NCBI RefSeq assembly: GCF_023667495.1
Contig: NZ_JAMOZL010000001.1
Span: 434,001-498,000, forward strand
Direction: 5' to 3'
DNA: 64,000 bases
Origin: Dyadobacter sp. MSC1_007
Lineage (GTDB): Bacteria; Bacteroidota; Bacteroidia; Cytophagales; Spirosomataceae
A model generated the notes under the pieces. The model saw only the letters and a list, made by a program, of their open reading frames with translations, was not told the origin of the DNA and ran no database searches. Position numbers and translations under genes: made by a program. Below are positions 1-64,000 of this stretch, piece by piece. Position 1 is the stretch's first letter. Each line of letters opens with the position of its first letter.

Positions 1-1
1 T

Positions 2-1369
2 GAAGAGATAGTTTACAATCCTGAGATCAAGACAGCGGATTCTTTCTGGGAAAGTGCACGGCATATCCCGCTGGAAAAGTCGGAGCTGGACATTTATAGA
101 AATATAGATACCCTGCAAACTATTCCGTCATTTAAACGGACGATGGATATTGCGACGCTATTCCTGTCAGGCTACAAGTCGTTTGGTAAAGTGGAAATCG
201 GGCCTGTGAATACGTTTTACAGCTTCAACCCGGTCGAAGGTTTCCGTCTGCGCTTTGGCGGCCGTACCACCACGGACATGAGCAAGCGGGTGTATTTCGA
301 AACTTACGCGGCTTATGGTTTCAAAGACAAGAAATGGAAGTACTTTTTGAGCGGCACTTATTCATTCAATAATAAGTCGGTATACCATTTCCCATTGCAT
401 TATATCCGCGCCAGCTTCCAGCGCGACACCAAGATTCCCGGCCAGGAATTGCAGTTCGTGCAGGAGGATAACTTCCTGTTGTCTTTCAAAAGGGGTGATA
501 ACAACCGCTGGCTGTACAATGATATTTACAAACTGGAATACGTCCGCGAATTTGAAAGCCGGTTCTCATATAAAATTGGATTTACCCAATGGAGACAAAC
601 CCCGGCTGGTGTGCTCCGGTACGAAAGTCTGGACGAGGAAGGTGTATTGAAGAACGCAGGTGTATTGAACAACACCGAAGCGAATATCGAGCTGCGCTAT
701 GCCCCGCACGAGCAATATTATCAGGGTAAGCTATACCGGACGCCGATCATCAACAAATACCCGATTTTCACCATGCGCTATAATGCAGGTTTGAAAGGCG
801 TATTTGAAGGACAGAACAACTACCATAATGTAGCCCTCAACATTCAGAAACGCTTTTACTTCTCGCAATTTGGTTACGCGGACGTGACGACGGAAGGCGG
901 TTATATTTTGGGAAAACAGATACAATTCCCGTTGCTGACCATCCACCGCGCCAACCAGACATATGCTTATCAGCTCAATTCATATAACCTGATGAACTTC
1001 CTGGAATTCGCGAGCGACCATTACGCGAGCCTGGATGTGCAGTATTACCTGAACGGATTTTTATTCAATAAAATACCATTGTTGAAAAGGCTGAAACTGC
1101 GTGAAGTAGTGAGTTTTAAAGGATTGGTTGGCGGATTGCGGGATGAGAACAACCCTGCATTCAACCCGTCGCTGTACCGCTTTGCGACCGATGCAGATGG
1201 CAAGCCGATCACTTATACTTTGTCACGCGAGCCTTATATTGAGGGTAGCGTAGGTATTGCCAACATTTTCAAGCTGTTACGTGTGGATTTGGTTAAAAGG
1301 TTTACCTACCTCAACAACCCGAATGTTTCGGAATGGGGTATCCGCGCGAGGTTCAGGCTTGATTTTTAA
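2..1369 (+). CDS. DUF5686-family outer-membrane protein, 3' part
   Basis: The reading frame is open from base 2, so the gene starts outside the window and only about 455 C-terminal residues are present; the first ATG at 143 is internal. The visible part is rich in alternating aromatic and polar strands with long YxF/WxY patterns and ends in an aromatic residue (RLDF), as expected for an outer-membrane beta-barrel. It resembles the C-terminal part of the DUF5686 proteins of Bacteroidota, which carry an N-terminal carboxypeptidase-regulatory-like domain and whose role is not established. It lies 24 bp upstream of the nucleotidyltransferase gene and may share its transcript. Barrel nature is inferred; the family call is from recollection of the family. 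Confidence 0.75.
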   Translation, partial: EEIVYNPEIKTADSFWESARHIPLEKSELDIYRNIDTLQTIPSFKRTMDIATLFLSGYKSFGKVEIGPVNTFYSFNPVEGFRLRFGGRTTTDMSKRVYFETYAAYGFKDKKWKYFLSGTYSFNNKSVYHFPLHYIRASFQRDTKIPGQELQFVQEDNFLLSFKRGDNNRWLYNDIYKLEYVREFESRFSYKIGFTQWRQTPAGVLRYESLDEEGVLKNAGVLNNTEANIELRYAPHEQYYQGKLYRTPIINKYPIFTMRYNAGLKGVFEGQNNYHNVALNIQKRFYFSQFGYADVTTEGGYILGKQIQFPLLTIHRANQTYAYQLNSYNLMNFLEFASDHYASLDVQYYLNGFLFNKIPLLKRLKLREVVSFKGLVGGLRDENNPAFNPSLYRFATDADGKPITYTLSREPYIEGSVGIANIFKLLRVDLVKRFTYLNNPNVSEWGIRARFRLDF

Positions 1370-1393
1370 GGCAGAGATTTAAAAGAGATTATT

Positions 1394-2107
1394 ATGAATT
1401 ACGCAATCATAGCAGCGGGAGAAGGATCACGGTTGGCGAAGGAAGGTTTCACACTTCCCAAACCCATGGTGACCCTGCACGGCGAAATGCTGATCGATCG
1501 GCTGATAGGGATTTTCATGCGGAACAATGCGGAGAAAATTCTGGTCATTATCAACGAGGAATCGCCGCTGCTGGAAACGCATTTGATGGGCATCAGCGAA
1601 AGCCTGCCTATCGTGATGGTGAAGAAATCCACGCCTAGCTCGCTGCATAGTGTTTATGAACTGTTCAAAAGTAACCCGGGCCTTGGCGAGGTTTGCCTGA
1701 CCACCACTGATACTGTCTTCCGGGAAGAAGAATTCAGTGCATTTATAGCCGAATTTGAAGAAAACAAAGAACTGGAAGGTCAAATGGCTGTGACCGCATT
1801 CATTGACGATGAAAGTCCTTTGTATGTGGCGGTTGACGACGACGACCGCATTACCGCTTTCACAGATGACAATAGTACCGATACCCCGTTTGTTTCAGGC
1901 GGGATTTATTGTCTCCGGAGGAAAGCTATCGAAACTGTAAATGTAGCGGTGGAAAATGGCGTAAGCAGGATGCGGAATTTTCAGAGGCAACTGGTGGAAG
2001 AGGGTCTGCATTTGAAAGCTTACCCATTTACCAAAATTGTTGACGTGGATCACGTGAGCGACATCCAGACGGCCGAATTGTTCCTGAGTGGCGAAATGGC
2101 CATTTGA
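1394..2107 (+). CDS. NTP transferase (sugar/polyol-phosphate nucleotidyltransferase)
   Basis: This 237-residue protein begins with the nucleotide-binding signature AAGEGSRL (residues 7-14) followed by LPKPM (21-25), the hallmark of the GT-A-like NTP_transferase fold. A TTDT stretch near residue 104-107 is the likely metal-binding position. Such enzymes couple a sugar or polyol phosphate to CTP, UTP or GTP. It is short and lacks a C-terminal hexapeptide-repeat domain, so it resembles the stand-alone cytidylyltransferases that feed CDP-alcohol transferases. A CDP-alcohol phosphatidyltransferase lies two genes downstream on the same strand, which suggests this enzyme makes the CDP-activated head group. 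Substrate is not visible in the sequence; an inositol phosphate or another polyol phosphate is an inference from the neighbours. Confidence 0.8.
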   Translation: MNYAIIAAGEGSRLAKEGFTLPKPMVTLHGEMLIDRLIGIFMRNNAEKILVIINEESPLLETHLMGISESLPIVMVKKSTPSSLHSVYELFKSNPGLGEVCLTTTDTVFREEEFSAFIAEFEENKELEGQMAVTAFIDDESPLYVAVDDDDRITAFTDDNSTDTPFVSGGIYCLRRKAIETVNVAVENGVSRMRNFQRQLVEEGLHLKAYPFTKIVDVDHVSDIQTAELFLSGEMAI

Positions 2108-2185
2108 AAATAATATTAAAACACACACAGAACTGACACCAATTTATTTTAACAGGCCGGGGCGTTTTGCCGGTCAACAGCGTAC

Positions 2186-3055
2186 ATGAATGAATTAGAA
2201 ATTTTAGGCGTGCACCGTAACAGGAAGTTTTCGCCTAACCACATTGGTAACGACGATGCGATTTTTTCGCAGACAGCGAAAGAGCTCGAAAAACTGGGAT
2301 GCAGCATCACTATTTGTTGCGAAGACGAGTTCCTGGCCATGGAAACAGTGAATTACAGTAAGATTTTCACCATGGCCCGCCAGAAACAAGTGGTGGCCAG
2401 ACTGCAAGAACTGGAAAAAAGCGGTACGCAGGTTTTGAACTCGGCATTCGGGATTGAAAACTGCTTTCGCACGAACCTGACCAATACATTGAATATCAAT
2501 AATATCCCCGTGGCAGAAAGTTATATCGTGCCCACGGATTACAATGAGGAAGAAGTTTTTGATAAGATAAAAGGGAAGGGTTACTGGATCAAACGAGGTG
2601 ATTTTCATGCTATCCACAAGGAAGATGTGTCGTTTGCAGGATCACGGGCTGAGGCGAAGGAAATACTGCGTGAATATGCATTGCGTGAAATTCCGGATGC
2701 GGTGATTTCGGAGCATTTGATCGGTGACCTGGTGAAGTTTTACGGCGTGAGGGGGACAGACTTTTTCTTCTGGTTTTATCCGTACGACAATAACCACCAT
2801 AAATACGCGGAGTACCAGAATATCAACGGCAACTCGGTGTATTATCCGTTCAGCGCGGAAGGTTTGCAGCAAACGGCGAACGAGGCGGCGGGAGTTGTGG
2901 GGATCGATATTTACGGCGGCGATGCCATTGTAGGGAAAGAAGGTGATTTCAGGATCATCGACCTAAACGACTGGCCAAGTTTTGCACCTTGCCGCGAACA
3001 AGCGGCTGGCAAAATAGCCGGAATGCTTTACCAGAAATTCTTAACACACAACTAA
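2186..3055 (+). CDS. ATP-grasp-like enzyme
   Basis: A soluble 289-residue protein that reads as an ATP-grasp fold: an N-terminal Rossmann-like part, a central lysine-containing segment (KGKGYWIKRGDFHA, about 130-143) typical of the ATP-binding lid, and a C-terminal metal-binding segment with IIDLNDWPSF (about residues 257-266), where D and N would hold the magnesium ions. Enzymes of this fold make carboxylate-amine bonds or, in the ITPK branch, phosphorylate inositol phosphates. Its stop codon (TAA 3053-3055) is followed directly by the ATG of the phosphatidyltransferase gene, implying translational coupling. The substrate is unknown; the lipid-head-group context is the only hint. Confidence 0.65.
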   Translation: MNELEILGVHRNRKFSPNHIGNDDAIFSQTAKELEKLGCSITICCEDEFLAMETVNYSKIFTMARQKQVVARLQELEKSGTQVLNSAFGIENCFRTNLTNTLNINNIPVAESYIVPTDYNEEEVFDKIKGKGYWIKRGDFHAIHKEDVSFAGSRAEAKEILREYALREIPDAVISEHLIGDLVKFYGVRGTDFFFWFYPYDNNHHKYAEYQNINGNSVYYPFSAEGLQQTANEAAGVVGIDIYGGDAIVGKEGDFRIIDLNDWPSFAPCREQAAGKIAGMLYQKFLTHN

Positions 3056-4018
3056 ATGGAGACAACCACCACCCCAAAGCAAGAAACGGAAGAAGTTAAA
3101 AAGGATATTTCAGCATTCGAAAACTCGCTCAAATCCAACGATACGGAGGAGCAGATCGACATATGGTTTTACAGACCCATCGGCTATCAGATTGCATTGT
3201 TTTGTGCCAGGGTAGGGATCAGGCCTAATCCGGTGACGATCATCAGCATCTTTTTCGGGGTTGCGGCTGGGATATTGTTTTACTTCCAGGACTTGTGGAT
3301 CAATGTGATCGGGATGTTGTCGCTGATGTTTGCCAATTCGCTTGATAGCGCCGACGGTCAGCTTGCGCGGATGACCAACGACAAGAGCCGACTAGGGAGA
3401 ATACTCGATGGCGTCGCGGGTGACTTTTGGTTTATCGCCATTCACATTGCGCTCTGTTTGCGACTTATGGATGAAGGATGGAGCGCGTGGATCTGGGTGC
3501 CGGGTGTCGTAGCAGGCTTTTCGCATATGATCCAGTCGGCAATGGCGGATTACTACCGGAATGTGCATTTGTTCTTTATCAAAGGCACATCAGGAAGCGA
3601 GCTCGACAACAGCCGTGACCTTCAAAAGGAATACGACGCAATGAGCTGGACTTCGCAGTTCGGTATGAAGTTGATCGCACGGCTGTATTTGAATTATACC
3701 AAAGAGCAGGAATTCTTCTCGCCTAAGCTGCAAAAATTGCTGAAAGTGGTGAAGGAAAAATATAGGAACGGACTTCCGGGCAGACTTGTTACCGATTTCC
3801 GTGCGCAGAATAAGCCGTTGATGAAATACACGAATATTGTTCAGTTCAACACACGGGTCATATTCCTGTTTGTGTGGCTGTTCCTGGATCAGTCGTGGAT
3901 CTATTTCCTTTTCGACATTTTTGTACTTAACCCTATCCTTATTTACATGATCGTAAAACAGGAAAAGGTAAGCGGACATTTTTATAAAGAGATTACAGCT
4001 GGAAATTATAATGGGTAG
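3056..4018 (+). CDS. CDP-alcohol phosphatidyltransferase family protein
   Basis: Integral membrane enzyme of 320 residues. The CDP-alcohol phosphotransferase signature is visible as D97-x2-D100-G101-x2-A104-R105, then G114-x3-D118 and D123. These enzymes transfer a phospho-alcohol between a CDP-linked donor and a lipid or polyol acceptor in the membrane. The last aspartate is four residues after D118 rather than the canonical three, a small deviation. Hydrophobic segments near residues 45-95, 125-165 and 265-310 agree with six membrane helices. The gene abuts the ATP-grasp gene and overlaps the flippase-like gene by 8 bp, so the three are probably one translational unit. An upstream nucleotidyltransferase suggests the head group, not diacylglycerol, is CDP-activated. 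Confidence 0.85.
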   Translation: METTTTPKQETEEVKKDISAFENSLKSNDTEEQIDIWFYRPIGYQIALFCARVGIRPNPVTIISIFFGVAAGILFYFQDLWINVIGMLSLMFANSLDSADGQLARMTNDKSRLGRILDGVAGDFWFIAIHIALCLRLMDEGWSAWIWVPGVVAGFSHMIQSAMADYYRNVHLFFIKGTSGSELDNSRDLQKEYDAMSWTSQFGMKLIARLYLNYTKEQEFFSPKLQKLLKVVKEKYRNGLPGRLVTDFRAQNKPLMKYTNIVQFNTRVIFLFVWLFLDQSWIYFLFDIFVLNPILIYMIVKQEKVSGHFYKEITAGNYNG

Positions 4019-5057
4019 CAAGGCATACAAAGCCCTTTTCATGGCAATCGGCATTATTTCACTGGGCTATATGATCTATGGCACAGGGCTGATCGTGATT
4101 TGGGAAAACATTCACAGGACGGGGATCTGGTTTGTGCCGGTGATCGGCAGCTGGCTGCTGATCTACATCCTGAATGCCGTCGCTTTCCGGGCCATCATCC
4201 GCGAACCGCAGTTGCCTGAAACAAATATGTCGTTTTTGGCTGTGCTGAGGCTGACGATTTCGGGTTATGCAATCAATTACATTACGCCGTTTGTGGCGCT
4301 GGGGGGGGAGCCATATCGCATTATGGAGCTAAAACCGACCTTGGGCATTCAAAAAGCGACATCTTCGGTATTGTTGTACAGCCTGATGCACATGTTTTCG
4401 CATGTGATCTTCTGGCTGGCATCGATCTTACTGATCGTAGCGGTGGTACCATTGAGCAACATCATGCTGGTTGGTTGCGGATTGTTGCTCATTACCGGGC
4501 TGGTTTTAGGGTATTGGTTTATTAATGTGTATAAAAAAGGGTTCACCGTAAGCACATTCCGCTTGCTTGAAAGAGTACCTTTTATCAAACATAAAGCAAG
4601 GGAGTTTGCATTAAAGAATGCAGAAAACCTGTATGAAGTCGACGAGCAGATCCGGGTTTTGTATTCCGACCGTCAGGGCGCATTTTATACATCGCTGTTC
4701 TTCGAATTTGCCGCCAGGGTTATAGGCTGTCTTGAAATTTATTTCACAGCACATGCCATCGGCATGGAGATGACGCTGGCACAGTCGCTGATTGTCAGTT
4801 CAGGATCGTCGCTTTTTGCTAACCTGATATTCTTCTTCCCGATGCAGCTCGGCACCCGCGAGGGCGGATTAGCGCTTGCATTAAGGAGTGTAGGATTGCC
4901 TGCCGCCCAGGGGATTTTCATAGGGGTCGTGTTAAGAATAAGAGAAATAGTCTGGATCATGATCGGATTAGCCCTGATCAATAAAAAAACAAAAAACAAA
5001 CAAACAGCCAGCACAGACACAGAACTGGAACCAATTCCAGTCAGAGCCAATAATTAA
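4011..5057 (+). CDS. flippase-like membrane protein (LPG synthase TM-region family)
   Basis: A 348-residue polytopic membrane protein with about eight hydrophobic helices and the segment FVALGGEPYRI near residues 94-104, which is typical of the lysylphosphatidylglycerol synthase transmembrane/UPF0104 family, here without the C-terminal aminoacyl-transferase domain. Stand-alone members are thought to move lipids or lipid-linked head groups across the inner membrane. The start codon overlaps the end of the phosphatidyltransferase gene (ATGGGTAG), strong evidence of coupling, so moving that enzyme's product is a reasonable inference. The C-terminal 20 residues are hydrophilic and lysine/threonine-rich. 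A hairpin-repeat array begins shortly after the stop. Confidence 0.8.
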   Translation: MGSKAYKALFMAIGIISLGYMIYGTGLIVIWENIHRTGIWFVPVIGSWLLIYILNAVAFRAIIREPQLPETNMSFLAVLRLTISGYAINYITPFVALGGEPYRIMELKPTLGIQKATSSVLLYSLMHMFSHVIFWLASILLIVAVVPLSNIMLVGCGLLLITGLVLGYWFINVYKKGFTVSTFRLLERVPFIKHKAREFALKNAENLYEVDEQIRVLYSDRQGAFYTSLFFEFAARVIGCLEIYFTAHAIGMEMTLAQSLIVSSGSSLFANLIFFFPMQLGTREGGLALALRSVGLPAAQGIFIGVVLRIREIVWIMIGLALINKKTKNKQTASTDTELEPIPVRANN

Positions 5058-5075
5058 CTATATAGATAATTCCAT

Positions 5076-5095
5076 CCCCGGGTTGAAACCCAGGG
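5076..5095. repeat. 20-bp imperfect hairpin, same type as array hairpin B
   Basis: An inverted repeat CCCCGGGTT-GA-AACCCAGGG with a 9-bp stem containing one mismatch and a two-base centre. It has the same geometry as the CCAGGGATT-TC-AATCCCTGG hairpin in the array that begins at 5101, and as the hairpin at 6213-6232, but a different stem sequence. It lies 18 bp after the flippase-like gene. Confidence 0.6.
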
Positions 5096-5100
5096 CAATT

Positions 5101-5474
5101 GATACAAGCGCCTTCGGCGCGAAAACAAAACCAACAACCAGGGATTTCAATCCCTGGATCCAGAGCAAGTGATATAGAGATACAAGCGCCTTCGGTGCGA
5201 AAACAAAACCAACAACCAGGGATTTCAATCCCTGGATCCAGAGCAAGTGATATAGAGATACAAGCGCCTTCGGCGCGAAAACAAAACCAACAACCAGGGA
5301 TTTCAATCCCTGGATCCAAGAGCAAGTGATATAGAGATACAAGCGCCTTCGGCGCGAAAAACAAAAACCAACAACCCGGGATTTCAGTCCCTGGATCCAA
5401 GAGCAAGTGATATAGAGATACAAGCGCCTTCGGCGCGAAAAACAAAAACCAACAACCAGGGATTTCAATCCCTG
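5101..5474. repeat. tandem array of five paired-hairpin units (78-81 bp)
   Basis: Five near-identical units start at 5101, 5179, 5257, 5336 and 5417 (spacings 78, 78, 79 and 81). Each unit holds two hairpins: A, GCGCC-TTC-GGCGC, and B, CCAGGGATT-TC-AATCCCTGG, followed by the linker ATCCAGAGCAAGTGATATAG in the first four units. In the second unit hairpin A reads GGTGC, which changes a G-C pair to G-U and keeps the stem; in the fourth unit hairpin B has two substitutions. The array fills the gap between the flippase-like gene and the HAD gene, and the end of the last unit supplies the purine-rich GGAGAGAG just before the HAD start. It resembles REP/BIME-type repeats. The open frames across it result from the 78-bp (26-codon) period and are not genes. 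Confidence 0.9.
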
Positions 5475-5487
5475 GAGAGAGAAAAAA

Positions 5488-6195
5488 ATGATAAAAGGAA
5501 TACTGTTTGATTATGGAGGTACGATTGATACAAATGGCTTGCATTGGGCCAATGTTTTGTGGGGAGCATATCAAAATAATCAGGTAAAGATTGACAAGGA
5601 AGCATTTGCGAGTGCATATAAGTTTGGCGAAAGGGCGTTAGCCATTCATCCGATCATCGAGCCGCATCATGTGTTTTATGATGTGTTGTTTCTGAAAGTA
5701 GAGCAGCAGTTTGGCTACCTCCGGGAAAACGGATATGAGCCGGACAGCCAGGCGATCGAAGCCATCGCACGTGAATGTGACCGTGTAGCACGCACTAATG
5801 TTGAAAAGGCAGCGCCTATCCTCGAAGCATTGGCACAAAACTACCCTCTGGTGATGGTTTCCAACTTTTATGGAAACCTGAATAGCGTTTTAAAGGAATT
5901 TGGCATTGCGCATTATTTCCAGTCTGTCGTAGAATCGGCAGTGGTCGGCGTCCGGAAGCCTGACCCTGCGATCTGGCAACTGGGTGTGGAGGCGCAGGGC
6001 TTACTTCCGCATGAATGCGCGGCAGTAGGTGATTCCTATTCCAAAGACATTCTGCCTGCCAAGGCCACCGGTTGCAAGGTGATCTGGCTGAATGTTCAGG
6101 GGTTTGAAGACACTACGGAAACGCAGGTATCGGTCGCCGATGCCGAGATTACAGATTTTGCCCAGGTGGCCGACATCATTGCCGGTCTGGGCTAA
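5488..6195 (+). CDS. HAD-superfamily hydrolase
   Basis: A 235-residue haloacid-dehalogenase-fold protein. Motif I is FDYGGT (residues 7-12) with nucleophile D8; motif II is VSN (124-126); motif III is RKP with K157; motif IV is GDS (181-183) with a further D187. A helical cap sits between motifs I and II (about 15-110). The usual second aspartate of motif I (D+2) is glycine here, so phosphatase activity cannot be taken for granted. The ATG at 5488 follows GGAGAGAG in the tail of the hairpin array, an unusually good ribosome-binding site for this genome. It may act on a phosphorylated intermediate of the surrounding lipid locus; this is only contextual. Confidence 0.85.
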   Translation: MIKGILFDYGGTIDTNGLHWANVLWGAYQNNQVKIDKEAFASAYKFGERALAIHPIIEPHHVFYDVLFLKVEQQFGYLRENGYEPDSQAIEAIARECDRVARTNVEKAAPILEALAQNYPLVMVSNFYGNLNSVLKEFGIAHYFQSVVESAVVGVRKPDPAIWQLGVEAQGLLPHECAAVGDSYSKDILPAKATGCKVIWLNVQGFEDTTETQVSVADAEITDFAQVADIIAGLG

Positions 6196-6212
6196 CAGGC
6201 ATCATCCACAAA

Positions 6213-6232
6213 CCCAGGCTTTCAAGCCTGGG
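6213..6232. repeat. 20-bp hairpin, same geometry as array hairpin B
   Basis: Perfect inverted repeat CCCAGGCTT-TC-AAGCCTGGG, 9-bp stem, two-base centre, between the HAD and PfkB genes. It shares the TTTCAA core and size with hairpin B of the 5101-5474 array but has another stem sequence, so it is a solitary relative. It lies just before the PfkB start and could affect mRNA stability or coupling. Confidence 0.6.
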
Positions 6233-6248
6233 ACAGAAAAAGAGTATC

Positions 6249-7157
6249 ATGTACGACATTTGCACCATCGGGCACATCACACTGGATAAGGTGGTTACTG
6301 CCCAGTCAGTCAAATACATGCCAGGAGGCACTTCGTTTTATTTTTCGAAGGCGCTAAGGCAGTTTGACATCAATTATATGCTGGTAACGGCCCTGGCCGA
6401 GAAGGAGAACCACATTGTGGCTGGCCTGAGGGAAGAGAATATTGAGGTTTTCTCACAGAACAGCCCTTACACCGTCTATTTCGAGAACATTTACAGTGCC
6501 AACCAGGACCATCGTGAACAGAATGTGCTGCATAAAGCCGCGCCGTTCACGGTAGCACAAATGCCCGCCATCGACGCCAGGATATTCCACCTCGGGCCAT
6601 TGCTTTCGGATGATATTTCTGTGGACCTTGTGAAAATGCTGGCTGCTAAGGGAATCGTTTCACTGGATATTCAGGGATATCTCCGTTATGTCAAAGACAA
6701 GAAGGTTTTGTACAAAGACTGGGAGGACAAAAAAGAGGCCCTTGCACATGTATCTATCCTGAAAGCAAACGAGTTTGAAATGGAGGTCGTGACCGGCACG
6801 AGCGATGTGCGGGAAGGAGCACAATACCTGGCCGACCTGGGAGTGAAGGAAGTGATCATTACCCTTGGAAGCAAAGGATCATTGATTTATACAGATAATC
6901 AATTTTTCCAGATCCCGGCATACAGGCCCACAGCAGTGGTGGATGCAACCGGCTGTGGGGACACTTATATGGCTGGTTACCTGAGCAAAAAAGTGCGTGG
7001 GGCCGGAGTACAGGAGGCAGGCGAGTTCGGTGCGGCCATGGCTACATTGAAAATCCAGTCATCCGGACCGTTCTCCGGCGATGAAGCAATGGTGGAAGAA
7101 GTGCTGCGTTACGGCGAGTGCGACCGGGAAGTAATAGCGCAGGCAATTTATTTATAG
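6249..7157 (+). CDS. PfkB-family kinase, similar to myo-inositol kinase
   Basis: A 302-residue ribokinase/PfkB-fold kinase. The substrate-side GG pair lies at residues 26-27 (PGGTSFYF) and the second PfkB signature reads DATGCGDTYMAG at 232-243, with the anion hole GCG and catalytic base D238. The stretch SPYTVYFENIYS (72-83), a middle part with DIQGYLR (140-146), and KANEFE (172-177) recall the PfkB-type myo-inositol kinases of plants and archaea more than sugar kinases; this is recognition by pattern, not a search result. If right, it would make the inositol phosphate used by the upstream nucleotidyltransferase. It sits in the same + strand run, 54 bp after the HAD gene. Confidence 0.75.
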   Translation: MYDICTIGHITLDKVVTAQSVKYMPGGTSFYFSKALRQFDINYMLVTALAEKENHIVAGLREENIEVFSQNSPYTVYFENIYSANQDHREQNVLHKAAPFTVAQMPAIDARIFHLGPLLSDDISVDLVKMLAAKGIVSLDIQGYLRYVKDKKVLYKDWEDKKEALAHVSILKANEFEMEVVTGTSDVREGAQYLADLGVKEVIITLGSKGSLIYTDNQFFQIPAYRPTAVVDATGCGDTYMAGYLSKKVRGAGVQEAGEFGAAMATLKIQSSGPFSGDEAMVEEVLRYGECDREVIAQAIYL

Positions 7158-7173
7158 TAGATTAAAACGAGTT

Positions 7174-7746
7174 ATGAAATACGCAATCAGCATTCTAATG
7201 GCATTGGGCCTGCTGCTTGTTTCGTATTCAGGAGGCTATTCCGAAAACAAAAAGGCCGCGAGGGATGTGGCTGAACCGGACGAATTTCCGGTGCCGAAAA
7301 ATGTCCCCGGCTTACTTTTCTATATTCAGCGTGATCCGAATACGAATACAATTTGTTATCAGCTCAATATCGACAAACAAGGCAGGTTAAGCGAGAAAAA
7401 CCCTGTCAATATGTTCTGGATCCGTTACCCGGAGGGAGGGGTCATAAAAGAACTCAACTATCTGCAACGGAAGTTTGCCTATGGCATTAATTCGAAGCAA
7501 ACCGGCAATTCAAGTTACGAATTGCGTTCAGTAGCTTATTCGAAACTGCCGCTGTACCTGAGAAAAGACAACAAGAATGAATACCATGTTTATACCAGCA
7601 TCGACAAAAAGGAATGTATACTCAGCAGGGTATTTATCCGGATCGACGGCGGTAGTTTCTGGTCACCCAATGTGCTTTATATTGAACTGAAGGGAACCGA
7701 AACGGCTACCGGTAAAACTATTATTCAGCGTTTAAAACCATCCTGA
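7174..7746 (+). CDS. DUF4833-type exported protein
   Basis: A 190-residue protein with an N-terminal hydrophobic signal segment (about residues 4-20) and a mature, beta-rich body starting with PGLLFYIQRDPNTNTICYQ near 45-63. The pattern of a short signal peptide followed by FYIQR..NTNT.. and a later NMFWIRY fits the DUF4833 family of Bacteroidota, whose function I do not know. It is probably periplasmic. It starts 17 bp after the kinase gene and ends one base before the hydroxylase gene's ATG, so it belongs to the lipid-locus transcript. Confidence 0.7.
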   Translation: MKYAISILMALGLLLVSYSGGYSENKKAARDVAEPDEFPVPKNVPGLLFYIQRDPNTNTICYQLNIDKQGRLSEKNPVNMFWIRYPEGGVIKELNYLQRKFAYGINSKQTGNSSYELRSVAYSKLPLYLRKDNKNEYHVYTSIDKKECILSRVFIRIDGGSFWSPNVLYIELKGTETATGKTIIQRLKPS

Positions 7747-7747
7747 C

Positions 7748-8380
7748 ATGCCTAAGAATTATGTCTCCAACTCCCCGGAATCTTCAAGGATGTTTAAGAG
7801 CGATCTGTTTGAGTCGCTTTCCAAGGTACATTACAGCGTGCCGCTTTTCATTTTTGTGCCGGTGATCATCTATTTTTCGTGGAAATCACTCTCAGAGGGC
7901 GGGTTGCCCTGGCACACCTTTGTGCTGACTGTAATCGGCGGTCTGTTTTTCTGGACCTTCACCGAATACTTCATGCACCGGTTCGTCTTTCATTTCACGC
8001 CACGCGGCAAGTTCATGGAAAGGATCCATTTTATTTTCCATGGCGTGCACCATGATTACCCGAATGACGCCAGAAGATTGGTCATGCCGCCGTCTGTAAG
8101 CATTCCGCTGGCAACCGGATTTTACTTTTTGTTCACGATTTTTTTGAGTGAATATTATGTTGCCGCGTTCTTTTCGGGGTTTATGACCGGCTATCTGTTT
8201 TATGATATGAGCCATTATGCTTTACACCATGCCAATTTCAAATCGCCATTCTGGAAGAAGCTAAAAAAGCATCATATGCAACATCATTATTCAGATGCTA
8301 GTAAAGGTTACGGAGTAAGTTCAGATATTTGGGACAGAGTTTTCGGCTCTAACGAAAAACGACCCCAAAAATCCACTTAA
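7748..8380 (+). CDS. fatty acid hydroxylase superfamily (sterol desaturase/FA2H-like) membrane enzyme
   Basis: A 210-residue integral membrane di-iron enzyme. The histidine clusters expected for the family are all present: HRFVFH (H77, H82), HFIFHGVHH (H94, H98, H101, H102), HYALHH (H156, H160, H161) and HHMQHH (H175, H176, H179, H180). Four hydrophobic segments surround them. The spacing, and the HGVHHDYPND stretch, resemble the fatty-acid 2-hydroxylases that act on sphingolipid acyl chains, and Cytophagales do make 2-hydroxy-acyl sphingolipids. The ATG lies one base after the stop of the DUF4833 gene. The lipid substrate is inferred, not visible. Confidence 0.85.
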   Translation: MPKNYVSNSPESSRMFKSDLFESLSKVHYSVPLFIFVPVIIYFSWKSLSEGGLPWHTFVLTVIGGLFFWTFTEYFMHRFVFHFTPRGKFMERIHFIFHGVHHDYPNDARRLVMPPSVSIPLATGFYFLFTIFLSEYYVAAFFSGFMTGYLFYDMSHYALHHANFKSPFWKKLKKHHMQHHYSDASKGYGVSSDIWDRVFGSNEKRPQKST

Positions 8381-8397
8381 AATTTAACCGTAACCTT

Positions 8398-9147
8398 ATG
8401 AAGAAACTTGGAAATGTGAACCAGGATCAGGTCTTCAAGGATGAAATCACCAAAGTGTCCGACTTCAAGTTCGGAACTACGGTGGTCAATGTCTTTGACG
8501 ACATGGTCAGCAGATCGGTACCGTTTTACAACGAAACACAACGGATGCTCGCCGAAATAGCGGCCGACCATGTAAAAGAAGGATCATTTGTATACGATCT
8601 TGGCTGTTCTACCGGAACGACGCTCATAGGTCTGGACCAACTTATTCCTTCCGACATCCGTTTTATTGGCATCGATGAGTCGCAGGAAATGCTCGATAAG
8701 TGCGACCTGAAACTCAAAGAAGCCGGTTTTGTAAGACCTTACGACCTCGTTACGGGGGATTTGCACCAGAAGCTTCCCATTTCCAATGCTTCGGTAGTGA
8801 TACTTTGCCTGACGTTGCAGTTTGTCCGCCCGCTGTACCGTGAGAGACTTTTAAAGAACATTTACGATGGCCTGAACCCAGGCGGAGTATTGTTGCTGGT
8901 GGAGAAAGTGCTGACCGAGAGCAGCGTTTTTAATCGTGATTTTATCAAATATTATTACAACTATAAGCGGCGCAACCATTACAGCGAGCTCGAAATTTCC
9001 CAGAAACGGGAAGCGCTCGAAAATGTGCTGATCCCTTACAAGTTGTCTGAAAACATGCTTCTGCTCAAAGAGGCCGGTTTCGCGGACTGCGAAATATTCT
9101 TTAAGTGGTACAATTTTTCAGGAATGATAGCTCACAAAAAATCATGA
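8398..9147 (+). CDS. cmoA: CmoA-like carboxy-S-adenosylmethionine synthase
   Basis: A 249-residue Rossmann-fold protein with SAM motif I DLGCSTG (67-73), an acidic motif II (GIDES, 91-95) and LTLQFV (138-143). The block HYSELEISQKR (194-204) and SFVYDLGCS closely match enterobacterial CmoA, which converts SAM plus prephenate to carboxy-SAM. In Enterobacteria CmoB then uses carboxy-SAM to make the cmo5U wobble base of tRNA. No cmoB is in the window. Instead the gene overlaps a membrane methyltransferase-like gene by 4 bp (ATGA). It may really supply carboxy-SAM to another acceptor; an ordinary methyltransferase function cannot be excluded. Confidence 0.75.
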   Translation: MKKLGNVNQDQVFKDEITKVSDFKFGTTVVNVFDDMVSRSVPFYNETQRMLAEIAADHVKEGSFVYDLGCSTGTTLIGLDQLIPSDIRFIGIDESQEMLDKCDLKLKEAGFVRPYDLVTGDLHQKLPISNASVVILCLTLQFVRPLYRERLLKNIYDGLNPGGVLLLVEKVLTESSVFNRDFIKYYYNYKRRNHYSELEISQKREALENVLIPYKLSENMLLLKEAGFADCEIFFKWYNFSGMIAHKKS

Positions 9148-9872
9148 TCTCGATCGGTAATTTCTTTTTTAAATACAGGAACAACCTGTTCATTGTGTTG
9201 TACCTGCTGCTTTTTGTACCATCGCCGATGATTTTTACACCGGAAGCGTTGGGTAGTAACTATTATCTGTACCCGGTGATACTCGGGCTGCTGGTAACAT
9301 TTGCCGGAGAGATCATACGTGGCGTTACCATCGGACTTGCCTATATCATCCGCGGGGGCAAGGACAAGAAGGTTTACGCAGAAGAGCTGGTGACCGAAGG
9401 CATTTTCCGGCATTGCCGCAATCCGCTTTATGTAGGCAATATTTTGATGTTGCTCGGAGTAGGAATTTTATCCAATTCCCTGATCTATGTAGGAATCGTA
9501 ATGCCATTGTTTTTGTTCATATATCAGGCGATTGTACTGGCGGAGGAGAATTTTCTGAGGAACAAGTTCGGGGCGCAGTTTGATGCCTATTGCAGCAGGG
9601 TGCACCGCTGGCTGATCAATTTCCGGGGCATTTCAGAAACAATGAGCGGCATGCGGTTCAACTACAAACGTTGGCTTTTAAAAGAATACAATACGCTGCT
9701 GGTGTGGCTGATAGGCATTGTGGCCATTCTGCTGTTCAAATACCCGACTATTGTTCCCAACCCCGATACCAGGATTATACTCTTTGCCGTCATCGTGCTG
9801 ATCCTTGGGGCAGCTTACGGATATGTGCGGTATCTGAAGAAATCCGGTAAAATGACGGATAGTCCCGCCTGA
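9144..9872 (+). CDS. isoprenylcysteine/phospholipid methyltransferase-family membrane protein
   Basis: A 242-residue membrane protein. The ATG at 9144 overlaps the cmoA stop as ATGA and was preferred to the longer frame from 9105, which would overlap cmoA by 43 bp. The ICMT/PEMT signature is clear: EGIFRHCRNPLY (residues 85-96), a hydrophobic hairpin, then the AEE motif (133-135) and L..KFG..FDAYC. Members methylate isoprenylcysteine, phosphatidylethanolamine or related small lipids at the membrane using SAM. Two further C-terminal hydrophobic helices (about 182-225) are an extra. Coupling to a carboxy-SAM synthase raises the possibility that it transfers a carboxymethyl group instead of methyl. 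Confidence 0.75.
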   Translation: MISIGNFFFKYRNNLFIVLYLLLFVPSPMIFTPEALGSNYYLYPVILGLLVTFAGEIIRGVTIGLAYIIRGGKDKKVYAEELVTEGIFRHCRNPLYVGNILMLLGVGILSNSLIYVGIVMPLFLFIYQAIVLAEENFLRNKFGAQFDAYCSRVHRWLINFRGISETMSGMRFNYKRWLLKEYNTLLVWLIGIVAILLFKYPTIVPNPDTRIILFAVIVLILGAAYGYVRYLKKSGKMTDSPA

Positions 9873-9921
9873 TAATCGGGTGGCGTCGCGGGGAATGTAA
9901 ATCAAAATGGTAAGCTGGTGC

Positions 9922-9933
9922 GTGCCATGGCAC
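9922..9933. promoter_or_regulatory. 12-bp perfect palindrome upstream of ndh
   Basis: GTGCCATGGCAC reads identically on both strands and lies 46 bp before the NDH-2 start, in the gap after the methyltransferase gene. It could be an operator for the dehydrogenase gene. No second copy was noticed nearby, so support is weak. Confidence 0.25.
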
Positions 9934-9978
9934 ACTATTGGATGTTAATCCCAAATTCCCTGTTTAATTTAAGCAACC

Positions 9979-11256
9979 ATGAATATCGTAATAATCGGAG
10001 GAGGATTTGCCGGCGTCAATCTGGCGCTGGACCTTGCAAAAAGCAAAAGATTTGAAGTAACCCTGGTGGACAAGAACAATTATAATTTCTTTCCGCCGCT
10101 CATCTACCAGGTGGCGACAGCTTACCTGGAACCATCGAGCATCAGTTACCCGTTCCGAAAGCTTTTTGCGGGTAAGGAAAATGTTCACTTCCGGTTGGGC
10201 GAATTGCAGCGGGTTGTGCCGACAGAGAATAAGATCATCCTCGATAACGGTGAAATGGATTACGACTTCCTGGTATTCGCGACCGGGGCGGAAACCAATT
10301 TCTTCGGGATGGAAAACGTGAAGCGGAATGCGACGCCGATGAAAACGCTCGAAGATGCGATCGGAATGCGGAATAAGCTGTTGCTCCAAATGGAGAAAGC
10401 TACGCTCAGTGATGATCCCGAGGAAGTTAAGAAATTGCTTACAGTTGTGATTGCCGGCGGCGGGCCCACCGGAGTGGAAATATCCGGAATGTTTGCCGAA
10501 ATGCGAAATGGTATCCTGCGCAGGGAATATCCTGAACTGGCTGGAAAAGGCAGCGAAATTTACCTCGTCGATGGTGGCGAAGCATTGCTGTCACCGATGA
10601 GCGTGCAGTCGCAAAAGGATACCTACAATGATCTCAGGAAGCTGGGTGTGAAGATCCGCCTCAATAGCCACGTCGCCGACTTTGTGGATGACAAGGTTTT
10701 CTTCTCGGAAGGCGATAGTATCGATGCCAAAACGCTCATTTGGGCGGCGGGCGTCACAGGGAAAGTGTTCGAGGGCATACCCGCGGAAGCTTACGGTCGC
10801 GGACGCCGCATGACGGTTGATGCCTATAACAAGCTCACCGGTGCCTATAATATATATGCGATCGGGGACTGCTGTCTCCAGTTAACGGACGCCAACTTCC
10901 CGAACGGACACCCTCAGGTAGCGCAGGTGGCGATCCAGCAGGGTAAAAACCTGGCCAGGAATTTTAATCTGATCGCTGACCACAAGCCTTTACGCCCATT
11001 TGCATACAATGACAAAGGGTCGATGGCCATCATCGGCCGCGCCAAGGCCGTGGTAGACCTTCCTTCTCCAAAATGGCATTTCAATGGCGTGATTGCCTGG
11101 CTTGCATGGTTGTTCATTCACCTTATTTCGCTGATCAATCATCGCAACCGGATGAAGACGCTATACAATTGGATGATAGCCTATTTTACCAAAGATCAGT
11201 CCCTGCGAATGATTATTAAGCCCTCGGTAACGCAGGAAAAAGTCGAATCGGTTTAA
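9979..11256 (+). CDS. ndh: type II NADH:quinone oxidoreductase (NDH-2)
   Basis: A 425-residue flavoprotein with two dinucleotide-binding folds: GGGFAG (residues 7-12) for FAD near the N-terminus and a second GGGPTG (about 158-163) for NAD(P)H. The C-terminal FAD signature YAIGDCC is near 294-300 and the QVA/QQGKN stretch that shapes the quinone site follows. A hydrophobic/amphipathic tail (about 370-405) would anchor it to the inner face of the membrane. It oxidises NADH and reduces the quinone pool without pumping protons. It is preceded by its own 106-bp gap and is likely transcribed on its own. Confidence 0.9.
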   Translation: MNIVIIGGGFAGVNLALDLAKSKRFEVTLVDKNNYNFFPPLIYQVATAYLEPSSISYPFRKLFAGKENVHFRLGELQRVVPTENKIILDNGEMDYDFLVFATGAETNFFGMENVKRNATPMKTLEDAIGMRNKLLLQMEKATLSDDPEEVKKLLTVVIAGGGPTGVEISGMFAEMRNGILRREYPELAGKGSEIYLVDGGEALLSPMSVQSQKDTYNDLRKLGVKIRLNSHVADFVDDKVFFSEGDSIDAKTLIWAAGVTGKVFEGIPAEAYGRGRRMTVDAYNKLTGAYNIYAIGDCCLQLTDANFPNGHPQVAQVAIQQGKNLARNFNLIADHKPLRPFAYNDKGSMAIIGRAKAVVDLPSPKWHFNGVIAWLAWLFIHLISLINHRNRMKTLYNWMIAYFTKDQSLRMIIKPSVTQEKVESV

Positions 11257-11360
11257 AGAAACCGTAATTCAACGTTTATCGTTGGCAGTTTGACAAAAAA
11301 CGCTGAATTTTAGGCACTGGAAGCCAATCTGGCGCCACTCAGCGTGTAAAAAACCAAATA

Positions 11361-13760
11361 ATGGAACCGATCACTATTGATGTAACACAAAACACACCAT
11401 ACGGTCTCCAGAAACTCGATGCTTCCATTTCTTTCAGGAGCTTTATCAGCTACCTGGAAAGCAAGATCGATCAGGAAGAAACGGTTAAAAAAACATTTTT
11501 CTCGCTTGTTTTAGACAAACTGACGGCCAACCCGGCTTTCAGCATGGATATTCCTCTTGAGGAAGTCTCCAAATACAGGGAAGAACTCAGTTTGATCTAC
11601 GGCATGCTGATGCCGCCTATCGCTAACGAAAAGGAAGTTTTCTGGGCCATGAGTGCCCCTGTCAGCCCTATCGTATTTTACGGAACATCCGGTTTTTACG
11701 ATCTGGTCATCGAAAATGACACGGGAAGTGTCAAATGCGACCTCATTGCAGACCATGGGGTTAGCTATAAGCAGAAAATGCAGACGCTGTATTCCTTCAT
11801 TCTGGAAAAGCTCTATCATTTTCCGCCTCTTCATCATCCCGACATGATCCTGACTTTGAAGGATGATAAATCGGGGCTTCAAAAGTTTTACCGCGCGCAT
11901 ATCGACAACCGGTTTTGCGAGGTTTATGCCAAAGGCAGCCTGCCCGAGCTGGACCTGGATACGATCCGGACCGAATTGCAGGAGGCTTTCGACGTCAATG
12001 TATTTAACACGATACTGCCGCATAGCCTGTTCCGTTTCGAAGGATTTTCAGTCATTACCCTGACTGACGTGACGGCCGAGCATGCCGTGGAGAACATCAA
12101 GAACGTCATCCTCGACCGTGCCACCTACGACCCGAAAACATACTTCAATTATGTGGCCGGATCGCTGAAAATGCTGGTTGAAAACCCGCGGATCGACTTC
12201 GGTCTGATGGCTGTGTTGCGCGTAAACGACAAATTGGTATTCGACAGAAGTTCGGTGCTTTTCAGCAAACTGATGACCGCCGCCACGGAAAACGATTCGG
12301 CCGAGCAGACTTATCTGGAAATGGCCAACCAGTATTTTCAGTCGCCTAAAACATTGTTGCTCAGGAACCTGGTTGTGGAAGATGAGCATAAGGAGGATTT
12401 TATCCGGATATTGAGAAACGATGGGGTGGAAGCCTATGCCTTGCAGCCCGTTTATTACGATAATAAGGTAGTAGGTGTTCTGGAGGTGTATTCCAAAGAG
12501 CAGAAATCGATCGACGAAAAAGTGCTTGCCAAGCTTGACCTGGCATTACCCTGGATCGCGCAGATCATGAAGAATTACATTGACGAGTTCAATGTGGAGA
12601 TAGACAACGTGATACGCGACAAGTTTACGTCGTTGCAACCGGCTGTCCAATGGAGGTTTAGGGAAACTGCGTGGCATTACCTCAGGGATAAAGCACTCAA
12701 TCCGCAGAATGCGACCATCGAGGACATTCAGTTCCGGGACGTATACCCGCTGTACGGAGCGATAGATATCCGTAATTCGACCATTGAAAGAAACATTGCA
12801 TTAAGAGAAGACCTTCGCCTTCAGTTCAACGTATTGATAGAAACCTTTACTGTCCTTAAACAAAAGCTAGGCTTCGGACTGGCTGATGAAATGATCTATA
12901 AATGCCGTAAATGGATCGACGAGATCATCGACGACAGTACGGATAACGACGAAATGAAGGTGAGGGATTTCCTGGAAAACGAGGCGCATCCGTTTTTGCG
13001 GCATTTCCAGGAAGACAGTCTGCAACGTTACGGCACAGGTCCGGCTGATCCGGGCGAGCTGGTGCTGAGGAACAGGATTGATCAGTATTTTGAAATGATC
13101 AACGAGGATAATGGAGCTGCATTTGCTAACCGGCGTGAACTGGAAGCATCCATGCAGACGATCAACTCGTCGGTGAACCTCTATCTCGACCTTTTCAGAA
13201 GTGAAATACAGCAGGCATATCCGTGCTATTTCGAGAAATTCCGGACGGATGGGATTGAATATGATATTTACATTGGTCAGTCCATTGAGCCGGAAAAGCG
13301 GTTCAGCGAGCTTTATCTCAAAAACATCCGCCTGTGGCAGCTTACCACCATGGCGGCCATTGCCCGCATTACCAATTCGCTGATCCCGCAACTGGAAAAG
13401 CCGTTGGAAACCACGCAGCTGATTTTCATCAACTCAGGCAGCATCGATATCAGTTTCAGGGACGATGAAAGGCGTTTTGACGTCGAGGGCGCTTACAATA
13501 TCCGTTACCAGGTCATTAAGAAGAGGATTGACAAAGTGCATGTTAAAGGCACAGGTGAAAGACTGACGCAGCCGGGTAAAATTGCCCTGGTGTATTTCAA
13601 TAGCAAGTCTGCCGAAGAATATGTAGGTTACATCCGTTATTTACAGGAAAAAAATACTTTATTGAATGATCTGGAATTCCTGGATCTTGAAGAATTGCAG
13701 GGAGTTACCGGTTTGAAAGCTTTGCGGATCGGGGTTAACCTAAGTTCGGACTGGAGTTGA
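11361..13760 (+). CDS. GAF-domain protein with uncharacterised C-terminal region
   Basis: A 799-residue soluble protein. The middle contains a GAF-like sensory domain ending in LQPVYYDNKVVGVLEVYS (about 355-374). The N-terminal third is unassigned. The C-terminal half has three conserved-looking blocks: YGAIDIRNST near residues 466-475, FRTDGIEYDIYIG near 626-638 and RYQVIKKRIDKV near 714-726. The first two recall, loosely, the metal-binding D of class III nucleotide cyclases and their GDG turn, but a full cyclase domain could not be confirmed by eye. The next gene is an HD/Pycsar-effector fusion and then PPK1, so a nucleotide-signalling or polyphosphate role is possible. No signal peptide or membrane helix is visible. 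Confidence 0.7.
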   Translation: MEPITIDVTQNTPYGLQKLDASISFRSFISYLESKIDQEETVKKTFFSLVLDKLTANPAFSMDIPLEEVSKYREELSLIYGMLMPPIANEKEVFWAMSAPVSPIVFYGTSGFYDLVIENDTGSVKCDLIADHGVSYKQKMQTLYSFILEKLYHFPPLHHPDMILTLKDDKSGLQKFYRAHIDNRFCEVYAKGSLPELDLDTIRTELQEAFDVNVFNTILPHSLFRFEGFSVITLTDVTAEHAVENIKNVILDRATYDPKTYFNYVAGSLKMLVENPRIDFGLMAVLRVNDKLVFDRSSVLFSKLMTAATENDSAEQTYLEMANQYFQSPKTLLLRNLVVEDEHKEDFIRILRNDGVEAYALQPVYYDNKVVGVLEVYSKEQKSIDEKVLAKLDLALPWIAQIMKNYIDEFNVEIDNVIRDKFTSLQPAVQWRFRETAWHYLRDKALNPQNATIEDIQFRDVYPLYGAIDIRNSTIERNIALREDLRLQFNVLIETFTVLKQKLGFGLADEMIYKCRKWIDEIIDDSTDNDEMKVRDFLENEAHPFLRHFQEDSLQRYGTGPADPGELVLRNRIDQYFEMINEDNGAAFANRRELEASMQTINSSVNLYLDLFRSEIQQAYPCYFEKFRTDGIEYDIYIGQSIEPEKRFSELYLKNIRLWQLTTMAAIARITNSLIPQLEKPLETTQLIFINSGSIDISFRDDERRFDVEGAYNIRYQVIKKRIDKVHVKGTGERLTQPGKIALVYFNSKSAEEYVGYIRYLQEKNTLLNDLEFLDLEELQGVTGLKALRIGVNLSSDWS

Positions 13761-13801
13761 CAGGCAAAAAGCAAGCGGTTTCAATATAAAAGCAACGTTT
13801 C

Positions 13802-15034
13802 ATGAACTATAACCATCGGCTCGACAAAGTCAGGCAGCATGTCCACCATTTTTTCGGCACCAAAGCATTAGCACAGCTCAGTTACCATAATCTTATTCAT
13901 ACCGAAGCTGTTGTAGCGAATGCCGTCAAGATTGCCAACCATTACCGGTTGGAGGACAAAGAGACTTTCATTGTCGTGACTTCCGCGTGGTTTCATGACG
14001 CCGGTTACAGCACCGGCGAGGCTGTTGGCCACGAAAAGCGTGGTGCAGAGCTCGCGGCCGAGTTTCTTCGTAGTGAGGGAATTGACGAAGATGTGATAGA
14101 GGAAGTGGAGGGCTGCATTCTGGCGACGGTTTGGCCGCAAAAGCCCACCACTTTCCTGCAACAGATCGTCTGCGATGCGGACCTGTTCCATTTGGGCACA
14201 CCCGAATTTGGCGACTGGAACAAGCTTGTCCGCAAAGAAGCCGAACAGCGTCTCGGGAAGAAAATAGACAAAGCCGAATGGCGGAAAAGCACGATCAGAT
14301 TGCTGGAAAGCCATACTTACCAGACAGACTATTGCCGCGATCTGCTCGACAAACAGAAAAAGAAGAATCTTGAAAAGTTAAGGGAAAAAGACCGGGAAGC
14401 CGAAGAAATAAGCGCGGAAGTGGACCCAATTCCTGTGTCAGTGCAGATTGAAGAGAAAGTGGCTTTCCCGGAAATAGCTGAGGGCAAAAAACAGAAGAAC
14501 GACCGGCCCGATAAGGGCATCGAAACGATGTTCCGGATCAGTTCCAATAACCACCAGCGCCTGAGCGATATGGCCGACAACAAGGCCCATATCATGATTA
14601 CCACCACGTCGATCATCATTTCTGTCCTGCTGAGTGTACTCGTCCGCAAGCTGGAAGACAATACTTACCTGATCGTTCCGACGATGATGCTGCTGACAGT
14701 CTGTATGGTTACGATGGTGTTTTCCATCTTGTCGACACGCCCGACGATCCCAAGCGGGACATTCACGCAGGAGGATATCGATTCCAAAAGTGTAAACCTG
14801 CTGTTCTTTGGCAATTTTTACAGAATGTCCTTCAATGAATATTCGAGCGGGATGCAAACGATGATGAACGACCGCGAGTTTCTGTATGGAAGTCTTACCA
14901 AAGACGTTTATTCGCAAGGTGTAGTGCTTGGCAGGAAATACCGCCTTTTGAGGGTTGGTTACAACGTGTTTATGTTCGGGATTGTAGCTTCCGTGGTTGC
15001 GTTTGTGATTGCATCGGTCCTCTTTGAACATTGA
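13802..15034 (+). CDS. HD phosphohydrolase fused to Pycsar-type TM effector domain
   Basis: A 410-residue protein. The N-terminal HD domain carries H33 (HNLIH), the HD pair H65-D66 (WFHDAGY) and CDAD (124-127) near the expected last metal ligand. A charged lysine/glutamate-rich linker (about 185-235) follows. The C-terminal part begins with the pattern NNHQRLSDMADNKAHIMITTT (from about 245) followed by two paired helices, then a last helix pair near 380-408. This fits the Pycsar effector TM family (DUF5706), which in anti-phage Pycsar systems is triggered by cCMP or cUMP and damages the membrane. The HD part could degrade a nucleotide signal. No Pycsar-type cyclase is certain nearby; the upstream GAF protein is the only candidate. 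Confidence 0.8.
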   Translation: MNYNHRLDKVRQHVHHFFGTKALAQLSYHNLIHTEAVVANAVKIANHYRLEDKETFIVVTSAWFHDAGYSTGEAVGHEKRGAELAAEFLRSEGIDEDVIEEVEGCILATVWPQKPTTFLQQIVCDADLFHLGTPEFGDWNKLVRKEAEQRLGKKIDKAEWRKSTIRLLESHTYQTDYCRDLLDKQKKKNLEKLREKDREAEEISAEVDPIPVSVQIEEKVAFPEIAEGKKQKNDRPDKGIETMFRISSNNHQRLSDMADNKAHIMITTTSIIISVLLSVLVRKLEDNTYLIVPTMMLLTVCMVTMVFSILSTRPTIPSGTFTQEDIDSKSVNLLFFGNFYRMSFNEYSSGMQTMMNDREFLYGSLTKDVYSQGVVLGRKYRLLRVGYNVFMFGIVASVVAFVIASVLFEH

Positions 15035-15045
15035 CAGCACACGAT

Positions 15046-17088
15046 ATGGACGCATTGCGTTATTTTAACCGGGATATCAGCTGGCTTTCTTTCAATGAGC
15101 GGGTTTTGATGGAGGCAGGTAACGAGGCTGTTCCGCTGATGGAACGCATCCGTTTTCTCTCCATTTATTCGTCCAATCTTGATGAGTTTTACCGTGTCCG
15201 GATGCCTTACCTGCAAAAGATTTCCATGCAGGACGCTTCCAACAATGCTTATCAGCAAGCGGAAGAGATAGTCGACCGCCAACAGAACGAATATGGCCGT
15301 ATCCTCGGGCAATCGATTGTGCCGGCGCTTTCGCGGCTGGGTTACCATTTTTGTTACAAAGAAGGCATTCCTGCACCGCTCAGGACATTTGCAACGCATT
15401 ATTTCTATACCCGGATCGCAGGCTTTTTGCAGCCTGTTTATCTCAACGAAAAAAATATTTTCTTTCCTGAAAACAACCAGATCTATCTCGTAGTCATTCT
15501 GCAACTGCCACAGGACCGTGAAAAAATCGCATTGGTAAATATCCCTACGCCCAATCTCGACAGGTTTGTGAAGACCAAACAGCCTGACGGCGAGTACATT
15601 GTGTTTCTGGAAGATATTATCCGGTACAACCTCGACCATATTTTCCCGGACGCACTAAACATTGCTTCATATAGCATTAAAGTGACCCGCGACGCCGAGC
15701 TGGATCTTTTGGATGACGATGGCGAAGAAGTGACGGACCAAATGGAAAAGCAGCTTAGCAAGCGTGATTATGGTTTCGCCAGTCGGTTACTCCATGAGCC
15801 TGGCCTTTCGTTGCGCCATTTGCAATACATTATTAATTTACTGGAACTCAAAAAAGCGTCGGTCGTTGAGGGCGGACGCTATCATAACCTTAAAGATTTG
15901 TCGTCGCTGCCTGTTGCATCTCCATCCATTTCTTATCCGGATTGGCCGGCGGTGCAGCATCTGGATGGCATGGATGAGCAAACGACATTGTTTCAGGCAT
16001 TGACTAAGAAGGATATGATGGTCCATGCGCCTTACCAGACTTATGACACTATCCTGAGGTTTTTCAACGAAGCAGCCATTGACCGTTCGGTGCAGGAAAT
16101 TTTTACGACCATGTACCGGGTGGCGCACGACTCAAAAATAGCCCACGCGCTGATCAGCGCTGCCAAAAATGGTAAAAAAGTAACTGTTCTGGTTGAGTTG
16201 AAGGCCCGTTTCGATGAGGCGAACAATATCCGGTGGGCCAAAAAAATGAAGTCGGCCGGGGTTAAGATCATACACAGCGTCAATGCATTGAAAGTACATG
16301 CGAAGCTCGCGCTGGTGAAGCGGAAGCACGAGACACATGCATACCTGGGCTTGCTCGCGACCGGCAATCTCAACGAGGGAACGGCGCGTTTTTATACCGA
16401 CCATATCCTGCTGACGGCACATCCACAAATGCTCGGGGAAACGGAGTTGCTTTTCGGGTTTTTAAGTAAAAAGAAGAAGCCTGAAAAGACAGACGCACTT
16501 TCTTTTGAACATCTGCTTGTAGCCCAGTTTAACCTGCAAAAGAAGTTTATCGAACTCATAGATCGCGAAATTGACAACGCGCGGAAGGGCTTACGGACAG
16601 GCATCACGATCAAACTGAACAACCTGGAAGAGGAGGTATTGATCGACAAACTTTACGAAGCATCCAATGCAGGTATTGAAATAAATCTGATTGTCCGAAG
16701 CATTTGCAGGCTGGTACCGGGCGTGCCGGGGCAGAGCGAGAACATCAGGATCAAACGCATTGTGGACAGATACCTGGAACACGGCCGCGTTTTTATATTT
16801 CATAACAACGGCCAGCCCGAGGTTTTCATGGGTTCTGCCGACTGGATGAACCGCAACATTTACCGGCGGATCGAAGTTTGTTTCCCGATCTACGACGAAC
16901 AGTTGAAAAAGCAGCTGACCGACATTATTGCACTGCAATGGGATGATACTGTCCAGGCAGTGTGGATCGATAGCGAACTCCGTAATGTACCGGTTACGAC
17001 CCTGCCAGGCGGTATCCGGTCGCAGGAAGCCATTTACCAACACCTCTCAGGAACGGTTGAAAAATTTAAAAGGCATTCTGAAAAATGA
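15046..17088 (+). CDS. ppk1: polyphosphate kinase 1
   Basis: A 680-residue enzyme that reversibly makes inorganic polyphosphate from ATP. The N-terminal domain opens with YFNRDISWLSFNERVL and SSNLDEFY, both diagnostic of PPK1. The phospho-accepting histidine is H418 in VHAKLAL and the second catalytic histidine is H586 in FIFHNNGQ, with GSADWMNRN following. The ATG at 15046 is chosen; a TTG at 15031 in the same frame overlaps the upstream stop and is less likely. The gene lies 11 bp after the HD/Pycsar fusion and overlaps the lipoprotein gene by 4 bp (ATGA), so it is in one operon with them. Confidence 0.95.
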   Translation: MDALRYFNRDISWLSFNERVLMEAGNEAVPLMERIRFLSIYSSNLDEFYRVRMPYLQKISMQDASNNAYQQAEEIVDRQQNEYGRILGQSIVPALSRLGYHFCYKEGIPAPLRTFATHYFYTRIAGFLQPVYLNEKNIFFPENNQIYLVVILQLPQDREKIALVNIPTPNLDRFVKTKQPDGEYIVFLEDIIRYNLDHIFPDALNIASYSIKVTRDAELDLLDDDGEEVTDQMEKQLSKRDYGFASRLLHEPGLSLRHLQYIINLLELKKASVVEGGRYHNLKDLSSLPVASPSISYPDWPAVQHLDGMDEQTTLFQALTKKDMMVHAPYQTYDTILRFFNEAAIDRSVQEIFTTMYRVAHDSKIAHALISAAKNGKKVTVLVELKARFDEANNIRWAKKMKSAGVKIIHSVNALKVHAKLALVKRKHETHAYLGLLATGNLNEGTARFYTDHILLTAHPQMLGETELLFGFLSKKKKPEKTDALSFEHLLVAQFNLQKKFIELIDREIDNARKGLRTGITIKLNNLEEEVLIDKLYEASNAGIEINLIVRSICRLVPGVPGQSENIRIKRIVDRYLEHGRVFIFHNNGQPEVFMGSADWMNRNIYRRIEVCFPIYDEQLKKQLTDIIALQWDDTVQAVWIDSELRNVPVTTLPGGIRSQEAIYQHLSGTVEKFKRHSEK

Positions 17089-17957
17089 AAAATAAAACTT
17101 CTTTCACCACAGCATTAGTGGTCATTCTCATGACTGGCTGGTTGCTCACAGGCTGTAATTCGACTCAAAAGGAAGCGGAACTGTTTATGGGTTATGATTT
17201 TAATAAACCCGAGAAGTTCAATATGCCGGAAAGCCTCTTTGAAGTATCGGGCATTACATTTAACAAAGGCAATGCAGACACACTTTACGCGATCCAGGAT
17301 GAGGAAGGTAAGCTTTTCAGGCTCGCGTGGGATATTCCAAAACAGTTGCATGCCAAATTCGGTAAAAAAGGGGACTATGAAGATGTTTCCATAATGGATA
17401 ACGAAGTTTATGTGCTGAAAAGCAATGGGTCAATATATGCGTTTCCGCTCTCTGAGGCGGTCTTTGAAGAACCTGAACGGATCAGAGAAATAAAAGGGAC
17501 ATTGCCTAAGGGCGAATATGAAGGTATGTTTGGCGACGTATCCACAGGTCAGCTGTATGTCATCTGTAAAAATTGTGTGGACGACGATTCCAAGAGCAGT
17601 GTGTCGGGCTATATCCTTAAACCTGGGCCGGATTCGACAATGGCACAGGCGGGCAGGTTTGCGATCGACGTGGACCAGATCAAAGCCATTACTGGAAAGG
17701 TTTCGAGGGGTTTTCGCCCGTCCGGACTGGCGCGGAACCCGCTTACCAACGAATGGTACATTATCTCGGCCGTCAACAAGCTGATCGTAGTGACCGATGC
17801 GCAATGGAAAGTGAAAGGCGCATTTACATTGAACGGCAACATGTTTATCCAGCCGGAGGGCATCGCATTCGATAAGGAGGGTAACCTGTATATTTCCAAC
17901 GAGGGGGACGACCTGTTTGCGGGAAATGTTCTTAAATTCAGAAAATCGGGCCAGTAA
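17085..17957 (+). CDS. SdiA-regulated-type beta-propeller lipoprotein
   Basis: A 290-residue predicted lipoprotein: hydrophobic signal segment (7-22) ending in the lipobox LLTGC with C24. The mature part has propeller-like repeats (VSGITFNKGNADTLYAIQDEEGKLF; PEGIAFDKEGNLYISNEGDD, each split here only for description) that resemble the SdiA-regulated/YjiK family. Function is unknown; it would be anchored in the periplasm or outer membrane. Its ATG overlaps the ppk1 stop by 4 bp (ATGA), so it is co-translated with polyphosphate kinase. Confidence 0.75.
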   Translation: MKNKTSFTTALVVILMTGWLLTGCNSTQKEAELFMGYDFNKPEKFNMPESLFEVSGITFNKGNADTLYAIQDEEGKLFRLAWDIPKQLHAKFGKKGDYEDVSIMDNEVYVLKSNGSIYAFPLSEAVFEEPERIREIKGTLPKGEYEGMFGDVSTGQLYVICKNCVDDDSKSSVSGYILKPGPDSTMAQAGRFAIDVDQIKAITGKVSRGFRPSGLARNPLTNEWYIISAVNKLIVVTDAQWKVKGAFTLNGNMFIQPEGIAFDKEGNLYISNEGDDLFAGNVLKFRKSGQ

Positions 17958-17975
17958 GGCCAGTAATCACTTCCT

Positions 17976-20900
17976 ATGACCAGAAATTTACTCCGTTTAC
18001 TTGCATTAAGTATAGCGTTGGGAGGGGTTTCTTCCTGCGCGAGTTATAAAACGCATTTCTCAAAAGAGGGGGCTACCTGGGAGTCCGCTTCACCGGATCC
18101 TTCCCTCGAACTGAAACACACGATGTACCTCATCGGGGATGCCGGTAATGATTCCCCGGCAAGCCGTGCTCCGGTTTTGGAATACCTCAAAACAAAACTG
18201 GCTACTGAAACCAAGAACAGTTCTGCATTATTTCTCGGCGACAATATCTACGAATACGGAATGCCGCCATCGGAAGATTCGGTGGACCGCGAAACGGCTG
18301 AGTTTCGCATTAATTCACAATTGGAAACGTTGGAAGAATTCAAAGGCCGGCCGTTTTTCCTGCCCGGAAACCATGATTGGCGCGGATGGGGCGTAAAGGG
18401 TTTAAAACGTCAGGAAAAGTACATTCAGAAATACCTCAATGAGCGGCGGGGAGTAAAGGATAAGGATGATTACGAGCATTACTTTCTGCCACTCGACGGA
18501 TGTTCGGGCCCGGAAGTGATCGAACTGAACGATAACGTGGTCGTGATCGTCGCCGATTCGCAATGGTGGCTCACCGACTGGGACCGCGACCAGAAAATCA
18601 ACGATGGCTGTGAGATCAAAAACCGGGAGCAGTTCCGGTTTGTGTGGGAGAATGTGGTGAGGAAATACCGTAACAAGAATGTCGTGATCGCGATGCACCA
18701 TCCGCCCTACACTTACGGGCCACATGGCGGCCGGTTCACGATCAAACAGCATATTTTTCCGCTTACCGAGCTCAATCCAAAGCTTTACATTCCATTGCCG
18801 GTGCTAGGCAGTCTGAGCGCATTATTCCGTGCCACGATCGGCTCGCGCCAGGATGTGGCTAACAAGCACTACAAAGAGTTGCGGACGGCTGTGCTGGCCG
18901 GCGCTAAGAAAAACGGAAAGTTCATTTTCGCCAGCGGACACGAGCATGCTTTGCAATTTATTGAAAACGACGGCCAGGAATTTATCGTCAGCGGAAGCGG
19001 CTCCAAAAACAGCCCGGTAAGCCTGGGTAAGGGCTCGTTATACGCGTCATCCCGGCTCGGTTTTTCGACATTAAGCTTTTTTGAAGGCGGTGAAACGTGG
19101 GTGAAATTCTGGGAAGTAACACCCGACGGAAAGGATGCTAAGCTCGTTTTTCAACGAAAAGTGAAAGACAAGCAGGTAGCAGAACAGCCCGATCCGACGA
19201 TAGCATTTACAGAATACAACCAGCACGTCGATTCCGTTTCGAAATTCATTACAAGCAATGACGTGAAACCCATCGGCGCAGTGCATAAAGTGATGCTGGG
19301 AGAGCATTATCGCCCGCTTTACCGAGAGCAATACCGCTTTCCAGTCCTGGACCTGGCCACTTACCGGGGCGGCGTGGTGCCTACTAAGCAGGGCGGTGGT
19401 AACCAAACCAACTCCCTGCGCCTGCGCGACGCCGGTGGGAAAGAATATGCCATGCGCGGATTGACGAAGGATGTAAGCCGTTTCCTGCCATTTCCATTCA
19501 ACCAGATGGTTGCTGCCAAATACCTGGTGGAAGATAATTTCTTGTCTACGAACCCTTTCGCTCCGCTGAATATGCCTAAACTAGCGGGGGCCATTAACGT
19601 CTATCATACCAATCCAAAACTATATTACGTGCCTGCGCAGCCCGGGCTGGCAACGTTTAACAGCCTTTTCGGAGGGACGATGAACCTTGTAGAGGAGCGG
19701 CCCGATGGCAAAAGGTGGAAGGATGCTGATTTTTTTGGTAGCCCCGACAAGATCGTGAGCACGCCCGAGCTGGTTGAAGCTATTCTTGAAAACAGTAAAA
19801 ACAAAGTCGATGAACCCTGGGCTATCCGCACAAGGTTGCTCGATTTCGTGATCGGTGACTGGGACCGCCATGACGATCAATGGGCGTGGGCTTCCATCAA
19901 ACAAAAAGACGGCACCATCCTGTACCGGCCTATCCCGCGCGACCGCGACCAGGCGTTCTCCAGGTACGACGGGGCTCTGACGGGAGTTGCCAGACTCACA
20001 TTGCCATTTCTGAGACAGCTGCAAACATTCGGTCCCGAAATCCAAAGTATGAAATGGACGACATGGAGTGCACGCCTGTTCGACAGAACATTTTTGAATG
20101 AACTGAGTTGGGAGCAATGGGAGGAGCAGGTGAAATTCATCCAGAAAAACCTGACCGATGAAGCAATTGTTACTTCTTTCGAAGACTGGCCTGCCAAAGC
20201 AAAGGAAATGGCATCTCCGAATATGATCGAAGGACTGAAAGCTCGTCGGGCCGACCTGATGAAAATTGCCCGTGCGCATTACGAGTTTGTGAGCGAGTCG
20301 GTGAATGTGATTGGTAGCGAAGAAGAAGAGCGGTTCGTGATCGAGCGTCTGGACGACGGACATACGCGTGTAACGGTTTCTGAAATTGATAAAAACGGGA
20401 AAATCAAGCACCAGAATTACCAGCGTGTTTTTGAAAATGACGTTACCCACACGATCAATATTTACGGTAACGGGGATGACGATGAATTTGTGGTGAAGGG
20501 AGATGTCAGAAAGGGGATCAAATTGAGATTGATAGGAGGGCTGGGCAAAGACGTTTTTGCTGACAGCGCGAACGTCGGCTCGGGAGGAAAGAAAACTTTG
20601 GTTTATGATGATTTGAGCAATAATACCGTCATTCCAGGGCCAGATACGCGGGATAAACGCACGAGTCTGTACCGCTTTAATGTGTATGACCGCCGGAGCG
20701 CCGATAGTAATTACGATATCGCATTGCCGCTGCCGATCCTGGGCGCTAATCCCGACGATGGTTTTTTCCTGGGTGGTGCAGTGAACATTACGAAATATGG
20801 TTTCAAGAAAGAGCCGTATGCTTCTGTGCAATCGTTTGGAGGCAGTTTTGCGGTGCGGACGCAGGGCTTGAAAGTTAATTACACCGGTGATTTTATCAAT

Positions 20901-21767
20901 GCATTCAAAAAATTCGACTTTTACCTGGATTCCTATTATCGCGGGCCGAGGTATGCATTTAACTATGCAGGATTCGGAAACAAGTCGGTGCGGCCGGTGG
21001 AGGACGCGAATTTTTATAGAGTAAGACAAAGTGCCTTTTATGTGTACCCGGCATTGAAAAAGCGCTTTGCCGGGCATAATGGCTTTGTGACGTTAGGCCC
21101 GTTCTTCGAACTGTCCGATATTCAGGCTACGGCCGGCCGGTACATTACGAGTACCGAGAATGGCCTGCCAGATGATATTTTCAAAACAAAATATTACAGC
21201 GGTGCAAAGTTTACCTTCAATTTCAGCAGCGTAGATAATATCTTCTCGCCGCATTCAGGGATACGTTTTAATGCCGGATTGAACTGGACGACGGACCTTA
21301 AAAGCGATAAGAATTTTACCGGTCTGCGGGCCCAGTTTGCATTCTACACCAGTCTTGACCAAAAAGAAAATTTCGTGATCGCCTCGCAGGTTGGTACCGG
21401 CGTCAATTTTAGTAACGGTTACCAATTTTTTCAAATGCCGACCATTGGAGGAAAACAGGGGCTGCGCGGCTATCGCACGGAGCGGTTTTACGGGAAAAGC
21501 AGCATCTGGCATGATACCGATCTGCGGATCAGGCTGGGTAGCAGCTATAACCCTACATTACCGCTCACCTATGGCATATTTGCCGGCTTCGACTATGGCC
21601 GCGTCTGGCTGGATGGAGAATCTTCAAAAAACTGGCATTACAACTACGGAGGCGGAATTTGGCTGGCGCCGGTTGATGTGCTTACGATCGCGGCAGGCGC
21701 ATTTATCCCGAAAGAAAAAAATGAAGAAAAACCACGAATTGCAGTGCAGCTGGGTTTCTGGTTTTAA
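17976..21767 (+). CDS. metallophosphatase / CotH-like kinase fold / BamA-TamA-like barrel fusion
   Basis: A 1263-residue predicted outer-membrane lipoprotein (lipobox VSSC, C21). Residues about 50-400 form a calcineurin-type metallophosphoesterase with GDAGN (54-58), GDN (88-90), GNHD (131-134), MHHPP (near 240) and GHEH (near 322). Residues about 430-760 contain DWDRH (near 628-632) followed by IPRDRDQAF (near 650-659), the pattern of the catalytic loop and metal aspartate in CotH/FAM20-type secretory kinases. The last 350 residues are a surface-antigen (D15/BamA-like) beta-barrel ending in GFWF. It is 18 bp after the lipoprotein gene in the ppk1 operon. Which phosphate compound it handles is unknown. 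Confidence 0.8.
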   Translation: MTRNLLRLLALSIALGGVSSCASYKTHFSKEGATWESASPDPSLELKHTMYLIGDAGNDSPASRAPVLEYLKTKLATETKNSSALFLGDNIYEYGMPPSEDSVDRETAEFRINSQLETLEEFKGRPFFLPGNHDWRGWGVKGLKRQEKYIQKYLNERRGVKDKDDYEHYFLPLDGCSGPEVIELNDNVVVIVADSQWWLTDWDRDQKINDGCEIKNREQFRFVWENVVRKYRNKNVVIAMHHPPYTYGPHGGRFTIKQHIFPLTELNPKLYIPLPVLGSLSALFRATIGSRQDVANKHYKELRTAVLAGAKKNGKFIFASGHEHALQFIENDGQEFIVSGSGSKNSPVSLGKGSLYASSRLGFSTLSFFEGGETWVKFWEVTPDGKDAKLVFQRKVKDKQVAEQPDPTIAFTEYNQHVDSVSKFITSNDVKPIGAVHKVMLGEHYRPLYREQYRFPVLDLATYRGGVVPTKQGGGNQTNSLRLRDAGGKEYAMRGLTKDVSRFLPFPFNQMVAAKYLVEDNFLSTNPFAPLNMPKLAGAINVYHTNPKLYYVPAQPGLATFNSLFGGTMNLVEERPDGKRWKDADFFGSPDKIVSTPELVEAILENSKNKVDEPWAIRTRLLDFVIGDWDRHDDQWAWASIKQKDGTILYRPIPRDRDQAFSRYDGALTGVARLTLPFLRQLQTFGPEIQSMKWTTWSARLFDRTFLNELSWEQWEEQVKFIQKNLTDEAIVTSFEDWPAKAKEMASPNMIEGLKARRADLMKIARAHYEFVSESVNVIGSEEEERFVIERLDDGHTRVTVSEIDKNGKIKHQNYQRVFENDVTHTINIYGNGDDDEFVVKGDVRKGIKLRLIGGLGKDVFADSANVGSGGKKTLVYDDLSNNTVIPGPDTRDKRTSLYRFNVYDRRSADSNYDIALPLPILGANPDDGFFLGGAVNITKYGFKKEPYASVQSFGGSFAVRTQGLKVNYTGDFINAFKKFDFYLDSYYRGPRYAFNYAGFGNKSVRPVEDANFYRVRQSAFYVYPALKKRFAGHNGFVTLGPFFELSDIQATAGRYITSTENGLPDDIFKTKYYSGAKFTFNFSSVDNIFSPHSGIRFNAGLNWTTDLKSDKNFTGLRAQFAFYTSLDQKENFVIASQVGTGVNFSNGYQFFQMPTIGGKQGLRGYRTERFYGKSSIWHDTDLRIRLGSSYNPTLPLTYGIFAGFDYGRVWLDGESSKNWHYNYGGGIWLAPVDVLTIAAGAFIPKEKNEEKPRIAVQLGFWF

Positions 21768-21796
21768 TCCCCGACTCGTCGCTTATTTTCGTTTCG

Positions 21797-22321
21797 CTAA
21801 TCCAGGGAATCTTTTAAGGCCCTGGCTTGCTCGGCGTGCGCACGGATAACGGGGAGGCGTTCGGCCGCCCAGGATTTTACTTCAATGTCTTTTCCTGCGG
21901 AAGCCTCCGTCTCGAAAAGTCGGATCAGGCGGCTGTGGGAGACATTCATCTGGTCAATATACAACGTATCGAACTGCGCGCCGGTGAACATGGAAAGACT
22001 GTCGAGCTGCTGTTGCCGTTCATCTGACAAGGTGGTCGAAGTCTCCACTTTTTTATCCGCCGCTATCTTTTGGAGTTCCTGGTTAGCTTTGGTAAAATCG
22101 TCTACCATAAGCTGCCCGTAGTCCTGTAATCTCTCAAAAGACGCATTAGCGCTGGCGACCTGCCCCGCATTGATCTGCAAAAGCCCCTCATCTGCCGCCG
22201 ATTTGATAAATACGCGGTCAACTTCCCCGATAAGGTCGTCGGAAACTTTGTCGTTGTCGTCGCAGGCAGCAAAAGAAATCAGCGACACAGCCAGAAATAT
22301 ATAAATTAAGGTGGTTTTCAT
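21797..22321 (-). CDS. DUF4142 lipoprotein
   Basis: A 174-residue protein with a signal peptide and lipobox SFAAC (C20), then a helical body (about 30-174) rich in alanine, glutamine and acidic residues in the DUF4142/ferritin-like four-helix pattern. The family is exported and of unknown function, sometimes linked to stress survival. It is convergent with the phosphatase-barrel gene, with 29 bp between stops, and divergent from the PAS protein gene with a 115-bp gap. Confidence 0.8.
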   Translation of the reverse strand: MKTTLIYIFLAVSLISFAACDDNDKVSDDLIGEVDRVFIKSAADEGLLQINAGQVASANASFERLQDYGQLMVDDFTKANQELQKIAADKKVETSTTLSDERQQQLDSLSMFTGAQFDTLYIDQMNVSHSRLIRLFETEASAGKDIEVKSWAAERLPVIRAHAEQARALKDSLD

Positions 22322-22436
22322 GCAAAGCGATTTTGTGGTGAATTCATGGAGTAGATAATTATTGTGCCAATCTTGATGTGTATATTCGTAGTAATACTTC
22401 TAGGGAACAGATAGCCCATATCGAAAAAATAATTGA

Positions 22437-23843
22437 ATGAGTACAGGTAAGCAAGAGGGATCATGGAACGGCACACAACCCGCGTCGGAGATTATGTACC
22501 ATGATTTGTTTGAGCTCAACCCACAGCCCATGTGGGTTTATGATCTGGAGACTTACCAGATATTGGATGTAAATGAATCGGCTGTGCGGCATTACGGGTA
22601 TAGCAAACAAGAGTTTATGTCAATGACGATCCTTGCACTGCGGCCGGAAATCGACATTCCCAGGTTGGTGGAGGCCGTGGAAAAGGTGAAGAAGCATGAC
22701 AAGCTGTATTCGTCGGGCCTTTACCGGCACCGTAAAAAGAACGGTGAAATCATCGATGTTCGGATACAGAGCAATATTGTTCAGGTTGGTGGGCGTAAGG
22801 CTGAACTCGTATTGTCCGCCGACGTTACCACGATGATTGCCGCAGAACGCGAGAAAAGGAAATCGGACGATAAGTTCAAGGCGATTTTCGATAATACCAC
22901 CGACGCCATCCTGCTGAGCGATAACGACGGGGTATGCATCGATCTCAACAATGCTACCCTTGAAATGCTGGGTTACAAACAGGATGAATTCCAGCATTGC
23001 AGCATCGGGCAATTTTTGGAACTGCCCGAAGAAACGCCCTTTAGTGTGGTATGGAAGAACTTCCTCAATGGTGAAATTCTCAACGGAACGATGAAAGTCC
23101 GGCGGAGAGATGGCTCCTTTATGATCGGCAGCTTTAATGCCAAACCAAATATCCTTCCCGGTGTACACATGTGCGTGATCACCGACATTACCGACCGGAT
23201 CGAAAAACAACAGGAGCTGCTGGCAAGCGAAAGACGGTTCAAAGCATTGGTACAGGAAGGCGCAGACCTCATTTCCATCGTCGATGAGGGGGGAAACTAT
23301 AAGTTTGTCAGCGAAAGCTGTTACCCTATACTTGGCATCCGGCCCGAAGACCTGGTTGGTAAAAATGCATTTGATTTCATCCATCCCGACGACCGTGAGG
23401 CTGTGCTGGCACTATTTTTAGAAATTCTCACTAAGCGGCAGATCAAAACAGAACCTTTCCGCTTCACCGACGGGTACGGCGAGTACCGCTGGATCACCAC
23501 CACAGCGACCAATATGACCGACGACCCGGCAGTGGGAGGGGTCGTGACGAACTCCCGGGATATTACCGAAGCAATGCTCAAAGCACACGATCTTCGGATC
23601 AGCAATGAGCGTTACCGGCAGCAGAACGAAAAATTGAGGGATATAGCCTGGACGCAGTCGCATGTGGTGAGGGCGCCGCTGGTGAGGTTAATGGGCCTGG
23701 TGGACTTGCTGGATACAGGAGAATGCGGTGGCCTGGGCATGGAGACGGTACTGGAACATATCCGGTCGTCGGCCGGGGAGCTGGACGAGGTGATCAGGGA
23801 AATTGTAAGGAAGGCGGACAAAGTTCAGAACGATGATGAATGA
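22437..23843 (+). CDS. multi-PAS protein with DHp helix but no ATPase domain
   Basis: A 468-residue cytoplasmic protein with three PAS domains (about 20-130, 145-255, 265-385) joined by short helical linkers. The C-terminus (about 390-460) looks like a histidine-kinase dimerisation helix with H-box WTQSHVVRAPLVR, including a candidate phospho-histidine, but the frame ends before any HATPase_c domain. It therefore cannot phosphorylate itself. The next gene, a single-domain response regulator, overlaps it by 11 bp. It may act as a phosphotransfer or scaffold partner for a separate kinase, or as a signal-dependent phosphatase; both are inference. Confidence 0.8.
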   Translation: MSTGKQEGSWNGTQPASEIMYHDLFELNPQPMWVYDLETYQILDVNESAVRHYGYSKQEFMSMTILALRPEIDIPRLVEAVEKVKKHDKLYSSGLYRHRKKNGEIIDVRIQSNIVQVGGRKAELVLSADVTTMIAAEREKRKSDDKFKAIFDNTTDAILLSDNDGVCIDLNNATLEMLGYKQDEFQHCSIGQFLELPEETPFSVVWKNFLNGEILNGTMKVRRRDGSFMIGSFNAKPNILPGVHMCVITDITDRIEKQQELLASERRFKALVQEGADLISIVDEGGNYKFVSESCYPILGIRPEDLVGKNAFDFIHPDDREAVLALFLEILTKRQIKTEPFRFTDGYGEYRWITTTATNMTDDPAVGGVVTNSRDITEAMLKAHDLRISNERYRQQNEKLRDIAWTQSHVVRAPLVRLMGLVDLLDTGECGGLGMETVLEHIRSSAGELDEVIREIVRKADKVQNDDE

Positions 23844-24252
23844 CGGGCTCAAAATTTTACTGGTAGACGACGACAAGATCATGCTGTTCCTGCACGATAC
23901 TTTCCTGAAACGAAGCGGCATCGTTTGCGACACCGTGTTATGCGGAAACGGAAAGGAGGCGCTCGACTACCTGGACAATTACGAGAGGCCGGAAACCACT
24001 TTTCTGGTGTTACTGGACATCAATATGCCCGTTATGAACGGGTGGGAATTTCTGAAAACAATCCGCAGCAGGCCCTATCTCGCGCGTGTGCTAATCGTGA
24101 TGGTGAGCTCCGCAACTGAGGAGACCGAGAAGGCGAGGGCATTCACATTCGCTCAGGTGATCGACTACCAGCAAAAACCATTGAACATAGAGAGTTGTAA
24201 ACGGATCATCAACCTGGACAGGCTGCGCGGTTTCTTCGACGTATGCAGGTGA
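23833..24252 (+). CDS. single-domain response regulator
   Basis: A 139-residue CheY-like receiver: acidic pocket D12-D14 (VDDD), phospho-acceptor D62 (LLDINMP), the S/T position in MVSSATEE (about 94-101) and the lysine in QQKPL (about 114-118). It has no output domain. Its start overlaps the PAS/DHp gene by 11 bp, so the two are partners. It probably passes a phosphoryl group or acts by protein contact. Confidence 0.9.
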   Translation: MMNDGLKILLVDDDKIMLFLHDTFLKRSGIVCDTVLCGNGKEALDYLDNYERPETTFLVLLDINMPVMNGWEFLKTIRSRPYLARVLIVMVSSATEETEKARAFTFAQVIDYQQKPLNIESCKRIINLDRLRGFFDVCR

Positions 24253-24379
24253 GGTAGGCGAAAGTGGCCTGACGGTCGGGAATTGAACAAAAAAAGCGAA
24301 AGTCTGCGTACAATATCGTCCAGCCTTTCTATTTTTAGTCGTATCTTAGACTTTCAACGTTCAAAAATAGCCCTCTTGT

Positions 24380-26149
24380 TTGAAAAATATTCAGTACTCG
24401 GAATCTTTTGAGCAGCTGTGGCGGCAAGAGTCGGAAGCCCGTACCAGCTTTTCCAATAAGCTTTTTTGTATTACTTTTCTGATCTGCAATCCGCTGTCTT
24501 CGGTTGCATTTTACCTCGCGGGTGATCCTTTTTTCGCTACATTAATCTACACACACAGTTTGTCGGGGATTATCATCCTGACCTATATGTACCTCAGTCA
24601 CAAAAAAGTGATTACCGGGCAGCAAATGAGCTTCTTCACGCTGGTGACACTCATTATCTTTTATAGTTACCTGCTTTCGCTTCCGCACCTTTCGTACGTA
24701 CAGTCCTGCCTCAACCTCTCGCTTGCGATTATATTTGCGGGCCTGGTGTTGCGATGGCCTTTGAGATATGGTGTAATCGTATCTGTGCTCGGTGCCCTGC
24801 TGTATCCGGCCTCGATACATTTTTTTAGCAATGTTACTTTGGGCCGGTTTTTTGAAGAAGGTGGGGTATTTGTGATTATAGCACATATCTTGTTTCCGCT
24901 TGTCGTGAAACTAAGCTACAATAAGGATAAGCGTGCGTTTTTCTTCCGGCATACGTTGCAGCAACAAAATGAGGCTTTGGAAAAACAAAAAACCATCGCG
25001 GAAAATGCGATGAAGGCGAAAACAGACTTTCTATCGATGATGAGCCATGAGATCCGTACACCGCTTAACGGCATTGTAGGTATGGTGCATTTGATGATGC
25101 AGGAAGAAAACAAACAAGGCAGGCCCGACGAGTTGCTGCAAACCCTTAAATTTTCCGCTGACCATCTGATGGCTGTCGTGAACGATGTCCTGGATTTCAA
25201 TAAGATCAACTCGAACCACGTCGTGCTGGATTCCAAGCCATTTAATACGTTTGAATACTTCGAGAATCTAAGGAATAGTTTCGCACCACGGGCTGCGGAG
25301 AAGGGCATCGACCTGCTGTTCGAAATTGACCCGAAACTTCCGCCTCAGCTCACTGCAGACAAAGTGCGATTGAACCAGGTGATTACCAACCTGGTCCATA
25401 ACGCTGTTAAATTTACTGACAAGGGCTTCGTGAGATTGCGCGTGACTGAGCTGGAAAGGTCTGCTGAACTCATAACGCTCGGTTTCGAGGTAGCCGACAC
25501 CGGTATTGGCATCCCAAAGGAACAACAACGCGATATATTCGAGATATTTACGCAGGTAAGGAGCGAAAGCCACTCGAATAATGTAACTGGAACAGGCTTG
25601 GGGCTGGCGATATCAAAAGAATTGCTTCGCTTGTTCGACAGCGCCATTTCCCTGGAAAGCGAAGAAGGGAAAGGGGCTGCTTTTTCTTTCAAATTAAAAC
25701 TACCATATTCTGTCGAGGCTATGAGCAACCCGTTACCGGAAAGAAAACCATCCACAACGACATACCCGGGTCTGAGGGTGCTTGTGGCGGACGATAACAA
25801 GACCAACCTCGTTCTGGCGACACAATTGCTGAAACGGAAACAAATCATGTTTGATACTGCCGGGAACGGTCAGGAAGCCTACGATTTGTTTTTGAAAAAT
25901 GATTATGATCTGGTGCTGATGGACCTCCGAATGCCCGTCATGGACGGTTTCGAGAGTACGACGCTGATCCGGCAGGTCAATGCAGAAGTGCCTGTCATCG
26001 CGCTGACAGCTTCTGCATTTGAAAATGAAAAGGAACGTGCTATGGCAAATGGATTTTCCGGCTACCTGATCAAACCATTTATCCCTCAGGAGTTTTACGA
26101 CTATATATTTCCGTTTTTGGGAATCAGTGCGTCGGGTGCCGGCCGTTAG
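24380..26149 (+). CDS. membrane hybrid histidine kinase
   Basis: A 589-residue hybrid sensor kinase. Five or six membrane helices fill residues about 28-185 with no large periplasmic domain, so the input may be within the membrane. The DHp has H-box SMMSHEIRTPLNG (near 217-229), the catalytic domain carries N-box HNAVKF, G1 DTGIGIP and G2 GTGLGLAI (about 330-440), and a C-terminal receiver holds DLRMP (near 515) as phospho-site. The start is TTG at 24380, because the next in-frame ATG (at about residue 70) would delete the first membrane helices. It lies downstream of the PAS/receiver pair with a 127-bp gap. Confidence 0.88.
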   Translation: MKNIQYSESFEQLWRQESEARTSFSNKLFCITFLICNPLSSVAFYLAGDPFFATLIYTHSLSGIIILTYMYLSHKKVITGQQMSFFTLVTLIIFYSYLLSLPHLSYVQSCLNLSLAIIFAGLVLRWPLRYGVIVSVLGALLYPASIHFFSNVTLGRFFEEGGVFVIIAHILFPLVVKLSYNKDKRAFFFRHTLQQQNEALEKQKTIAENAMKAKTDFLSMMSHEIRTPLNGIVGMVHLMMQEENKQGRPDELLQTLKFSADHLMAVVNDVLDFNKINSNHVVLDSKPFNTFEYFENLRNSFAPRAAEKGIDLLFEIDPKLPPQLTADKVRLNQVITNLVHNAVKFTDKGFVRLRVTELERSAELITLGFEVADTGIGIPKEQQRDIFEIFTQVRSESHSNNVTGTGLGLAISKELLRLFDSAISLESEEGKGAAFSFKLKLPYSVEAMSNPLPERKPSTTTYPGLRVLVADDNKTNLVLATQLLKRKQIMFDTAGNGQEAYDLFLKNDYDLVLMDLRMPVMDGFESTTLIRQVNAEVPVIALTASAFENEKERAMANGFSGYLIKPFIPQEFYDYIFPFLGISASGAGR

Positions 26150-26171
26150 GTTTGCCTATGCGAAATTGCAT

Positions 26172-26807
26172 TTAGAATTGTTTGAGCAGGGACACTTTTT
26201 TCGACAATTCAATTGAATCGACGACATCCAGCTTAGTGAATATGCGCCGTTTGTAAGTGCTCACGGTATTTTCTTTGACATTCATGATCGCCGCAATTTC
26301 TTTCGTCCACTTGCCCTCAGTGAGTAATTGCATTACCCGCATTTCATTAGGTGAAAGGCTGGTGATCGGGTTCATTACTTTCCCGAAGTTGTTTTCCCGG
26401 ATTGTGTTCAGCAAAATCTGCTGGACGTGGTAGCTCACATATTTTCCTTTGCCCATCACGGCTTTCAATGCGGTTTTAAATTCCTCGTGGGAAGCTTGTT
26501 TTGAAAGAAAGCCGTTGGCTCCTGCTTTGATGTACGGCAATGCATAGATTTGCTCGTCGTAACCTGAATGGATGAGAATGACGATGTCCGGTTGCTTGTT
26601 GCGGATCATAGTCATCATCTTGATGTTTTCACCACCGGGAATATCGATGTCCAGAATCAGCAGATCAAACTTCTCCTGGTCGAGTAGTCTCATACCTTCC
26701 GGGAATGAATCGCATTGTACAACTGTCGCCTTGGATTCCGATTCGGAAATGAGGAGTTTGAGTCCCATCTGAATCAGCGGATGAGACTCGACAATCAATA
26801 TTTTCAT
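26172..26807 (-). CDS. LuxR/FixJ-type response regulator
   Basis: A 211-residue DNA-binding response regulator. The start at 26807 gives the standard MKILIVES beginning; a frame 13 codons longer has no support. The receiver has its phospho-acceptor at D53 (LDIDIPGG) and the lysine in FLSKQASHEE (about 105). The C-terminal LuxR helix-turn-helix (about 145-205) reads LSPNEMRVMQLLTEGKW then ENTVSTYKRRI. It is convergent with the hybrid kinase gene (22 bp between stops) and might be its output partner, though orientation argues for separate transcription. Confidence 0.9.
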   Translation of the reverse strand: MKILIVESHPLIQMGLKLLISESESKATVVQCDSFPEGMRLLDQEKFDLLILDIDIPGGENIKMMTMIRNKQPDIVILIHSGYDEQIYALPYIKAGANGFLSKQASHEEFKTALKAVMGKGKYVSYHVQQILLNTIRENNFGKVMNPITSLSPNEMRVMQLLTEGKWTKEIAAIMNVKENTVSTYKRRIFTKLDVVDSIELSKKVSLLKQF

Positions 26808-26984
26808 AAATAAACGATCAAGGAGTATTCGTGGGTAAACATGCAAATCTAAAGATTTAATTATCGTTTTTGATGTAGAAATTTATCTACACGCTCACAA
26901 TCAAATTCTACCTCTTTACGCCAATCGCTTACCATTATACGACAGCCGCTTTTACTGCTTTCCGGCTAGTTATATATTTAGGGC

Positions 26985-27998
26985 ATGAACGACCAGCAAA
27001 AGCAATTCATCCTCGCATTCCTCGCCTATGCAGCCCAGCGCGAGCTCCCTATTGAGAAACTCTGCAGTTTATCAGGCCTATCCCTGGAATCACTTTCAGC
27101 CGGCCGGCCTCCCGTCCCCGGCCCGAAGCAGCTCAACGACTTATGGCTGAACGCATGCCACCTGAGTAGCGACCCTCTCTTTGGGATGCATTTCGGTGAA
27201 TCGTTGCAGCTTGCGGCGCTGGGTATTGTTGGCGAGATCGTCAAAAGCAGTACGACAGTCGGGCAAGCGGTAGAACATGCTGTCGCCCTGGTTCCGCTTA
27301 TCACTGATCTGTTTGTAATGGAAGTGGAAACCGACAAGAAAATCTTAACGCTAGGCATTGTACCGAACGAGCGAAAACGGGCTGAATCGCCATTTGCATT
27401 CCAGCAAATGATCCATTTTTTCATGGTTTTTGCCATCCACGAGCTCGACGGCCTGATACTCGCCCGGATAAAACCCGAAAGCGTAACCCTGCCGCACGAG
27501 CCCGCCCATTCAGCGGAACTTGAACGCGTGCTCAGGTACCGCCCAGTCCATTCACAAGACACTTATGCCATCACATTTGATAATAAATACCTGGACCTTC
27601 CTATTCTGACGGCCAATTATGAGTTACAACGATCATTATTGGAAAAAATAGCCTCAGACACGGTATCCGGAGAAAGGAAAGGCATGTTTCAAAAGAAAGT
27701 GCAGGATTATCTGATGAAAAATGCCTACCTGGGCATTGTGTCGCTGGAAGAAATGGCATCCAATTTTAATGTAAGTCCAAGAAGCCTTCAGCGCAAACTG
27801 AAAGAAGAAGACGTAACCTACCAGGAACTCGCCGACGAAGTCCGTAAATCGCTCGCATTACATTACCTCAGTTCGGGAAGTTATTACGTCAAAGAGGTTT
27901 CCTATATGCTGGGATACAACGAACTAAGCGCATTCTCCCGGGCCTTCAAACGCTGGACAGGAAAGGCGCCAGGGGAGTGGAAGGGGGCTGTTCAGTGA
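26985..27998 (+). CDS. AraC-family regulator with arabinose-binding-like N-terminal domain
   Basis: A 337-residue transcription factor. The N-terminal 190 residues (LNDLWLNACHLSSDPLFG and following) match the AraC 'Arabinose_bd' domain found in OruR/ArgR-like regulators, and the C-terminal 100 residues form the double helix-turn-helix (MASNFNVSPRSLQRKLKEE; VSYMLGYNELSAFSRAF). The ligand is unknown. It is divergent from the LuxR regulator with a 177-bp gap between starts. The stop is inside the start of a simple-repeat region. Confidence 0.88.
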   Translation: MNDQQKQFILAFLAYAAQRELPIEKLCSLSGLSLESLSAGRPPVPGPKQLNDLWLNACHLSSDPLFGMHFGESLQLAALGIVGEIVKSSTTVGQAVEHAVALVPLITDLFVMEVETDKKILTLGIVPNERKRAESPFAFQQMIHFFMVFAIHELDGLILARIKPESVTLPHEPAHSAELERVLRYRPVHSQDTYAITFDNKYLDLPILTANYELQRSLLEKIASDTVSGERKGMFQKKVQDYLMKNAYLGIVSLEEMASNFNVSPRSLQRKLKEEDVTYQELADEVRKSLALHYLSSGSYYVKEVSYMLGYNELSAFSRAFKRWTGKAPGEWKGAVQ

Positions 27999-28295
27999 GT
28001 GAGTGAGCCGCAGTGGAACGGAGAATGATTGAATGAGTGAATGAGTGAATGCGCCGCTGTGGAACGGGGAATTTTGAATTTTGAATGAGTGAATGAGTGA
28101 ATGACTGAATAGTTAAGTTAGTTATTAGATAGCTTGCCAATGAATTTAAAGGTAGCTAGTCAACGAGTATGACTTAATATATTTAAAAACGTTCGCTCAT
28201 TCCCCGTTCCGCGGCTCATTCAGTCATTGGGTCATTCAAAATTGATATATTCACACATTCACACATTCACTCATTCACACATTTACTCATTCTCG
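27995..28295. repeat. inverted simple-repeat region (GAATGAGT-type)
   Basis: A 311-bp gap between the AraC gene and the propeller regulator gene. The left block (27995-28110) has runs of GAATGAGT/GTGA interrupted by CCGCWGTGGAACGGRGAAT. The right block (28191-28295) carries the reverse complement of the same modules (ATTCCCCGTTCCGCGGCTCATTC is their inverted form, given here as AACGGGGAAT on the other strand) and runs of ACTCATTC/ACACATTC. The two blocks can pair into a long imperfect stem. No gene is visible in it. Confidence 0.75.
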
Positions 28296-28309
28296 TCCGG
28301 TCCGTCCCT

Positions 28310-30889
28310 ATGAAATGCAGGCCCATTATAGTTTTTCTTTCCATTTTTCTGCTGACCGGAGCTGTAAACGCAGTATTGGGTCAATCGTACGGCCTTGGTT
28401 TTAATAGCTTTGAAGAAGTACAGGACAAGCGGACCGGTCTTGACCTCAGTCCGGACCAGCAACTGTGTTTCGATTCAGATTTTGAACTGTCGTTTGAGCT
28501 TTCCTTTCTTCGCAATAAAAAGACCTATTTCGGATACATTGTACGGATTATCGGGAACGACCGGCAGAACATCGACCTCATTTATGACAACAGTTCCGTC
28601 AACCGCGACCATTTTAAACTGATCATCGGCGAGCAGTTTTCACCTAATGCATTCGATTTCGAAGGTGACGATCTGTTTTCCAAATGGAACCGCCTTACTT
28701 TGAAGTTCAGTATCGCCAACCAGCGTATTACGGTCGTGCATGGCTCCAAAAGTTTTTCGCAACCTCTGAAAATACCTCCCAAAGCATGCTATAAAATCCT
28801 TTTCGGGGCAAATCAATACAAAGAGTTCAGAACAACTGACGTGCCGCCGATGAAAATACGGCATGTGACGATGAGGGAAGGCGGCAAGCTGGTTTACAAC
28901 TGGCCGCTGAACGAAACCGACGGCGTGAAAGCCTCGGAGGAAGTGAGGGGCAAACCGGGCATAGCTTCCAACCCGGTGTGGATCAAAAAACTGCATTATG
29001 ACTGGCAATTGCTGCAATCCGTGACGCTGAAAGGCTATGTCCGGATTGGTTTTGATGAAAAAGGGAGCAATGTGTTTGTCGTCGGGCAGGATTCGCTCGT
29101 GAGGGTAAGTCTTGCACGTAACCAGATGGTGGCTATACGATATGCTTCGGGCAAACAGCCGGTTTTTGTGGACAACCAGGTGTTATTCGATCCGGTTAGA
29201 AACAGGCTTTATAATATTTTCCCGGACGAACGGCAGGTTTCGGCATTCGATACGACCAGCCGCAGCTGGGACAAAAGTGGCATTGTGCCTCAATCCAAGA
29301 CATATTACCTCCATGCGAACAAGTTTTTCTCGCCCACCGATTCGTCGTTATACATTTTGGGAGGGTACGGACATTTGGCATATAAGAAGGAAGTGCACCG
29401 GTATCACCTTCCCAGCGGCATTTGGGAACAGATCAACGTTGCGGATTCAGTGTTTGTGCCACGGTATCTGGCCGCATTGGGCGCTGCACGCGGAGGCGCG
29501 TACGTGATCGGAGGATATGGCAGTACCACAGGCCAGCAAATGCTTAGTCCCCGGAATTTGTATGATCTTTTGTTTTTTGATGCTAAAAAAAGGACGTTCA
29601 AAAAGATATATGAATTGGCCGTGCCGAAGGAAGACTTCGTATTTGGTAATTCGATGGTCGTGAATGAGGAGGATAGCTCTTTTTATGCATTGGTCTTTCC
29701 CAAACATCGATTCAGTTCGGAGCTGCAACTCATCCGCGGTTCGCTGAGTCGGCCTGAGTTCGCCAAGGTAGGATCGACGATACCTTACCAGTTTATCGAC
29801 ATCGAGTCATTTGCAGATCTGTTTTATGACAAAGCCAACGAACGTTTTGTGGCCGTAACGCTTTACCGCGACGGAAACCAGCGGACGAAAGTATCGATCT
29901 ATTCTCTTTACGCCCCACCACTTGAAACGATCGCTGATGAACCGGCCACCGCAGATATCGAGGGCAGCAGGGCTTTATGGATCGCCGCTGCATTGATGGT
30001 TGTCGTTTTGCTGGTCTTTCTGGGGTACAAATACAGGTGGTTTTCCAGGAAAGCGCTGGTTAAGGGACCTGTCGCCACACCCGACACACCGCTTCCCGTG
30101 CGTAACGACAATATGGATCCGAAAGAGACTTCGGTTGAGATAACAGCAGATGAAAAACCGATTCCGCACCGGCAATGCATTCTGCTGTTCGGAAACCTTC
30201 AACTATATGATGAGGATGGAAATGATATTACCAAACATTTCAGTCCGCTGGTCAAGGAGCTTTTTCTGGTGATCCTGCTGTATTCGATCCGGTGGGATGG
30301 GATCAGTTCAGAAAAACTGAAAGAGCTTTTGTGGTTTGACAAACCTTCGGAAAGTGCCCGCAACAATCGCTCCGTCAACATCGCGAAGCTGAAAGGGATC
30401 CTGGACAAGATGAAATACTGCCAGGTATCCAAGGAAACTGGATACTGGAAGATCAAAATCGATGATGACAAAATCCATGTGGATTACATGCATTATCTCA
30501 ATTTAATCGGCAATAAGAGATTGCTGAGTAAGCAGAATATCAGTGAGTTGGCCGAGATTACAAAGCGCGGAAATTTCCTATCCAACGTGGAATATGAATG
30601 GCTGGATTCATTCAAATCAGACATTTCCAACGAGATAGTCGACGCTTATCTGCGCTATGCCGCATCAGTGAAGATCGCCGACGATCCCGAATTCCTCGTG
30701 AAGTTGGCTAACTACGTTTTCTATTTCGATCCCGTCAACGAGGAAGCGATGATCCTCAAATGCAAGGCGCTTGCACATTTGGGTAAGCATTCACTGGCAA
30801 AAACCACCTTCGAAAACTTCGCCCGCGAGTATAACCGCATTTACGGGGAGGATTTCAGAAAGGATATGCCTGAGGTTTTGCATTCGTGA
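28310..30889 (+). CDS. membrane-spanning propeller sensor with cytoplasmic SARP/BTAD-like regulator
   Basis: An 859-residue one-component regulator candidate. A signal peptide (1-24) is followed by a beta-sandwich/LamG-like part (about 40-220), then kelch-type propeller repeats (about 240-545; for example LYILGGYG and GAYVIGGYG), one membrane helix (about 553-575), and a cytoplasmic part. The latter has a winged-helix-like region, LLFGNLQLYDEDGNDIT through VKELFLVILLYS and SSEKLKELLW (about 625-700), and helical BTAD-like repeats to the end. This arrangement would let an external or periplasmic ligand control transcription directly. The ligand and targets are unknown; the adjacent surface-protein genes are possible targets. 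Confidence 0.75.
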   Translation: MKCRPIIVFLSIFLLTGAVNAVLGQSYGLGFNSFEEVQDKRTGLDLSPDQQLCFDSDFELSFELSFLRNKKTYFGYIVRIIGNDRQNIDLIYDNSSVNRDHFKLIIGEQFSPNAFDFEGDDLFSKWNRLTLKFSIANQRITVVHGSKSFSQPLKIPPKACYKILFGANQYKEFRTTDVPPMKIRHVTMREGGKLVYNWPLNETDGVKASEEVRGKPGIASNPVWIKKLHYDWQLLQSVTLKGYVRIGFDEKGSNVFVVGQDSLVRVSLARNQMVAIRYASGKQPVFVDNQVLFDPVRNRLYNIFPDERQVSAFDTTSRSWDKSGIVPQSKTYYLHANKFFSPTDSSLYILGGYGHLAYKKEVHRYHLPSGIWEQINVADSVFVPRYLAALGAARGGAYVIGGYGSTTGQQMLSPRNLYDLLFFDAKKRTFKKIYELAVPKEDFVFGNSMVVNEEDSSFYALVFPKHRFSSELQLIRGSLSRPEFAKVGSTIPYQFIDIESFADLFYDKANERFVAVTLYRDGNQRTKVSIYSLYAPPLETIADEPATADIEGSRALWIAAALMVVVLLVFLGYKYRWFSRKALVKGPVATPDTPLPVRNDNMDPKETSVEITADEKPIPHRQCILLFGNLQLYDEDGNDITKHFSPLVKELFLVILLYSIRWDGISSEKLKELLWFDKPSESARNNRSVNIAKLKGILDKMKYCQVSKETGYWKIKIDDDKIHVDYMHYLNLIGNKRLLSKQNISELAEITKRGNFLSNVEYEWLDSFKSDISNEIVDAYLRYAASVKIADDPEFLVKLANYVFYFDPVNEEAMILKCKALAHLGKHSLAKTTFENFAREYNRIYGEDFRKDMPEVLHS

Positions 30890-30912
30890 GATAAGACGGC
30901 GTGAAACACAAA

Positions 30913-30941
30913 ACGGAGGCAGCTAAAATAGCGACCTCCGT
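30913..30941 (-). terminator. hairpin terminator of the T9SS/S74 operon
   Basis: ACGGAGG and CCTCCGT flank an inner GCTA/TAGC stem, giving a two-part hairpin between two convergent genes. Read on the minus strand it is followed by TTTTGTGTTT, so it best serves the minus-strand gene ending at 30963. The plus strand lacks a T tract after it. Confidence 0.6.
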
Positions 30942-30962
30942 CTACCTTCAAGTTAACCTTCA

Positions 30963-31661
30963 TTATTGATAAACCAGCTTTACTGCTTTGTTGCCGACCG
31001 GCGTTTCAATTCCAATTGTAAATACACCCTTGTAAGGGAGCGAGATTGTTTCCTCGGTTGCTGGCTGGTCCAATTCGCTTACCAACCGGCCCATCGCATC
31101 GTAAATGAAAAGCTTTACCGTCTTCTCGGGCGTCCTTACTTTTAACTTGCTTTCGTGTGACGGATTAGGATAAACGTAGAGTCGTTCGAGGCTTTCTTTT
31201 TCGGGGATCACGCTTACGATTTTGCTGTATGTGAATGAGTCGTCCATATCTACCTGACGAAGCCTGTAATAGCTGGTTGTGTTGAAATCCTGGTCGATGA
31301 ATTTATAGGAATGTTCTTTCTGACTGTTAACAGCCCCATCCACCCAGCCGATCAGGTCCCACGCTTTGCCATCCGGCGATTTCTGAATTTCAAAACCGAG
31401 GTTATTAACCTCTTCCGCTGTTTTCCAATGCAACTCTGCAAGGTCGGCAGCATTGAGCTTGCCCTCGAAGCTGATCAAACGGACTGGTAATGCGGATATA
31501 TCGGAAAATGTATTCAGACTGCCTAATACCCAATTGACACTCACCCCGTTGCCTGATCCCAAGCCACTGGCGGCGTAAAGCGCCCCGGGCGAAATTTGCT
31601 GTGCGTGTGTATGATATGCGCATAAAGCGATAGTGGTGACGGTAAAAATCAATCTTTTCAT
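30963..31661 (-). CDS. T9SS type A sorting domain protein
   Basis: A 232-residue exported protein with signal peptide (1-20, ending AHTQQ-like HAQQ). The C-terminal 75 residues match the type IX secretion sorting domain: VYPNPSHESKLKV, then LFIYDAMGRLV, and a final lysine-containing strand. The middle part (ELHWKTAEEVNNLGFEIQKS) is the common FN3-like stem of such proteins. The start overlaps the upstream S74 protein's stop by 4 bp, so they are co-translated. It is probably secreted and attached to the cell surface by the type IX system; its own function is unclear. Confidence 0.88.
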   Translation of the reverse strand: MKRLIFTVTTIALCAYHTHAQQISPGALYAASGLGSGNGVSVNWVLGSLNTFSDISALPVRLISFEGKLNAADLAELHWKTAEEVNNLGFEIQKSPDGKAWDLIGWVDGAVNSQKEHSYKFIDQDFNTTSYYRLRQVDMDDSFTYSKIVSVIPEKESLERLYVYPNPSHESKLKVRTPEKTVKLFIYDAMGRLVSELDQPATEETISLPYKGVFTIGIETPVGNKAVKLVYQ

Positions 31662-33469
31662 TTTGTATGGGGTTTACCGATGGCCGATGTATTTCCAGTG
31701 AGCAATGTTTTCAGGCTGGCCTCCATTTCAGTCATCCGTTTGTTCAGTTGTTTCACTTCTGTCAACTCCTTTTTTAACTCAGCGATTTCGGAAGTTTTCT
31801 GATCGAGTTCTTTAACGGCTTCGATGAGGTGAGGGATGAGGCCGATGTAGTTGACGGCTTTGTAGCCTTCTTTGTCTGTATTTACTAATTCCGGAAAATA
31901 AGCCTCAACCTCTTGGGCAATAAGGCCAGTTTGTAATTTTGCGCTGTTTTTAGGGTCCTTCCAGTTATAAGTGTAACCTCTTAGCCGAGCAATATTGGGA
32001 AGACTGCTATCGAGAGGTTGGATATTCGTTTTTAGGCGTTTGTCCGAGGTGGAGAAGAAGGTATTTGCTGAAACTATTCCGTCGCTGCCGACTACCAACC
32101 GCCAAGCGTTTCCTCTGTAAAACCCTATTGCATTGTCGTGGACCATTCCAACAAAGCCTTCAGGATCGTTTTGGGAATTGTTGAAATAGATTCCTGCGGT
32201 AGCACCATTATAGCGTACTCTTGTTCTGCCGCCAAAATCCATAACGAATTCTGGATCAAGTGCAGTATTGCCAATGCCGATATTGCCATTTTTTAAAATC
32301 GTCATAGCGTTTGACCGACTTGCACTACTGCCATTTCCTATTTGAAATATTCTGTCTGTGGCCGAGCCATTTGGGAAGTCAGATGAGCTATTATAAGTTC
32401 CCAACGCAATACCATTAGTGGCTTTTGCCAGGGCGCCTTCACCAACTGAAAAAGACCGAACTCCGGACGCGACGGAATTTCCGAACGCGGTAGAATAGTC
32501 TCCAGTAGCCTCGGCTCCGTTGCCAAAGGCTATCGCACTTCCTCCAATTGCAGTAGAATTGTGACCCAAAGCAATTGAACTAAGCCCTGATGCATTTGCG
32601 GTATTACCTATTGCCGTAGAATTTTGAGCTATTGCCTTAGCCGATATTCCCAGAGAAATCGAGTTTAGCGACGATGCGAGCGAACTTTCCCCGATCGCAA
32701 AAGACGCTTGTCCAGATGCTTCCGAATTAAGTCCGGCAGCAAAGGAGTAGGGCCCAGAAGCCTTTGTGGCTTTGCCTATCGCTGTTGAAGAAATGCCGGC
32801 AGCGAATGTGCCGTCACCACTGGCAAAAGAGTAATTTCCAATGTTTTGATCAAGCCAACTGCCGTTATTGTTGTAACCGATCCGAAAGGCAGATTTTCTT
32901 GGATACCAGACCAGCTTCCCTCCAACTCCCACATCAGGTAGAATAGTGCTTTGCGAAGTGCCTGTTTGTATAATTGGCTCGTCATCAATCCACTTTTTTG
33001 CTAGCAAAGCAGTGTCAGATTTTACCGCACTGAGAGCAATATTGGATTTTAGGGACGATAAAGAATAAGGGACGCTTAAAAGTGGAGTGGCACCCAAATC
33101 GGTTATAATTCCAAGTGTCGGTATTACAAGAATGGCTCGCAGGAAGTATGAACTTGATTCCCAGGCCAAAGACCCCAAGGTGGGGTCTCCAAATTCCACA
33201 TTGAATATACCAGCGGAATTTGTTGTCGCCTGAATGCTTTGAGTAAACACCATGTTGCCATTCTGGCTGCCCTCGTGAATATCAAATGATAATTCTACCG
33301 CAGTATTGACGACAACTTTCCCGGTTGCATCCCTGGCCACGCCCTGAAAATTGAACATTTTCGGCGCTTGTGCCGACACATGTATTGTACCTAGCAACGT
33401 GAACGCTACGATAATGGACGGGATAACAACCCAACTGCGAAAGACGCGGGGTATACAAAGCTTTTTCAT
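31658..33469 (-). CDS. adhesin-like protein with YadA-type head repeats and S74 chaperone domain
   Basis: A 603-residue secreted protein. After a signal peptide (to about residue 33, VSAQA) comes a domain starting KMFNFQGVARD, common to Bacteroidota fibre proteins, then 14-residue head repeats with the A/G-x-x-S-x-A-x-G pattern (about 215-370), a linker, and a C-terminal Peptidase_S74 domain. The self-cleavage site is TSDKRLK (S near 475, K five residues later), as in endosialidase tail chaperones. The last 45 residues form a coiled coil. A trimeric fibre that cleaves off its own chaperone is inferred. It is the first gene of a two-gene unit with the T9SS protein, and a paralogue lies upstream. 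Confidence 0.82.
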   Translation of the reverse strand: MKKLCIPRVFRSWVVIPSIIVAFTLLGTIHVSAQAPKMFNFQGVARDATGKVVVNTAVELSFDIHEGSQNGNMVFTQSIQATTNSAGIFNVEFGDPTLGSLAWESSSYFLRAILVIPTLGIITDLGATPLLSVPYSLSSLKSNIALSAVKSDTALLAKKWIDDEPIIQTGTSQSTILPDVGVGGKLVWYPRKSAFRIGYNNNGSWLDQNIGNYSFASGDGTFAAGISSTAIGKATKASGPYSFAAGLNSEASGQASFAIGESSLASSLNSISLGISAKAIAQNSTAIGNTANASGLSSIALGHNSTAIGGSAIAFGNGAEATGDYSTAFGNSVASGVRSFSVGEGALAKATNGIALGTYNSSSDFPNGSATDRIFQIGNGSSASRSNAMTILKNGNIGIGNTALDPEFVMDFGGRTRVRYNGATAGIYFNNSQNDPEGFVGMVHDNAIGFYRGNAWRLVVGSDGIVSANTFFSTSDKRLKTNIQPLDSSLPNIARLRGYTYNWKDPKNSAKLQTGLIAQEVEAYFPELVNTDKEGYKAVNYIGLIPHLIEAVKELDQKTSEIAELKKELTEVKQLNKRMTEMEASLKTLLTGNTSAIGKPHTK

Positions 33470-33543
33470 AATTCCAATGTGTGATTTGTGTGAGAGAGAA
33501 ACCGGGCGGTAATATCACGATCATTATTACAAAAGAGAGATTC

Positions 33544-33579
33544 GAATGATCTGACGGCGTTCGGAGAAATATTAAACGG
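33544..33579 (-). promoter_or_regulatory. conserved upstream block (copy 1) of the S74 genes
   Basis: About 75 bp before the 33469 start. On the + strand it reads GAATGATCTGACGGCGTTCG then AGAAATATTAAACGG and closely matches the block at 35231-35267 in front of the paralogue, at nearly the same distance. On the minus strand this gives GTTTAA, 22 bp, ATCATTCG, reminiscent of the Bacteroidota -33/-7 promoter. Conservation of two upstream regions suggests a shared promoter or regulator site. Confidence 0.5.
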
Positions 33580-33601
33580 TTAAGTAATAGGTCGCGTTGC
33601 T

Positions 33602-35161
33602 TTATTTAGAGGCATTGGGACTGGTTGCACTTGCGCTGGATAACTGTTCAACCATGGCGGAAAGCTTCGCTGCTTTCTGATCCAATGTCTTTATAGCTTC
33701 AATTAAATGGGGAATCAGGCCGGTATAATTCACTGCTTTGTAGCCGTCTTTACCTGTCACCACCAATTCCGGAAAGTATTTTTCAACTTCCTGTGCCATC
33801 AAGCCGGTTTGAAGATCGGAACCTTGCTGGCTATCCTTCCAGTAGTAACGATACCCTTGCAGATTACCCAATAATGAAAGACTGTTAGAGAATGGAGTAA
33901 TATCCTTTTTGAGACGCCGGTCCGATACATTTACAATAGCGCCGTTCACGTAGGCAGCGGAGCCATCCACCCAGAACCGCCAACCGCCATTGATGTAAAA
34001 ACCGATCTGGTCATCTTGTTTTAACCCCACAAAGGCGTCAGCGACGTTTTGGGAGTTATCAAAATACAGTCCCGCAGACACTGCATTGTGGCGGATCCGG
34101 GCTCTGCCACCGATGTCGAGGAGGAATTGAGGTGAAAGGGCATTGTTGCCAATACCGACGTTGCCTTTTCTAAGTACAGTCAGCGCATTAGAGCGGTTGT
34201 TTGGGGCGGCTCCATTCCCTATCTGAAAAACACGGTCAGTCATATTGGGGACAGAGGACGTAGGTTTGTCTGAGTCATCGTTATATATTCCAATAGCGGC
34301 GCCTCCCGCAGCTTTAGAAATTGTTCCCCAGCCCAGGGAGGCAGAGCCTTTGCCAGTTGCCGATGCAGAATAGCCGATAGCAATTGCGGCAAATGTTTGC
34401 GCCAGAGTAGAATTGCCGATAGAAACTGCATTTATGGCGTTGGCTTCTGCAATGTTACCTACTGCGATTGAATTGTCGGCAGTCGCCTTGGCCCAGTATC
34501 CGAGCGCTATCGAAGAATTTCCAGTTGCTGTGGGCGAGTCTCCAGCGGCGAAAGAATTCTCTCCAACGAATTGATCACCCCAACATGTTTCTGAACCATA
34601 CCCGGCACGGAAGGCAGCTTTCCGGGGATACCAGAGTAGCTTAGGGCCTGAACCGCCAATAGGAGGTAGGATTGGAGAGCTACCTAGTGTTCCGGTTTGC
34701 ACTATAGGTTCATCATTTTGCCATCTACTCGCTTCATTGGAATATAGTGCATAAGGAACGCTGATTAACTGTGTTGTGCCTATGTCGACAAAAGTGTAGC
34801 CATTAGTTGGGCCGTCCTGATCGATACCAACTTGCAAATAGAATTGTTTGGATGACCAATCAAGGTCTGGTATAGGCGCGGCCGCGGTTCCGATTGTCAA
34901 ATTGAAAATTCCTGATGCATTGGTAGTAGTAGTGCCTTCATTGGTAAAGACTAGTTGACCATCAGGTAAATCCTGGTGTATATTGAAACTATAACCGATC
35001 TCAGCATTTTTGATGATTTTTCCCGAAACATCCCTCGCAGCACCCTGGAAATTGAACATTCTAGGTGCCTGAGCCCATGCACATAGCGAACAGAATGAAA
35101 GGGAAACAAATAGCTGAATTCTGCAATTATAACGAGCAAGAATTGAACGAAGCTTTTTCAT
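33602..35161 (-). CDS. paralogous adhesin-like protein with S74 chaperone domain
   Basis: A 519-residue protein with the same layout as its downstream neighbour: signal peptide (about 1-30, CAWAQA), RMFNFQGAARD domain, YadA-type head repeats (about 200-300), and C-terminal S74 domain with self-cleavage motif VSDRRLK (S near 413). A shorter coiled coil ends the protein. The start at 35161 gives MKKLRS, aligned with the paralogue's MKKL; the frame could extend 24 codons further but without signal-peptide logic. The two genes clearly arose by tandem duplication and diverged in the repeat region. Confidence 0.82.
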   Translation of the reverse strand: MKKLRSILARYNCRIQLFVSLSFCSLCAWAQAPRMFNFQGAARDVSGKIIKNAEIGYSFNIHQDLPDGQLVFTNEGTTTTNASGIFNLTIGTAAAPIPDLDWSSKQFYLQVGIDQDGPTNGYTFVDIGTTQLISVPYALYSNEASRWQNDEPIVQTGTLGSSPILPPIGGSGPKLLWYPRKAAFRAGYGSETCWGDQFVGENSFAAGDSPTATGNSSIALGYWAKATADNSIAVGNIAEANAINAVSIGNSTLAQTFAAIAIGYSASATGKGSASLGWGTISKAAGGAAIGIYNDDSDKPTSSVPNMTDRVFQIGNGAAPNNRSNALTVLRKGNVGIGNNALSPQFLLDIGGRARIRHNAVSAGLYFDNSQNVADAFVGLKQDDQIGFYINGGWRFWVDGSAAYVNGAIVNVSDRRLKKDITPFSNSLSLLGNLQGYRYYWKDSQQGSDLQTGLMAQEVEKYFPELVVTGKDGYKAVNYTGLIPHLIEAIKTLDQKAAKLSAMVEQLSSASATSPNASK

Positions 35162-35230
35162 AAGTGACATTTGATTGATGAAAGAAAAAACCGATGGTAA
35201 TTTCATCATCAGTGCCGTATGGGCGATAGT

Positions 35231-35267
35231 CAAATGATCTTGCGGCTTTCAATAAAATATCAAACGG
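35231..35267 (-). promoter_or_regulatory. conserved upstream block (copy 2) of the S74 genes
   Basis: About 70 bp before the 35161 start. The + strand reads CAAATGATCTTGCGGCTTTC then AATAAAATATCAAACGG, matching the block before the other paralogue in 27 or so of 36 positions. Reverse reading gives GTTTGA, 22 bp, ATCATTTG, near the Bacteroidota promoter pattern TTTG/TAnnTTTG. Confidence 0.5.
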
Positions 35268-35297
35268 CTTCGAAAAGCGTGCACTCACCAGAATCGA

Positions 35298-37655
35298 TCA
35301 CCGTTTCCGATAAGAAGCCACCTTCGCGTACAGCTCGGCAGGGCTGAAAGGTTTGCTGATGTAGTCGTTCATGCCGACGGTGAAGGCGATGTCCTTGATG
35401 TCAAGCATCGCGGAGGCAGTAAGGGCGATGATGGGCAGGCGGGCGTACTTGGGGTCGGGGAGCTGGCGGATGCGTGAAGTGGCCTCGTAACCGTCCATTT
35501 CAGGCATTTGAAGGTCCATTAAGACAAGGTCGTAATCGTTGACCTGCACCTTTTCCAATGCTACGAGACCGTTTTCGGCCAGGTCATAGTCCACCTCCCA
35601 TTGCTTCATGAAATTCTTCATCAACAGGACATTGATGGTGTTGTCTTCCACAATGAGCAGCTTCATTCCTTTCAGACTGAAATTATTGGCGATCGCGCCA
35701 TTGCTTTGCTCCTTATGTTGTTTTTCGCTGACCTGGAATGAAAGGCTGAAATAGAAAGCAGACCCTTTTCCCGGCTCACTTTCGACTTGTATCCGACTAT
35801 TTTGCAGTTCCAGGAGCCGCTTTGTGATAGTCAGCCCGAGACCGGAGCCGCCATATTTGCGGGTGGTATCGGACGTTGCTTGCGTGAAACTGTCAAAAAT
35901 GTTTTCGATTTTATGGGCCGGAATGCCTATCCCCGTATCTTCCACCCTGAAATCGATTTGAACGGTATTCTCCTTCCGGCTGGCGATCTCTGCCGAGATA
36001 ATCACCTTCCCGGTCTCTGTAAATTTGACTGCATTACTAACAAGGTTGGTAACGATCTGGCCCAGGCGGACTGGATCTCCGACCACATTGATATTTAAGG
36101 CATTATCCGCTTTTAATTTAAGCATAATGCCCTTTTCGTTCGCCTTCTGTTGAATACCCGAACGAATGTTTTCAAGCAGTGACAATACATTGAAATCTAC
36201 TTCTTCAAATTCGATTTTACCGGCTTCGATTTTGCTGAAATCGAGGATATCGTTGATTAACACCAGCAGGTTTTCGGCCGAAAATTTAAGAATATTGAGG
36301 TATTCCATCTGCTCTGGCCTCGGATCGTGTTGCAGGAGCAGGTGCGTGAAGCCAATCACCGCGTTCATAGGCGTGCGGATTTCATGGCTCATTGTAGAAA
36401 GGAATTGCGACTTGGCGACGGCGGCCATCTCAGCCTGCTCTTTCGCTTTGATCAGTTCCCGTTCGGTTTTCTTCTGCTCATCGATATCCATAATCGCGCC
36501 GTAGAGCTTCGTAACCCGCCCTGTCGCGTCCATAAAGGGCTTCCCGATCGCATGTATGAATTTTACATTTCCGTCCGGCAAAATGATCCGGAGGTCAAAA
36601 CTTGCCGGTTTGAGGTTGTTAATGGCATCCCGGATGTGTGATTTGTAAAGTGGAAGGTCGTCCGGATGGATCATTCGTGAAAAAAGCTCTGTTTGCGGGC
36701 CGGCGTAGTCGGGTTTGAGTCCGAATATCCGGAATGCTTCGTCAGACCAATAATTCTGGCCTGTTATGAGATCCGCCTCCCAACTTCCGCTATGGGTAAG
36801 TTGCTGCGATTCGGCAAGCATTGCCTCGTTACGCCGGATCACTTCTTCGGCACGTTTTCGGTGTGTGATGTCGTGCCATACAATAAGCAGCACTTGTTTG
36901 TTACTGATCAGGACCGGATTCAATGTCACTTCCACGGGAAATTCTTCCCCATCCATTCGCTTATGGATCCATTCGAACCGATTGTACCCGTTTTCGTAAG
37001 CCAGCCGGTCCATTTCAACGGATTTTTCCGATGAGAGGCGGCCATCGGGCTGGAATTCGGGCGAAAACCTGGCCGGGTGGATCGATAGCAGCTCACTTTT
37101 ATTTTTACAGCGCAGCATTTTAACGGCAGCCTCATTGCAATCCATAATCCCCTTTTCGTCGAGGAGCAGGTGGGCGTCGGTGGAATATTGAAATATGACG
37201 CTGAGCTTTTCTTCTACTAGCCTTCTTTCCGTCAGGTCCTGCAACACACCGTCCAGTTTGCCGGGTTGTTCTTTTCGGGTAACCTGTTCGTGGATGTCGC
37301 TGACGGATCCGACCATCCGCTCGGGTTTGCCATCTTCAAAACGCACATTTCCCCGGCATTCAAAATAGCGGTATCCGTTTTGTTTCGTTTTAAGCCTCAC
37401 ATGAACGAGGTAGGGAATGTTATTTTCAAATTGGGCCCGGATCGCGTCTGCGACAATCGACCTGTCATCAGGATGTACCAGGATTTCTGTAAAAGATTCA
37501 TAGCCTGTCGGAATCTCTTCGGGCTCGTAGCCAAGCAGTTCGAAAAAGCGGTCGGACCATACCTGCTTGTCCGTTTTGAAATCCCAGTCCCATATGCCGG
37601 CGTTAATTCCGGCAATCACCATTTCCAAAGACTCGACTGTAAACTTGGATTTCAT
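35298..37655 (-). CDS. soluble multi-PAS hybrid histidine kinase
   Basis: A 785-residue cytoplasmic hybrid kinase with start at 37655 (MKSKF); a start 12 bp upstream is possible. Three PAS domains (about 10-120, 145-260, 270-385) precede the DHp with H-box STMSHEIRTPMNA (near 405), an HATPase_c domain with NAVKFTETGK, DTGIGIP and GSGLGLTI (about 505-620), and a C-terminal receiver with phospho-site DLQMP (near 720). There is no membrane helix, so the PAS domains must sense an internal signal. It is divergent from the broken response regulator at 37968. Confidence 0.9.
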   Translation of the reverse strand: MKSKFTVESLEMVIAGINAGIWDWDFKTDKQVWSDRFFELLGYEPEEIPTGYESFTEILVHPDDRSIVADAIRAQFENNIPYLVHVRLKTKQNGYRYFECRGNVRFEDGKPERMVGSVSDIHEQVTRKEQPGKLDGVLQDLTERRLVEEKLSVIFQYSTDAHLLLDEKGIMDCNEAAVKMLRCKNKSELLSIHPARFSPEFQPDGRLSSEKSVEMDRLAYENGYNRFEWIHKRMDGEEFPVEVTLNPVLISNKQVLLIVWHDITHRKRAEEVIRRNEAMLAESQQLTHSGSWEADLITGQNYWSDEAFRIFGLKPDYAGPQTELFSRMIHPDDLPLYKSHIRDAINNLKPASFDLRIILPDGNVKFIHAIGKPFMDATGRVTKLYGAIMDIDEQKKTERELIKAKEQAEMAAVAKSQFLSTMSHEIRTPMNAVIGFTHLLLQHDPRPEQMEYLNILKFSAENLLVLINDILDFSKIEAGKIEFEEVDFNVLSLLENIRSGIQQKANEKGIMLKLKADNALNINVVGDPVRLGQIVTNLVSNAVKFTETGKVIISAEIASRKENTVQIDFRVEDTGIGIPAHKIENIFDSFTQATSDTTRKYGGSGLGLTITKRLLELQNSRIQVESEPGKGSAFYFSLSFQVSEKQHKEQSNGAIANNFSLKGMKLLIVEDNTINVLLMKNFMKQWEVDYDLAENGLVALEKVQVNDYDLVLMDLQMPEMDGYEATSRIRQLPDPKYARLPIIALTASAMLDIKDIAFTVGMNDYISKPFSPAELYAKVASYRKR

Positions 37656-37967
37656 AGGTAAATACAAGTAGAATTAATTCGCTAAAATTAAAACAAATTT
37701 CCAATCTGAAAACCTCCACAGGCAATTTGTCCTGCTCTTTTGCGTAGCAAAGTGCACCAAAAACTTTTAATCGCGAATACCATTCCCCTGAGTTGTCCTT
37801 ATAAAGGCTTCTGCTCCTTTAATTTAACAATATAACCTTTTGATTTTTCATAGCAACACCTTGGTAAATGGTTTACAGGCAATTGGCAGGTATGCGTAAT
37901 CTTTGCCGAATTCAATAAACGGGCCGGGCCCGACACTCTAACCCTAATCTCGACAACAAACTAAGTC
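37656..37967. other. 312-bp divergent intergenic region, no gene
   Basis: AT-rich spacer between the hybrid kinase and the broken response regulator. No coding frame or strong hairpin was seen. A GGGCCGGGCCCG-like GC patch lies near 37921-37932. Promoters for both flanking genes are expected here but no convincing TTTG/TAnnTTTG pair was found. Confidence 0.5.
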
Positions 37968-38429
37968 ATGGCAAACATTAAAGCAGTAACTGTCCTCTAT
38001 GTGGACGACGAGGTTCATAATCTGAATTCATTCAAAGCCACTTTCCGAAAATAATTTAATGTGTTGACTGCCCGTTCCGCTGTCGAAGGTCTCGAAATAT
38101 TGAGTAAAAATGATGTACACATTGTGATCACCGACCTGCGTATGCCCGAGGTGACTGGTGTTGAGTTTTTGTCAGAGATTTTGGAACGATATCCCAATGT
38201 GCTGAGAGTGCTGCTAACTGGTTTTATGGAGCTAACTGTTATTGCGGAAGCATTAAGCAAAGGGCAGGTTCATTACAGAATGGAAAAGCCGTGGGATGAA
38301 GAACAGATTCGGGTAATTATCAATGCTGCTTATGAAATTGCACAGCTTCGGAAAGCCGGAGGAAAAGAGCAGGATCTTGATGTGGCAAGCGAGCTGGATT
38401 TTATTTTAAGGCAGAACCTCCTGTCCTAG
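37968..38429 (+). pseudogene. response regulator interrupted by an in-frame TAA
   Basis: One frame runs from the ATG at 37968 through 38429 with a single TAA at 38052-38054. Before it the sequence reads LYVDDEVHNLNSFKATFRK; after it FNVLTARSAVEGLEILSK, ITDLRMPEVTG (phospho-site aspartate), LLTGF and EKPWDEEQ. These pieces are exactly the continuous receiver found in intact relatives, where a Glu or Asp usually sits at the stop position, so GAA to TAA is the simplest event. The acidic pocket and the phospho-site are now separated, so the product should be inactive unless the stop is read through. Confidence 0.8.
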
Positions 38430-38451
38430 AAAAAGTTTCTTCTTAAAAAAA

Positions 38452-38483
38452 TTTGCGTTTTAAAATTCAATAAGCTTACTTTG
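38452..38483 (+). promoter_or_regulatory. Bacteroidota-type promoter of the leader-susCD-sulfatase operon
   Basis: A TTTG -33 element (38452-38455) is followed after 20 bp by TTACTTTG (38476-38483), one mismatch from the TAnnTTTG -7 consensus. Spacing matches the family. Transcription would start near 38490, about 80 nt before the leader ORF. Confidence 0.55.
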
Positions 38484-38571
38484 TCTATCATATTTATAGA
38501 CTAATATAAAATGACGCTATCCGATTAACCACCAGTCGGGCAGGCATTCATTCAAATTTCTTATCGTACCT

Positions 38572-38673
38572 ATGAAAGCGAAAGATTTACTTCTTATCCA
38601 AAGCCACAGCATTGGCAGGAGGGTGGTCACTCATTATTCCCGTATTGCAGCCATGTGCTGTCCCCGTTGTTGA
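38572..38673 (+). CDS. 33-residue leader peptide with Cys-rich C-terminus
   Basis: A short ORF (ATG at 38572, TGA at 38671-38673) located between the operon promoter and susC. It starts MKAKDLLLIQSHSIGRR, continues VVTHYSRIAA and ends MCCPRC before the stop. Three cysteines within the last five codons, placed immediately before the stop, recall the cysteine-rich leader peptides that attenuate sulfur genes in other bacteria: ribosomes slow on Cys codons when cysteine is scarce and the downstream RNA fold changes. The operon encodes three sulfatases, which supply sulfate, so a cysteine-sensing role fits. The 170-nt stretch between the leader and susC shows no obvious strong terminator hairpin by eye, so the mechanism is unproven. 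Confidence 0.6.
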   Translation: MKAKDLLLIQSHSIGRRVVTHYSRIAAMCCPRC

Positions 38674-38843
38674 CCGAAAGGTTTTTCAGTCCGTATTCCA
38701 GGAGCTGTCGCTCAGATCATTAAGGCCGTAGCGCCTGAATGAGACGCGCTTGTACACGTGGTTTCTTTTTGCAAAGGCCGCTCGTCGTATAGGCGTGATG
38801 GTTACCTCTTTTTGCCCGAATCACCCATTTTATACCACCAAAA

Positions 38844-41800
38844 ATGATCAAGAAAATTTTTGGCCTGCTCTTGTTAGCAGGCGCATTGCTCACGACTGCG
38901 GTTCGTGTAGCGGCCCAGGATGTGATATCCGGCGTCGTAAAAGACGAATCAGGCCAGACGCTCCCCGGCGCCACTGTTGTAGAAAAAGGGTCTGCGAAAT
39001 ACGCATTGACCGACATCGACGGCAAGTTCAGCATTCCTGCCGCAAAAGAATTTCCATTTACACTGCAAATCAGCATTACCGGTTTCCAGCAACAGGAGAT
39101 CGAAATTTATGAACAACCGGTTGAGACTGTGGATATTGTGTTGAAAACAGCCAATGTCCTCGACGAAGTGGTCGTCATCGGTTATGGTGAACAAAAGCGC
39201 AAGGACATTACCGGTTCGGTAGCGTCAGTGCCTATTGAGATTAAAAGCCAGCCGGTTGCCTCCGTGGAACGATTGCTACAAGGCTCGGTGGCCGGTGCTG
39301 TCGTAACGCAGACGTCCGGCCAGCCAGGCGGAGGAGTGAGCGTACAGATACGCGGGAATAACTCCATTACCGCAGGCAGCGACCCATTGTACGTAATCGA
39401 CGGTTTTCCTATCAATAACGATTACAGCCTGACCGACGCCGGGGTAACCGACGGCTCGAAAATTAACCCGCTATCTTCCATTAATACTGCTGATATTGAG
39501 AATATCGATGTATTGAAAGACGCTTCTGCTACCGCAATTTACGGTTCGAGAGGGGCCAACGGGGTCGTTATCATCACCACAAAAACCGGCGCCAAAAATA
39601 AGTCTTCCATTAATTATGACGCCTATTACGGCTCGCAAAAAGTGCTTCGTACCATTCCACTTCTCAATGCCGGGCAATGGTGGCAATTAAGGAAGGATGC
39701 GGCTGCCAACTCTGGAAAAGTAGCTTCGATTCCGAGTGTGAGCGGTTATTCGCTGGACACCACCGGCGCGGGCACCGACTGGCAGGATGCGGCTTTCCGC
39801 AGTGCTTCCATTCAAAGTCATAACCTTTCAATCCTTTCGGGTTCGGACAAAACAAGGCTTGCGATTTCAGGTAACTATTTCAAACAGAATGGGATATTGC
39901 AAAATACGGATTTCAGAAGGTTGTCGACGAGGGTAAATCTCGACCATCAGTATAACGACCGTTTCCGGATCATCGCGAGCCTTTCGGCCAGCAATACCAA
40001 GGCCAATGTGGCACCGACGGCCATCGTAGGCAACTTGTTGCTGACACCTCCGGCATTGCCGATCTATCAGAACGACGGTTCATTTGTGATTAACAGCCCC
40101 TTTGAATCAGCATTACAGAACCCGATCAATTCACTTTACAACCAGCTCAACGAAACGATTACGAATCGTTTTTTGGGTAATATTTCCGGAGAATATACCA
40201 TTCTGGATGGCTTGAAGGCGAAGGTATTGATTGGCGCAGACGTTGTTGGGAATAAGCAAAACAGGTATCTTCCCAGCACCACAGCGGAAGGCCAGGCATT
40301 GAGCGGAGATGCTATCGTAGGTTCTGTTTTTACGAGTAACTGGCTGAATGAGAACACGATCAGTTACGACAAAGAGATCAACGAAAAGAATAAGATCAGT
40401 GCAGTAGCTGGTTTCACAGCCCAGGTTTCCGAAACAAAGGGTGCCGTGGCGGAAGCGGCCGGATTTGCGACCGATGCATTTGGATACAATAACCTGGCAA
40501 CCGGTATCACGAGCATCGCGCCGCGCTCGCTGGCCAGCAAATGGGCACTGGCATCGTACCTGGGCCGTATCAACTACATTTTTGATGAACGTTACCTATT
40601 TACATTCACCGTGCGTGCCGATGGTTCGTCGCGGTTCGGTAGCGGCAACAAATGGGGCTATTTCCCTTCGGCAGCATTCGGTTGGAATATCAATGAAGAG
40701 AAATTCTTTCAGCGGTTCAAAAAAGTAAGTCTGCTCAAACTGCGGTTGAGCGCCGGTACAACGGGTAACCAAAACATTCCCTCTTACCAATCCCTGTCGC
40801 AGCTGAGTTATTTCCGGTACAATTTCTCGAATACGACTGTTTCAGGTTACGCGCCGAATACGGTGCCAAATCCGGACCTCGGTTGGGAAAAAACCTCGCA
40901 GGTGGACGTCGGTGTCGATCTTGGCTTGTACAAAAACCGTATTAATATCATCGCCGATTATTATTACAAAAAAACCACTGATCTATTACTTACACGCACT
41001 GTACCAGGCACTTCGGGCCTTTCCGATTTCTACAATGGACAGGCGTCGGTGGTGTACCAGAATATCGGGTCGGTTTCTAACCAGGGTTTTGAGTTGTATG
41101 TCAATTCAAGAAATTTGGAAGGCGCATTTAAATGGAACACGATTTTCATTTATTCTAAAAACACCAATAAAATCCTCAGTCTGGGCGACGGTGTGAACCA
41201 GATCATTCCTTTGATATCCGCTCCTTCGATCGCGAAAGTAGGCTATCCGCTGGGTTCATTTATTGTGTACCAAACTGATGGCATTATCCAGCAGGGCGAA
41301 AATCCTTTGACGCCTCAACAAAACAAGAGCCCCGGCGGACAGAAATACAAGGACATCAATGGCGACGGCGTGATTACCCAGGCGGGCGACCGTGTGGTGA
41401 TCAAAAACCAACCCGGATTCACCGCAGGATTGACCAACACATTCAATTACAAAGGGTTTGACCTTACGGTTTTCTTCCAGGCATCGATTGGTGGCAAACT
41501 ATATAATGCAAACCGCGCGAACCTCGAACTGGGTACAGGCTATGTCAACGGTTCGGATGTGCTGCTCAACCGGTGGACGCCGACAAACACGAATACCGAC
41601 GTGAAAGCTGCATATCAGGATCCCGCGATCACGATTTCGGACCGGTTTATTGAAGACGCGACCTACTACCGTCTGAAAAACCTGTCGTTTGGCTACACAT
41701 TCCCGAAAGAGCTGTTATCCCGGATCCGGATCGAAAACCTGCGTCTCTACGTGTCGGCCCAAAACCCTGTCACCTGGACCAAATACACCGGATTTGACCC

Positions 41801-41903
41801 TGAAGTCAGCTTGAACGGACAATCGCTGATCAACAAGGGTGTAGACCAGGGCGTGTATCCGAACAACAAATCCTACCAGGTGGGATTATCCTTAACATTC
41901 TGA
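38844..41903 (+). CDS. SusC/RagA-family TonB-linked outer-membrane transporter
   Basis: A 1019-residue transporter. Signal peptide (1-24, RVAAQ), then a CarboxypepD-regulatory-like domain (about 26-105, ISGVVKDESGQTLPGATV), the TonB-box region VLDEVVVIGYGEQKR (about 106-120), a plug domain with VQIRGNN and LYVIDGFPINN, and a 22-strand barrel to the C-terminus (SLTF). SusC-type channels take up oligosaccharides or glycopeptides together with the SusD lid encoded next. No TonB-dependent anti-sigma signalling domain is present. It is the first large gene of the operon that ends with three sulfatases, which points to a sulfated glycan as the substrate. Confidence 0.95.
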   Translation: MIKKIFGLLLLAGALLTTAVRVAAQDVISGVVKDESGQTLPGATVVEKGSAKYALTDIDGKFSIPAAKEFPFTLQISITGFQQQEIEIYEQPVETVDIVLKTANVLDEVVVIGYGEQKRKDITGSVASVPIEIKSQPVASVERLLQGSVAGAVVTQTSGQPGGGVSVQIRGNNSITAGSDPLYVIDGFPINNDYSLTDAGVTDGSKINPLSSINTADIENIDVLKDASATAIYGSRGANGVVIITTKTGAKNKSSINYDAYYGSQKVLRTIPLLNAGQWWQLRKDAAANSGKVASIPSVSGYSLDTTGAGTDWQDAAFRSASIQSHNLSILSGSDKTRLAISGNYFKQNGILQNTDFRRLSTRVNLDHQYNDRFRIIASLSASNTKANVAPTAIVGNLLLTPPALPIYQNDGSFVINSPFESALQNPINSLYNQLNETITNRFLGNISGEYTILDGLKAKVLIGADVVGNKQNRYLPSTTAEGQALSGDAIVGSVFTSNWLNENTISYDKEINEKNKISAVAGFTAQVSETKGAVAEAAGFATDAFGYNNLATGITSIAPRSLASKWALASYLGRINYIFDERYLFTFTVRADGSSRFGSGNKWGYFPSAAFGWNINEEKFFQRFKKVSLLKLRLSAGTTGNQNIPSYQSLSQLSYFRYNFSNTTVSGYAPNTVPNPDLGWEKTSQVDVGVDLGLYKNRINIIADYYYKKTTDLLLTRTVPGTSGLSDFYNGQASVVYQNIGSVSNQGFELYVNSRNLEGAFKWNTIFIYSKNTNKILSLGDGVNQIIPLISAPSIAKVGYPLGSFIVYQTDGIIQQGENPLTPQQNKSPGGQKYKDINGDGVITQAGDRVVIKNQPGFTAGLTNTFNYKGFDLTVFFQASIGGKLYNANRANLELGTGYVNGSDVLLNRWTPTNTNTDVKAAYQDPAITISDRFIEDATYYRLKNLSFGYTFPKELLSRIRIENLRLYVSAQNPVTWTKYTGFDPEVSLNGQSLINKGVDQGVYPNNKSYQVGLSLTF

Positions 41904-41931
41904 TCAAGTGCACATTAATATCCTTTTGAAA

Positions 41932-43500
41932 ATGAAAGCATTCAAATATATACTATTAGGGTTCACCGCATTTGCGTCGTTGTCGTGCGAAGAATTCCTT
42001 AAAGAAGAACCGGAAGCGTTCTTGTCGGAAGACCAGTATTACAAAACACAGGCCGATGCTATTAATGCAGTCAATGCAGTGTATTTCTTTCTGAATTCAG
42101 GCGGATCGTCGGTTCAGACACCATACAACACCTTATTCAATACAGGTATGAATATGGCGAGCGATGACGAAGATCCGGGACCGGGCGCTACCAACCCCGA
42201 TGTGCGTTCATTGTCCGTACAAGCGCATTCGTCGACCAACCTCCGTATTTATGAATTGTGGCAGCAGCATTATGCAGCGATCAAAAAGGCCAATGTGGTG
42301 CTGGAAAAGATTCCTGCGATCGATTTTGATAATGCATTGAAAGCCAGATTGCTGGGCGAGACCAAATTTCTTCGTGCATTGTATTATTTCAACCTCGTAC
42401 GCTTGTATGGCGACATTCCGTTGATCCTGGAATATCAGAAATTTGTGAATGCGTCGGATTACGCGATTGCCAAATCATCTTCGGCAGATATTTATAAACA
42501 AATTGAAAAGGACCTTAATGAGGCCGCAGCAGTGCTTCCGGCAAGCTACGGATCGCCCGATGTGGGACGTGCGACCGCCGGTGCTGCCAAGGCGCTACTT
42601 GCGAAAGTCTACCTTGCCGAGGCGTCGCTGCCACTAAAAGTAAGTGCGCGTTATCAGGACGCGGTAACCAAAGCAGAGGAGGCATTGTCGTCCGCAGACG
42701 GGGGCAAAGGAACCTATGGCTACGACCTTGTAAGCAATTATGGAGAGGTGTTTCTGCCTGCATTCAAGAACAATAAAGAACACATTTTTTCCGCTCAGTT
42801 TAAGTCTAACTCGCTTGCGCAGGGGAATAATGAAAACCCTCGTGCTATTCTCTCGGGTATTCCCGGATTGAGCGGAAACTATGCCCATATGGTGCGGTAT
42901 TATACAGAAGGAAACGATAAGTTTTTTAGTATTTACAAACTGTTTAAACCGGGCGATAAGCGTCGTGATGTGACGTTTGTCAGGAACTTCACGAGTCCGA
43001 CCAATGGCAAGAAATATGGATTAAGCATTGCCAATGCAGCTTATCCGAACGATTCGACGCCTTTTTGGCATAAATACTGGGACCCTAATTCCACTGCCGT
43101 TACCAACCAATCGGCGGCCAATGTGCCTATTATCCGTTATGCTGAGCTGCTACTGATCCATGCCGAAGCGGAAAATGAAGCGAATGGTCCAACAGTAAAA
43201 GCTTACAAATCATTGAACAAGGTCCGCACACGGGCAGGCTTGCCTAACCTCACTGCCGGCCTTTCCAAAGACCAGTTCCGCGACTCAGTTTACCTGGATC
43301 GCCGGCTCGAACTCACTTACGAATACCAGCGCTGGTTTGATCTGATCCGTCAGCGGGATGCGGCTTACAACGGGACATTCGTGAAAAACCTGCATAAGGT
43401 TGGTAAGACCAATGCGGCTCCGAAACACGCCTTTTACCCAATTCCGCAGTCGGAAATCGACAATAATGCACTGTTGAAACAGAACCCGTTGTGGGAGTAA
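41932..43500 (+). CDS. SusD/RagB-family outer-membrane lipoprotein
   Basis: A 522-residue substrate-binding lipoprotein. Start at 41932 (MKAFKYILL) with lipobox SLSC (C19); a GTG at 41908 would add eight residues before the signal and is less likely. The SusD_RagB helical repeats fill the rest (LLGETKFLRALYYFNLVRLY; later RYAELLLIHAEAENEANG and the C-terminal RRLELTYEYQRWFDLIRQ). It caps the SusC transporter at the cell surface and binds the incoming glycan. It lies 28 bp after susC and 8 bp before the first sulfatase gene. Confidence 0.93.
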   Translation: MKAFKYILLGFTAFASLSCEEFLKEEPEAFLSEDQYYKTQADAINAVNAVYFFLNSGGSSVQTPYNTLFNTGMNMASDDEDPGPGATNPDVRSLSVQAHSSTNLRIYELWQQHYAAIKKANVVLEKIPAIDFDNALKARLLGETKFLRALYYFNLVRLYGDIPLILEYQKFVNASDYAIAKSSSADIYKQIEKDLNEAAAVLPASYGSPDVGRATAGAAKALLAKVYLAEASLPLKVSARYQDAVTKAEEALSSADGGKGTYGYDLVSNYGEVFLPAFKNNKEHIFSAQFKSNSLAQGNNENPRAILSGIPGLSGNYAHMVRYYTEGNDKFFSIYKLFKPGDKRRDVTFVRNFTSPTNGKKYGLSIANAAYPNDSTPFWHKYWDPNSTAVTNQSAANVPIIRYAELLLIHAEAENEANGPTVKAYKSLNKVRTRAGLPNLTAGLSKDQFRDSVYLDRRLELTYEYQRWFDLIRQRDAAYNGTFVKNLHKVGKTNAAPKHAFYPIPQSEIDNNALLKQNPLWE

Positions 43501-43508
43501 GACGGAAC

Positions 43509-45098
43509 ATGAACCGGAAGCTCACAGGTTTAGTGTTGCTGATTTGTTTCGGATCCGGTTTTGGGCAATCGCTACCGATGGCTCAAAACCGATCCGAAAA
43601 GCCGGATATTATCCTGATCCTGGCCGATGATATGGGTTTTTCTGATCTTGGAAGTTTCGGATCTGAAATCCATACGCCGAATCTGGACAGGCTTGCCAGG
43701 GAAGGATTGCGGCTTACACAGTTTTACAATAGCGGTCGGTGCTGTCCTTCGCGGGCGTCCCTGCTCACGGGTCTGTACCCGCATCAGGCGGGCGTGGGCG
43801 ACATGGTGCAGGACAAGGGAACGCCTGCCTATCAGGGCTATTTGAGCCAAAATAGTGTAACAATTGCCGAATTATTGAAAACAGCCGATTATAACACCAT
43901 TGTTTCGGGTAAATGGCATGTCGGACTTGTGCCGTCGGCGTTGGCGCATAACCGTGGGTTCGATCAATCGTTCACCCTGCAAAACAATGGCAGCAGCTAT
44001 TTCAATTCAGAACCGCTTTACAATGATGGTCGCACTGTTACATTCCTTTTGAATGGGAAGCCGATACAAAGAAGCGATACATCGAAATACCTGACGCAAG
44101 CGATCACAGATTTCGCAATCCAATCGCTCGATAAGATCAAAGACCAGCGCGACCCGTTCTTCCTGTATCTAGCCTATAATGCACCGCATTGGCCTATTCA
44201 GGCATTGCCGGAAGATATTGCAAAGTACAAGGGCCGGTATTTGAAAGGTTGGGATGAAGCGCGTAAGGCCAGGTTTGAAAAGCTTGTTTCTGAGGGTATT
44301 ATTCCAAAAAACGCAAAGCTGTCGCCTCGCTACGACAAAGTGCCTGAATGGAATGCATTGTCCGAGCGTGAAAAGGCTGAGCAGGACCTCCGCATGGCAA
44401 TTTACGCCGCGATGATCGACCGAATGGACCAATGCATTGGCGAAGTGCTCGTCAAGCTCAAAGCCATCGGCCGCGACAGGAACACACTCATTCTTTTCAT
44501 GTCCGACAACGGGGGCAGCGGTGATACAGTGAAGGAATGGAGTTATGTGACTCAAAAATCAGGCACGCCTGGTTCGGTGGCATCCATTGATAGTTACGAT
44601 CCGCCGTGGGGCAATGTCAGCAATACGCCTTTTAAACTCTTCAAGAAAAACACCCATGAGGGCGGCGTGGCATCCCCGTTTATCGCTTGGTTTCCCGGAA
44701 AGATTAAGGCCGGTTCGATTAGCCATCAGGTCGCGCATTTGACAGACATCATGCCGACGCTGCTGGAATTGGCTGGTGTTAATTATCCTAAAAATTTTAA
44801 GGATCGCGAGCTCGTCCCCGCTGCGGGAACCTCATTAACACCTCTCTTCAATCATCCCGAAAAAATAGTTGACAAAACGGTTTTCTGGGAGCACGAAGGA
44901 AGCAGGGCGATGCGTAAGCAGGACTGGAAGCTGGTCGCTGAAATCGGCCAACCCTGGGAGCTGTACAACCTGAAAAGCGACCGCACCGAAACCAAAGATC
45001 TTGCCAAAACCTACCCTGCAAAAGTGAAGGAACTGGAAGCAGAATACCTTCAATGGGCTGCCAAAGTAGGTGTAGTGGATTGGAATACAATTAAATAA
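43509..45098 (+). CDS. arylsulfatase-type sulfatase (1 of 3)
   Basis: A 529-residue secreted sulfatase (signal peptide 1-20, GSGFGQ). Start at 43509; a GTG at 43491 overlaps susD and is not needed. The formylglycine motif is C78-C-P-S-R82 followed by LLTG, so C78 would be oxidised by a maturase. Metal ligands include ADD (39-41) and DNGG (about 334-337); the substrate-side K of GKWH is at about residue 136. Family S1 sulfatases cleave sulfate esters from glycans. It follows susD by 8 bp. Confidence 0.93.
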   Translation: MNRKLTGLVLLICFGSGFGQSLPMAQNRSEKPDIILILADDMGFSDLGSFGSEIHTPNLDRLAREGLRLTQFYNSGRCCPSRASLLTGLYPHQAGVGDMVQDKGTPAYQGYLSQNSVTIAELLKTADYNTIVSGKWHVGLVPSALAHNRGFDQSFTLQNNGSSYFNSEPLYNDGRTVTFLLNGKPIQRSDTSKYLTQAITDFAIQSLDKIKDQRDPFFLYLAYNAPHWPIQALPEDIAKYKGRYLKGWDEARKARFEKLVSEGIIPKNAKLSPRYDKVPEWNALSEREKAEQDLRMAIYAAMIDRMDQCIGEVLVKLKAIGRDRNTLILFMSDNGGSGDTVKEWSYVTQKSGTPGSVASIDSYDPPWGNVSNTPFKLFKKNTHEGGVASPFIAWFPGKIKAGSISHQVAHLTDIMPTLLELAGVNYPKNFKDRELVPAAGTSLTPLFNHPEKIVDKTVFWEHEGSRAMRKQDWKLVAEIGQPWELYNLKSDRTETKDLAKTYPAKVKELEAEYLQWAAKVGVVDWNTIK

Positions 45099-45129
45099 TA
45101 TTGGTTAATTAATTTAAAACTAATAAGTT

Positions 45130-47439
45130 ATGAAAGGAATGTATCACAACATAACCCGTTTATCTATCGGGGCATTGGCTATCGCGGCCAGCACTGGACT
45201 GTACGCCCAGCATGCACCAACGGCTGCTTATACCGGTAAAATTGGCAAAACTGTTGCCGAAACGCAGCAATCCTGGCCCGAAAAAAAGAAAGCCAAAGGC
45301 GCGCTGAACGTAGTCTGGATTTTGCTGGACGACATTGGCTATGGGGCTGTCAGCACCTTTGGCGGGCTCATTAATACACCTACATTGGATAGTCTAGCTA
45401 ATAATGGATTGAGATACACCAACTTTCACACCACAGCCATTTGTGCACCAACCCGTGCGTCACTGCTCACGGGGCGCAACCAGCATTCGGCTCATATGGG
45501 TCTTTTTCCGGAAACTGCCATTGGCACGCCGGGTTACGACGCCATCATGCCTTTCGAAAAAGCAACTATTGCTGAGATCCTGAAAGATAACGGTTATAAC
45601 ACCTTTGCATTAGGTAAATGGCACATTACGCCGCTCGCGGACCTCACGCCTGCCGGGCCATTCAACCGTTGGCCGACTGGTCGCGGGTTTGAGCAATTTT
45701 ATGGCTTCCCATCCCGCGGCAGCATCGACCAGTGGCATCCCGAACTTTGGGAAGGTACCCACCGCGAGGCCGACCGTCAGGACGGCAAACATTTCAATGA
45801 GTTGCTGGCCAATAGGGCGATCAGCTACTTGTCGGGACAGAAATCGGGTAATCCTGAAAAGCCATTTTTCCTATACATCGCTACCGGGGCAGGGCATGCT
45901 CCCCATCAGGTAGCGAAACAATGGTCGGACAAGTACAAAGGCAAGTTTGACGCTGGGTGGGACGCCTATCGCGAACAAGTACTGGCTAATCAGATCAAAC
46001 TGGGCGTGGTTCCGAAGAATACCAAACTTCCTCCCAGGAACCCGGGTGTGAAGGACTGGAATACCCTTTCCGCAGATGAAAAGAAGCTGTATGCGCGCTT
46101 TATGGAAACCTATGCGGGCTTTTTGGAATATACCGATTACGAAATTGGCCATGTGATCAACCATATCCGCGATTCGGGCGAGTTGGATAACACGCTGGTA
46201 ATCGTTTCCGTGGGAGACAATGGGGCTAGTAAGGAAGGGACTTTTGTAGGGACCGTCAATAATTTCGGAGCCGACCTTCCGGAAGAGCAACGGTTGAAGA
46301 AAAACCTGGAACAGATCGATCTCATCGGTACCGAGTTTTCGAAAGTGAATTATCCGCTTGGATGGGCCGCAGCCACCAATGTGCCTTTCAGACAATGGAA
46401 GCAGGATGCCAATGCAGAAGGCGGTACACACAATCCGCTGATCGTTTTTTATCCAAAAGGCATTAAAGAAAAAGGCGGTATCCGTAACCAATACGGCCAT
46501 GTTTCCGACATTTTACCTACTACCCTCGAACTCCTGAATGTGAAAGCACCCGCCGTGGTGAACGGCATTAAGCAGGATCCGATTGAGGGCACCAGCCTGG
46601 CTTACAGCCTGAATGACGCTAATGCGAAAAGCAGGCATACGGTCCAGTATTATGAGATTAAAGGTTCGAGATCGATTTACAAGGATGGATGGAAGGCTGG
46701 CGCACTGCATGTACGCGGACAGGATTTCGAAAAGGACAAATGGGAGCTTTATAATGTCAATGAAGATTTCAACGAAACGAACGATCTCGCGGCATCGCAA
46801 CCTGCCAAATTGAAAGAATTGAAAGCTTTATTTGACAGCGAGGCCGTGAAATACAATGTGTACCCGCTTAAAGACGGCACAGAGCCATTTACTCTTCCGA
46901 CTGCTTACAACGATGTAGATAAGGTGGTTCTTTATCCGGGACAATCGACGATCATCGATATAGCGAGTCCATTTGCATTGAAACGCTCATTTTCCATTGT
47001 GGCCGATGTAGAGGTGGCTGGCGTTGAAACTGAGGGCGTTCTGTTGTCGAGGGGCGGGAGTGTGGGAGGTTTGAGTTTTTTTATTCAAAACCATAAACTG
47101 CAATTTGTATATGCGGTAGGCGACGGGACTAAATATGCCGTTAGTTCTAACCAAACGACATTGCCGTCTGGGAAAGTCGAGCTGAAAGCAAGTGTGCAAT
47201 ATGAGCAGAATGGTGCCGGGCTGATTACGCTTTATGCCAATAATTCCAAAATTGGTGAAGGGCCTATTGCGAAAACTTCGGATGCGCTGTATCTGCATGA
47301 GGGTGTCAATGTGGGATTCGACGACCTGACACCGGTAGGGGATACCTATAAAGTGCCTTTTGCATTTACCGGCAAGATCAACAAGGTTACCATTGACCTT
47401 GTACCCGCGCAACAGGCGCACTTGAGCGGCTCGAAATGA
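45130..47439 (+). CDS. arylsulfatase with C-terminal beta-sandwich (2 of 3)
   Basis: A 769-residue secreted sulfatase (signal peptide to about 26, LYAQ). Metal-binding LLDD is at 65-68 and the formylglycine motif C105-A-P-T-R109 is followed by LLTG; GKWHI lies near 163. DNGAS near 363-367 completes the metal site. The last 170 residues form a beta-sandwich typical of the long arylsulfatases (IIDIASPFALKRSFSIVADV). Size and layout resemble the S1_4-type enzymes. It is 31 bp after the first sulfatase gene. Confidence 0.92.
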   Translation: MKGMYHNITRLSIGALAIAASTGLYAQHAPTAAYTGKIGKTVAETQQSWPEKKKAKGALNVVWILLDDIGYGAVSTFGGLINTPTLDSLANNGLRYTNFHTTAICAPTRASLLTGRNQHSAHMGLFPETAIGTPGYDAIMPFEKATIAEILKDNGYNTFALGKWHITPLADLTPAGPFNRWPTGRGFEQFYGFPSRGSIDQWHPELWEGTHREADRQDGKHFNELLANRAISYLSGQKSGNPEKPFFLYIATGAGHAPHQVAKQWSDKYKGKFDAGWDAYREQVLANQIKLGVVPKNTKLPPRNPGVKDWNTLSADEKKLYARFMETYAGFLEYTDYEIGHVINHIRDSGELDNTLVIVSVGDNGASKEGTFVGTVNNFGADLPEEQRLKKNLEQIDLIGTEFSKVNYPLGWAAATNVPFRQWKQDANAEGGTHNPLIVFYPKGIKEKGGIRNQYGHVSDILPTTLELLNVKAPAVVNGIKQDPIEGTSLAYSLNDANAKSRHTVQYYEIKGSRSIYKDGWKAGALHVRGQDFEKDKWELYNVNEDFNETNDLAASQPAKLKELKALFDSEAVKYNVYPLKDGTEPFTLPTAYNDVDKVVLYPGQSTIIDIASPFALKRSFSIVADVEVAGVETEGVLLSRGGSVGGLSFFIQNHKLQFVYAVGDGTKYAVSSNQTTLPSGKVELKASVQYEQNGAGLITLYANNSKIGEGPIAKTSDALYLHEGVNVGFDDLTPVGDTYKVPFAFTGKINKVTIDLVPAQQAHLSGSK

Positions 47440-47458
47440 TTATCATATTAGAACGATA

Positions 47459-49282
47459 ATGAAAACAAATCTCCGGCTGAGAATCATGCTTTTGATGCTA
47501 CTGACCTGCGCGTTAACCAACGCGCAGGATCGGCCCAACATTCTCTGGATTGTGAGCGAAGATAATACGACGCTCCTCGGCAGCTATGGCGACAAGTTTG
47601 CTACTACGCCTAACCTCGACCGTTTTGCTACCGAAAGTATACGCTACAAGAATGCATTCTCGACCGCTCCCGTGTGCGCGCCCTCGCGTAATACGCTCAT
47701 TACGGGCATGTACCCGCCCTCGCTTGGGACCGAGCACATGCGTAGCGTGTATCCTTCGCCGGATTTTGTTAAATTTTTTCCGAAATATTTGAGGGAAGTA
47801 GGTTACTACACCACCAACAATGCCAAAAAGGACTATAATACAACTGACCAAACGGACGCCTGGGATGAGTCGAGCAACACGGCGACCTATAAAAACCGGA
47901 AAGCGGGGCAGCCGTTTTTTGCGGTTTTTAATCTGAATGTTTCGCACGAAAGTTCGCTGCACGAGCCGGTGGCTACCCTACATCACGATCCTGAAAAGGT
48001 GCCGTTACCGCCATACCATCCCGCAACGCCCGAGCTCAAACACGATTGGGCTCAGTATTACGACAAGTTGGAAGAAATGGATCGGCAGTTTGGCAAGCTG
48101 CTCAAAGAGTTGCAGGACGAAGGGTTGGCCGAAAACACGATCGTATTTTACTATGCCGATAATGGCGGTGTATTGGCGCGTAGCAAGCGGTTTATGTACG
48201 AATCCGGGCTGCATGTGCCATTAATCATTCATTTGCCGCCGAAATATGCGCACCTGGCGAAGCAACCGCTGGGCAGCGTTTCCGACAGGCTTGTCACATT
48301 TCTGGATTTCGCTCCTACCGTGTTGAGTCTGGTTGATATCAAAGTGCCCGATTACATGCAGGGAGCCGCGTTTTTGGGCAAGCAGCAGAAGCCTGAGGCA
48401 CAATATGCCTATGGTTTTCGTGGCCGGATGGACGAACGGATCGACATGTCGCGCTCGGTGCGGGACAAGCGGTTTCGTTATATCCGCAATTATCTGCCGA
48501 ACAAAATTTATGGTCAGTATCTCGAATATCTTTGGCGTGCACCTTCGGTAAAATCCTGGGAAGACGCCTATAAATCGGGTAAGTTGAATGCGATCCAGTC
48601 GAAATTCTGGGAGCCGAAACCTGCGGAAGAACTATTTGACATCGAGGCCGATCCGCATAATATCCACAACTTAGCTGGTGATCCGCAATACAAAAGTGTG
48701 TTGGAAAGGTTAAGAAAGGCGAATGACCAATGGTTAAGAAGTTACAAAGACGTCGGTTTTATTCCCGAAGCCATTTTATATGAAATCTCCAAGACAACAC
48801 CGCTTTATGATTATGCCAGAAGCGGGAAATATGACCTTGAAAAGGTCATCAAGACAGCCGATATGGCTTCGTCGCGAAACGCCGTACACACCGAAAAACT
48901 CATCGAGGGGCTCGCCGACAAGGATCCAATTATACGCTATTGGTCGGCCACGGGGCTGACAATCCTCAATGTCGTTTCGGGCAAAGAGGCATTGCAAAAA
49001 GCACTTAAAGATCCCGAACCAGCCGTGCGCATCGCAGCCGCGGAGGCACTTTACGTTACGAGAGCAGACAAACAAGCAGCAATCATCACATTGACCAACG
49101 CATTAAAGACTGACAACCCCTACGCCCGTTTGCAAGCACTCAATATCCTCGAACTGGCAGGCAAAGACGCCAAACCAGCCCTGCCCGAGGCTGAGCGCAT
49201 TGCCGGGCAAAAGGCTGACATGTTCGACTACGACATTCGCGCCGCCAAGGTGCTGGTGGAACGGTATGGCGGGCAGAAATAA
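47459..49282 (+). CDS. N-sulfoglucosamine sulfohydrolase-like sulfatase with HEAT-like tail (3 of 3)
   Basis: A 607-residue secreted sulfatase (signal peptide 1-22, LTNAQ). The early metal ligands read SEDN (33-36) and the formylglycine motif C73-A-P-S-R77 is followed by NTLITG. These features and DNGG near 236 place it close to the heparan N-sulfatase (sulfamidase) type. Residues about 475-600 form two to three HEAT-like helical repeats (IRYWSATGLTIL; VRIAAAEALYV), which may bind partner proteins. It is the last gene of the susCD operon, 19 bp after the second sulfatase. Confidence 0.9.
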   Translation: MKTNLRLRIMLLMLLTCALTNAQDRPNILWIVSEDNTTLLGSYGDKFATTPNLDRFATESIRYKNAFSTAPVCAPSRNTLITGMYPPSLGTEHMRSVYPSPDFVKFFPKYLREVGYYTTNNAKKDYNTTDQTDAWDESSNTATYKNRKAGQPFFAVFNLNVSHESSLHEPVATLHHDPEKVPLPPYHPATPELKHDWAQYYDKLEEMDRQFGKLLKELQDEGLAENTIVFYYADNGGVLARSKRFMYESGLHVPLIIHLPPKYAHLAKQPLGSVSDRLVTFLDFAPTVLSLVDIKVPDYMQGAAFLGKQQKPEAQYAYGFRGRMDERIDMSRSVRDKRFRYIRNYLPNKIYGQYLEYLWRAPSVKSWEDAYKSGKLNAIQSKFWEPKPAEELFDIEADPHNIHNLAGDPQYKSVLERLRKANDQWLRSYKDVGFIPEAILYEISKTTPLYDYARSGKYDLEKVIKTADMASSRNAVHTEKLIEGLADKDPIIRYWSATGLTILNVVSGKEALQKALKDPEPAVRIAAAEALYVTRADKQAAIITLTNALKTDNPYARLQALNILELAGKDAKPALPEAERIAGQKADMFDYDIRAAKVLVERYGGQK

Positions 49283-49284
49283 CG

Positions 49285-49301
49285 TCGGCGGCAAAAGCCG
49301 A
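49285..49301 (+). terminator. weak hairpin after the sulfatase operon
   Basis: TCGGC-GGCAAAA-GCCGA, a 5-bp stem immediately after the last sulfatase stop, followed by TTTGGTTTT. A plausible but weak intrinsic terminator. Confidence 0.35.
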
Positions 49302-49320
49302 TTTGGTTTTCGCGAATGGA

Positions 49321-49509
49321 TTACCTTGTAAAGTCAAGCGGGGATTTTAGGGATTTAATGTCTGCGATTGCCTGGGCCATTTTCTTCTGATAAAAAGGGG
49401 AAGCGTCAAAGATGGCGCTCAGTTCTTCATCGGTCAGTGATAAAAGCTTTTGTGCTAATGCTTCATTACGAGGGTCTTGCACTTGTTCGATAGTTCTTTT
49501 GGTTTTCAT
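49321..49509 (-). CDS. 62-residue small protein, module copy A
   Basis: A charged, helical 62-residue protein with no signal peptide (LAQKLLSLTDEELSAIF; FYQKKMAQAIADIKSLK). It has exactly the same length as the protein at 50075-50263 and shares QxLL..x.D.E..AI...S.F.Q.K..QAI...KS.K with it. Each follows a DUF6934-like gene by about 30 bp, so the two-gene unit was duplicated as a whole. Function is unknown; an antitoxin- or chaperone-like small partner is possible. Confidence 0.6.
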   Translation of the reverse strand: MKTKRTIEQVQDPRNEALAQKLLSLTDEELSAIFDASPFYQKKMAQAIADIKSLKSPLDFTR

Positions 49510-49537
49510 AAGAAGAGATGGTATGTTAAACTGAAAA

Positions 49538-50031
49538 TTACTTGTGTCGAAGTAAAATGCGACTGTATGGCTTCATCGGGATATACTCTTCCTGACAGCC
49601 TTCCACAATCCCCCAAAACTGAAACCGGAAGCTTAGTGCATCCCAATTAGAGTCGATAATTTTCTGATAGAGACGAATTCGTTGGTTGGATGAAGATTCA
49701 AGCCCTGATTTGTCCGTGTAACCCGAAAAAGAGAGCACCGCATTTTTGTTTTTAACCATGTATTTTTCAACGATACGGACAACGGTTGCCAACACTTTGC
49801 GCATGTCGCCATTGTTACTTCGGGCACTATCGTCGAATGCGAATACACCGTTAGATTCCAATATATCCCCAAAGGCCACATTGTAGAGAATTCCGTCGGG
49901 AATGTTCTGTTCTGAGTCGGGGATTTTAGAGATACGTACCACTTTTGCTATTTCTCCCCGCGGGCCATTGCTGAAAAAAACATAGAATACTGACTTCCTG
50001 TTTTTTGGTAAAAATATGTAAGCTGGTCCAT
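49538..50031 (-). pseudogene. DUF6934-like gene, module copy A, frameshifted
   Basis: The reading frame 49538-49942 encodes the C-terminal 134 residues, but no ATG, GTG or TTG is available further upstream in that frame before a stop. An ATG at 50031 in another frame gives MDQLTYFYQKTGSQYSMFF, matching the start of the intact paralogue. The frames join if one T is added to the T7 run on the minus strand (+ strand A7, 49974-49980), yielding FFSNGPRGEIAKVVRISK and a 164-residue product, the same length as the paralogue. So this is a single-base deletion in a homopolymer: pseudogene, phase-variable gene, or sequencing error. Confidence 0.75.
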
Positions 50032-50074
50032 GGTGAATGTGTGTGTTGTGGATAATAAAAATGGTACATGCGGA

Positions 50075-50263
50075 CTATGTGCCCAACAAGTGTAAATTTT
50101 TGATGGACTTAAAGGCTTCAATAGCCTGATCGTCCTTCTCTTGAAAAAAAGTAGAGGATTCAATAATGGCATCTATCTCAGCGTCTTTCATCGCAAGAAG
50201 TCGTTGTGATAGGGAGTTGGTTGATTGACTTTGGGATGGATTTGTCAGTTTTGCCGTTTTCAT
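50075..50263 (-). CDS. 62-residue small protein, module copy B
   Basis: Paralogue of the protein at 49321-49509 and of identical length, with matching LSQRLLAMKDAEIDAII and FFQEKDDQAIEAFKSIK. Hydrophilic, helical, without signal or membrane segment. It starts 35 bp after the stop of the intact DUF6934-like gene and ends 44 bp before the ATG of the frameshifted copy, so all four genes appear to be one minus-strand transcript. Confidence 0.6.
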   Translation of the reverse strand: MKTAKLTNPSQSQSTNSLSQRLLAMKDAEIDAIIESSTFFQEKDDQAIEAFKSIKNLHLLGT

Positions 50264-50297
50264 AGCCGAATAAAGAAGATTTAAATGGATTAGATAA

Positions 50298-50792
50298 CTA
50301 TCTGCGCTTAATTAAGACGTGTTCATATGATTTGCGGGGCATATAAATTTCGAGTTGACGATCTATTACACCCCAGAACTGAAATCGCGGGCTTAGCGCG
50401 TCCCAGTTAGCATCGATTATTTTTTGGTAAAGGGTAGATCGCTGATTATTGTGCCCTTCCCGATGTTCAAGATCAACGTAGCCAGAAACGAACAATACGG
50501 CACCAGGATGTTTCTTCATAAAGACCTCCATAATCCGTGCGACCGTTGCCAGTACTTTTCGCATATCGCCGTTGTTGCTTCGGACACTGTCGTCAACCTC
50601 CACGTCGCCGTTTGTTTCTTTTAGGTCTCCAAATGCTACGTTGTAGTGGATGGTGTCCCCTATGTTAAATTCCGGTGTTGCCATCTGGGAAAACCGGACT
50701 ACTTTGGATATTTCTCCGTTCGTCCCAACGCTAAAAAACAGATAAGTGTGCTGGCTTCCAACTCTATGATGAGGATAAACTGGCGTGTTCAT
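50298..50792 (-). CDS. DUF6934-like protein, module copy B (intact)
   Basis: A 164-residue soluble protein. The start at 50792 (MNTPVY) is chosen because it equals the reconstructed length of copy A; an ORF 12 codons longer exists. Conserved stretches shared with copy A are NGEISKVV, YNVAFGD, SNNGDMRKVLATV, YQKIIDANWDALS and RFQFWG. The pattern fits the family I know as DUF6934 in Bacteroidota, function unknown. Duplication next to a small partner gene, and decay of one copy, are typical of toxin-antitoxin or defence-type loci, but no catalytic motif supports that directly. Confidence 0.65.
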   Translation of the reverse strand: MNTPVYPHHRVGSQHTYLFFSVGTNGEISKVVRFSQMATPEFNIGDTIHYNVAFGDLKETNGDVEVDDSVRSNNGDMRKVLATVARIMEVFMKKHPGAVLFVSGYVDLEHREGHNNQRSTLYQKIIDANWDALSPRFQFWGVIDRQLEIYMPRKSYEHVLIKRR

Positions 50793-50907
50793 GTCGGCTA
50801 TGTTATTAGTTATAGTGTGTTTTATCAATAAAGCCCCACTTCTACAACATCATAACCATCCAACCGATCACCGATTACCAAACGCCAATCACCAATTACC
50901 AAACGGC

Positions 50908-50941
50908 AAAAAGCCCATCCGGTTTTTCCGAATGGGCTTTT
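50908..50941 (-). terminator. intrinsic terminator of gapN
   Basis: A strong hairpin AAAAGCCCAT/ATGGGCTTTT with an inner CGG/CCG pair around TTTTT. It begins 20 bp after the gapN stop (50962) and on the minus strand is followed by TTTTTGCCG. It also has T residues on the plus side and may work both ways. Just beyond it (50869-50910) is a 21-bp direct repeat, CACCRATTACCAAACGSCAA. Confidence 0.75.
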
Positions 50942-50961
50942 GCATTTAAATAAATCCGAAC

Positions 50962-52587
50962 TTAGAATATAAACTTCGTGCTTAGGAAGTTCGAAGTGTC
51001 CTCGTGGACGATCTCGTTGATGAGTTGTTTGTTGGCTTCATTCATTTTGAATGCTACCAGCGAGCGGATCGAGAAGGCGCGGATGGCATCGGGGACGGAT
51101 AGTGTTCCTTCGGCACTGTCTTTCCTACCTGTGAACGGAAATACATCCGGTCCACGCTGGCATTGGGTGTTGATATTCACCCGACTTACCTGGTTTACAA
51201 GCGGGTCGATCAGTGACGCGACTTCATCTGCATTGTTACTGAAAATACTTACCTGCTGGCCGTGTGTCGATTCGATCAGGAACTCGATTGGTTCTTCGAG
51301 GTCGTCAAACGGTACCACCGGCACGATCGGGCCGAATTGCTCCTCGTGATAAAGCTTCATTTTGCTGTTAACGGGATAAACCACCGCAGGGTAAAAGAAG
51401 GAGCCTTCCGACTTTCCGCCGTTCTCATTGACGATTTTGGCGCCATGCGTTTCAGCATCGGTAATGCAGTCATTAAGATATTCGATCTTATTGGTTTCAG
51501 GAAGCGGGGTAAGCGAAACGCCTTTTTCCCAGGGCATACCAAATTTAAGTTCGGCAACCGCCGCACTGAATTTTTCAAGGAATGCATCGGCAATGCTGCG
51601 GTGTACCCACACGACTTTCAATGCAGTGCATCGCTGTCCGTTAAATGAAAGCGAACCGAGGATGATTTCTTTGACAGCCAGGTTAATGTCTGCATTCGGG
51701 GTAACTATGGCCGCATTTTTAGCATCCAGACCAAGCACTGCGCGCAACCTGTTCACTTTCGGGTGCGACTTTTTCAGTTCGTTAGCCACCTTGCTCGAAC
51801 CAATCAGAGTCAGTACATTGATCTTGCCTGATTGCATTAAACCAGGAACAATGGCGTTGCCGCGTCCGTAAATGATATTGACAACACCTTTTGGGAAACT
51901 GTCGCGGAATGCTTCCTGCAATGGGTAATGCAGCAGTGTACCGAATTTCGGGGGTTTGAAAAGTATCGTGTTGCCCATGATCAATGCGGGGATCAGGGTT
52001 GTGAAGGTCTCATTAAGCGGGTAGTTGAACGGCCCCATACAAAGCACCACGCCCAGCGGAGAACGCCTTACCTGCGCAGCAATTCCATCCACAATGTCAA
52101 AGCCCGAAGAGTCGCGATCGAGGTTTTTCAATGCGTCTATCGTGGCATATATGTATTCCACGGTGCGGTCGAACTCCTTCACCGAGTCGGCAAAGGACTT
52201 TCCGATTTCCCACATGATAAGCTTGACGATAATGTCTTTTTGCTCGATCATTTTGCCCGTGAATTGTTCCACGCAATGGATCCTCTCAGCTACACCCATC
52301 GTTGGCCATTCGCCGCGACCGTTGTTGTAAGCCTTCACGGCTGCGTCCAATGATTCTTCGGCTTCGGTTGCAGTGCATACCGGGTAGCTTCCGATGAGTT
52401 TGCGTTGCAGGCCGTCCGGGGTAGGAATGCAGATGGGCGAATACACTTCGTGCACTGGTCCGTTCCAGGTTTTCATTTCGCCATTGCTCAGATATTCGCG
52501 CTGATGGATCAACGATGGCAGGGTGTACTCCGCCGGGATGTCTTTTTCTTCAACAAAGATGTTCTTTAACGTGGAATTGAAATCCAT
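50962..52587 (-). CDS. gapN: NADP-dependent glyceraldehyde-3-phosphate dehydrogenase (non-phosphorylating)
   Basis: A 541-residue aldehyde dehydrogenase. The catalytic cysteine is in FNGQRCTALK (near residue 319) and the substrate and cofactor loops (GPFNYPLNET, KPPKFG, GSSKVA) match the GapN branch, which oxidises glyceraldehyde 3-phosphate to 3-phosphoglycerate with NADP. The usual catalytic-glutamate segment ELGGKN reads LGLDAKN here (near 287), so the glutamate is not in its standard place. Members of this Bacteroidota group have a related LGLEAKN, where the acidic residue is shifted. A terminator follows the gene and no operon partner is close. Confidence 0.85.
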   Translation of the reverse strand: MDFNSTLKNIFVEEKDIPAEYTLPSLIHQREYLSNGEMKTWNGPVHEVYSPICIPTPDGLQRKLIGSYPVCTATEAEESLDAAVKAYNNGRGEWPTMGVAERIHCVEQFTGKMIEQKDIIVKLIMWEIGKSFADSVKEFDRTVEYIYATIDALKNLDRDSSGFDIVDGIAAQVRRSPLGVVLCMGPFNYPLNETFTTLIPALIMGNTILFKPPKFGTLLHYPLQEAFRDSFPKGVVNIIYGRGNAIVPGLMQSGKINVLTLIGSSKVANELKKSHPKVNRLRAVLGLDAKNAAIVTPNADINLAVKEIILGSLSFNGQRCTALKVVWVHRSIADAFLEKFSAAVAELKFGMPWEKGVSLTPLPETNKIEYLNDCITDAETHGAKIVNENGGKSEGSFFYPAVVYPVNSKMKLYHEEQFGPIVPVVPFDDLEEPIEFLIESTHGQQVSIFSNNADEVASLIDPLVNQVSRVNINTQCQRGPDVFPFTGRKDSAEGTLSVPDAIRAFSIRSLVAFKMNEANKQLINEIVHEDTSNFLSTKFIF

Positions 52588-52697
52588 TTAGTCAAATTTT
52601 TGTGGATAAGAAATAATTAAAAAAAGCGCACTGGGGTAATGACGAAGTTTCGGCGTTATATCCTTATTAACAACTCAAAATAGATGTAAGTTTTTCA

Positions 52698-54026
52698 TTA
52701 TGTCTGGTTTCTTCTGGCCATTTTGAAGAATCTCGTCATCAAAAATATCGAAGCCATCGTCAATCCTAAAATCAATCCCAGCCACATACCCGACGCGCCC
52801 ATACCGAACGGAAAGGCCAGTACATAGCCAAACGGGATCCCGATCACCCAATAGGCAATGCCGATCAGGATGGTGGGTGTTTTGACATCTTTAATTCCCC
52901 GCAACAACCCGGCGCCGATTGCCTGGGTGCTGTCCGAAATTTGGAATACCGCGGCGAAAAGAAGCAGTAATGCAGCCAGCGCCAACACTTCGGCATTGTC
53001 GTTGAATGCTTTCGGCAACTGGTACCGGAACACGGCAAACGCAAGCGCGCAAATGGTCCCATAGATCAGCGCCGTAAGCAGCGTGCTTTTTCCTATCACA
53101 AATATTTTGGTCCAATCGCCCCGTCCAAGCGCATTGCTCACGCGGATTGAGCCCGCCTGTGCAAGGCCCATTGACACCATAAATGTTAATGAAGCGCTGC
53201 TCAATGCAATCTGGTGCGCGGCCTGCGCCACAGCCCCGAGCGTCCCGATAATGATGCCGGATACAGCAAAGGCTCCCGCTTCCATGCCAATCTGCAAGCT
53301 GCTGGGAATGCCGATATGCAACAGTTCACGCCAGGTTTGGGCTTTAAAGTGCCACTGGTTACGTCCAACAGCAATGTATTTCTCAAAAGTTTTATGTCTG
53401 AGAACCACAAAGCCCAATGCAAGGAACATACAGGTCCGGGTAATGAGCGTCGCCCAGCCCGCGCCTTCCAGTTCCAGACGGGGGAAGCCCCAGTTACCGT
53501 AAATGAGCAGCCAGTTGAGCAGGATATTGACGGGCATCCCGGCGAGCGAAAATATCATGGCCGTCCGGGTGTGTTCCAGTCCGTCCGCGAATTGCTTCAA
53601 TGTCATGAAAAGCAGCATAGGGATAATGGAAAGCCCCATCAGCCGCATAAACGGGATGGCGAGCTCGACTACTTCCGGGTCCTGTCCCAGGTTATGGAGC
53701 AGATCTTTCCCGAAGATTAAAGTCATTGAAATTGCCAGCGCTGTGAGCGCACAGAGGCAAAATCCGTTGAACAGGTAATGCGATACCAGCTGTGCATCGC
53801 GGCGCCCGTTGGCAAGTGATACCATTTGAGAAACCGAGATTGTCATGCCGATCCCGATTACGAAAGGAATGTTCATTGCATTGATAACCAGTGCGGCTGC
53901 GGCAAGTTGCTTGTAGCTGATCGCTCCTACCATCGCGCTATCAATTAGGTGGAGGGCCATTTGGGCCAGTTCTCCGATAATGATGGGAAATGCAAGTTTT
54001 AAAGTTTGTGATGCTTCGTTTTTCAT
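52698..54026 (-). CDS. MATE-family efflux transporter
   Basis: A 442-residue polytopic protein with 12 hydrophobic helices in two related halves. The first half begins LKLAFPIIIGELAQMALHLIDSAMVG, the MATE signature, and the second contains PSSLQIGMEAGAFAVSG. Members export cationic drugs, flavins or other organic compounds with sodium or protons. Start at 54026 (MKNEAS); an ORF with 14 further residues has no support. It is divergent from a TonB-type receptor gene with a 167-bp gap. Confidence 0.93.
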   Translation of the reverse strand: MKNEASQTLKLAFPIIIGELAQMALHLIDSAMVGAISYKQLAAAALVINAMNIPFVIGIGMTISVSQMVSLANGRRDAQLVSHYLFNGFCLCALTALAISMTLIFGKDLLHNLGQDPEVVELAIPFMRLMGLSIIPMLLFMTLKQFADGLEHTRTAMIFSLAGMPVNILLNWLLIYGNWGFPRLELEGAGWATLITRTCMFLALGFVVLRHKTFEKYIAVGRNQWHFKAQTWRELLHIGIPSSLQIGMEAGAFAVSGIIIGTLGAVAQAAHQIALSSASLTFMVSMGLAQAGSIRVSNALGRGDWTKIFVIGKSTLLTALIYGTICALAFAVFRYQLPKAFNDNAEVLALAALLLLFAAVFQISDSTQAIGAGLLRGIKDVKTPTILIGIAYWVIGIPFGYVLAFPFGMGASGMWLGLILGLTMASIFLMTRFFKMARRNQT

Positions 54027-54193
54027 GGATTTGTCAAGAAGTGCTAAAAAGGATGCAAAGTTAGACAAATCCGCCGCAGGGCAGGAATCTTTCTTATTAA
54101 TATATCATTACAGTAGAGTAAAACGCAGCCTTAAAACGGTTTGTATGTGTAACAATTTTTAAAGGCATATTGAAAAAACATTACAAGAAAATA

Positions 54194-56665
54194 ATGGGTA
54201 TTAAGAGCAGTTTGAAGGGCCGTTTCAGCGGTGTTATGGGGAGAAACGGGTGGATGCGGTTAGGGGTTTTAATTTTAGTGATAACTGCCGGAACCGATGC
54301 ATTCTCTCAAAGCGGAAACAAACTTAAAGTGACTGGCAAGATCATCGACGGAGCAAGCAATGCCCCGCTCGGGTATGCCAGTATCCGGTTGTTCAAATCG
54401 GCAGACAGCTCGTTCGTTTCCGGTGCTATTACTGATGAAACCGGCGGATTTATAGTGGATATTGCTGCCGGCTCTTATTATGCATTATCTGAATTTATTG
54501 GATATAAACCACAATTTACACCCGGAATCCGGCTTACTGCCGCCAATTCTCCGCTCGATCTGGGAACGATCAAAGTGGCTGCTTCGGCGAAAACGCTGGA
54601 CGAAGTGACGGTTCAGGCGGAAAAGAGCTCGATGGAGTTGTCGCTGGATAAAAAGATCTTTAACGTCGGCAAAGACCTCGCTAATGCGGGTGGGACGGCC
54701 GTCGATATCCTTACCAATGTTCCTTCGGTGGCGGTGGATGTGGAAGGAAATGTAAGTTTACGGGGAAGTGGCAATGTACGTATATTGATCGACGGAAAAC
54801 CTTCCGGGCTGGTTAGTATCAAGGGTGCGAGTGGATTAGCCCAATTGCAGGGCAGTATGATCGATCGGGTTGAAATTATAACTAATCCATCTGCGCGTTA
54901 TGAGGCAGAAGGAATGGGTGGGGTTATTAATATTGTTTTAAAGAAAGAAAGAAAAGAGGGCTTTAATGGCTCATTTGATATTATTACCGGTCATCCAACC
55001 AATTTCGGAGGAGCGGCTAATGTGAACTACCGGCGCAAAAACCTGAATTTCTTCATCAACTACACGATGTCTTACCGCAATACACCCGGGAAGAATTTTG
55101 TGTACCAGGAATTGTTTAGAAATGACTCGACTTTCATTATGGAGCGGGATATGAAGAGCAACCTGAAAGGGATGGCGAACAGCGCTCGCGGTGGTATTGA
55201 TTATTATTTCAATGCAAAAAACGTCCTCACAGGTGCTTATACGTGGCGTACGAGTAAGGGAAAGCGGTTTTCGACGCTCAACTACCGCGATTATCTGTCA
55301 AGCCTGGACAATATGACCAGCTACACTTATCGTACGCAGGATGAGACGGAAACGGAGCCTAACTCCGAGTACGCATTGACTTACAAAAAAACATTTAACA
55401 GAAAAGGACAGGAATTTACAGCCGATGTGCGGTATCTGGATAACTGGGAGGATTCGGACCAGTATTATCGTGAAAATGTGTACAAGCCGGACGGAAGTCC
55501 GTCAGGAATTCCGCCGCTTTTGCAGCGTGCCGTGAACTACGAAACGGAAAAGCAGTTACTTTTCCAGGTAGACTACATTCACCCTTTTGGAAAGGACGGT
55601 AAGATAGAGGCAGGAGCAAGGAGCAGTTCGCGTGATATGACCAACGACTACACTGTTACCCAGCAGAACAGCGACGGGGGGTGGATCACATTACCCGGGC
55701 TGACGAACGATTTTCTTTACGAGGAAAATATCAATGCGGCTTATGGTATGATCGGAAATAAGACAGGGAAATTCTCTTATCAGGGAGGTGTTCGCGCGGA
55801 ATGGACGGGCGTGACCACAACTTTGAAACAAACCAATGAAGTGAATGACCGGAAATATGCCAATTTCTTCCCAAGCGTGCATGTGACCTATGATTTTGCG
55901 AAGCAGAATGCCTTTCAGCTGAGTTACAGCCGTCGCGTACGCAGGCCGCAGTACAACGATTTGACGCCATTTGCGACTTATAGCGATAACCGTAATTATT
56001 GGAGCGGCAATCCGGACCTCAATCCAGAGTTTACCAACGCATTTGAACTCGGGCACATCAAATATATGTCGAAAGGTTCGCTGACCTCCTCGGTTTATTA
56101 CAGGCATACCAATGGGAAGATTACCAGCATTCGTCGCGTACAGGATGATGGAAGCTCATATACACGCCCGGAAAACCTGGGCACGGAAGACGCTTACGGT
56201 GCCGAGTTCACCAGCTCCTTTACACCTTATCAATGGTGGAAGCTCGATGCGAGTGCTAACTTTTTCAGGGCCATTACCGACGGGACCGGACTTGATGAAC
56301 AGTTTAAAAGTGATACATATAGTTTGTTTGTGCGTGCAATGTCCCGCATTACACTCTGGAAAACGACCGATGTGCAGCTGAGAGGCAATTATGAGGCCCC
56401 GCAACAGACGCCGCAGGGAAGGCGGAAAGCATTGGCAACCCTTGATCTCGCTGCAACACGTGACATTCTCAAAAACAATGGAACGCTGACGCTCAGTGTT
56501 ATTGATGTGTTCAATTCGCGCCGTTACCGGTCCATTACGGAAGGTGCCAATTTTTATGCACGCAACAGCTCTCAGGGCAGGTTACGGCAGATCAATCTTA
56601 CATTAAATTACCGTTTGCACCAGGCCAAAAAGAAACCAAAAGAGAGCCTGGAAGGCGAATTTTAA
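54194..56665 (+). CDS. outer-membrane beta-barrel (OMP_b-brl_3-type) TonB-like receptor
   Basis: An 823-residue outer-membrane protein. Start at 54194 (ATG, MGIKSS) preferred to a TTG at 54170. The signal segment ends around DAFSQ (about 38). A CarboxypepD-regulatory-like domain (about 44-135, VTGKIIDGASNAPLGYASI) is followed by a plug (DEVTVQAEKSSMELSLDKKI; VRILIDGKP; GGVINIVLKKER) and a barrel to the end (NYRLH). It belongs with the barrel proteins related to TonB receptors but lacks a clear SusC signature. The substrate is unknown and no SusD partner is next to it. Confidence 0.88.
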   Translation: MGIKSSLKGRFSGVMGRNGWMRLGVLILVITAGTDAFSQSGNKLKVTGKIIDGASNAPLGYASIRLFKSADSSFVSGAITDETGGFIVDIAAGSYYALSEFIGYKPQFTPGIRLTAANSPLDLGTIKVAASAKTLDEVTVQAEKSSMELSLDKKIFNVGKDLANAGGTAVDILTNVPSVAVDVEGNVSLRGSGNVRILIDGKPSGLVSIKGASGLAQLQGSMIDRVEIITNPSARYEAEGMGGVINIVLKKERKEGFNGSFDIITGHPTNFGGAANVNYRRKNLNFFINYTMSYRNTPGKNFVYQELFRNDSTFIMERDMKSNLKGMANSARGGIDYYFNAKNVLTGAYTWRTSKGKRFSTLNYRDYLSSLDNMTSYTYRTQDETETEPNSEYALTYKKTFNRKGQEFTADVRYLDNWEDSDQYYRENVYKPDGSPSGIPPLLQRAVNYETEKQLLFQVDYIHPFGKDGKIEAGARSSSRDMTNDYTVTQQNSDGGWITLPGLTNDFLYEENINAAYGMIGNKTGKFSYQGGVRAEWTGVTTTLKQTNEVNDRKYANFFPSVHVTYDFAKQNAFQLSYSRRVRRPQYNDLTPFATYSDNRNYWSGNPDLNPEFTNAFELGHIKYMSKGSLTSSVYYRHTNGKITSIRRVQDDGSSYTRPENLGTEDAYGAEFTSSFTPYQWWKLDASANFFRAITDGTGLDEQFKSDTYSLFVRAMSRITLWKTTDVQLRGNYEAPQQTPQGRRKALATLDLAATRDILKNNGTLTLSVIDVFNSRRYRSITEGANFYARNSSQGRLRQINLTLNYRLHQAKKKPKESLEGEF

Positions 56666-56808
56666 TGCTTTTTAATTTCAGGAAGCCGGTTTTATTTTTT
56701 ACCTTGTATATTCTAACTGATAGATCGTGGCGCTACTTTACCTGGATTAGGTTGAATGATTGGGGTAACGTTTATGTTAAGTCTACTTTGAATACTTAAT
56801 TTTGGGTT

Positions 56809-57258
56809 ATGAGCACAAAACCGAATAAATCTATTTTCCTGGCCGATGACGACGAAGACGACTGCATGTTGTTCGAAGACGCGCTCAGGGAGGTTAGCAC
56901 TACAACGGAACTCTTAACGGCCAACGATGGTGTCGAACTGATGAATCTGATGGAGACGACAGTGCCGCCTCCGCCGGATGTTATATTCCTGGATTTGAAT
57001 ATGCCCAGAAAGAATGGTTTCGAATGCCTGGAACAGATCAGAAAGACAAAAGCGTGGGAGCATATTCCCGTAGTTATATTTTCTACCACCGGCCAGGAAG
57101 AAATGGTCAGAAAGGTGCATGAAAAAGGAGCGAATTTTTTTATCAGGAAGCCGGGTTCATTTCTTAAGCTGAAACAAGCTATCAAACAGATCCTGGATAT
57201 TGACTGGACCAAGCATAGCTGGAAGCCGGCACCAGAGAACTTTTATTGCCAATATTGA
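56809..57258 (+). CDS. CheY-like response regulator
   Basis: A 149-residue single-domain receiver: acidic pocket ADDDEDD (12-18), phospho-acceptor D62 in FLDLNMPRKNGFE, S/T site in FSTTGQEE and lysine in RKPGS. The type (long loop before the phospho-site, IPVVIFSTT) is common in Bacteroidota next to PAS kinases. The next gene is a four-PAS histidine kinase 56 bp downstream, the likely partner. Confidence 0.9.
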   Translation: MSTKPNKSIFLADDDEDDCMLFEDALREVSTTTELLTANDGVELMNLMETTVPPPPDVIFLDLNMPRKNGFECLEQIRKTKAWEHIPVVIFSTTGQEEMVRKVHEKGANFFIRKPGSFLKLKQAIKQILDIDWTKHSWKPAPENFYCQY

Positions 57259-57314
57259 TTTTTCCTGACTGGTTCGCTGCTTATTTTTGAAAGTATCTTC
57301 TTAGGCATATTAAG

Positions 57315-59705
57315 GTGAACAAATCCAGCGATCCCGGACAGCGTACGTCTGAACACACCCAAACATCCTTTCAGGCCGGCCCGCGATCCGGCGACAGCGA
57401 AAGTAAGTTTCGCAACACCATGAGACAGGCCCCTGTGGCCATGGCTATCTTGCGTGGCGAGGACTTTGTCGTGGAAATGGCCAATGATTCCTACCTGAAT
57501 GTCGTAGACCGCACTGAAGAAGAGCTTGTCGGGAAACCGCTGTTTGTCGGATTACCGGAGGTGCGGGAATATGTGGAGCCTATTCTGATCAATGTCTTGA
57601 AAACGGGCATTGCCTATCACGGCTATGAGTTCGAAGTCATGCTTCGCCGTTTCGGGCAGTTACAACAATGCTACTTCAATTTTGTATACCAACCTCTTTT
57701 CGAAGACTCAGACGAAGCGTCGGGAATCATTGTGGTTGCCACGGAGGTGACGCAACAAGTTCTTTCCAAGGAAGGTCTGCAACGAAGCGAAAGCCAGTTC
57801 CGGAATCTGGTAACACAGTCGCAATTCGCAAAGGCCATTTTCAAAGGGCCCGAGTTCGTGATCAGCATCGCAAATGAAAGCATGCTGACGATATGGAGGC
57901 GGAAACTGGATGACGTCATCGGGAGGAAGCTGCTGGATGTTTTTCCCGAGCTTAATGACCAGAAATTCACTGGCATTCTACGGGAAGTTTATCAAAATGG
58001 TAAGCTATATCGCGAAAATGAAGCGCTCGTGTACTTTGACGGCCCGGATGGCATCCGTGAGCATTACCTGGATTACCAGTATGCGCCGATGTTCGAGCTC
58101 GATGGAAGTGTTTCGGCGATCATGGCGTCTATCAACGACGTAACCGATAAGGTAAAGCTCAGACAGCAATTTTCCGAGACTGCGGACCGCCTTTCCCTCG
58201 CAACCGACGGCACGAAGCTGGCAACCTGGGACCTCAATCTGCTGACCAGGGAAATCATCTATTCGGGCAGGCTTGCGACTATTTTTGGATACAATGAAAC
58301 CGATATTCTGACGCACGAAGAGCTTCGCGCGCACGTCCACCCGGACGACCGGTACGCGATCGTTGAAAAAGCATTTGAGCAAGCACTGGTTTCGGGCAAC
58401 TATTATTACGAGGCAAGAATAATTCACAGCGACCAATCCATCCATTGGATCAGGACCCAAGGGAGGGTGTTTTACGGGGATGACGGCGTGCCTAACAGAA
58501 TGCTGGGCACAATGATGGACGTCACTGATCAAAAGGAATCGGAACTCGCGCTGACGGCCAGCGAAAGTAAATTCCGCGCTTTGGCAGATTCAATGCCGCA
58601 GTTTGTGTGGACGTCCAATACGCAGGGCCGTCTCAGCTACTTCAACCGATCTATGGTAGATTATTCCGGCATGGTACCCGAGCAAATCGACGGAGAGGGT
58701 TGGCTGCAAATGGTGCATCCGGATGACCGTGGCGGATATTTGGGCATATGGGCAGCTGCCAGAAGGGAAGGGACGGATTTTGTCTTTGAACATCGCCTGA
58801 GACGGTTCGACGGGGAATACAGGTGGCATCAAAGTCGCGCAATCGCACAGTACGATGTCAATGGCAACATACAGATGTGGGTAGGCACCAGCTCGGATAT
58901 CCACGACAGTAAAATGTTTATTGATCAGCTTGAATCGAAAGTGCAGCAACGCACCCGCGAACTGACCATTGTGAACAATGAACTTGTAAGGACCAATATG
59001 GAGCTTGCACAGTTCGCGTACGTCGCCAGCCATGATTTGCAGGAACCTTTGCGGAAAATTCAGACTTTCGCGACGCGCATTCTTGAAACGGAAAGCCAGA
59101 ATTTGTCGGAACGGGGCAGGGATTATTTCAAACGAATGCAGGCATCGTCGACACGCATGCAGCAGTTAATTGTTGACCTGCTCGCTTTTTCGAGAGCGAA
59201 TGTAGCAGAGAAACTGCTGGAACGCGCGGATTTGAATGTGGTTTTGCAGCATGTGAAAGATCAGCTCGGTGATGTTATTTTGTCCAAAAACGCAGTAGTC
59301 GTGAGCGACGTTTTACCGGTCAGGGCTGTGATCGTCTACCAGTTTGAACAGCTATTCATGAACCTGATAGCTAATGCGCTCAAATTCACCAGGCCGGACA
59401 GCGTGCCGAGGATCGAAATTCGAACGGGCGAAATGCGTGGTGCGGATATTCCGCTTGCGGAGGCCGATCCTGCATTAACCTATCGTTTTATATCTTTTTC
59501 GGACAATGGTATCGGCTTTGAACCCTATTTCAAGGACCGTATTTTTCAGGTATTCCAAAGATTGCATAGCCGGAGTGCGTATGAAGGGACGGGCATTGGT
59601 TTGGCTATCTGCAAGAAAATTGTAGAAAATCATAACGGCTTGATCGATGCAATAGGAACGCCGGGTCTGGGGTCAACATTTATCGTTTATTTACCTGAGG
59701 AGTGA
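57315..59705 (+). CDS. four-PAS histidine kinase
   Basis: A 796-residue soluble sensor kinase with GTG start at 57315 (MNKSSD); the next ATG would remove the first PAS domain's edge. PAS domains lie at about 33-140, 155-270, 285-400 and 410-525, joined by ESQF/ESKF linkers (SESKFRALADSMPQF). A coiled coil (about 530-565) leads to the DHp with YVASHDLQEPLRK, a phytochrome-type H-box, then HATPase_c (about 655-795) with NALKF, DNGIGF and GTGIGLAI. No receiver is fused; the receiver at 56809 is probably its partner. No membrane helix, so signals must be internal or from diffusible molecules such as oxygen or light cofactors, which is inference. Confidence 0.9.
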   Translation: MNKSSDPGQRTSEHTQTSFQAGPRSGDSESKFRNTMRQAPVAMAILRGEDFVVEMANDSYLNVVDRTEEELVGKPLFVGLPEVREYVEPILINVLKTGIAYHGYEFEVMLRRFGQLQQCYFNFVYQPLFEDSDEASGIIVVATEVTQQVLSKEGLQRSESQFRNLVTQSQFAKAIFKGPEFVISIANESMLTIWRRKLDDVIGRKLLDVFPELNDQKFTGILREVYQNGKLYRENEALVYFDGPDGIREHYLDYQYAPMFELDGSVSAIMASINDVTDKVKLRQQFSETADRLSLATDGTKLATWDLNLLTREIIYSGRLATIFGYNETDILTHEELRAHVHPDDRYAIVEKAFEQALVSGNYYYEARIIHSDQSIHWIRTQGRVFYGDDGVPNRMLGTMMDVTDQKESELALTASESKFRALADSMPQFVWTSNTQGRLSYFNRSMVDYSGMVPEQIDGEGWLQMVHPDDRGGYLGIWAAARREGTDFVFEHRLRRFDGEYRWHQSRAIAQYDVNGNIQMWVGTSSDIHDSKMFIDQLESKVQQRTRELTIVNNELVRTNMELAQFAYVASHDLQEPLRKIQTFATRILETESQNLSERGRDYFKRMQASSTRMQQLIVDLLAFSRANVAEKLLERADLNVVLQHVKDQLGDVILSKNAVVVSDVLPVRAVIVYQFEQLFMNLIANALKFTRPDSVPRIEIRTGEMRGADIPLAEADPALTYRFISFSDNGIGFEPYFKDRIFQVFQRLHSRSAYEGTGIGLAICKKIVENHNGLIDAIGTPGLGSTFIVYLPEE

Positions 59706-59709
59706 AACA

Positions 59710-60582
59710 TCAGCGTTCACTGGCGCCCGCATTTCGTCCGCGCGTATAAGTGATAGCGATACCCGCAAGGATGATCAGGCCACCTACAACCATTTGCAAA
59801 GTAATTTCTTCTCCAATGAATGCCCAGGCGATGATACCTGTGACGATTGCCTGGCTCAACAAGCTCAGAGAAACCCTTTTAGCATCCATTTTTTTGACGG
59901 CATAGCTAATCGTCAGCCACCCGACCAATTGGCAGATCAGCCCCTGGATCACAAAAACACCCCAGATAACCGGCTCAAAACCGCCTGTCGGCTGGTCGAA
60001 AAACAAGCATATCAATAGCAGATAAAGGCTCGACACAGCCATGCTGATCGTCATAAAACTGACGATGTCAATGCGGTTCAGGACGGTTTTGCTGATGAGC
60101 ATATAGGTAGCATACAATACGCCGGACAACACTGCCAGACCAAAACCCTTATCGAAACGCATTGCGGTAAAGGCATCGACCCCGATGAGCACCACCATTC
60201 CTACAAGTGCAACCACTGTACCGATCCAGAACCGGGAGTGAGGTTTATCAGGTAAAAACAAAAAAGTACCCACACCCACCCATACAGGCGAGAGGTTGGT
60301 GAGCAATGTGGCTTGTGTTGCATTGGAATAATGAATGGACAGATTCCAAACGGCAATATCGGTGGCGAAAATAATGCCGCAAAGCACGATCGGTAACCAT
60401 AATGCCTTGCCTGGCATTGTAAATTTCTTCCTGATCAGCACGTATGGCAACAGGAACAGCAGTCCGAAAAACATACGGTAAAATGCCGATGAAATACCCG
60501 AAACCGGTGCCCATTTAACCAGCACTGGGAAAATGCTGATGCTGATGATGCCGATAATCAGGTTAATGCGGGGATTTGACAT
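59710..60582 (-). CDS. EamA/DMT-family transporter
   Basis: A 290-residue protein with ten hydrophobic helices in two EamA repeats. The start at 60582 (MSNPRINLIIG) gives the family length; a much longer frame upstream is basic and unlike the family. The repeats carry VLKW.. and GEEITLQMVVGGLIIL near the end. Substrate unknown. The stop is 4 bp from the stop of the kinase gene (convergent) and the start is 51 bp from a divergent DUF1801 gene. Confidence 0.9.
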   Translation of the reverse strand: MSNPRINLIIGIISISIFPVLVKWAPVSGISSAFYRMFFGLLFLLPYVLIRKKFTMPGKALWLPIVLCGIIFATDIAVWNLSIHYSNATQATLLTNLSPVWVGVGTFLFLPDKPHSRFWIGTVVALVGMVVLIGVDAFTAMRFDKGFGLAVLSGVLYATYMLISKTVLNRIDIVSFMTISMAVSSLYLLLICLFFDQPTGGFEPVIWGVFVIQGLICQLVGWLTISYAVKKMDAKRVSLSLLSQAIVTGIIAWAFIGEEITLQMVVGGLIILAGIAITYTRGRNAGASER

Positions 60583-60633
60583 AAATAGGATAAATTCAGG
60601 ACAAAGATAACGAATCATCAAAACCCGGAGACA

Positions 60634-60984
60634 TTGCGAGAAATAGACCTGTATTTCATGGATAAACCCGAACCGGCCAGAAGTTGTATGCTGGCACTCA
60701 GGCATATGATACTCGCATTTGATCCGCAGGTGAAGGAAGACTGGCAGTATCACATGCCGTTTTACAAATACGGGAAAAAGCGTTTGTGTTACATTTGGCA
60801 GGAAAAGAAAACGGGCCGCCCGTATGTGGGCATTGTGGATGGTTATCTGCTGAACCACCCGCTACTCTTAGCCGAAAAACGTTCTAGAATGAAGATATTG
60901 CTAGTGGAGCCGTCAGAGGATCTGCCCGAAGAACTGATCCGTGAAATCTTAGGAATGGCAGTTGCTAATCTACATCTTCGATAA
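60634..60984 (+). CDS. DUF1801-family protein
   Basis: A 116-residue soluble protein whose DPQVKEDWQYHMPFYKYGKKRL stretch (about 30-52; quoted in short form DPQVKEDWQYHMPFY) is the core of the YdhG/DUF1801 family. The start is TTG at 60634, which keeps the family's N-terminal (I..Y..PEP) part; ATG at 60658 would trim eight residues. The 3' end overlaps the convergent ywbE gene by 20 bp. Function unknown. Confidence 0.75.
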   Translation: MREIDLYFMDKPEPARSCMLALRHMILAFDPQVKEDWQYHMPFYKYGKKRLCYIWQEKKTGRPYVGIVDGYLLNHPLLLAEKRSRMKILLVEPSEDLPEELIREILGMAVANLHLR

Positions 60985-61174
60985 CTTTAACACGCCCTAT
61001 TTCGCCGGATTCGAGCCTGACTTTGATGCCATGCGTATGCACAGGTGCTTTGGTAAGGATGTCCTTGACGATCCCTTGAGTCAATTTTCCGGAGCGCTGA
61101 TCTTTTTTGAGCACAATGGAAACGGCAAGGCCGGGAGTAATATTTTTTCTTTCGGTGCCTGTTAATGAAGTCAT
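60965..61174 (-). CDS. ywbE: YwbE-family protein (DUF2196)
   Basis: A 69-residue basic protein (LTGTERKNITPGLAVSIVLK; GIVKDILTKAPVHTHGIKV), the typical full length of the YwbE family. Function is unknown; the small beta-barrel-like sequence with G-L-V spacing recalls a ribosome- or nucleic-acid-binding fold. Its ATG overlaps the upstream FUSC stop by one base (TAATG) and its 3' end overlaps the DUF1801 gene by 20 bp. Confidence 0.85.
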   Translation of the reverse strand: MTSLTGTERKNITPGLAVSIVLKKDQRSGKLTQGIVKDILTKAPVHTHGIKVRLESGEIGRVKVIEDVD

Positions 61175-63417
61175 TATGATTGTACTTTAACTGTCTTGAT
61201 TTTTTGTAATATCTTAATTTCGTCGATTGTGATCGTGCTGATCAGCTCAAATAAGCCGTTAATGGTTTTCAGGTCCGACAGCATTTTTCTGGCCGGCGAC
61301 TGGTCTGCTTTTTCAATACCCAGTTCCTTGATCTCTTTTTTTCGTTTGGTAAGCAATTCAACCAGTCTCTGGTTTTGTGGCAGCGATTCCCGCACAATTT
61401 CCAGACTGTTAGCGCTTTTACCGTCGATAATATCCATAGCAGCCTGCAACTGCCGGTCGATCTGCCGGATCATCATTTCAAATTCCACGGAAAATTCTGA
61501 ATATTCAAGCGTCTGTGCGTAAGTTGATAATGAGGCAATGTAGGAAGTTAGCATATGGCTCGTGGCCACAAACTGATGGTATTCCTCCATGTTCAATTGC
61601 TGCCGTTTTGGTTCGGACAGCATTTTCTGGAAGTTGTCTGACAAATTCGCCATGGCGATGATGGCATTCTTACGTAGTAATTTTAATTCGTTGATATCGA
61701 GTTGCTTACCTGTAAATTTCGCTGCAACAAGGTCGAAATATTTGCGGTTCGCATTCAATGCTTCTTTAATATACTGATTGATCTGCGAATGCTCCCACAC
61801 GGGCAGCACGTATGACGATATCACATAGGCAATAACGGACCCGATGACGGTGTCGATTACCCGGTCCTGCAAAACTGATGTGACATGCTGCGGACTCAGA
61901 AAATCGAAAGACAGGATGACATAAAGGGTAATGCTGGTCGAAGCGACGAAATAGTTGATTTTGAGAAAACTGTAAGCCAGTATCATCGCGATCATCATCA
62001 GAAAGAACAGTACGGTGCCGTCGTCGATGAGATAGAGGAACAGAAAGCCGGTAATGACACCCAGGATTGTACCCCCGATGCGGTGGATATTGCGCTGCTT
62101 GGTAATACTGAATGCTGGTTTGAGAATCACCGCGATGGTTAGCAGAATCCAATATCCATGTCCCAATTCAAAAAACAGCGACGCAGTGTACCCCGCAAGC
62201 AATCCCAGCGTTACTCTCACCGCATGCCTGAAATGACTGGATTTTAAGGATAGGTTATCCAGCAGAATCCGCGGATGATAATCTTGTCTCGGTGTAAAAT
62301 CATCTGCCTCCACTTCCAGTTTATAGTCTTTGCTGACGTCGGCCTCATACCGGGTTGCCCGGTGAAGCTTTTTAACACGTTCGGTAACATCTTGTAAACT
62401 ATTCAAAATCTGGCGAAGCATGATGAAGTCCTCCATATTATCATGGTTCATCTTGTGCTCGCGCATACGCTCGAACGCGCGCTGGCACCGGTTGAATGCA
62501 TCGTCGAGGTCGTGTTTGGGGTGCGACGCAAAACCGCTCTGGACGGCGAGTCCTATTTGTTGGATTTCGGCTGCCAGCCAGGTAATATAGGTCCCGAACA
62601 GCCTGAGTACTTTGGTGTGGTCGAATGCGCGGTGGAGGTTGGAGTAGTTTTGCTGTGAATTCAATATCCGCTCGAACAGGTCGATGCTGTCGAGGAACAT
62701 CAGCATTAGGATCCGGCTCTTGGTAGTGGATTCTGTTACGATCTCGCGCGTTTTAAAAAGTATTTCACGCAGATTTTCATGATTTTCCCTCAGGATAACC
62801 TGCTGGTGGATCATCCGGTTGAAGAGTTCGTCATAATCGGGATTGGCAAAATAGTAATCTGCTTTGATGGAAAGTAGCTTCCCCAACTGCACAAAATTCT
62901 CTCCGAGAAGCTGCTGAATGAGCTTGTAGGGGAGGAGTTTTTGCAAGACCATAAAAAGAAGAAAGTACCAGATCCCGCCAGCCGAAAATATCACAGCGGT
63001 CCTCAGTACCATGTCGCCACTCAGGTGGTCATCAATGTTAAATACAAAAACGAGCAGAGCGATAAGCCCTATGCTGTTTACACGATTTCCATAAACGCCG
63101 ACCAGCGAAAAAAACATCCCGAAAACAATGATTTCTATAAAAACCACGAAATGGATATGCCGCAAATAACCTGTAATGCACGCGACAAGAAAGCAGATAC
63201 CGATGGCCACCAGAAGAGAATTCCGTCTTCTGTGATACGGGCCCGGATTGTCGGTGCCACCAATCAAAAGTGTCCCCAGCGGAAATGCGATCATTTCGCT
63301 CAGAATGCCATAATGCTGGAAAATAAGGCTCGGGATGATCGTTCCCAGGGTTAAACGTACACCGGTCGACAGGTAATGGCTGGAAATAAACTTTTTAAAC
63401 TCGTCGAGGTAATTCAT
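61174..63417 (-). CDS. FUSC-family inner-membrane protein (YccS/YhfK-like)
   Basis: A 747-residue membrane protein. Two blocks of hydrophobic helices (about 20-180 and 385-520) are separated by a large soluble region rich in charged helices, the arrangement of the FUSC/YccS family. The second block has HIGGTILGVITGFLF-like RIGGTILGVITGFLF, a family feature. Relatives are implicated in aromatic-acid export, but the substrate here is unknown. The start at 63417 follows a 147-bp gap to the divergent HPP gene; ywbE is coupled to its end. Confidence 0.85.
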   Translation of the reverse strand: MNYLDEFKKFISSHYLSTGVRLTLGTIIPSLIFQHYGILSEMIAFPLGTLLIGGTDNPGPYHRRRNSLLVAIGICFLVACITGYLRHIHFVVFIEIIVFGMFFSLVGVYGNRVNSIGLIALLVFVFNIDDHLSGDMVLRTAVIFSAGGIWYFLLFMVLQKLLPYKLIQQLLGENFVQLGKLLSIKADYYFANPDYDELFNRMIHQQVILRENHENLREILFKTREIVTESTTKSRILMLMFLDSIDLFERILNSQQNYSNLHRAFDHTKVLRLFGTYITWLAAEIQQIGLAVQSGFASHPKHDLDDAFNRCQRAFERMREHKMNHDNMEDFIMLRQILNSLQDVTERVKKLHRATRYEADVSKDYKLEVEADDFTPRQDYHPRILLDNLSLKSSHFRHAVRVTLGLLAGYTASLFFELGHGYWILLTIAVILKPAFSITKQRNIHRIGGTILGVITGFLFLYLIDDGTVLFFLMMIAMILAYSFLKINYFVASTSITLYVILSFDFLSPQHVTSVLQDRVIDTVIGSVIAYVISSYVLPVWEHSQINQYIKEALNANRKYFDLVAAKFTGKQLDINELKLLRKNAIIAMANLSDNFQKMLSEPKRQQLNMEEYHQFVATSHMLTSYIASLSTYAQTLEYSEFSVEFEMMIRQIDRQLQAAMDIIDGKSANSLEIVRESLPQNQRLVELLTKRKKEIKELGIEKADQSPARKMLSDLKTINGLFELISTITIDEIKILQKIKTVKVQS

Positions 63418-63528
63418 GGAAACGGATCATCGGTGTGCTGCTGCAATACTACTATTTTTAACGGCATCGGCAACAAAAGCCGTACCAAATTTTAGGTGCC
63501 CCGAACCATTCATGTCACGTAATAGTTC

Positions 63529-63536
63529 TATTTTTG
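63529..63536 (+). promoter_or_regulatory. -7-like element before the HPP gene
   Basis: TATTTTTG matches the TAnnTTTG -7 consensus exactly and lies 29 bp before the TTG start. A TTTG -33 element at the right distance was not found, so support is moderate at best. Confidence 0.35.
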
Positions 63537-63564
63537 GCATTGCATTCACCAATATATCCGGGTT

Positions 63565-64000
63565 TTGAGAAAAAGAATAAAGCGTAACGCGAGATTGGTC
63601 CGTTACGTAGTCTACAAAGAGACGCTCATTGACTTCAAAGACCACTTTTGGACCTTCCTGGGTTCATTTTTGGGCATAGGGCTGATCGGGTTACTGAATG
63701 ACCAGAAGTTTACCGATTCTGACCATCTTTTTCTGATAGGCTCGTTTGGCGCTTCCTCCGTGCTTATTTACGGGATTGTAAATAGTCCACTTGCTCAGCC
63801 CCGCAACCTCATCGGCGGACACGTGATCTGTGCGATCGTGGGGGTAACCGTTCATAAATTCATTCCTGACCACGCCTGGCTTTCTTCCGCATTTGCCGTT
63901 TCGGTCTCCATTGTGCTGATGCAAGTAACCAAAACATTGCACCCGCCGGGCGGCGCCACGGCGCTGATCGCCAATATTGGTTCTGAGAAAATTAAAAGTC
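63565..64000 (+). CDS. HPP-family membrane protein, 5' part
   Basis: The frame starts at the TTG at 63565 (RKRIKRNARLVRYVVYKETL) and is open to the window end, giving about 145 residues. Only TTG starts exist between the upstream stop and the conserved part; TTG at 63595 is an alternative. The HPP signature LHPPGGATAL is visible near residues 131-140, together with DHFWTFLGSFLGIGLIG and a Gly-Ala-rich SFGASSVLIYG helix. HPP proteins are integral-membrane and have been linked to nitrite transport in some organisms; the role here is unknown. The C-terminus lies outside the window. Confidence 0.8.
   Translation, partial: MRKRIKRNARLVRYVVYKETLIDFKDHFWTFLGSFLGIGLIGLLNDQKFTDSDHLFLIGSFGASSVLIYGIVNSPLAQPRNLIGGHVICAIVGVTVHKFIPDHAWLSSAFAVSVSIVLMQVTKTLHPPGGATALIANIGSEKIKS

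What the first reader, a model, noticed from the sequence alone, without database searches (positions are those of the whole stretch)
38452..38843. Possible cysteine-sensing leader peptide controlling a SusCD-sulfatase operon
A promoter-like pair, a 33-codon ORF ending MCCPRC and then a 170-nt gap precede susC. Three Cys codons right before the stop resemble leader peptides that regulate sulfur genes. The operon frees sulfate from glycans, so low cysteine could raise expression. This would link carbohydrate scavenging to sulfur need rather than carbon need.
Basis: inference. Interest (0 to 1): 0.8.

Follow-up and report, generated by a model that had tools for sequence, protein, structure and literature searches.

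The report
Cysteine-codon leader peptides on sulfatase operons
A tiny gene ending in cysteine codons sits in front of a bacterial operon that takes up and desulfates sulfated material, and similar tiny genes sit in front of other sulfur-related operons in the same genus, which suggests that the cell may read its own cysteine supply to decide when to collect sulfur.

Summary
ORF 38572-38673 (33 codons...MCCPRC*) lies 170 nt before susC of a SusCD + three-sulfatase operon. An alignable version occurs in 13 of 48 same-genus (Dyadobacter) genomes, in all 12 relatives before an orthologous operon. Diverged versions keep little more than the Cys tail.

Upstream lies a Bacteroidota-type promoter overlapping a dyad, GTCTAT-N7-ATAGAC. 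That pattern gives 106 matches in the genus against 4 in the control. Among 45 representative leaders found by the dyad alone, 15 carry an ATG uORF with at least 2 Cys in its last 6 codons; 0.79 expected. Genes behind such sites include sulfatases, TonB receptors, fatty-acid hydroxylases, rhodanese-thioredoxin and a SAM-riboswitch operon; in two other genera, an OAH/OAS sulfhydrylase.

Best reading: ribosome-mediated, cysteine-responsive control of a sulfur-scavenging regulon. Anatomy and conservation are shown. Translation, response to cysteine, its sign and the output step are inferred; no intrinsic terminator and no consistent masking of the susC start were found. The kind is known (mycobacterial and Rhodobacterales Cys uORFs); the setting and shared leader look new.

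The parts
38452..38483 (+). Bacteroidota-type promoter: TTTG 38452-38455, 20-nt spacer, TTACTTTG 38476-38483
   Evidence: Letters; conserved in the leader alignment; consensus TAnnTTTG from PMC9723704. Start of transcription not mapped; predicted about 38488.
38483..38501 (.). Dyad GTCTAT-N7-ATAGAC over the predicted start of transcription, candidate operator
   Evidence: Invariant in 12 of 13 leaders, one change in L124; 106 matches in 48 genus genomes against 4 for the reversed pattern.
38520..38540 (+). Small hairpin (7 bp, G-U allowed) with loop AACCACC; CCACC at 38529-38533
   Evidence: CCACC within 50 nt of the dyad in 46 of 61 representative leaders; stems 6.8 bp against 5.3 in shuffles.
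38572..38673 (+). uORF of 33 codons ending MCCPRC, candidate cysteine-sensing leader peptide
   Evidence: homologs; codon table.
38622..38627 (+). GGTGGT inside the uORF (codons for Val-Val), complementary to ACCACC at 38528-38533 and 38834-38839
   Evidence: GGTGG in 19 of 29 uORFs against 1.57 by codon shuffling; pairing not consistently predicted.
38656..38673 (+). Cys tail: TGC TGT CCC CGT TGT TGA
38674..38843 (+). 170-nt untranslated leader between uORF and susC; local hairpins, no U-run terminator found
38844..41903 (+). susC (TonB-linked outer membrane receptor)
   Evidence: TIGR04056 above cut-off; Pfam Plug, CarbopepD_reg_2.
41908..43500 (+). susD
   Evidence: PF07980, PF14322.
43491..45098 (+). 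sulfatase 1
   Evidence: PF00884; C-x-P-x-R at residue 84.
45130..47439 (+). sulfatase 2
   Evidence: PF00884; C-x-P-x-R at residue 105.
47459..49282 (+). sulfatase 3 with HEAT repeats
   Evidence: PF00884, PF13646; C-x-P-x-R at residue 73.

Best explanation
The uORF is a cysteine-sensing leader peptide of a sulfur-scavenging regulon. A promoter with an overlapping dyad operator, shared by the regulon, starts the transcript. With plenty of Cys-tRNA, ribosomes finish the uORF quickly and leave, and the untranslated stretch before susC lowers expression by Rho or by leader structure. With little Cys-tRNA, a ribosome stalls on the Cys codons at the end of the uORF, changes or protects the leader, and the SusCD-sulfatase operon is expressed, so that sulfate is freed from sulfated substrates. 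Shown: anatomy, conservation of the Cys codons, recurrence across a set of operons rich in sulfur genes. Inferred: translation, stalling, sign of the response, output step, and the role of the dyad as an operator.
For: Cys29, Cys30 and Cys33 invariant in 8 aligned homologs; in all 13, the Cys codons at -4 and -1 never change. In 13 of 48 genus genomes, in all 12 relatives before an orthologous operon. Diverged uORFs before the same susC and different ones before the upstream hydroxylase gene. 29 of 61 representative dyad leaders have a Cys-ended uORF, 1.04 expected; in the 45 found by the dyad only, 15 against 0.79. Only Cys is enriched at the ends: 77 of 216 residues in the last six, 26 of 950 elsewhere. 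Sulfur genes behind the sites.
Against: No expression or translation data. No intrinsic terminator on this strand. The leader folds no better than shuffles (z 0.08); consensus fold with almost no covariation. CCACC:GGTGG pairing predicted at P of 0.5 or more in the full leader in only 3 of 17 leaders scored, masking of the susC start at most 0.09. 30 of the 45 dyad-only leaders have no Cys-ended uORF by this criterion, so the dyad acts without it in many operons. The own cysH-cysD region has neither. In the own genome, at 3 mismatches the dyad pattern is below its control (22 against 36). The window's own tail is the poorest in Cys of the orthologs (one of five positions is Arg, one Pro).
Confidence: 0.7

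Rival explanations
1. The Cys-rich end works as a peptide: the nascent chain binds a metal or senses redox or sulfide and arrests the ribosome, or the microprotein acts in trans.
For: Orthologs end in CCSCC or CCPCC, a plausible metal-binding end; the N-terminal MKAKD block is conserved.
Against: Across the regulon the tails share little but Cys codons near the stop (CCCC, CCQACISC, SCCRY, LGCC, DCCSM), which fits codons better than one peptide structure.
Confidence: 0.12
2. Sulfur control is by the dyad and its unknown regulator; the uORF has little or no regulatory effect.
For: The dyad is nearly invariant and occurs before sulfatases without a Cys uORF (L264, L266) and before OAH/OAS sulfhydrylase genes 16 and 29 nt away.
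Against: Cys-ended uORFs are strongly over-represented behind the dyad and their Cys codons are kept through heavy divergence.
Confidence: 0.12
3. The conserved tail is a nucleotide-level RNA or DNA element (GTTGTTG) and the open frame is incidental.
For: TGTTGTTGA is nearly invariant among the 13 orthologs; the N-terminal block is conserved at nucleotide level too.
Against: Diverged tails use TGC as well as TGT (18 and 62) and interrupt the run with other codons while staying in frame; conserved ends stay in one frame across middle segments that differ by 3 to 60 nt.
Confidence: 0.05
4. A spurious short ORF with Cys codons by chance.
For: Short ORFs are common: 617 in the window.
Against: Conservation and recurrence.
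Confidence: 0.01

Closest known systems
Mycobacterial polycysteine uORFs (Canestrari et al. 2020: title seen only in reference lists; paper not held; PMC13236596, passages) and predicted Cys leaders before actinobacterial cys operons (PMC1262725, passages)
   Same: Short uORF with a run of Cys codons near the stop, before sulfur genes, without an obvious terminator
   Different: There leaderless and before cys biosynthesis operons in Actinobacteria; here the uORF starts about 84 nt after the predicted start of transcription, in Bacteroidota, before SusCD-sulfatase and other scavenging operons, with a shared dyad, CCACC hairpin and internal GGTGG
uORFC-8-2 motif before cysS in Rhodobacterales (PMC8632094, one passage)
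   Same: uORF with tandem Cys codons, read as ribosome-mediated attenuation
   Different: There two tandem Cys codons at positions 14-15, an intrinsic terminator and only cysS as target; here Cys near the stop, no terminator found, scavenging operons
Leader-peptide attenuation clues in Flavobacterium psychrophilum (PMC9723704, section 19 read)
   Same: Same phylum; leader peptides before metabolic operons
   Different: Amino-acid biosynthesis operons; that section names neither cysteine nor sulfur
SAM riboswitch (RF00162)
   Same: Found behind the same kind of dyad promoter in L222
   Different: Metabolite-binding RNA, no leader peptide; not in the window leader

Membership tests
Ribosome-mediated (leader-peptide) attenuator | Short ORF between promoter and regulated gene | tested here: met
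   38572-38673, promoter upstream, susC downstream
Ribosome-mediated (leader-peptide) attenuator | Cluster of codons for the sensed amino acid, conserved | tested here: met
Ribosome-mediated (leader-peptide) attenuator | Target genes belong to the metabolism of that amino acid | tested here: met
   Sulfatases and other sulfur genes; supply of sulfate, not cysteine synthesis itself
Ribosome-mediated (leader-peptide) attenuator | Alternative terminator/antiterminator or sequestering hairpins | tested here: inconclusive
   No intrinsic terminator on this strand; folding unsupportive; Rho not testable
Ribosome-mediated (leader-peptide) attenuator | Expression changes with the amino acid | not testable with these tools
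   Needs an experiment
Mycobacterial polycysteine leaderless uORF | Leaderless start | tested here: inconclusive
   Predicted start of transcription about 84 nt upstream of the ATG, but not mapped; points against
Mycobacterial polycysteine leaderless uORF | Run of Cys codons near the stop | tested here: met
Mycobacterial polycysteine leaderless uORF | Sequence homology to the actinobacterial peptides | not tested
   None
uORFC-8-2 (cysS leader) | Intrinsic terminator and cysS downstream | tested here: not met
   susC downstream; no terminator found on this strand
Known riboswitch or RNA family (Rfam 15) | Match to a covariance model | tested here: not met
   0 matches at E up to 1 in 38400-38900
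Curated small-protein families (NCBIfam, Pfam) | HMM match of the 33-aa peptide | tested here: not met
   0 families in each library

The most novel reading that the evidence does not exclude
Dyadobacter and some relatives run a two-layer sulfur-scavenging regulon: one operator-promoter shared by sulfatase, SusCD/TonB and hydroxylase operons, and behind it a common 5' leader (ACCACC-loop hairpin, then a cysteine-codon uORF with an internal GGUGG) that reads Cys-tRNA. Some of these operons carry instead, or in addition, a long hairpin RNA of unknown kind whose loop shows GGUGG. Glycan-type SusCD uptake would then be switched by sulfur need, through an RNA device that my searches found nowhere described for Bacteroidota.
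Probability: 0.55. Interest if true: 0.82.

Novelty: new variant of a known kind. Interest (0 to 1): 0.72.

Why it matters
SusCD operons are usually read as carbon-scavenging and tied to glycan sensors (recalled). A cysteine-sensing leader on such operons would mean that part of the SusCD/sulfatase repertoire serves sulfur supply, which changes how such clusters are interpreted in soil and plant-associated Bacteroidota. It would add cysteine-codon control to a phylum that initiates translation largely without Shine-Dalgarno sequences (PMC9723704, passages), and it gives a ready set of leaders to test (29 of 61 representative sites).

Tried and rejected
Sigma-70 promoter and terminator scan: nothing useful on this strand. 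Rfam on the window leader: nothing. NCBIfam and Pfam on the peptide: nothing. Pattern for the tail coding sequence in the own genome with up to 3 mismatches: 25 places against 13 in the control; in the script on these loci I saw a relative only at the window's own copy.

Profile search with 8 uORFs in 394 other genomes of the class: 43 genomes with weak hits (best E 0.0022); I looked at 19 of the 45 places and saw none with this architecture; 26 were not looked at. Exact dyad pattern in the same 394 genomes: 0, control 1. With 1 mismatch in 121 family genomes the dyad is weak outside the genus: 23 matches in 18 genomes against 12 in the control; 19 of the 23 were looked at, two are before OAH/OAS sulfhydrylase genes and two (L248, L252) have CCACC and a Cys-cluster uORF; most of the rest look like chance. 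In the own genome 3 mismatches give 22 matches against 36 in the control, so I rely only on the five with at most 2 (no control at that level).

Nested pairing of CCACC with GGTGG: P of 0.5 or more in 3 of 17 full leaders and 5 of 17 truncated ones; masking of the susC start by GGTGG: 0.09 at most (kissing loops are outside that model). RNAalifold of the 13 leaders: 4 of 60 pairs with changes on both sides. The same leader at the own cysH-cysD genes: not found. GGTGG and CCACC do not co-vary visibly: L160 lost GGTGG and kept CCACC.

Literature: (open PMC library, top rows of each listing seen) showed no cysteine leader peptide on sulfatase or SusCD operons and no Dyadobacter sulfatase regulation paper.

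Full report
Observation. The window holds, on the + strand, a 33-codon ORF (38572-38673) that ends MCCPRC and lies 170 nt before a susC start at 38844. The operon is susC, susD and three sulfatases, one with HEAT repeats. All three sulfatases have a C-x-[P/A]-x-R match, and the five proteins together hold 8 Cys in 3460 residues; SusC has none (that this pattern is the sulfatase active site is recalled). Of 617 ATG-started ORFs of 15-60 codons in the window, this is the only one with three Cys in the last six residues.

Promoter. The E. coli-type scan finds nothing on this strand. The Bacteroidota -7 box TAnnTTTG at -12 to -5 (PMC9723704, section 15 part 1 read) is matched, with one difference, by TTACTTTG at 38476-38483, with TTTG 20 nt upstream. 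The start of transcription predicted from this, about 38488, falls inside a dyad GTCTAT-N7-ATAGAC (38483-38501).

Conservation of the uORF. In 99 genomes (the own one included) a single-sequence search, after inspection, gave seven homologs, all in the same genus, at E 3.7e-4 to 0.48. A scan of named genomes gave eight loci, all Dyadobacter. A profile search finds the uORF in 13 of 48 genus genomes at E 1.6e-9 or better, the next hit being 0.002. In all 12 relatives it precedes susC-susD-sulfatase genes orthologous to those in the window, susD at 88-90% identity; one relative (L121) lacks an ortholog of the first sulfatase and one (L127) has susC in more than one frame piece. In the first alignment of eight, Cys29, Cys30 and Cys33 are invariant. 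In all 13, the Cys codons at -4 and -1 from the stop never change; -2 is Cys in 12 and Arg in the window; -5 is Cys in 11, Ser in one and Ala in one. The uORFs have 33 to 53 codons; the conserved two ends stay in one frame across the variable middle.

Diverged leaders of the same operon. Orthologous susD genes (73% identity or more) exist at 35 places in 34 genus genomes. For the 22 places without an alignable uORF I fetched the stretch upstream of susC: 20, two. Six of the 20 have a diverged uORF with a Cys cluster near the stop (L130, L133, L144, L145, L146, L148), and both of the other two have one (L163, L164). L132 has a degenerate leader without it. In the remaining 13 the dyad lies not before susC but before an upstream gene of about 355 codons; the members tested match fatty-acid hydroxylase. 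There, too, 8 of 13 have a different uORF with Cys close to the stop (L151, L152, L154, L155, L158, L160, L161, L162), 4 of 13 have CC nine to ten codons before the stop (L153, L156, L157, L159), and L150 has none that is clear.

Search by promoter only. ACTTTGTCTAT-N7-ATAGAC with at most one mismatch gives 106 matches in 48 genus genomes (37 with a match) against 4 for the reversed pattern. I did not fetch all of them. From the loci in hand, 93 distinct sites with up to two mismatches cluster to 61 representatives. Of these, 29 have an ATG uORF of 15-60 codons with at least two Cys in the last six, against 1.04 expected from dinucleotide shuffles (at most 8 in 100,000 simulations) and 1 on the reverse strand. 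Part of that set had come in by uORF or susD homology, so I split it: 14 of 16 there, and 15 of 45 among loci found by the dyad only, against 0.79 expected and 1 on the reverse strand. If the uORF is defined by position only (36 sites), Cys makes up 77 of 216 residues in the last six and 26 of 950 elsewhere; Ser, Arg and Pro are flat and Leu lower (Fisher test). Tail Cys codons are TGT 62, TGC 18, against TGT 30, TGC 61 in long ORFs of the window; this comparison spans species and is only indicative.

What is in the regulon. Genes behind the sites include sulfatases, fatty-acid hydroxylases, TonB receptors, a rhodanese-thioredoxin fusion, an ECF sigma factor, and proteins without a family. One site (L222) has a SAM riboswitch (48.2 bits, gathering 44.4) before a redoxin gene followed by a cysteine-desulfurase-like gene (best NifS model, below its curated cut-off, fragment). 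In two other genera the dyad lies directly before an OAH/OAS sulfhydrylase gene (TIGR01326 above cut-off). In the own genome the five sites with at most two mismatches are the window, a 321-aa protein without a family (L263, uORF ending SGSCCRY), a sulfatase (L264), a fatty-acid hydroxylase (L265, uORF ending SLGCC) and a sulfatase (L266, the site of L165): three of five with a Cys uORF. The own cysH-cysD region has neither dyad nor Cys uORF. The picture is scavenging of organic sulfur more than sulfate assimilation.

Leader anatomy. CCACC occurs within 50 nt of the dyad in 46 of 61 sites, often in the loop of a small hairpin; the best stem around it averages 6.8 bp against 5.3 in shuffled flanks, though many single sites are not better than shuffles. 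28 of the 46 CCACC sites have a Cys uORF and 1 of the 15 others (Fisher p 2.4e-4); in the dyad-only set 15 of 31 and 0 of 14. GGTGG lies inside 19 of 29 uORFs against 1.57 expected when codons are shuffled, and 34-40 nt before the first tail Cys codon in 14 of the 19. CCACC and GGTGG are complementary, and ACCACC occurs again 4 nt before the susC start in the window. But nested folding gives CCACC:GGTGG at P of 0.5 or more in only 3 of 17 full leaders (5 of 17 truncated ones), and pairing of GGTGG with the susC start region at 0.09 at most. Loop-loop contacts are outside that model, so the pairing stays a hypothesis.

Mechanism. Because the tails differ in nearly everything except Cys codons near the stop (CCSCC, CCCC, CCQACISC, SCCRY, LGCC), sensing of Cys-tRNA by the codons is the simplest reading. 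Low Cys-tRNA would stall ribosomes at the end of the uORF and raise expression; the sign follows from the logic of scavenging and from the mycobacterial precedent and is not shown. The output step is open: no terminator-like site on this strand, a global fold no better than shuffles, almost no covariation in the 13 leaders, though local hairpins recur in single folds. Rho-dependent termination is possible, as proposed for actinobacterial cys leaders without terminators (PMC1262725, passages).

Known relatives. Cys-codon leaders are described before cys operons of Actinobacteria (Canestrari et al. 2020 seen only as a title in reference lists) and before cysS in Rhodobacterales (PMC8632094, one passage). 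For Bacteroidota, PMC9723704 reports clues for leader-peptide attenuation at amino-acid operons (section 19 read). In the rows listed by my searches of the open library I saw no report of a cysteine leader on sulfatase or SusCD operons. I therefore call it a new variant of a known kind.

Side finding. Between uORF and hydroxylase gene in many leaders, and without CCACC or a Cys uORF before sulfatases in L223 and L264, lies a long hairpin with an apical CGGTGGTTG. Of 32 places with TTTTCGGTGGTTG (one mismatch) in the loci in hand, 21 follow a dyad and the other 11 do not and look unrelated. In 18 aligned sequences 25 pairs are predicted and 16 of them show changes on both sides that keep the pair. 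Rfam gave no match over gathering in the 11 loci scanned. It is not in the window's own leader.

Noticed in passing
L264:1545-1745 (+), L223:2285-2485 (-), L153, L156, L157, L160, L161, L163, L164, L170, L186, L192, L211, L217, L244, L251, L252, L265: A long stable hairpin RNA with invariant apical CGGTGGTTG in leaders of sulfatase and hydroxylase operons behind the dyad promoter; 16 of 25 predicted pairs have changes on both sides; no Rfam match over gathering in the 11 loci scanned. Possibly a new cis-regulatory RNA.
   Followed up: partly
L222:222-315 (+); L270 in the own genome: A SAM riboswitch (RF00162) lies directly behind a dyad promoter in L222. The own-genome site L270 (three mismatches) starts with the same letters by eye but was not tested with Rfam.
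   Followed up: partly
window 37968-38429 (+): The gene upstream of the promoter reads like a response-regulator receiver domain interrupted by an in-frame stop (recognised by eye, no family search). In 10 of the 12 relatives an intact ORF of about 560-600 codons stands upstream on the same strand instead.
   Followed up: no
L127 (susC and sulfatase 2), L132 (leader): In one relative susC and the second sulfatase are split over several ORFs; in another the leader has lost the recognisable uORF. Cause not examined.
   Followed up: no
L239 (own genome C1:343000-358000): Two small ORFs of 114 and 152 codons, the second looking by eye like a PIN-type toxin, lie between a sulfhydrylase-like gene and cysH.
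   Followed up: no
L204, L164, L265 and similar leaders: Fatty-acid hydroxylase (PF04116) genes are regular members of the dyad regulon and stand before a sulfatase gene in L163 and L164. Their role in sulfur supply is not obvious.
   Followed up: no
window 38844-49282: The operon's proteins are very poor in cysteine: 8 in 3460 residues, none in SusC. Not compared with other SusCD operons.
   Followed up: no
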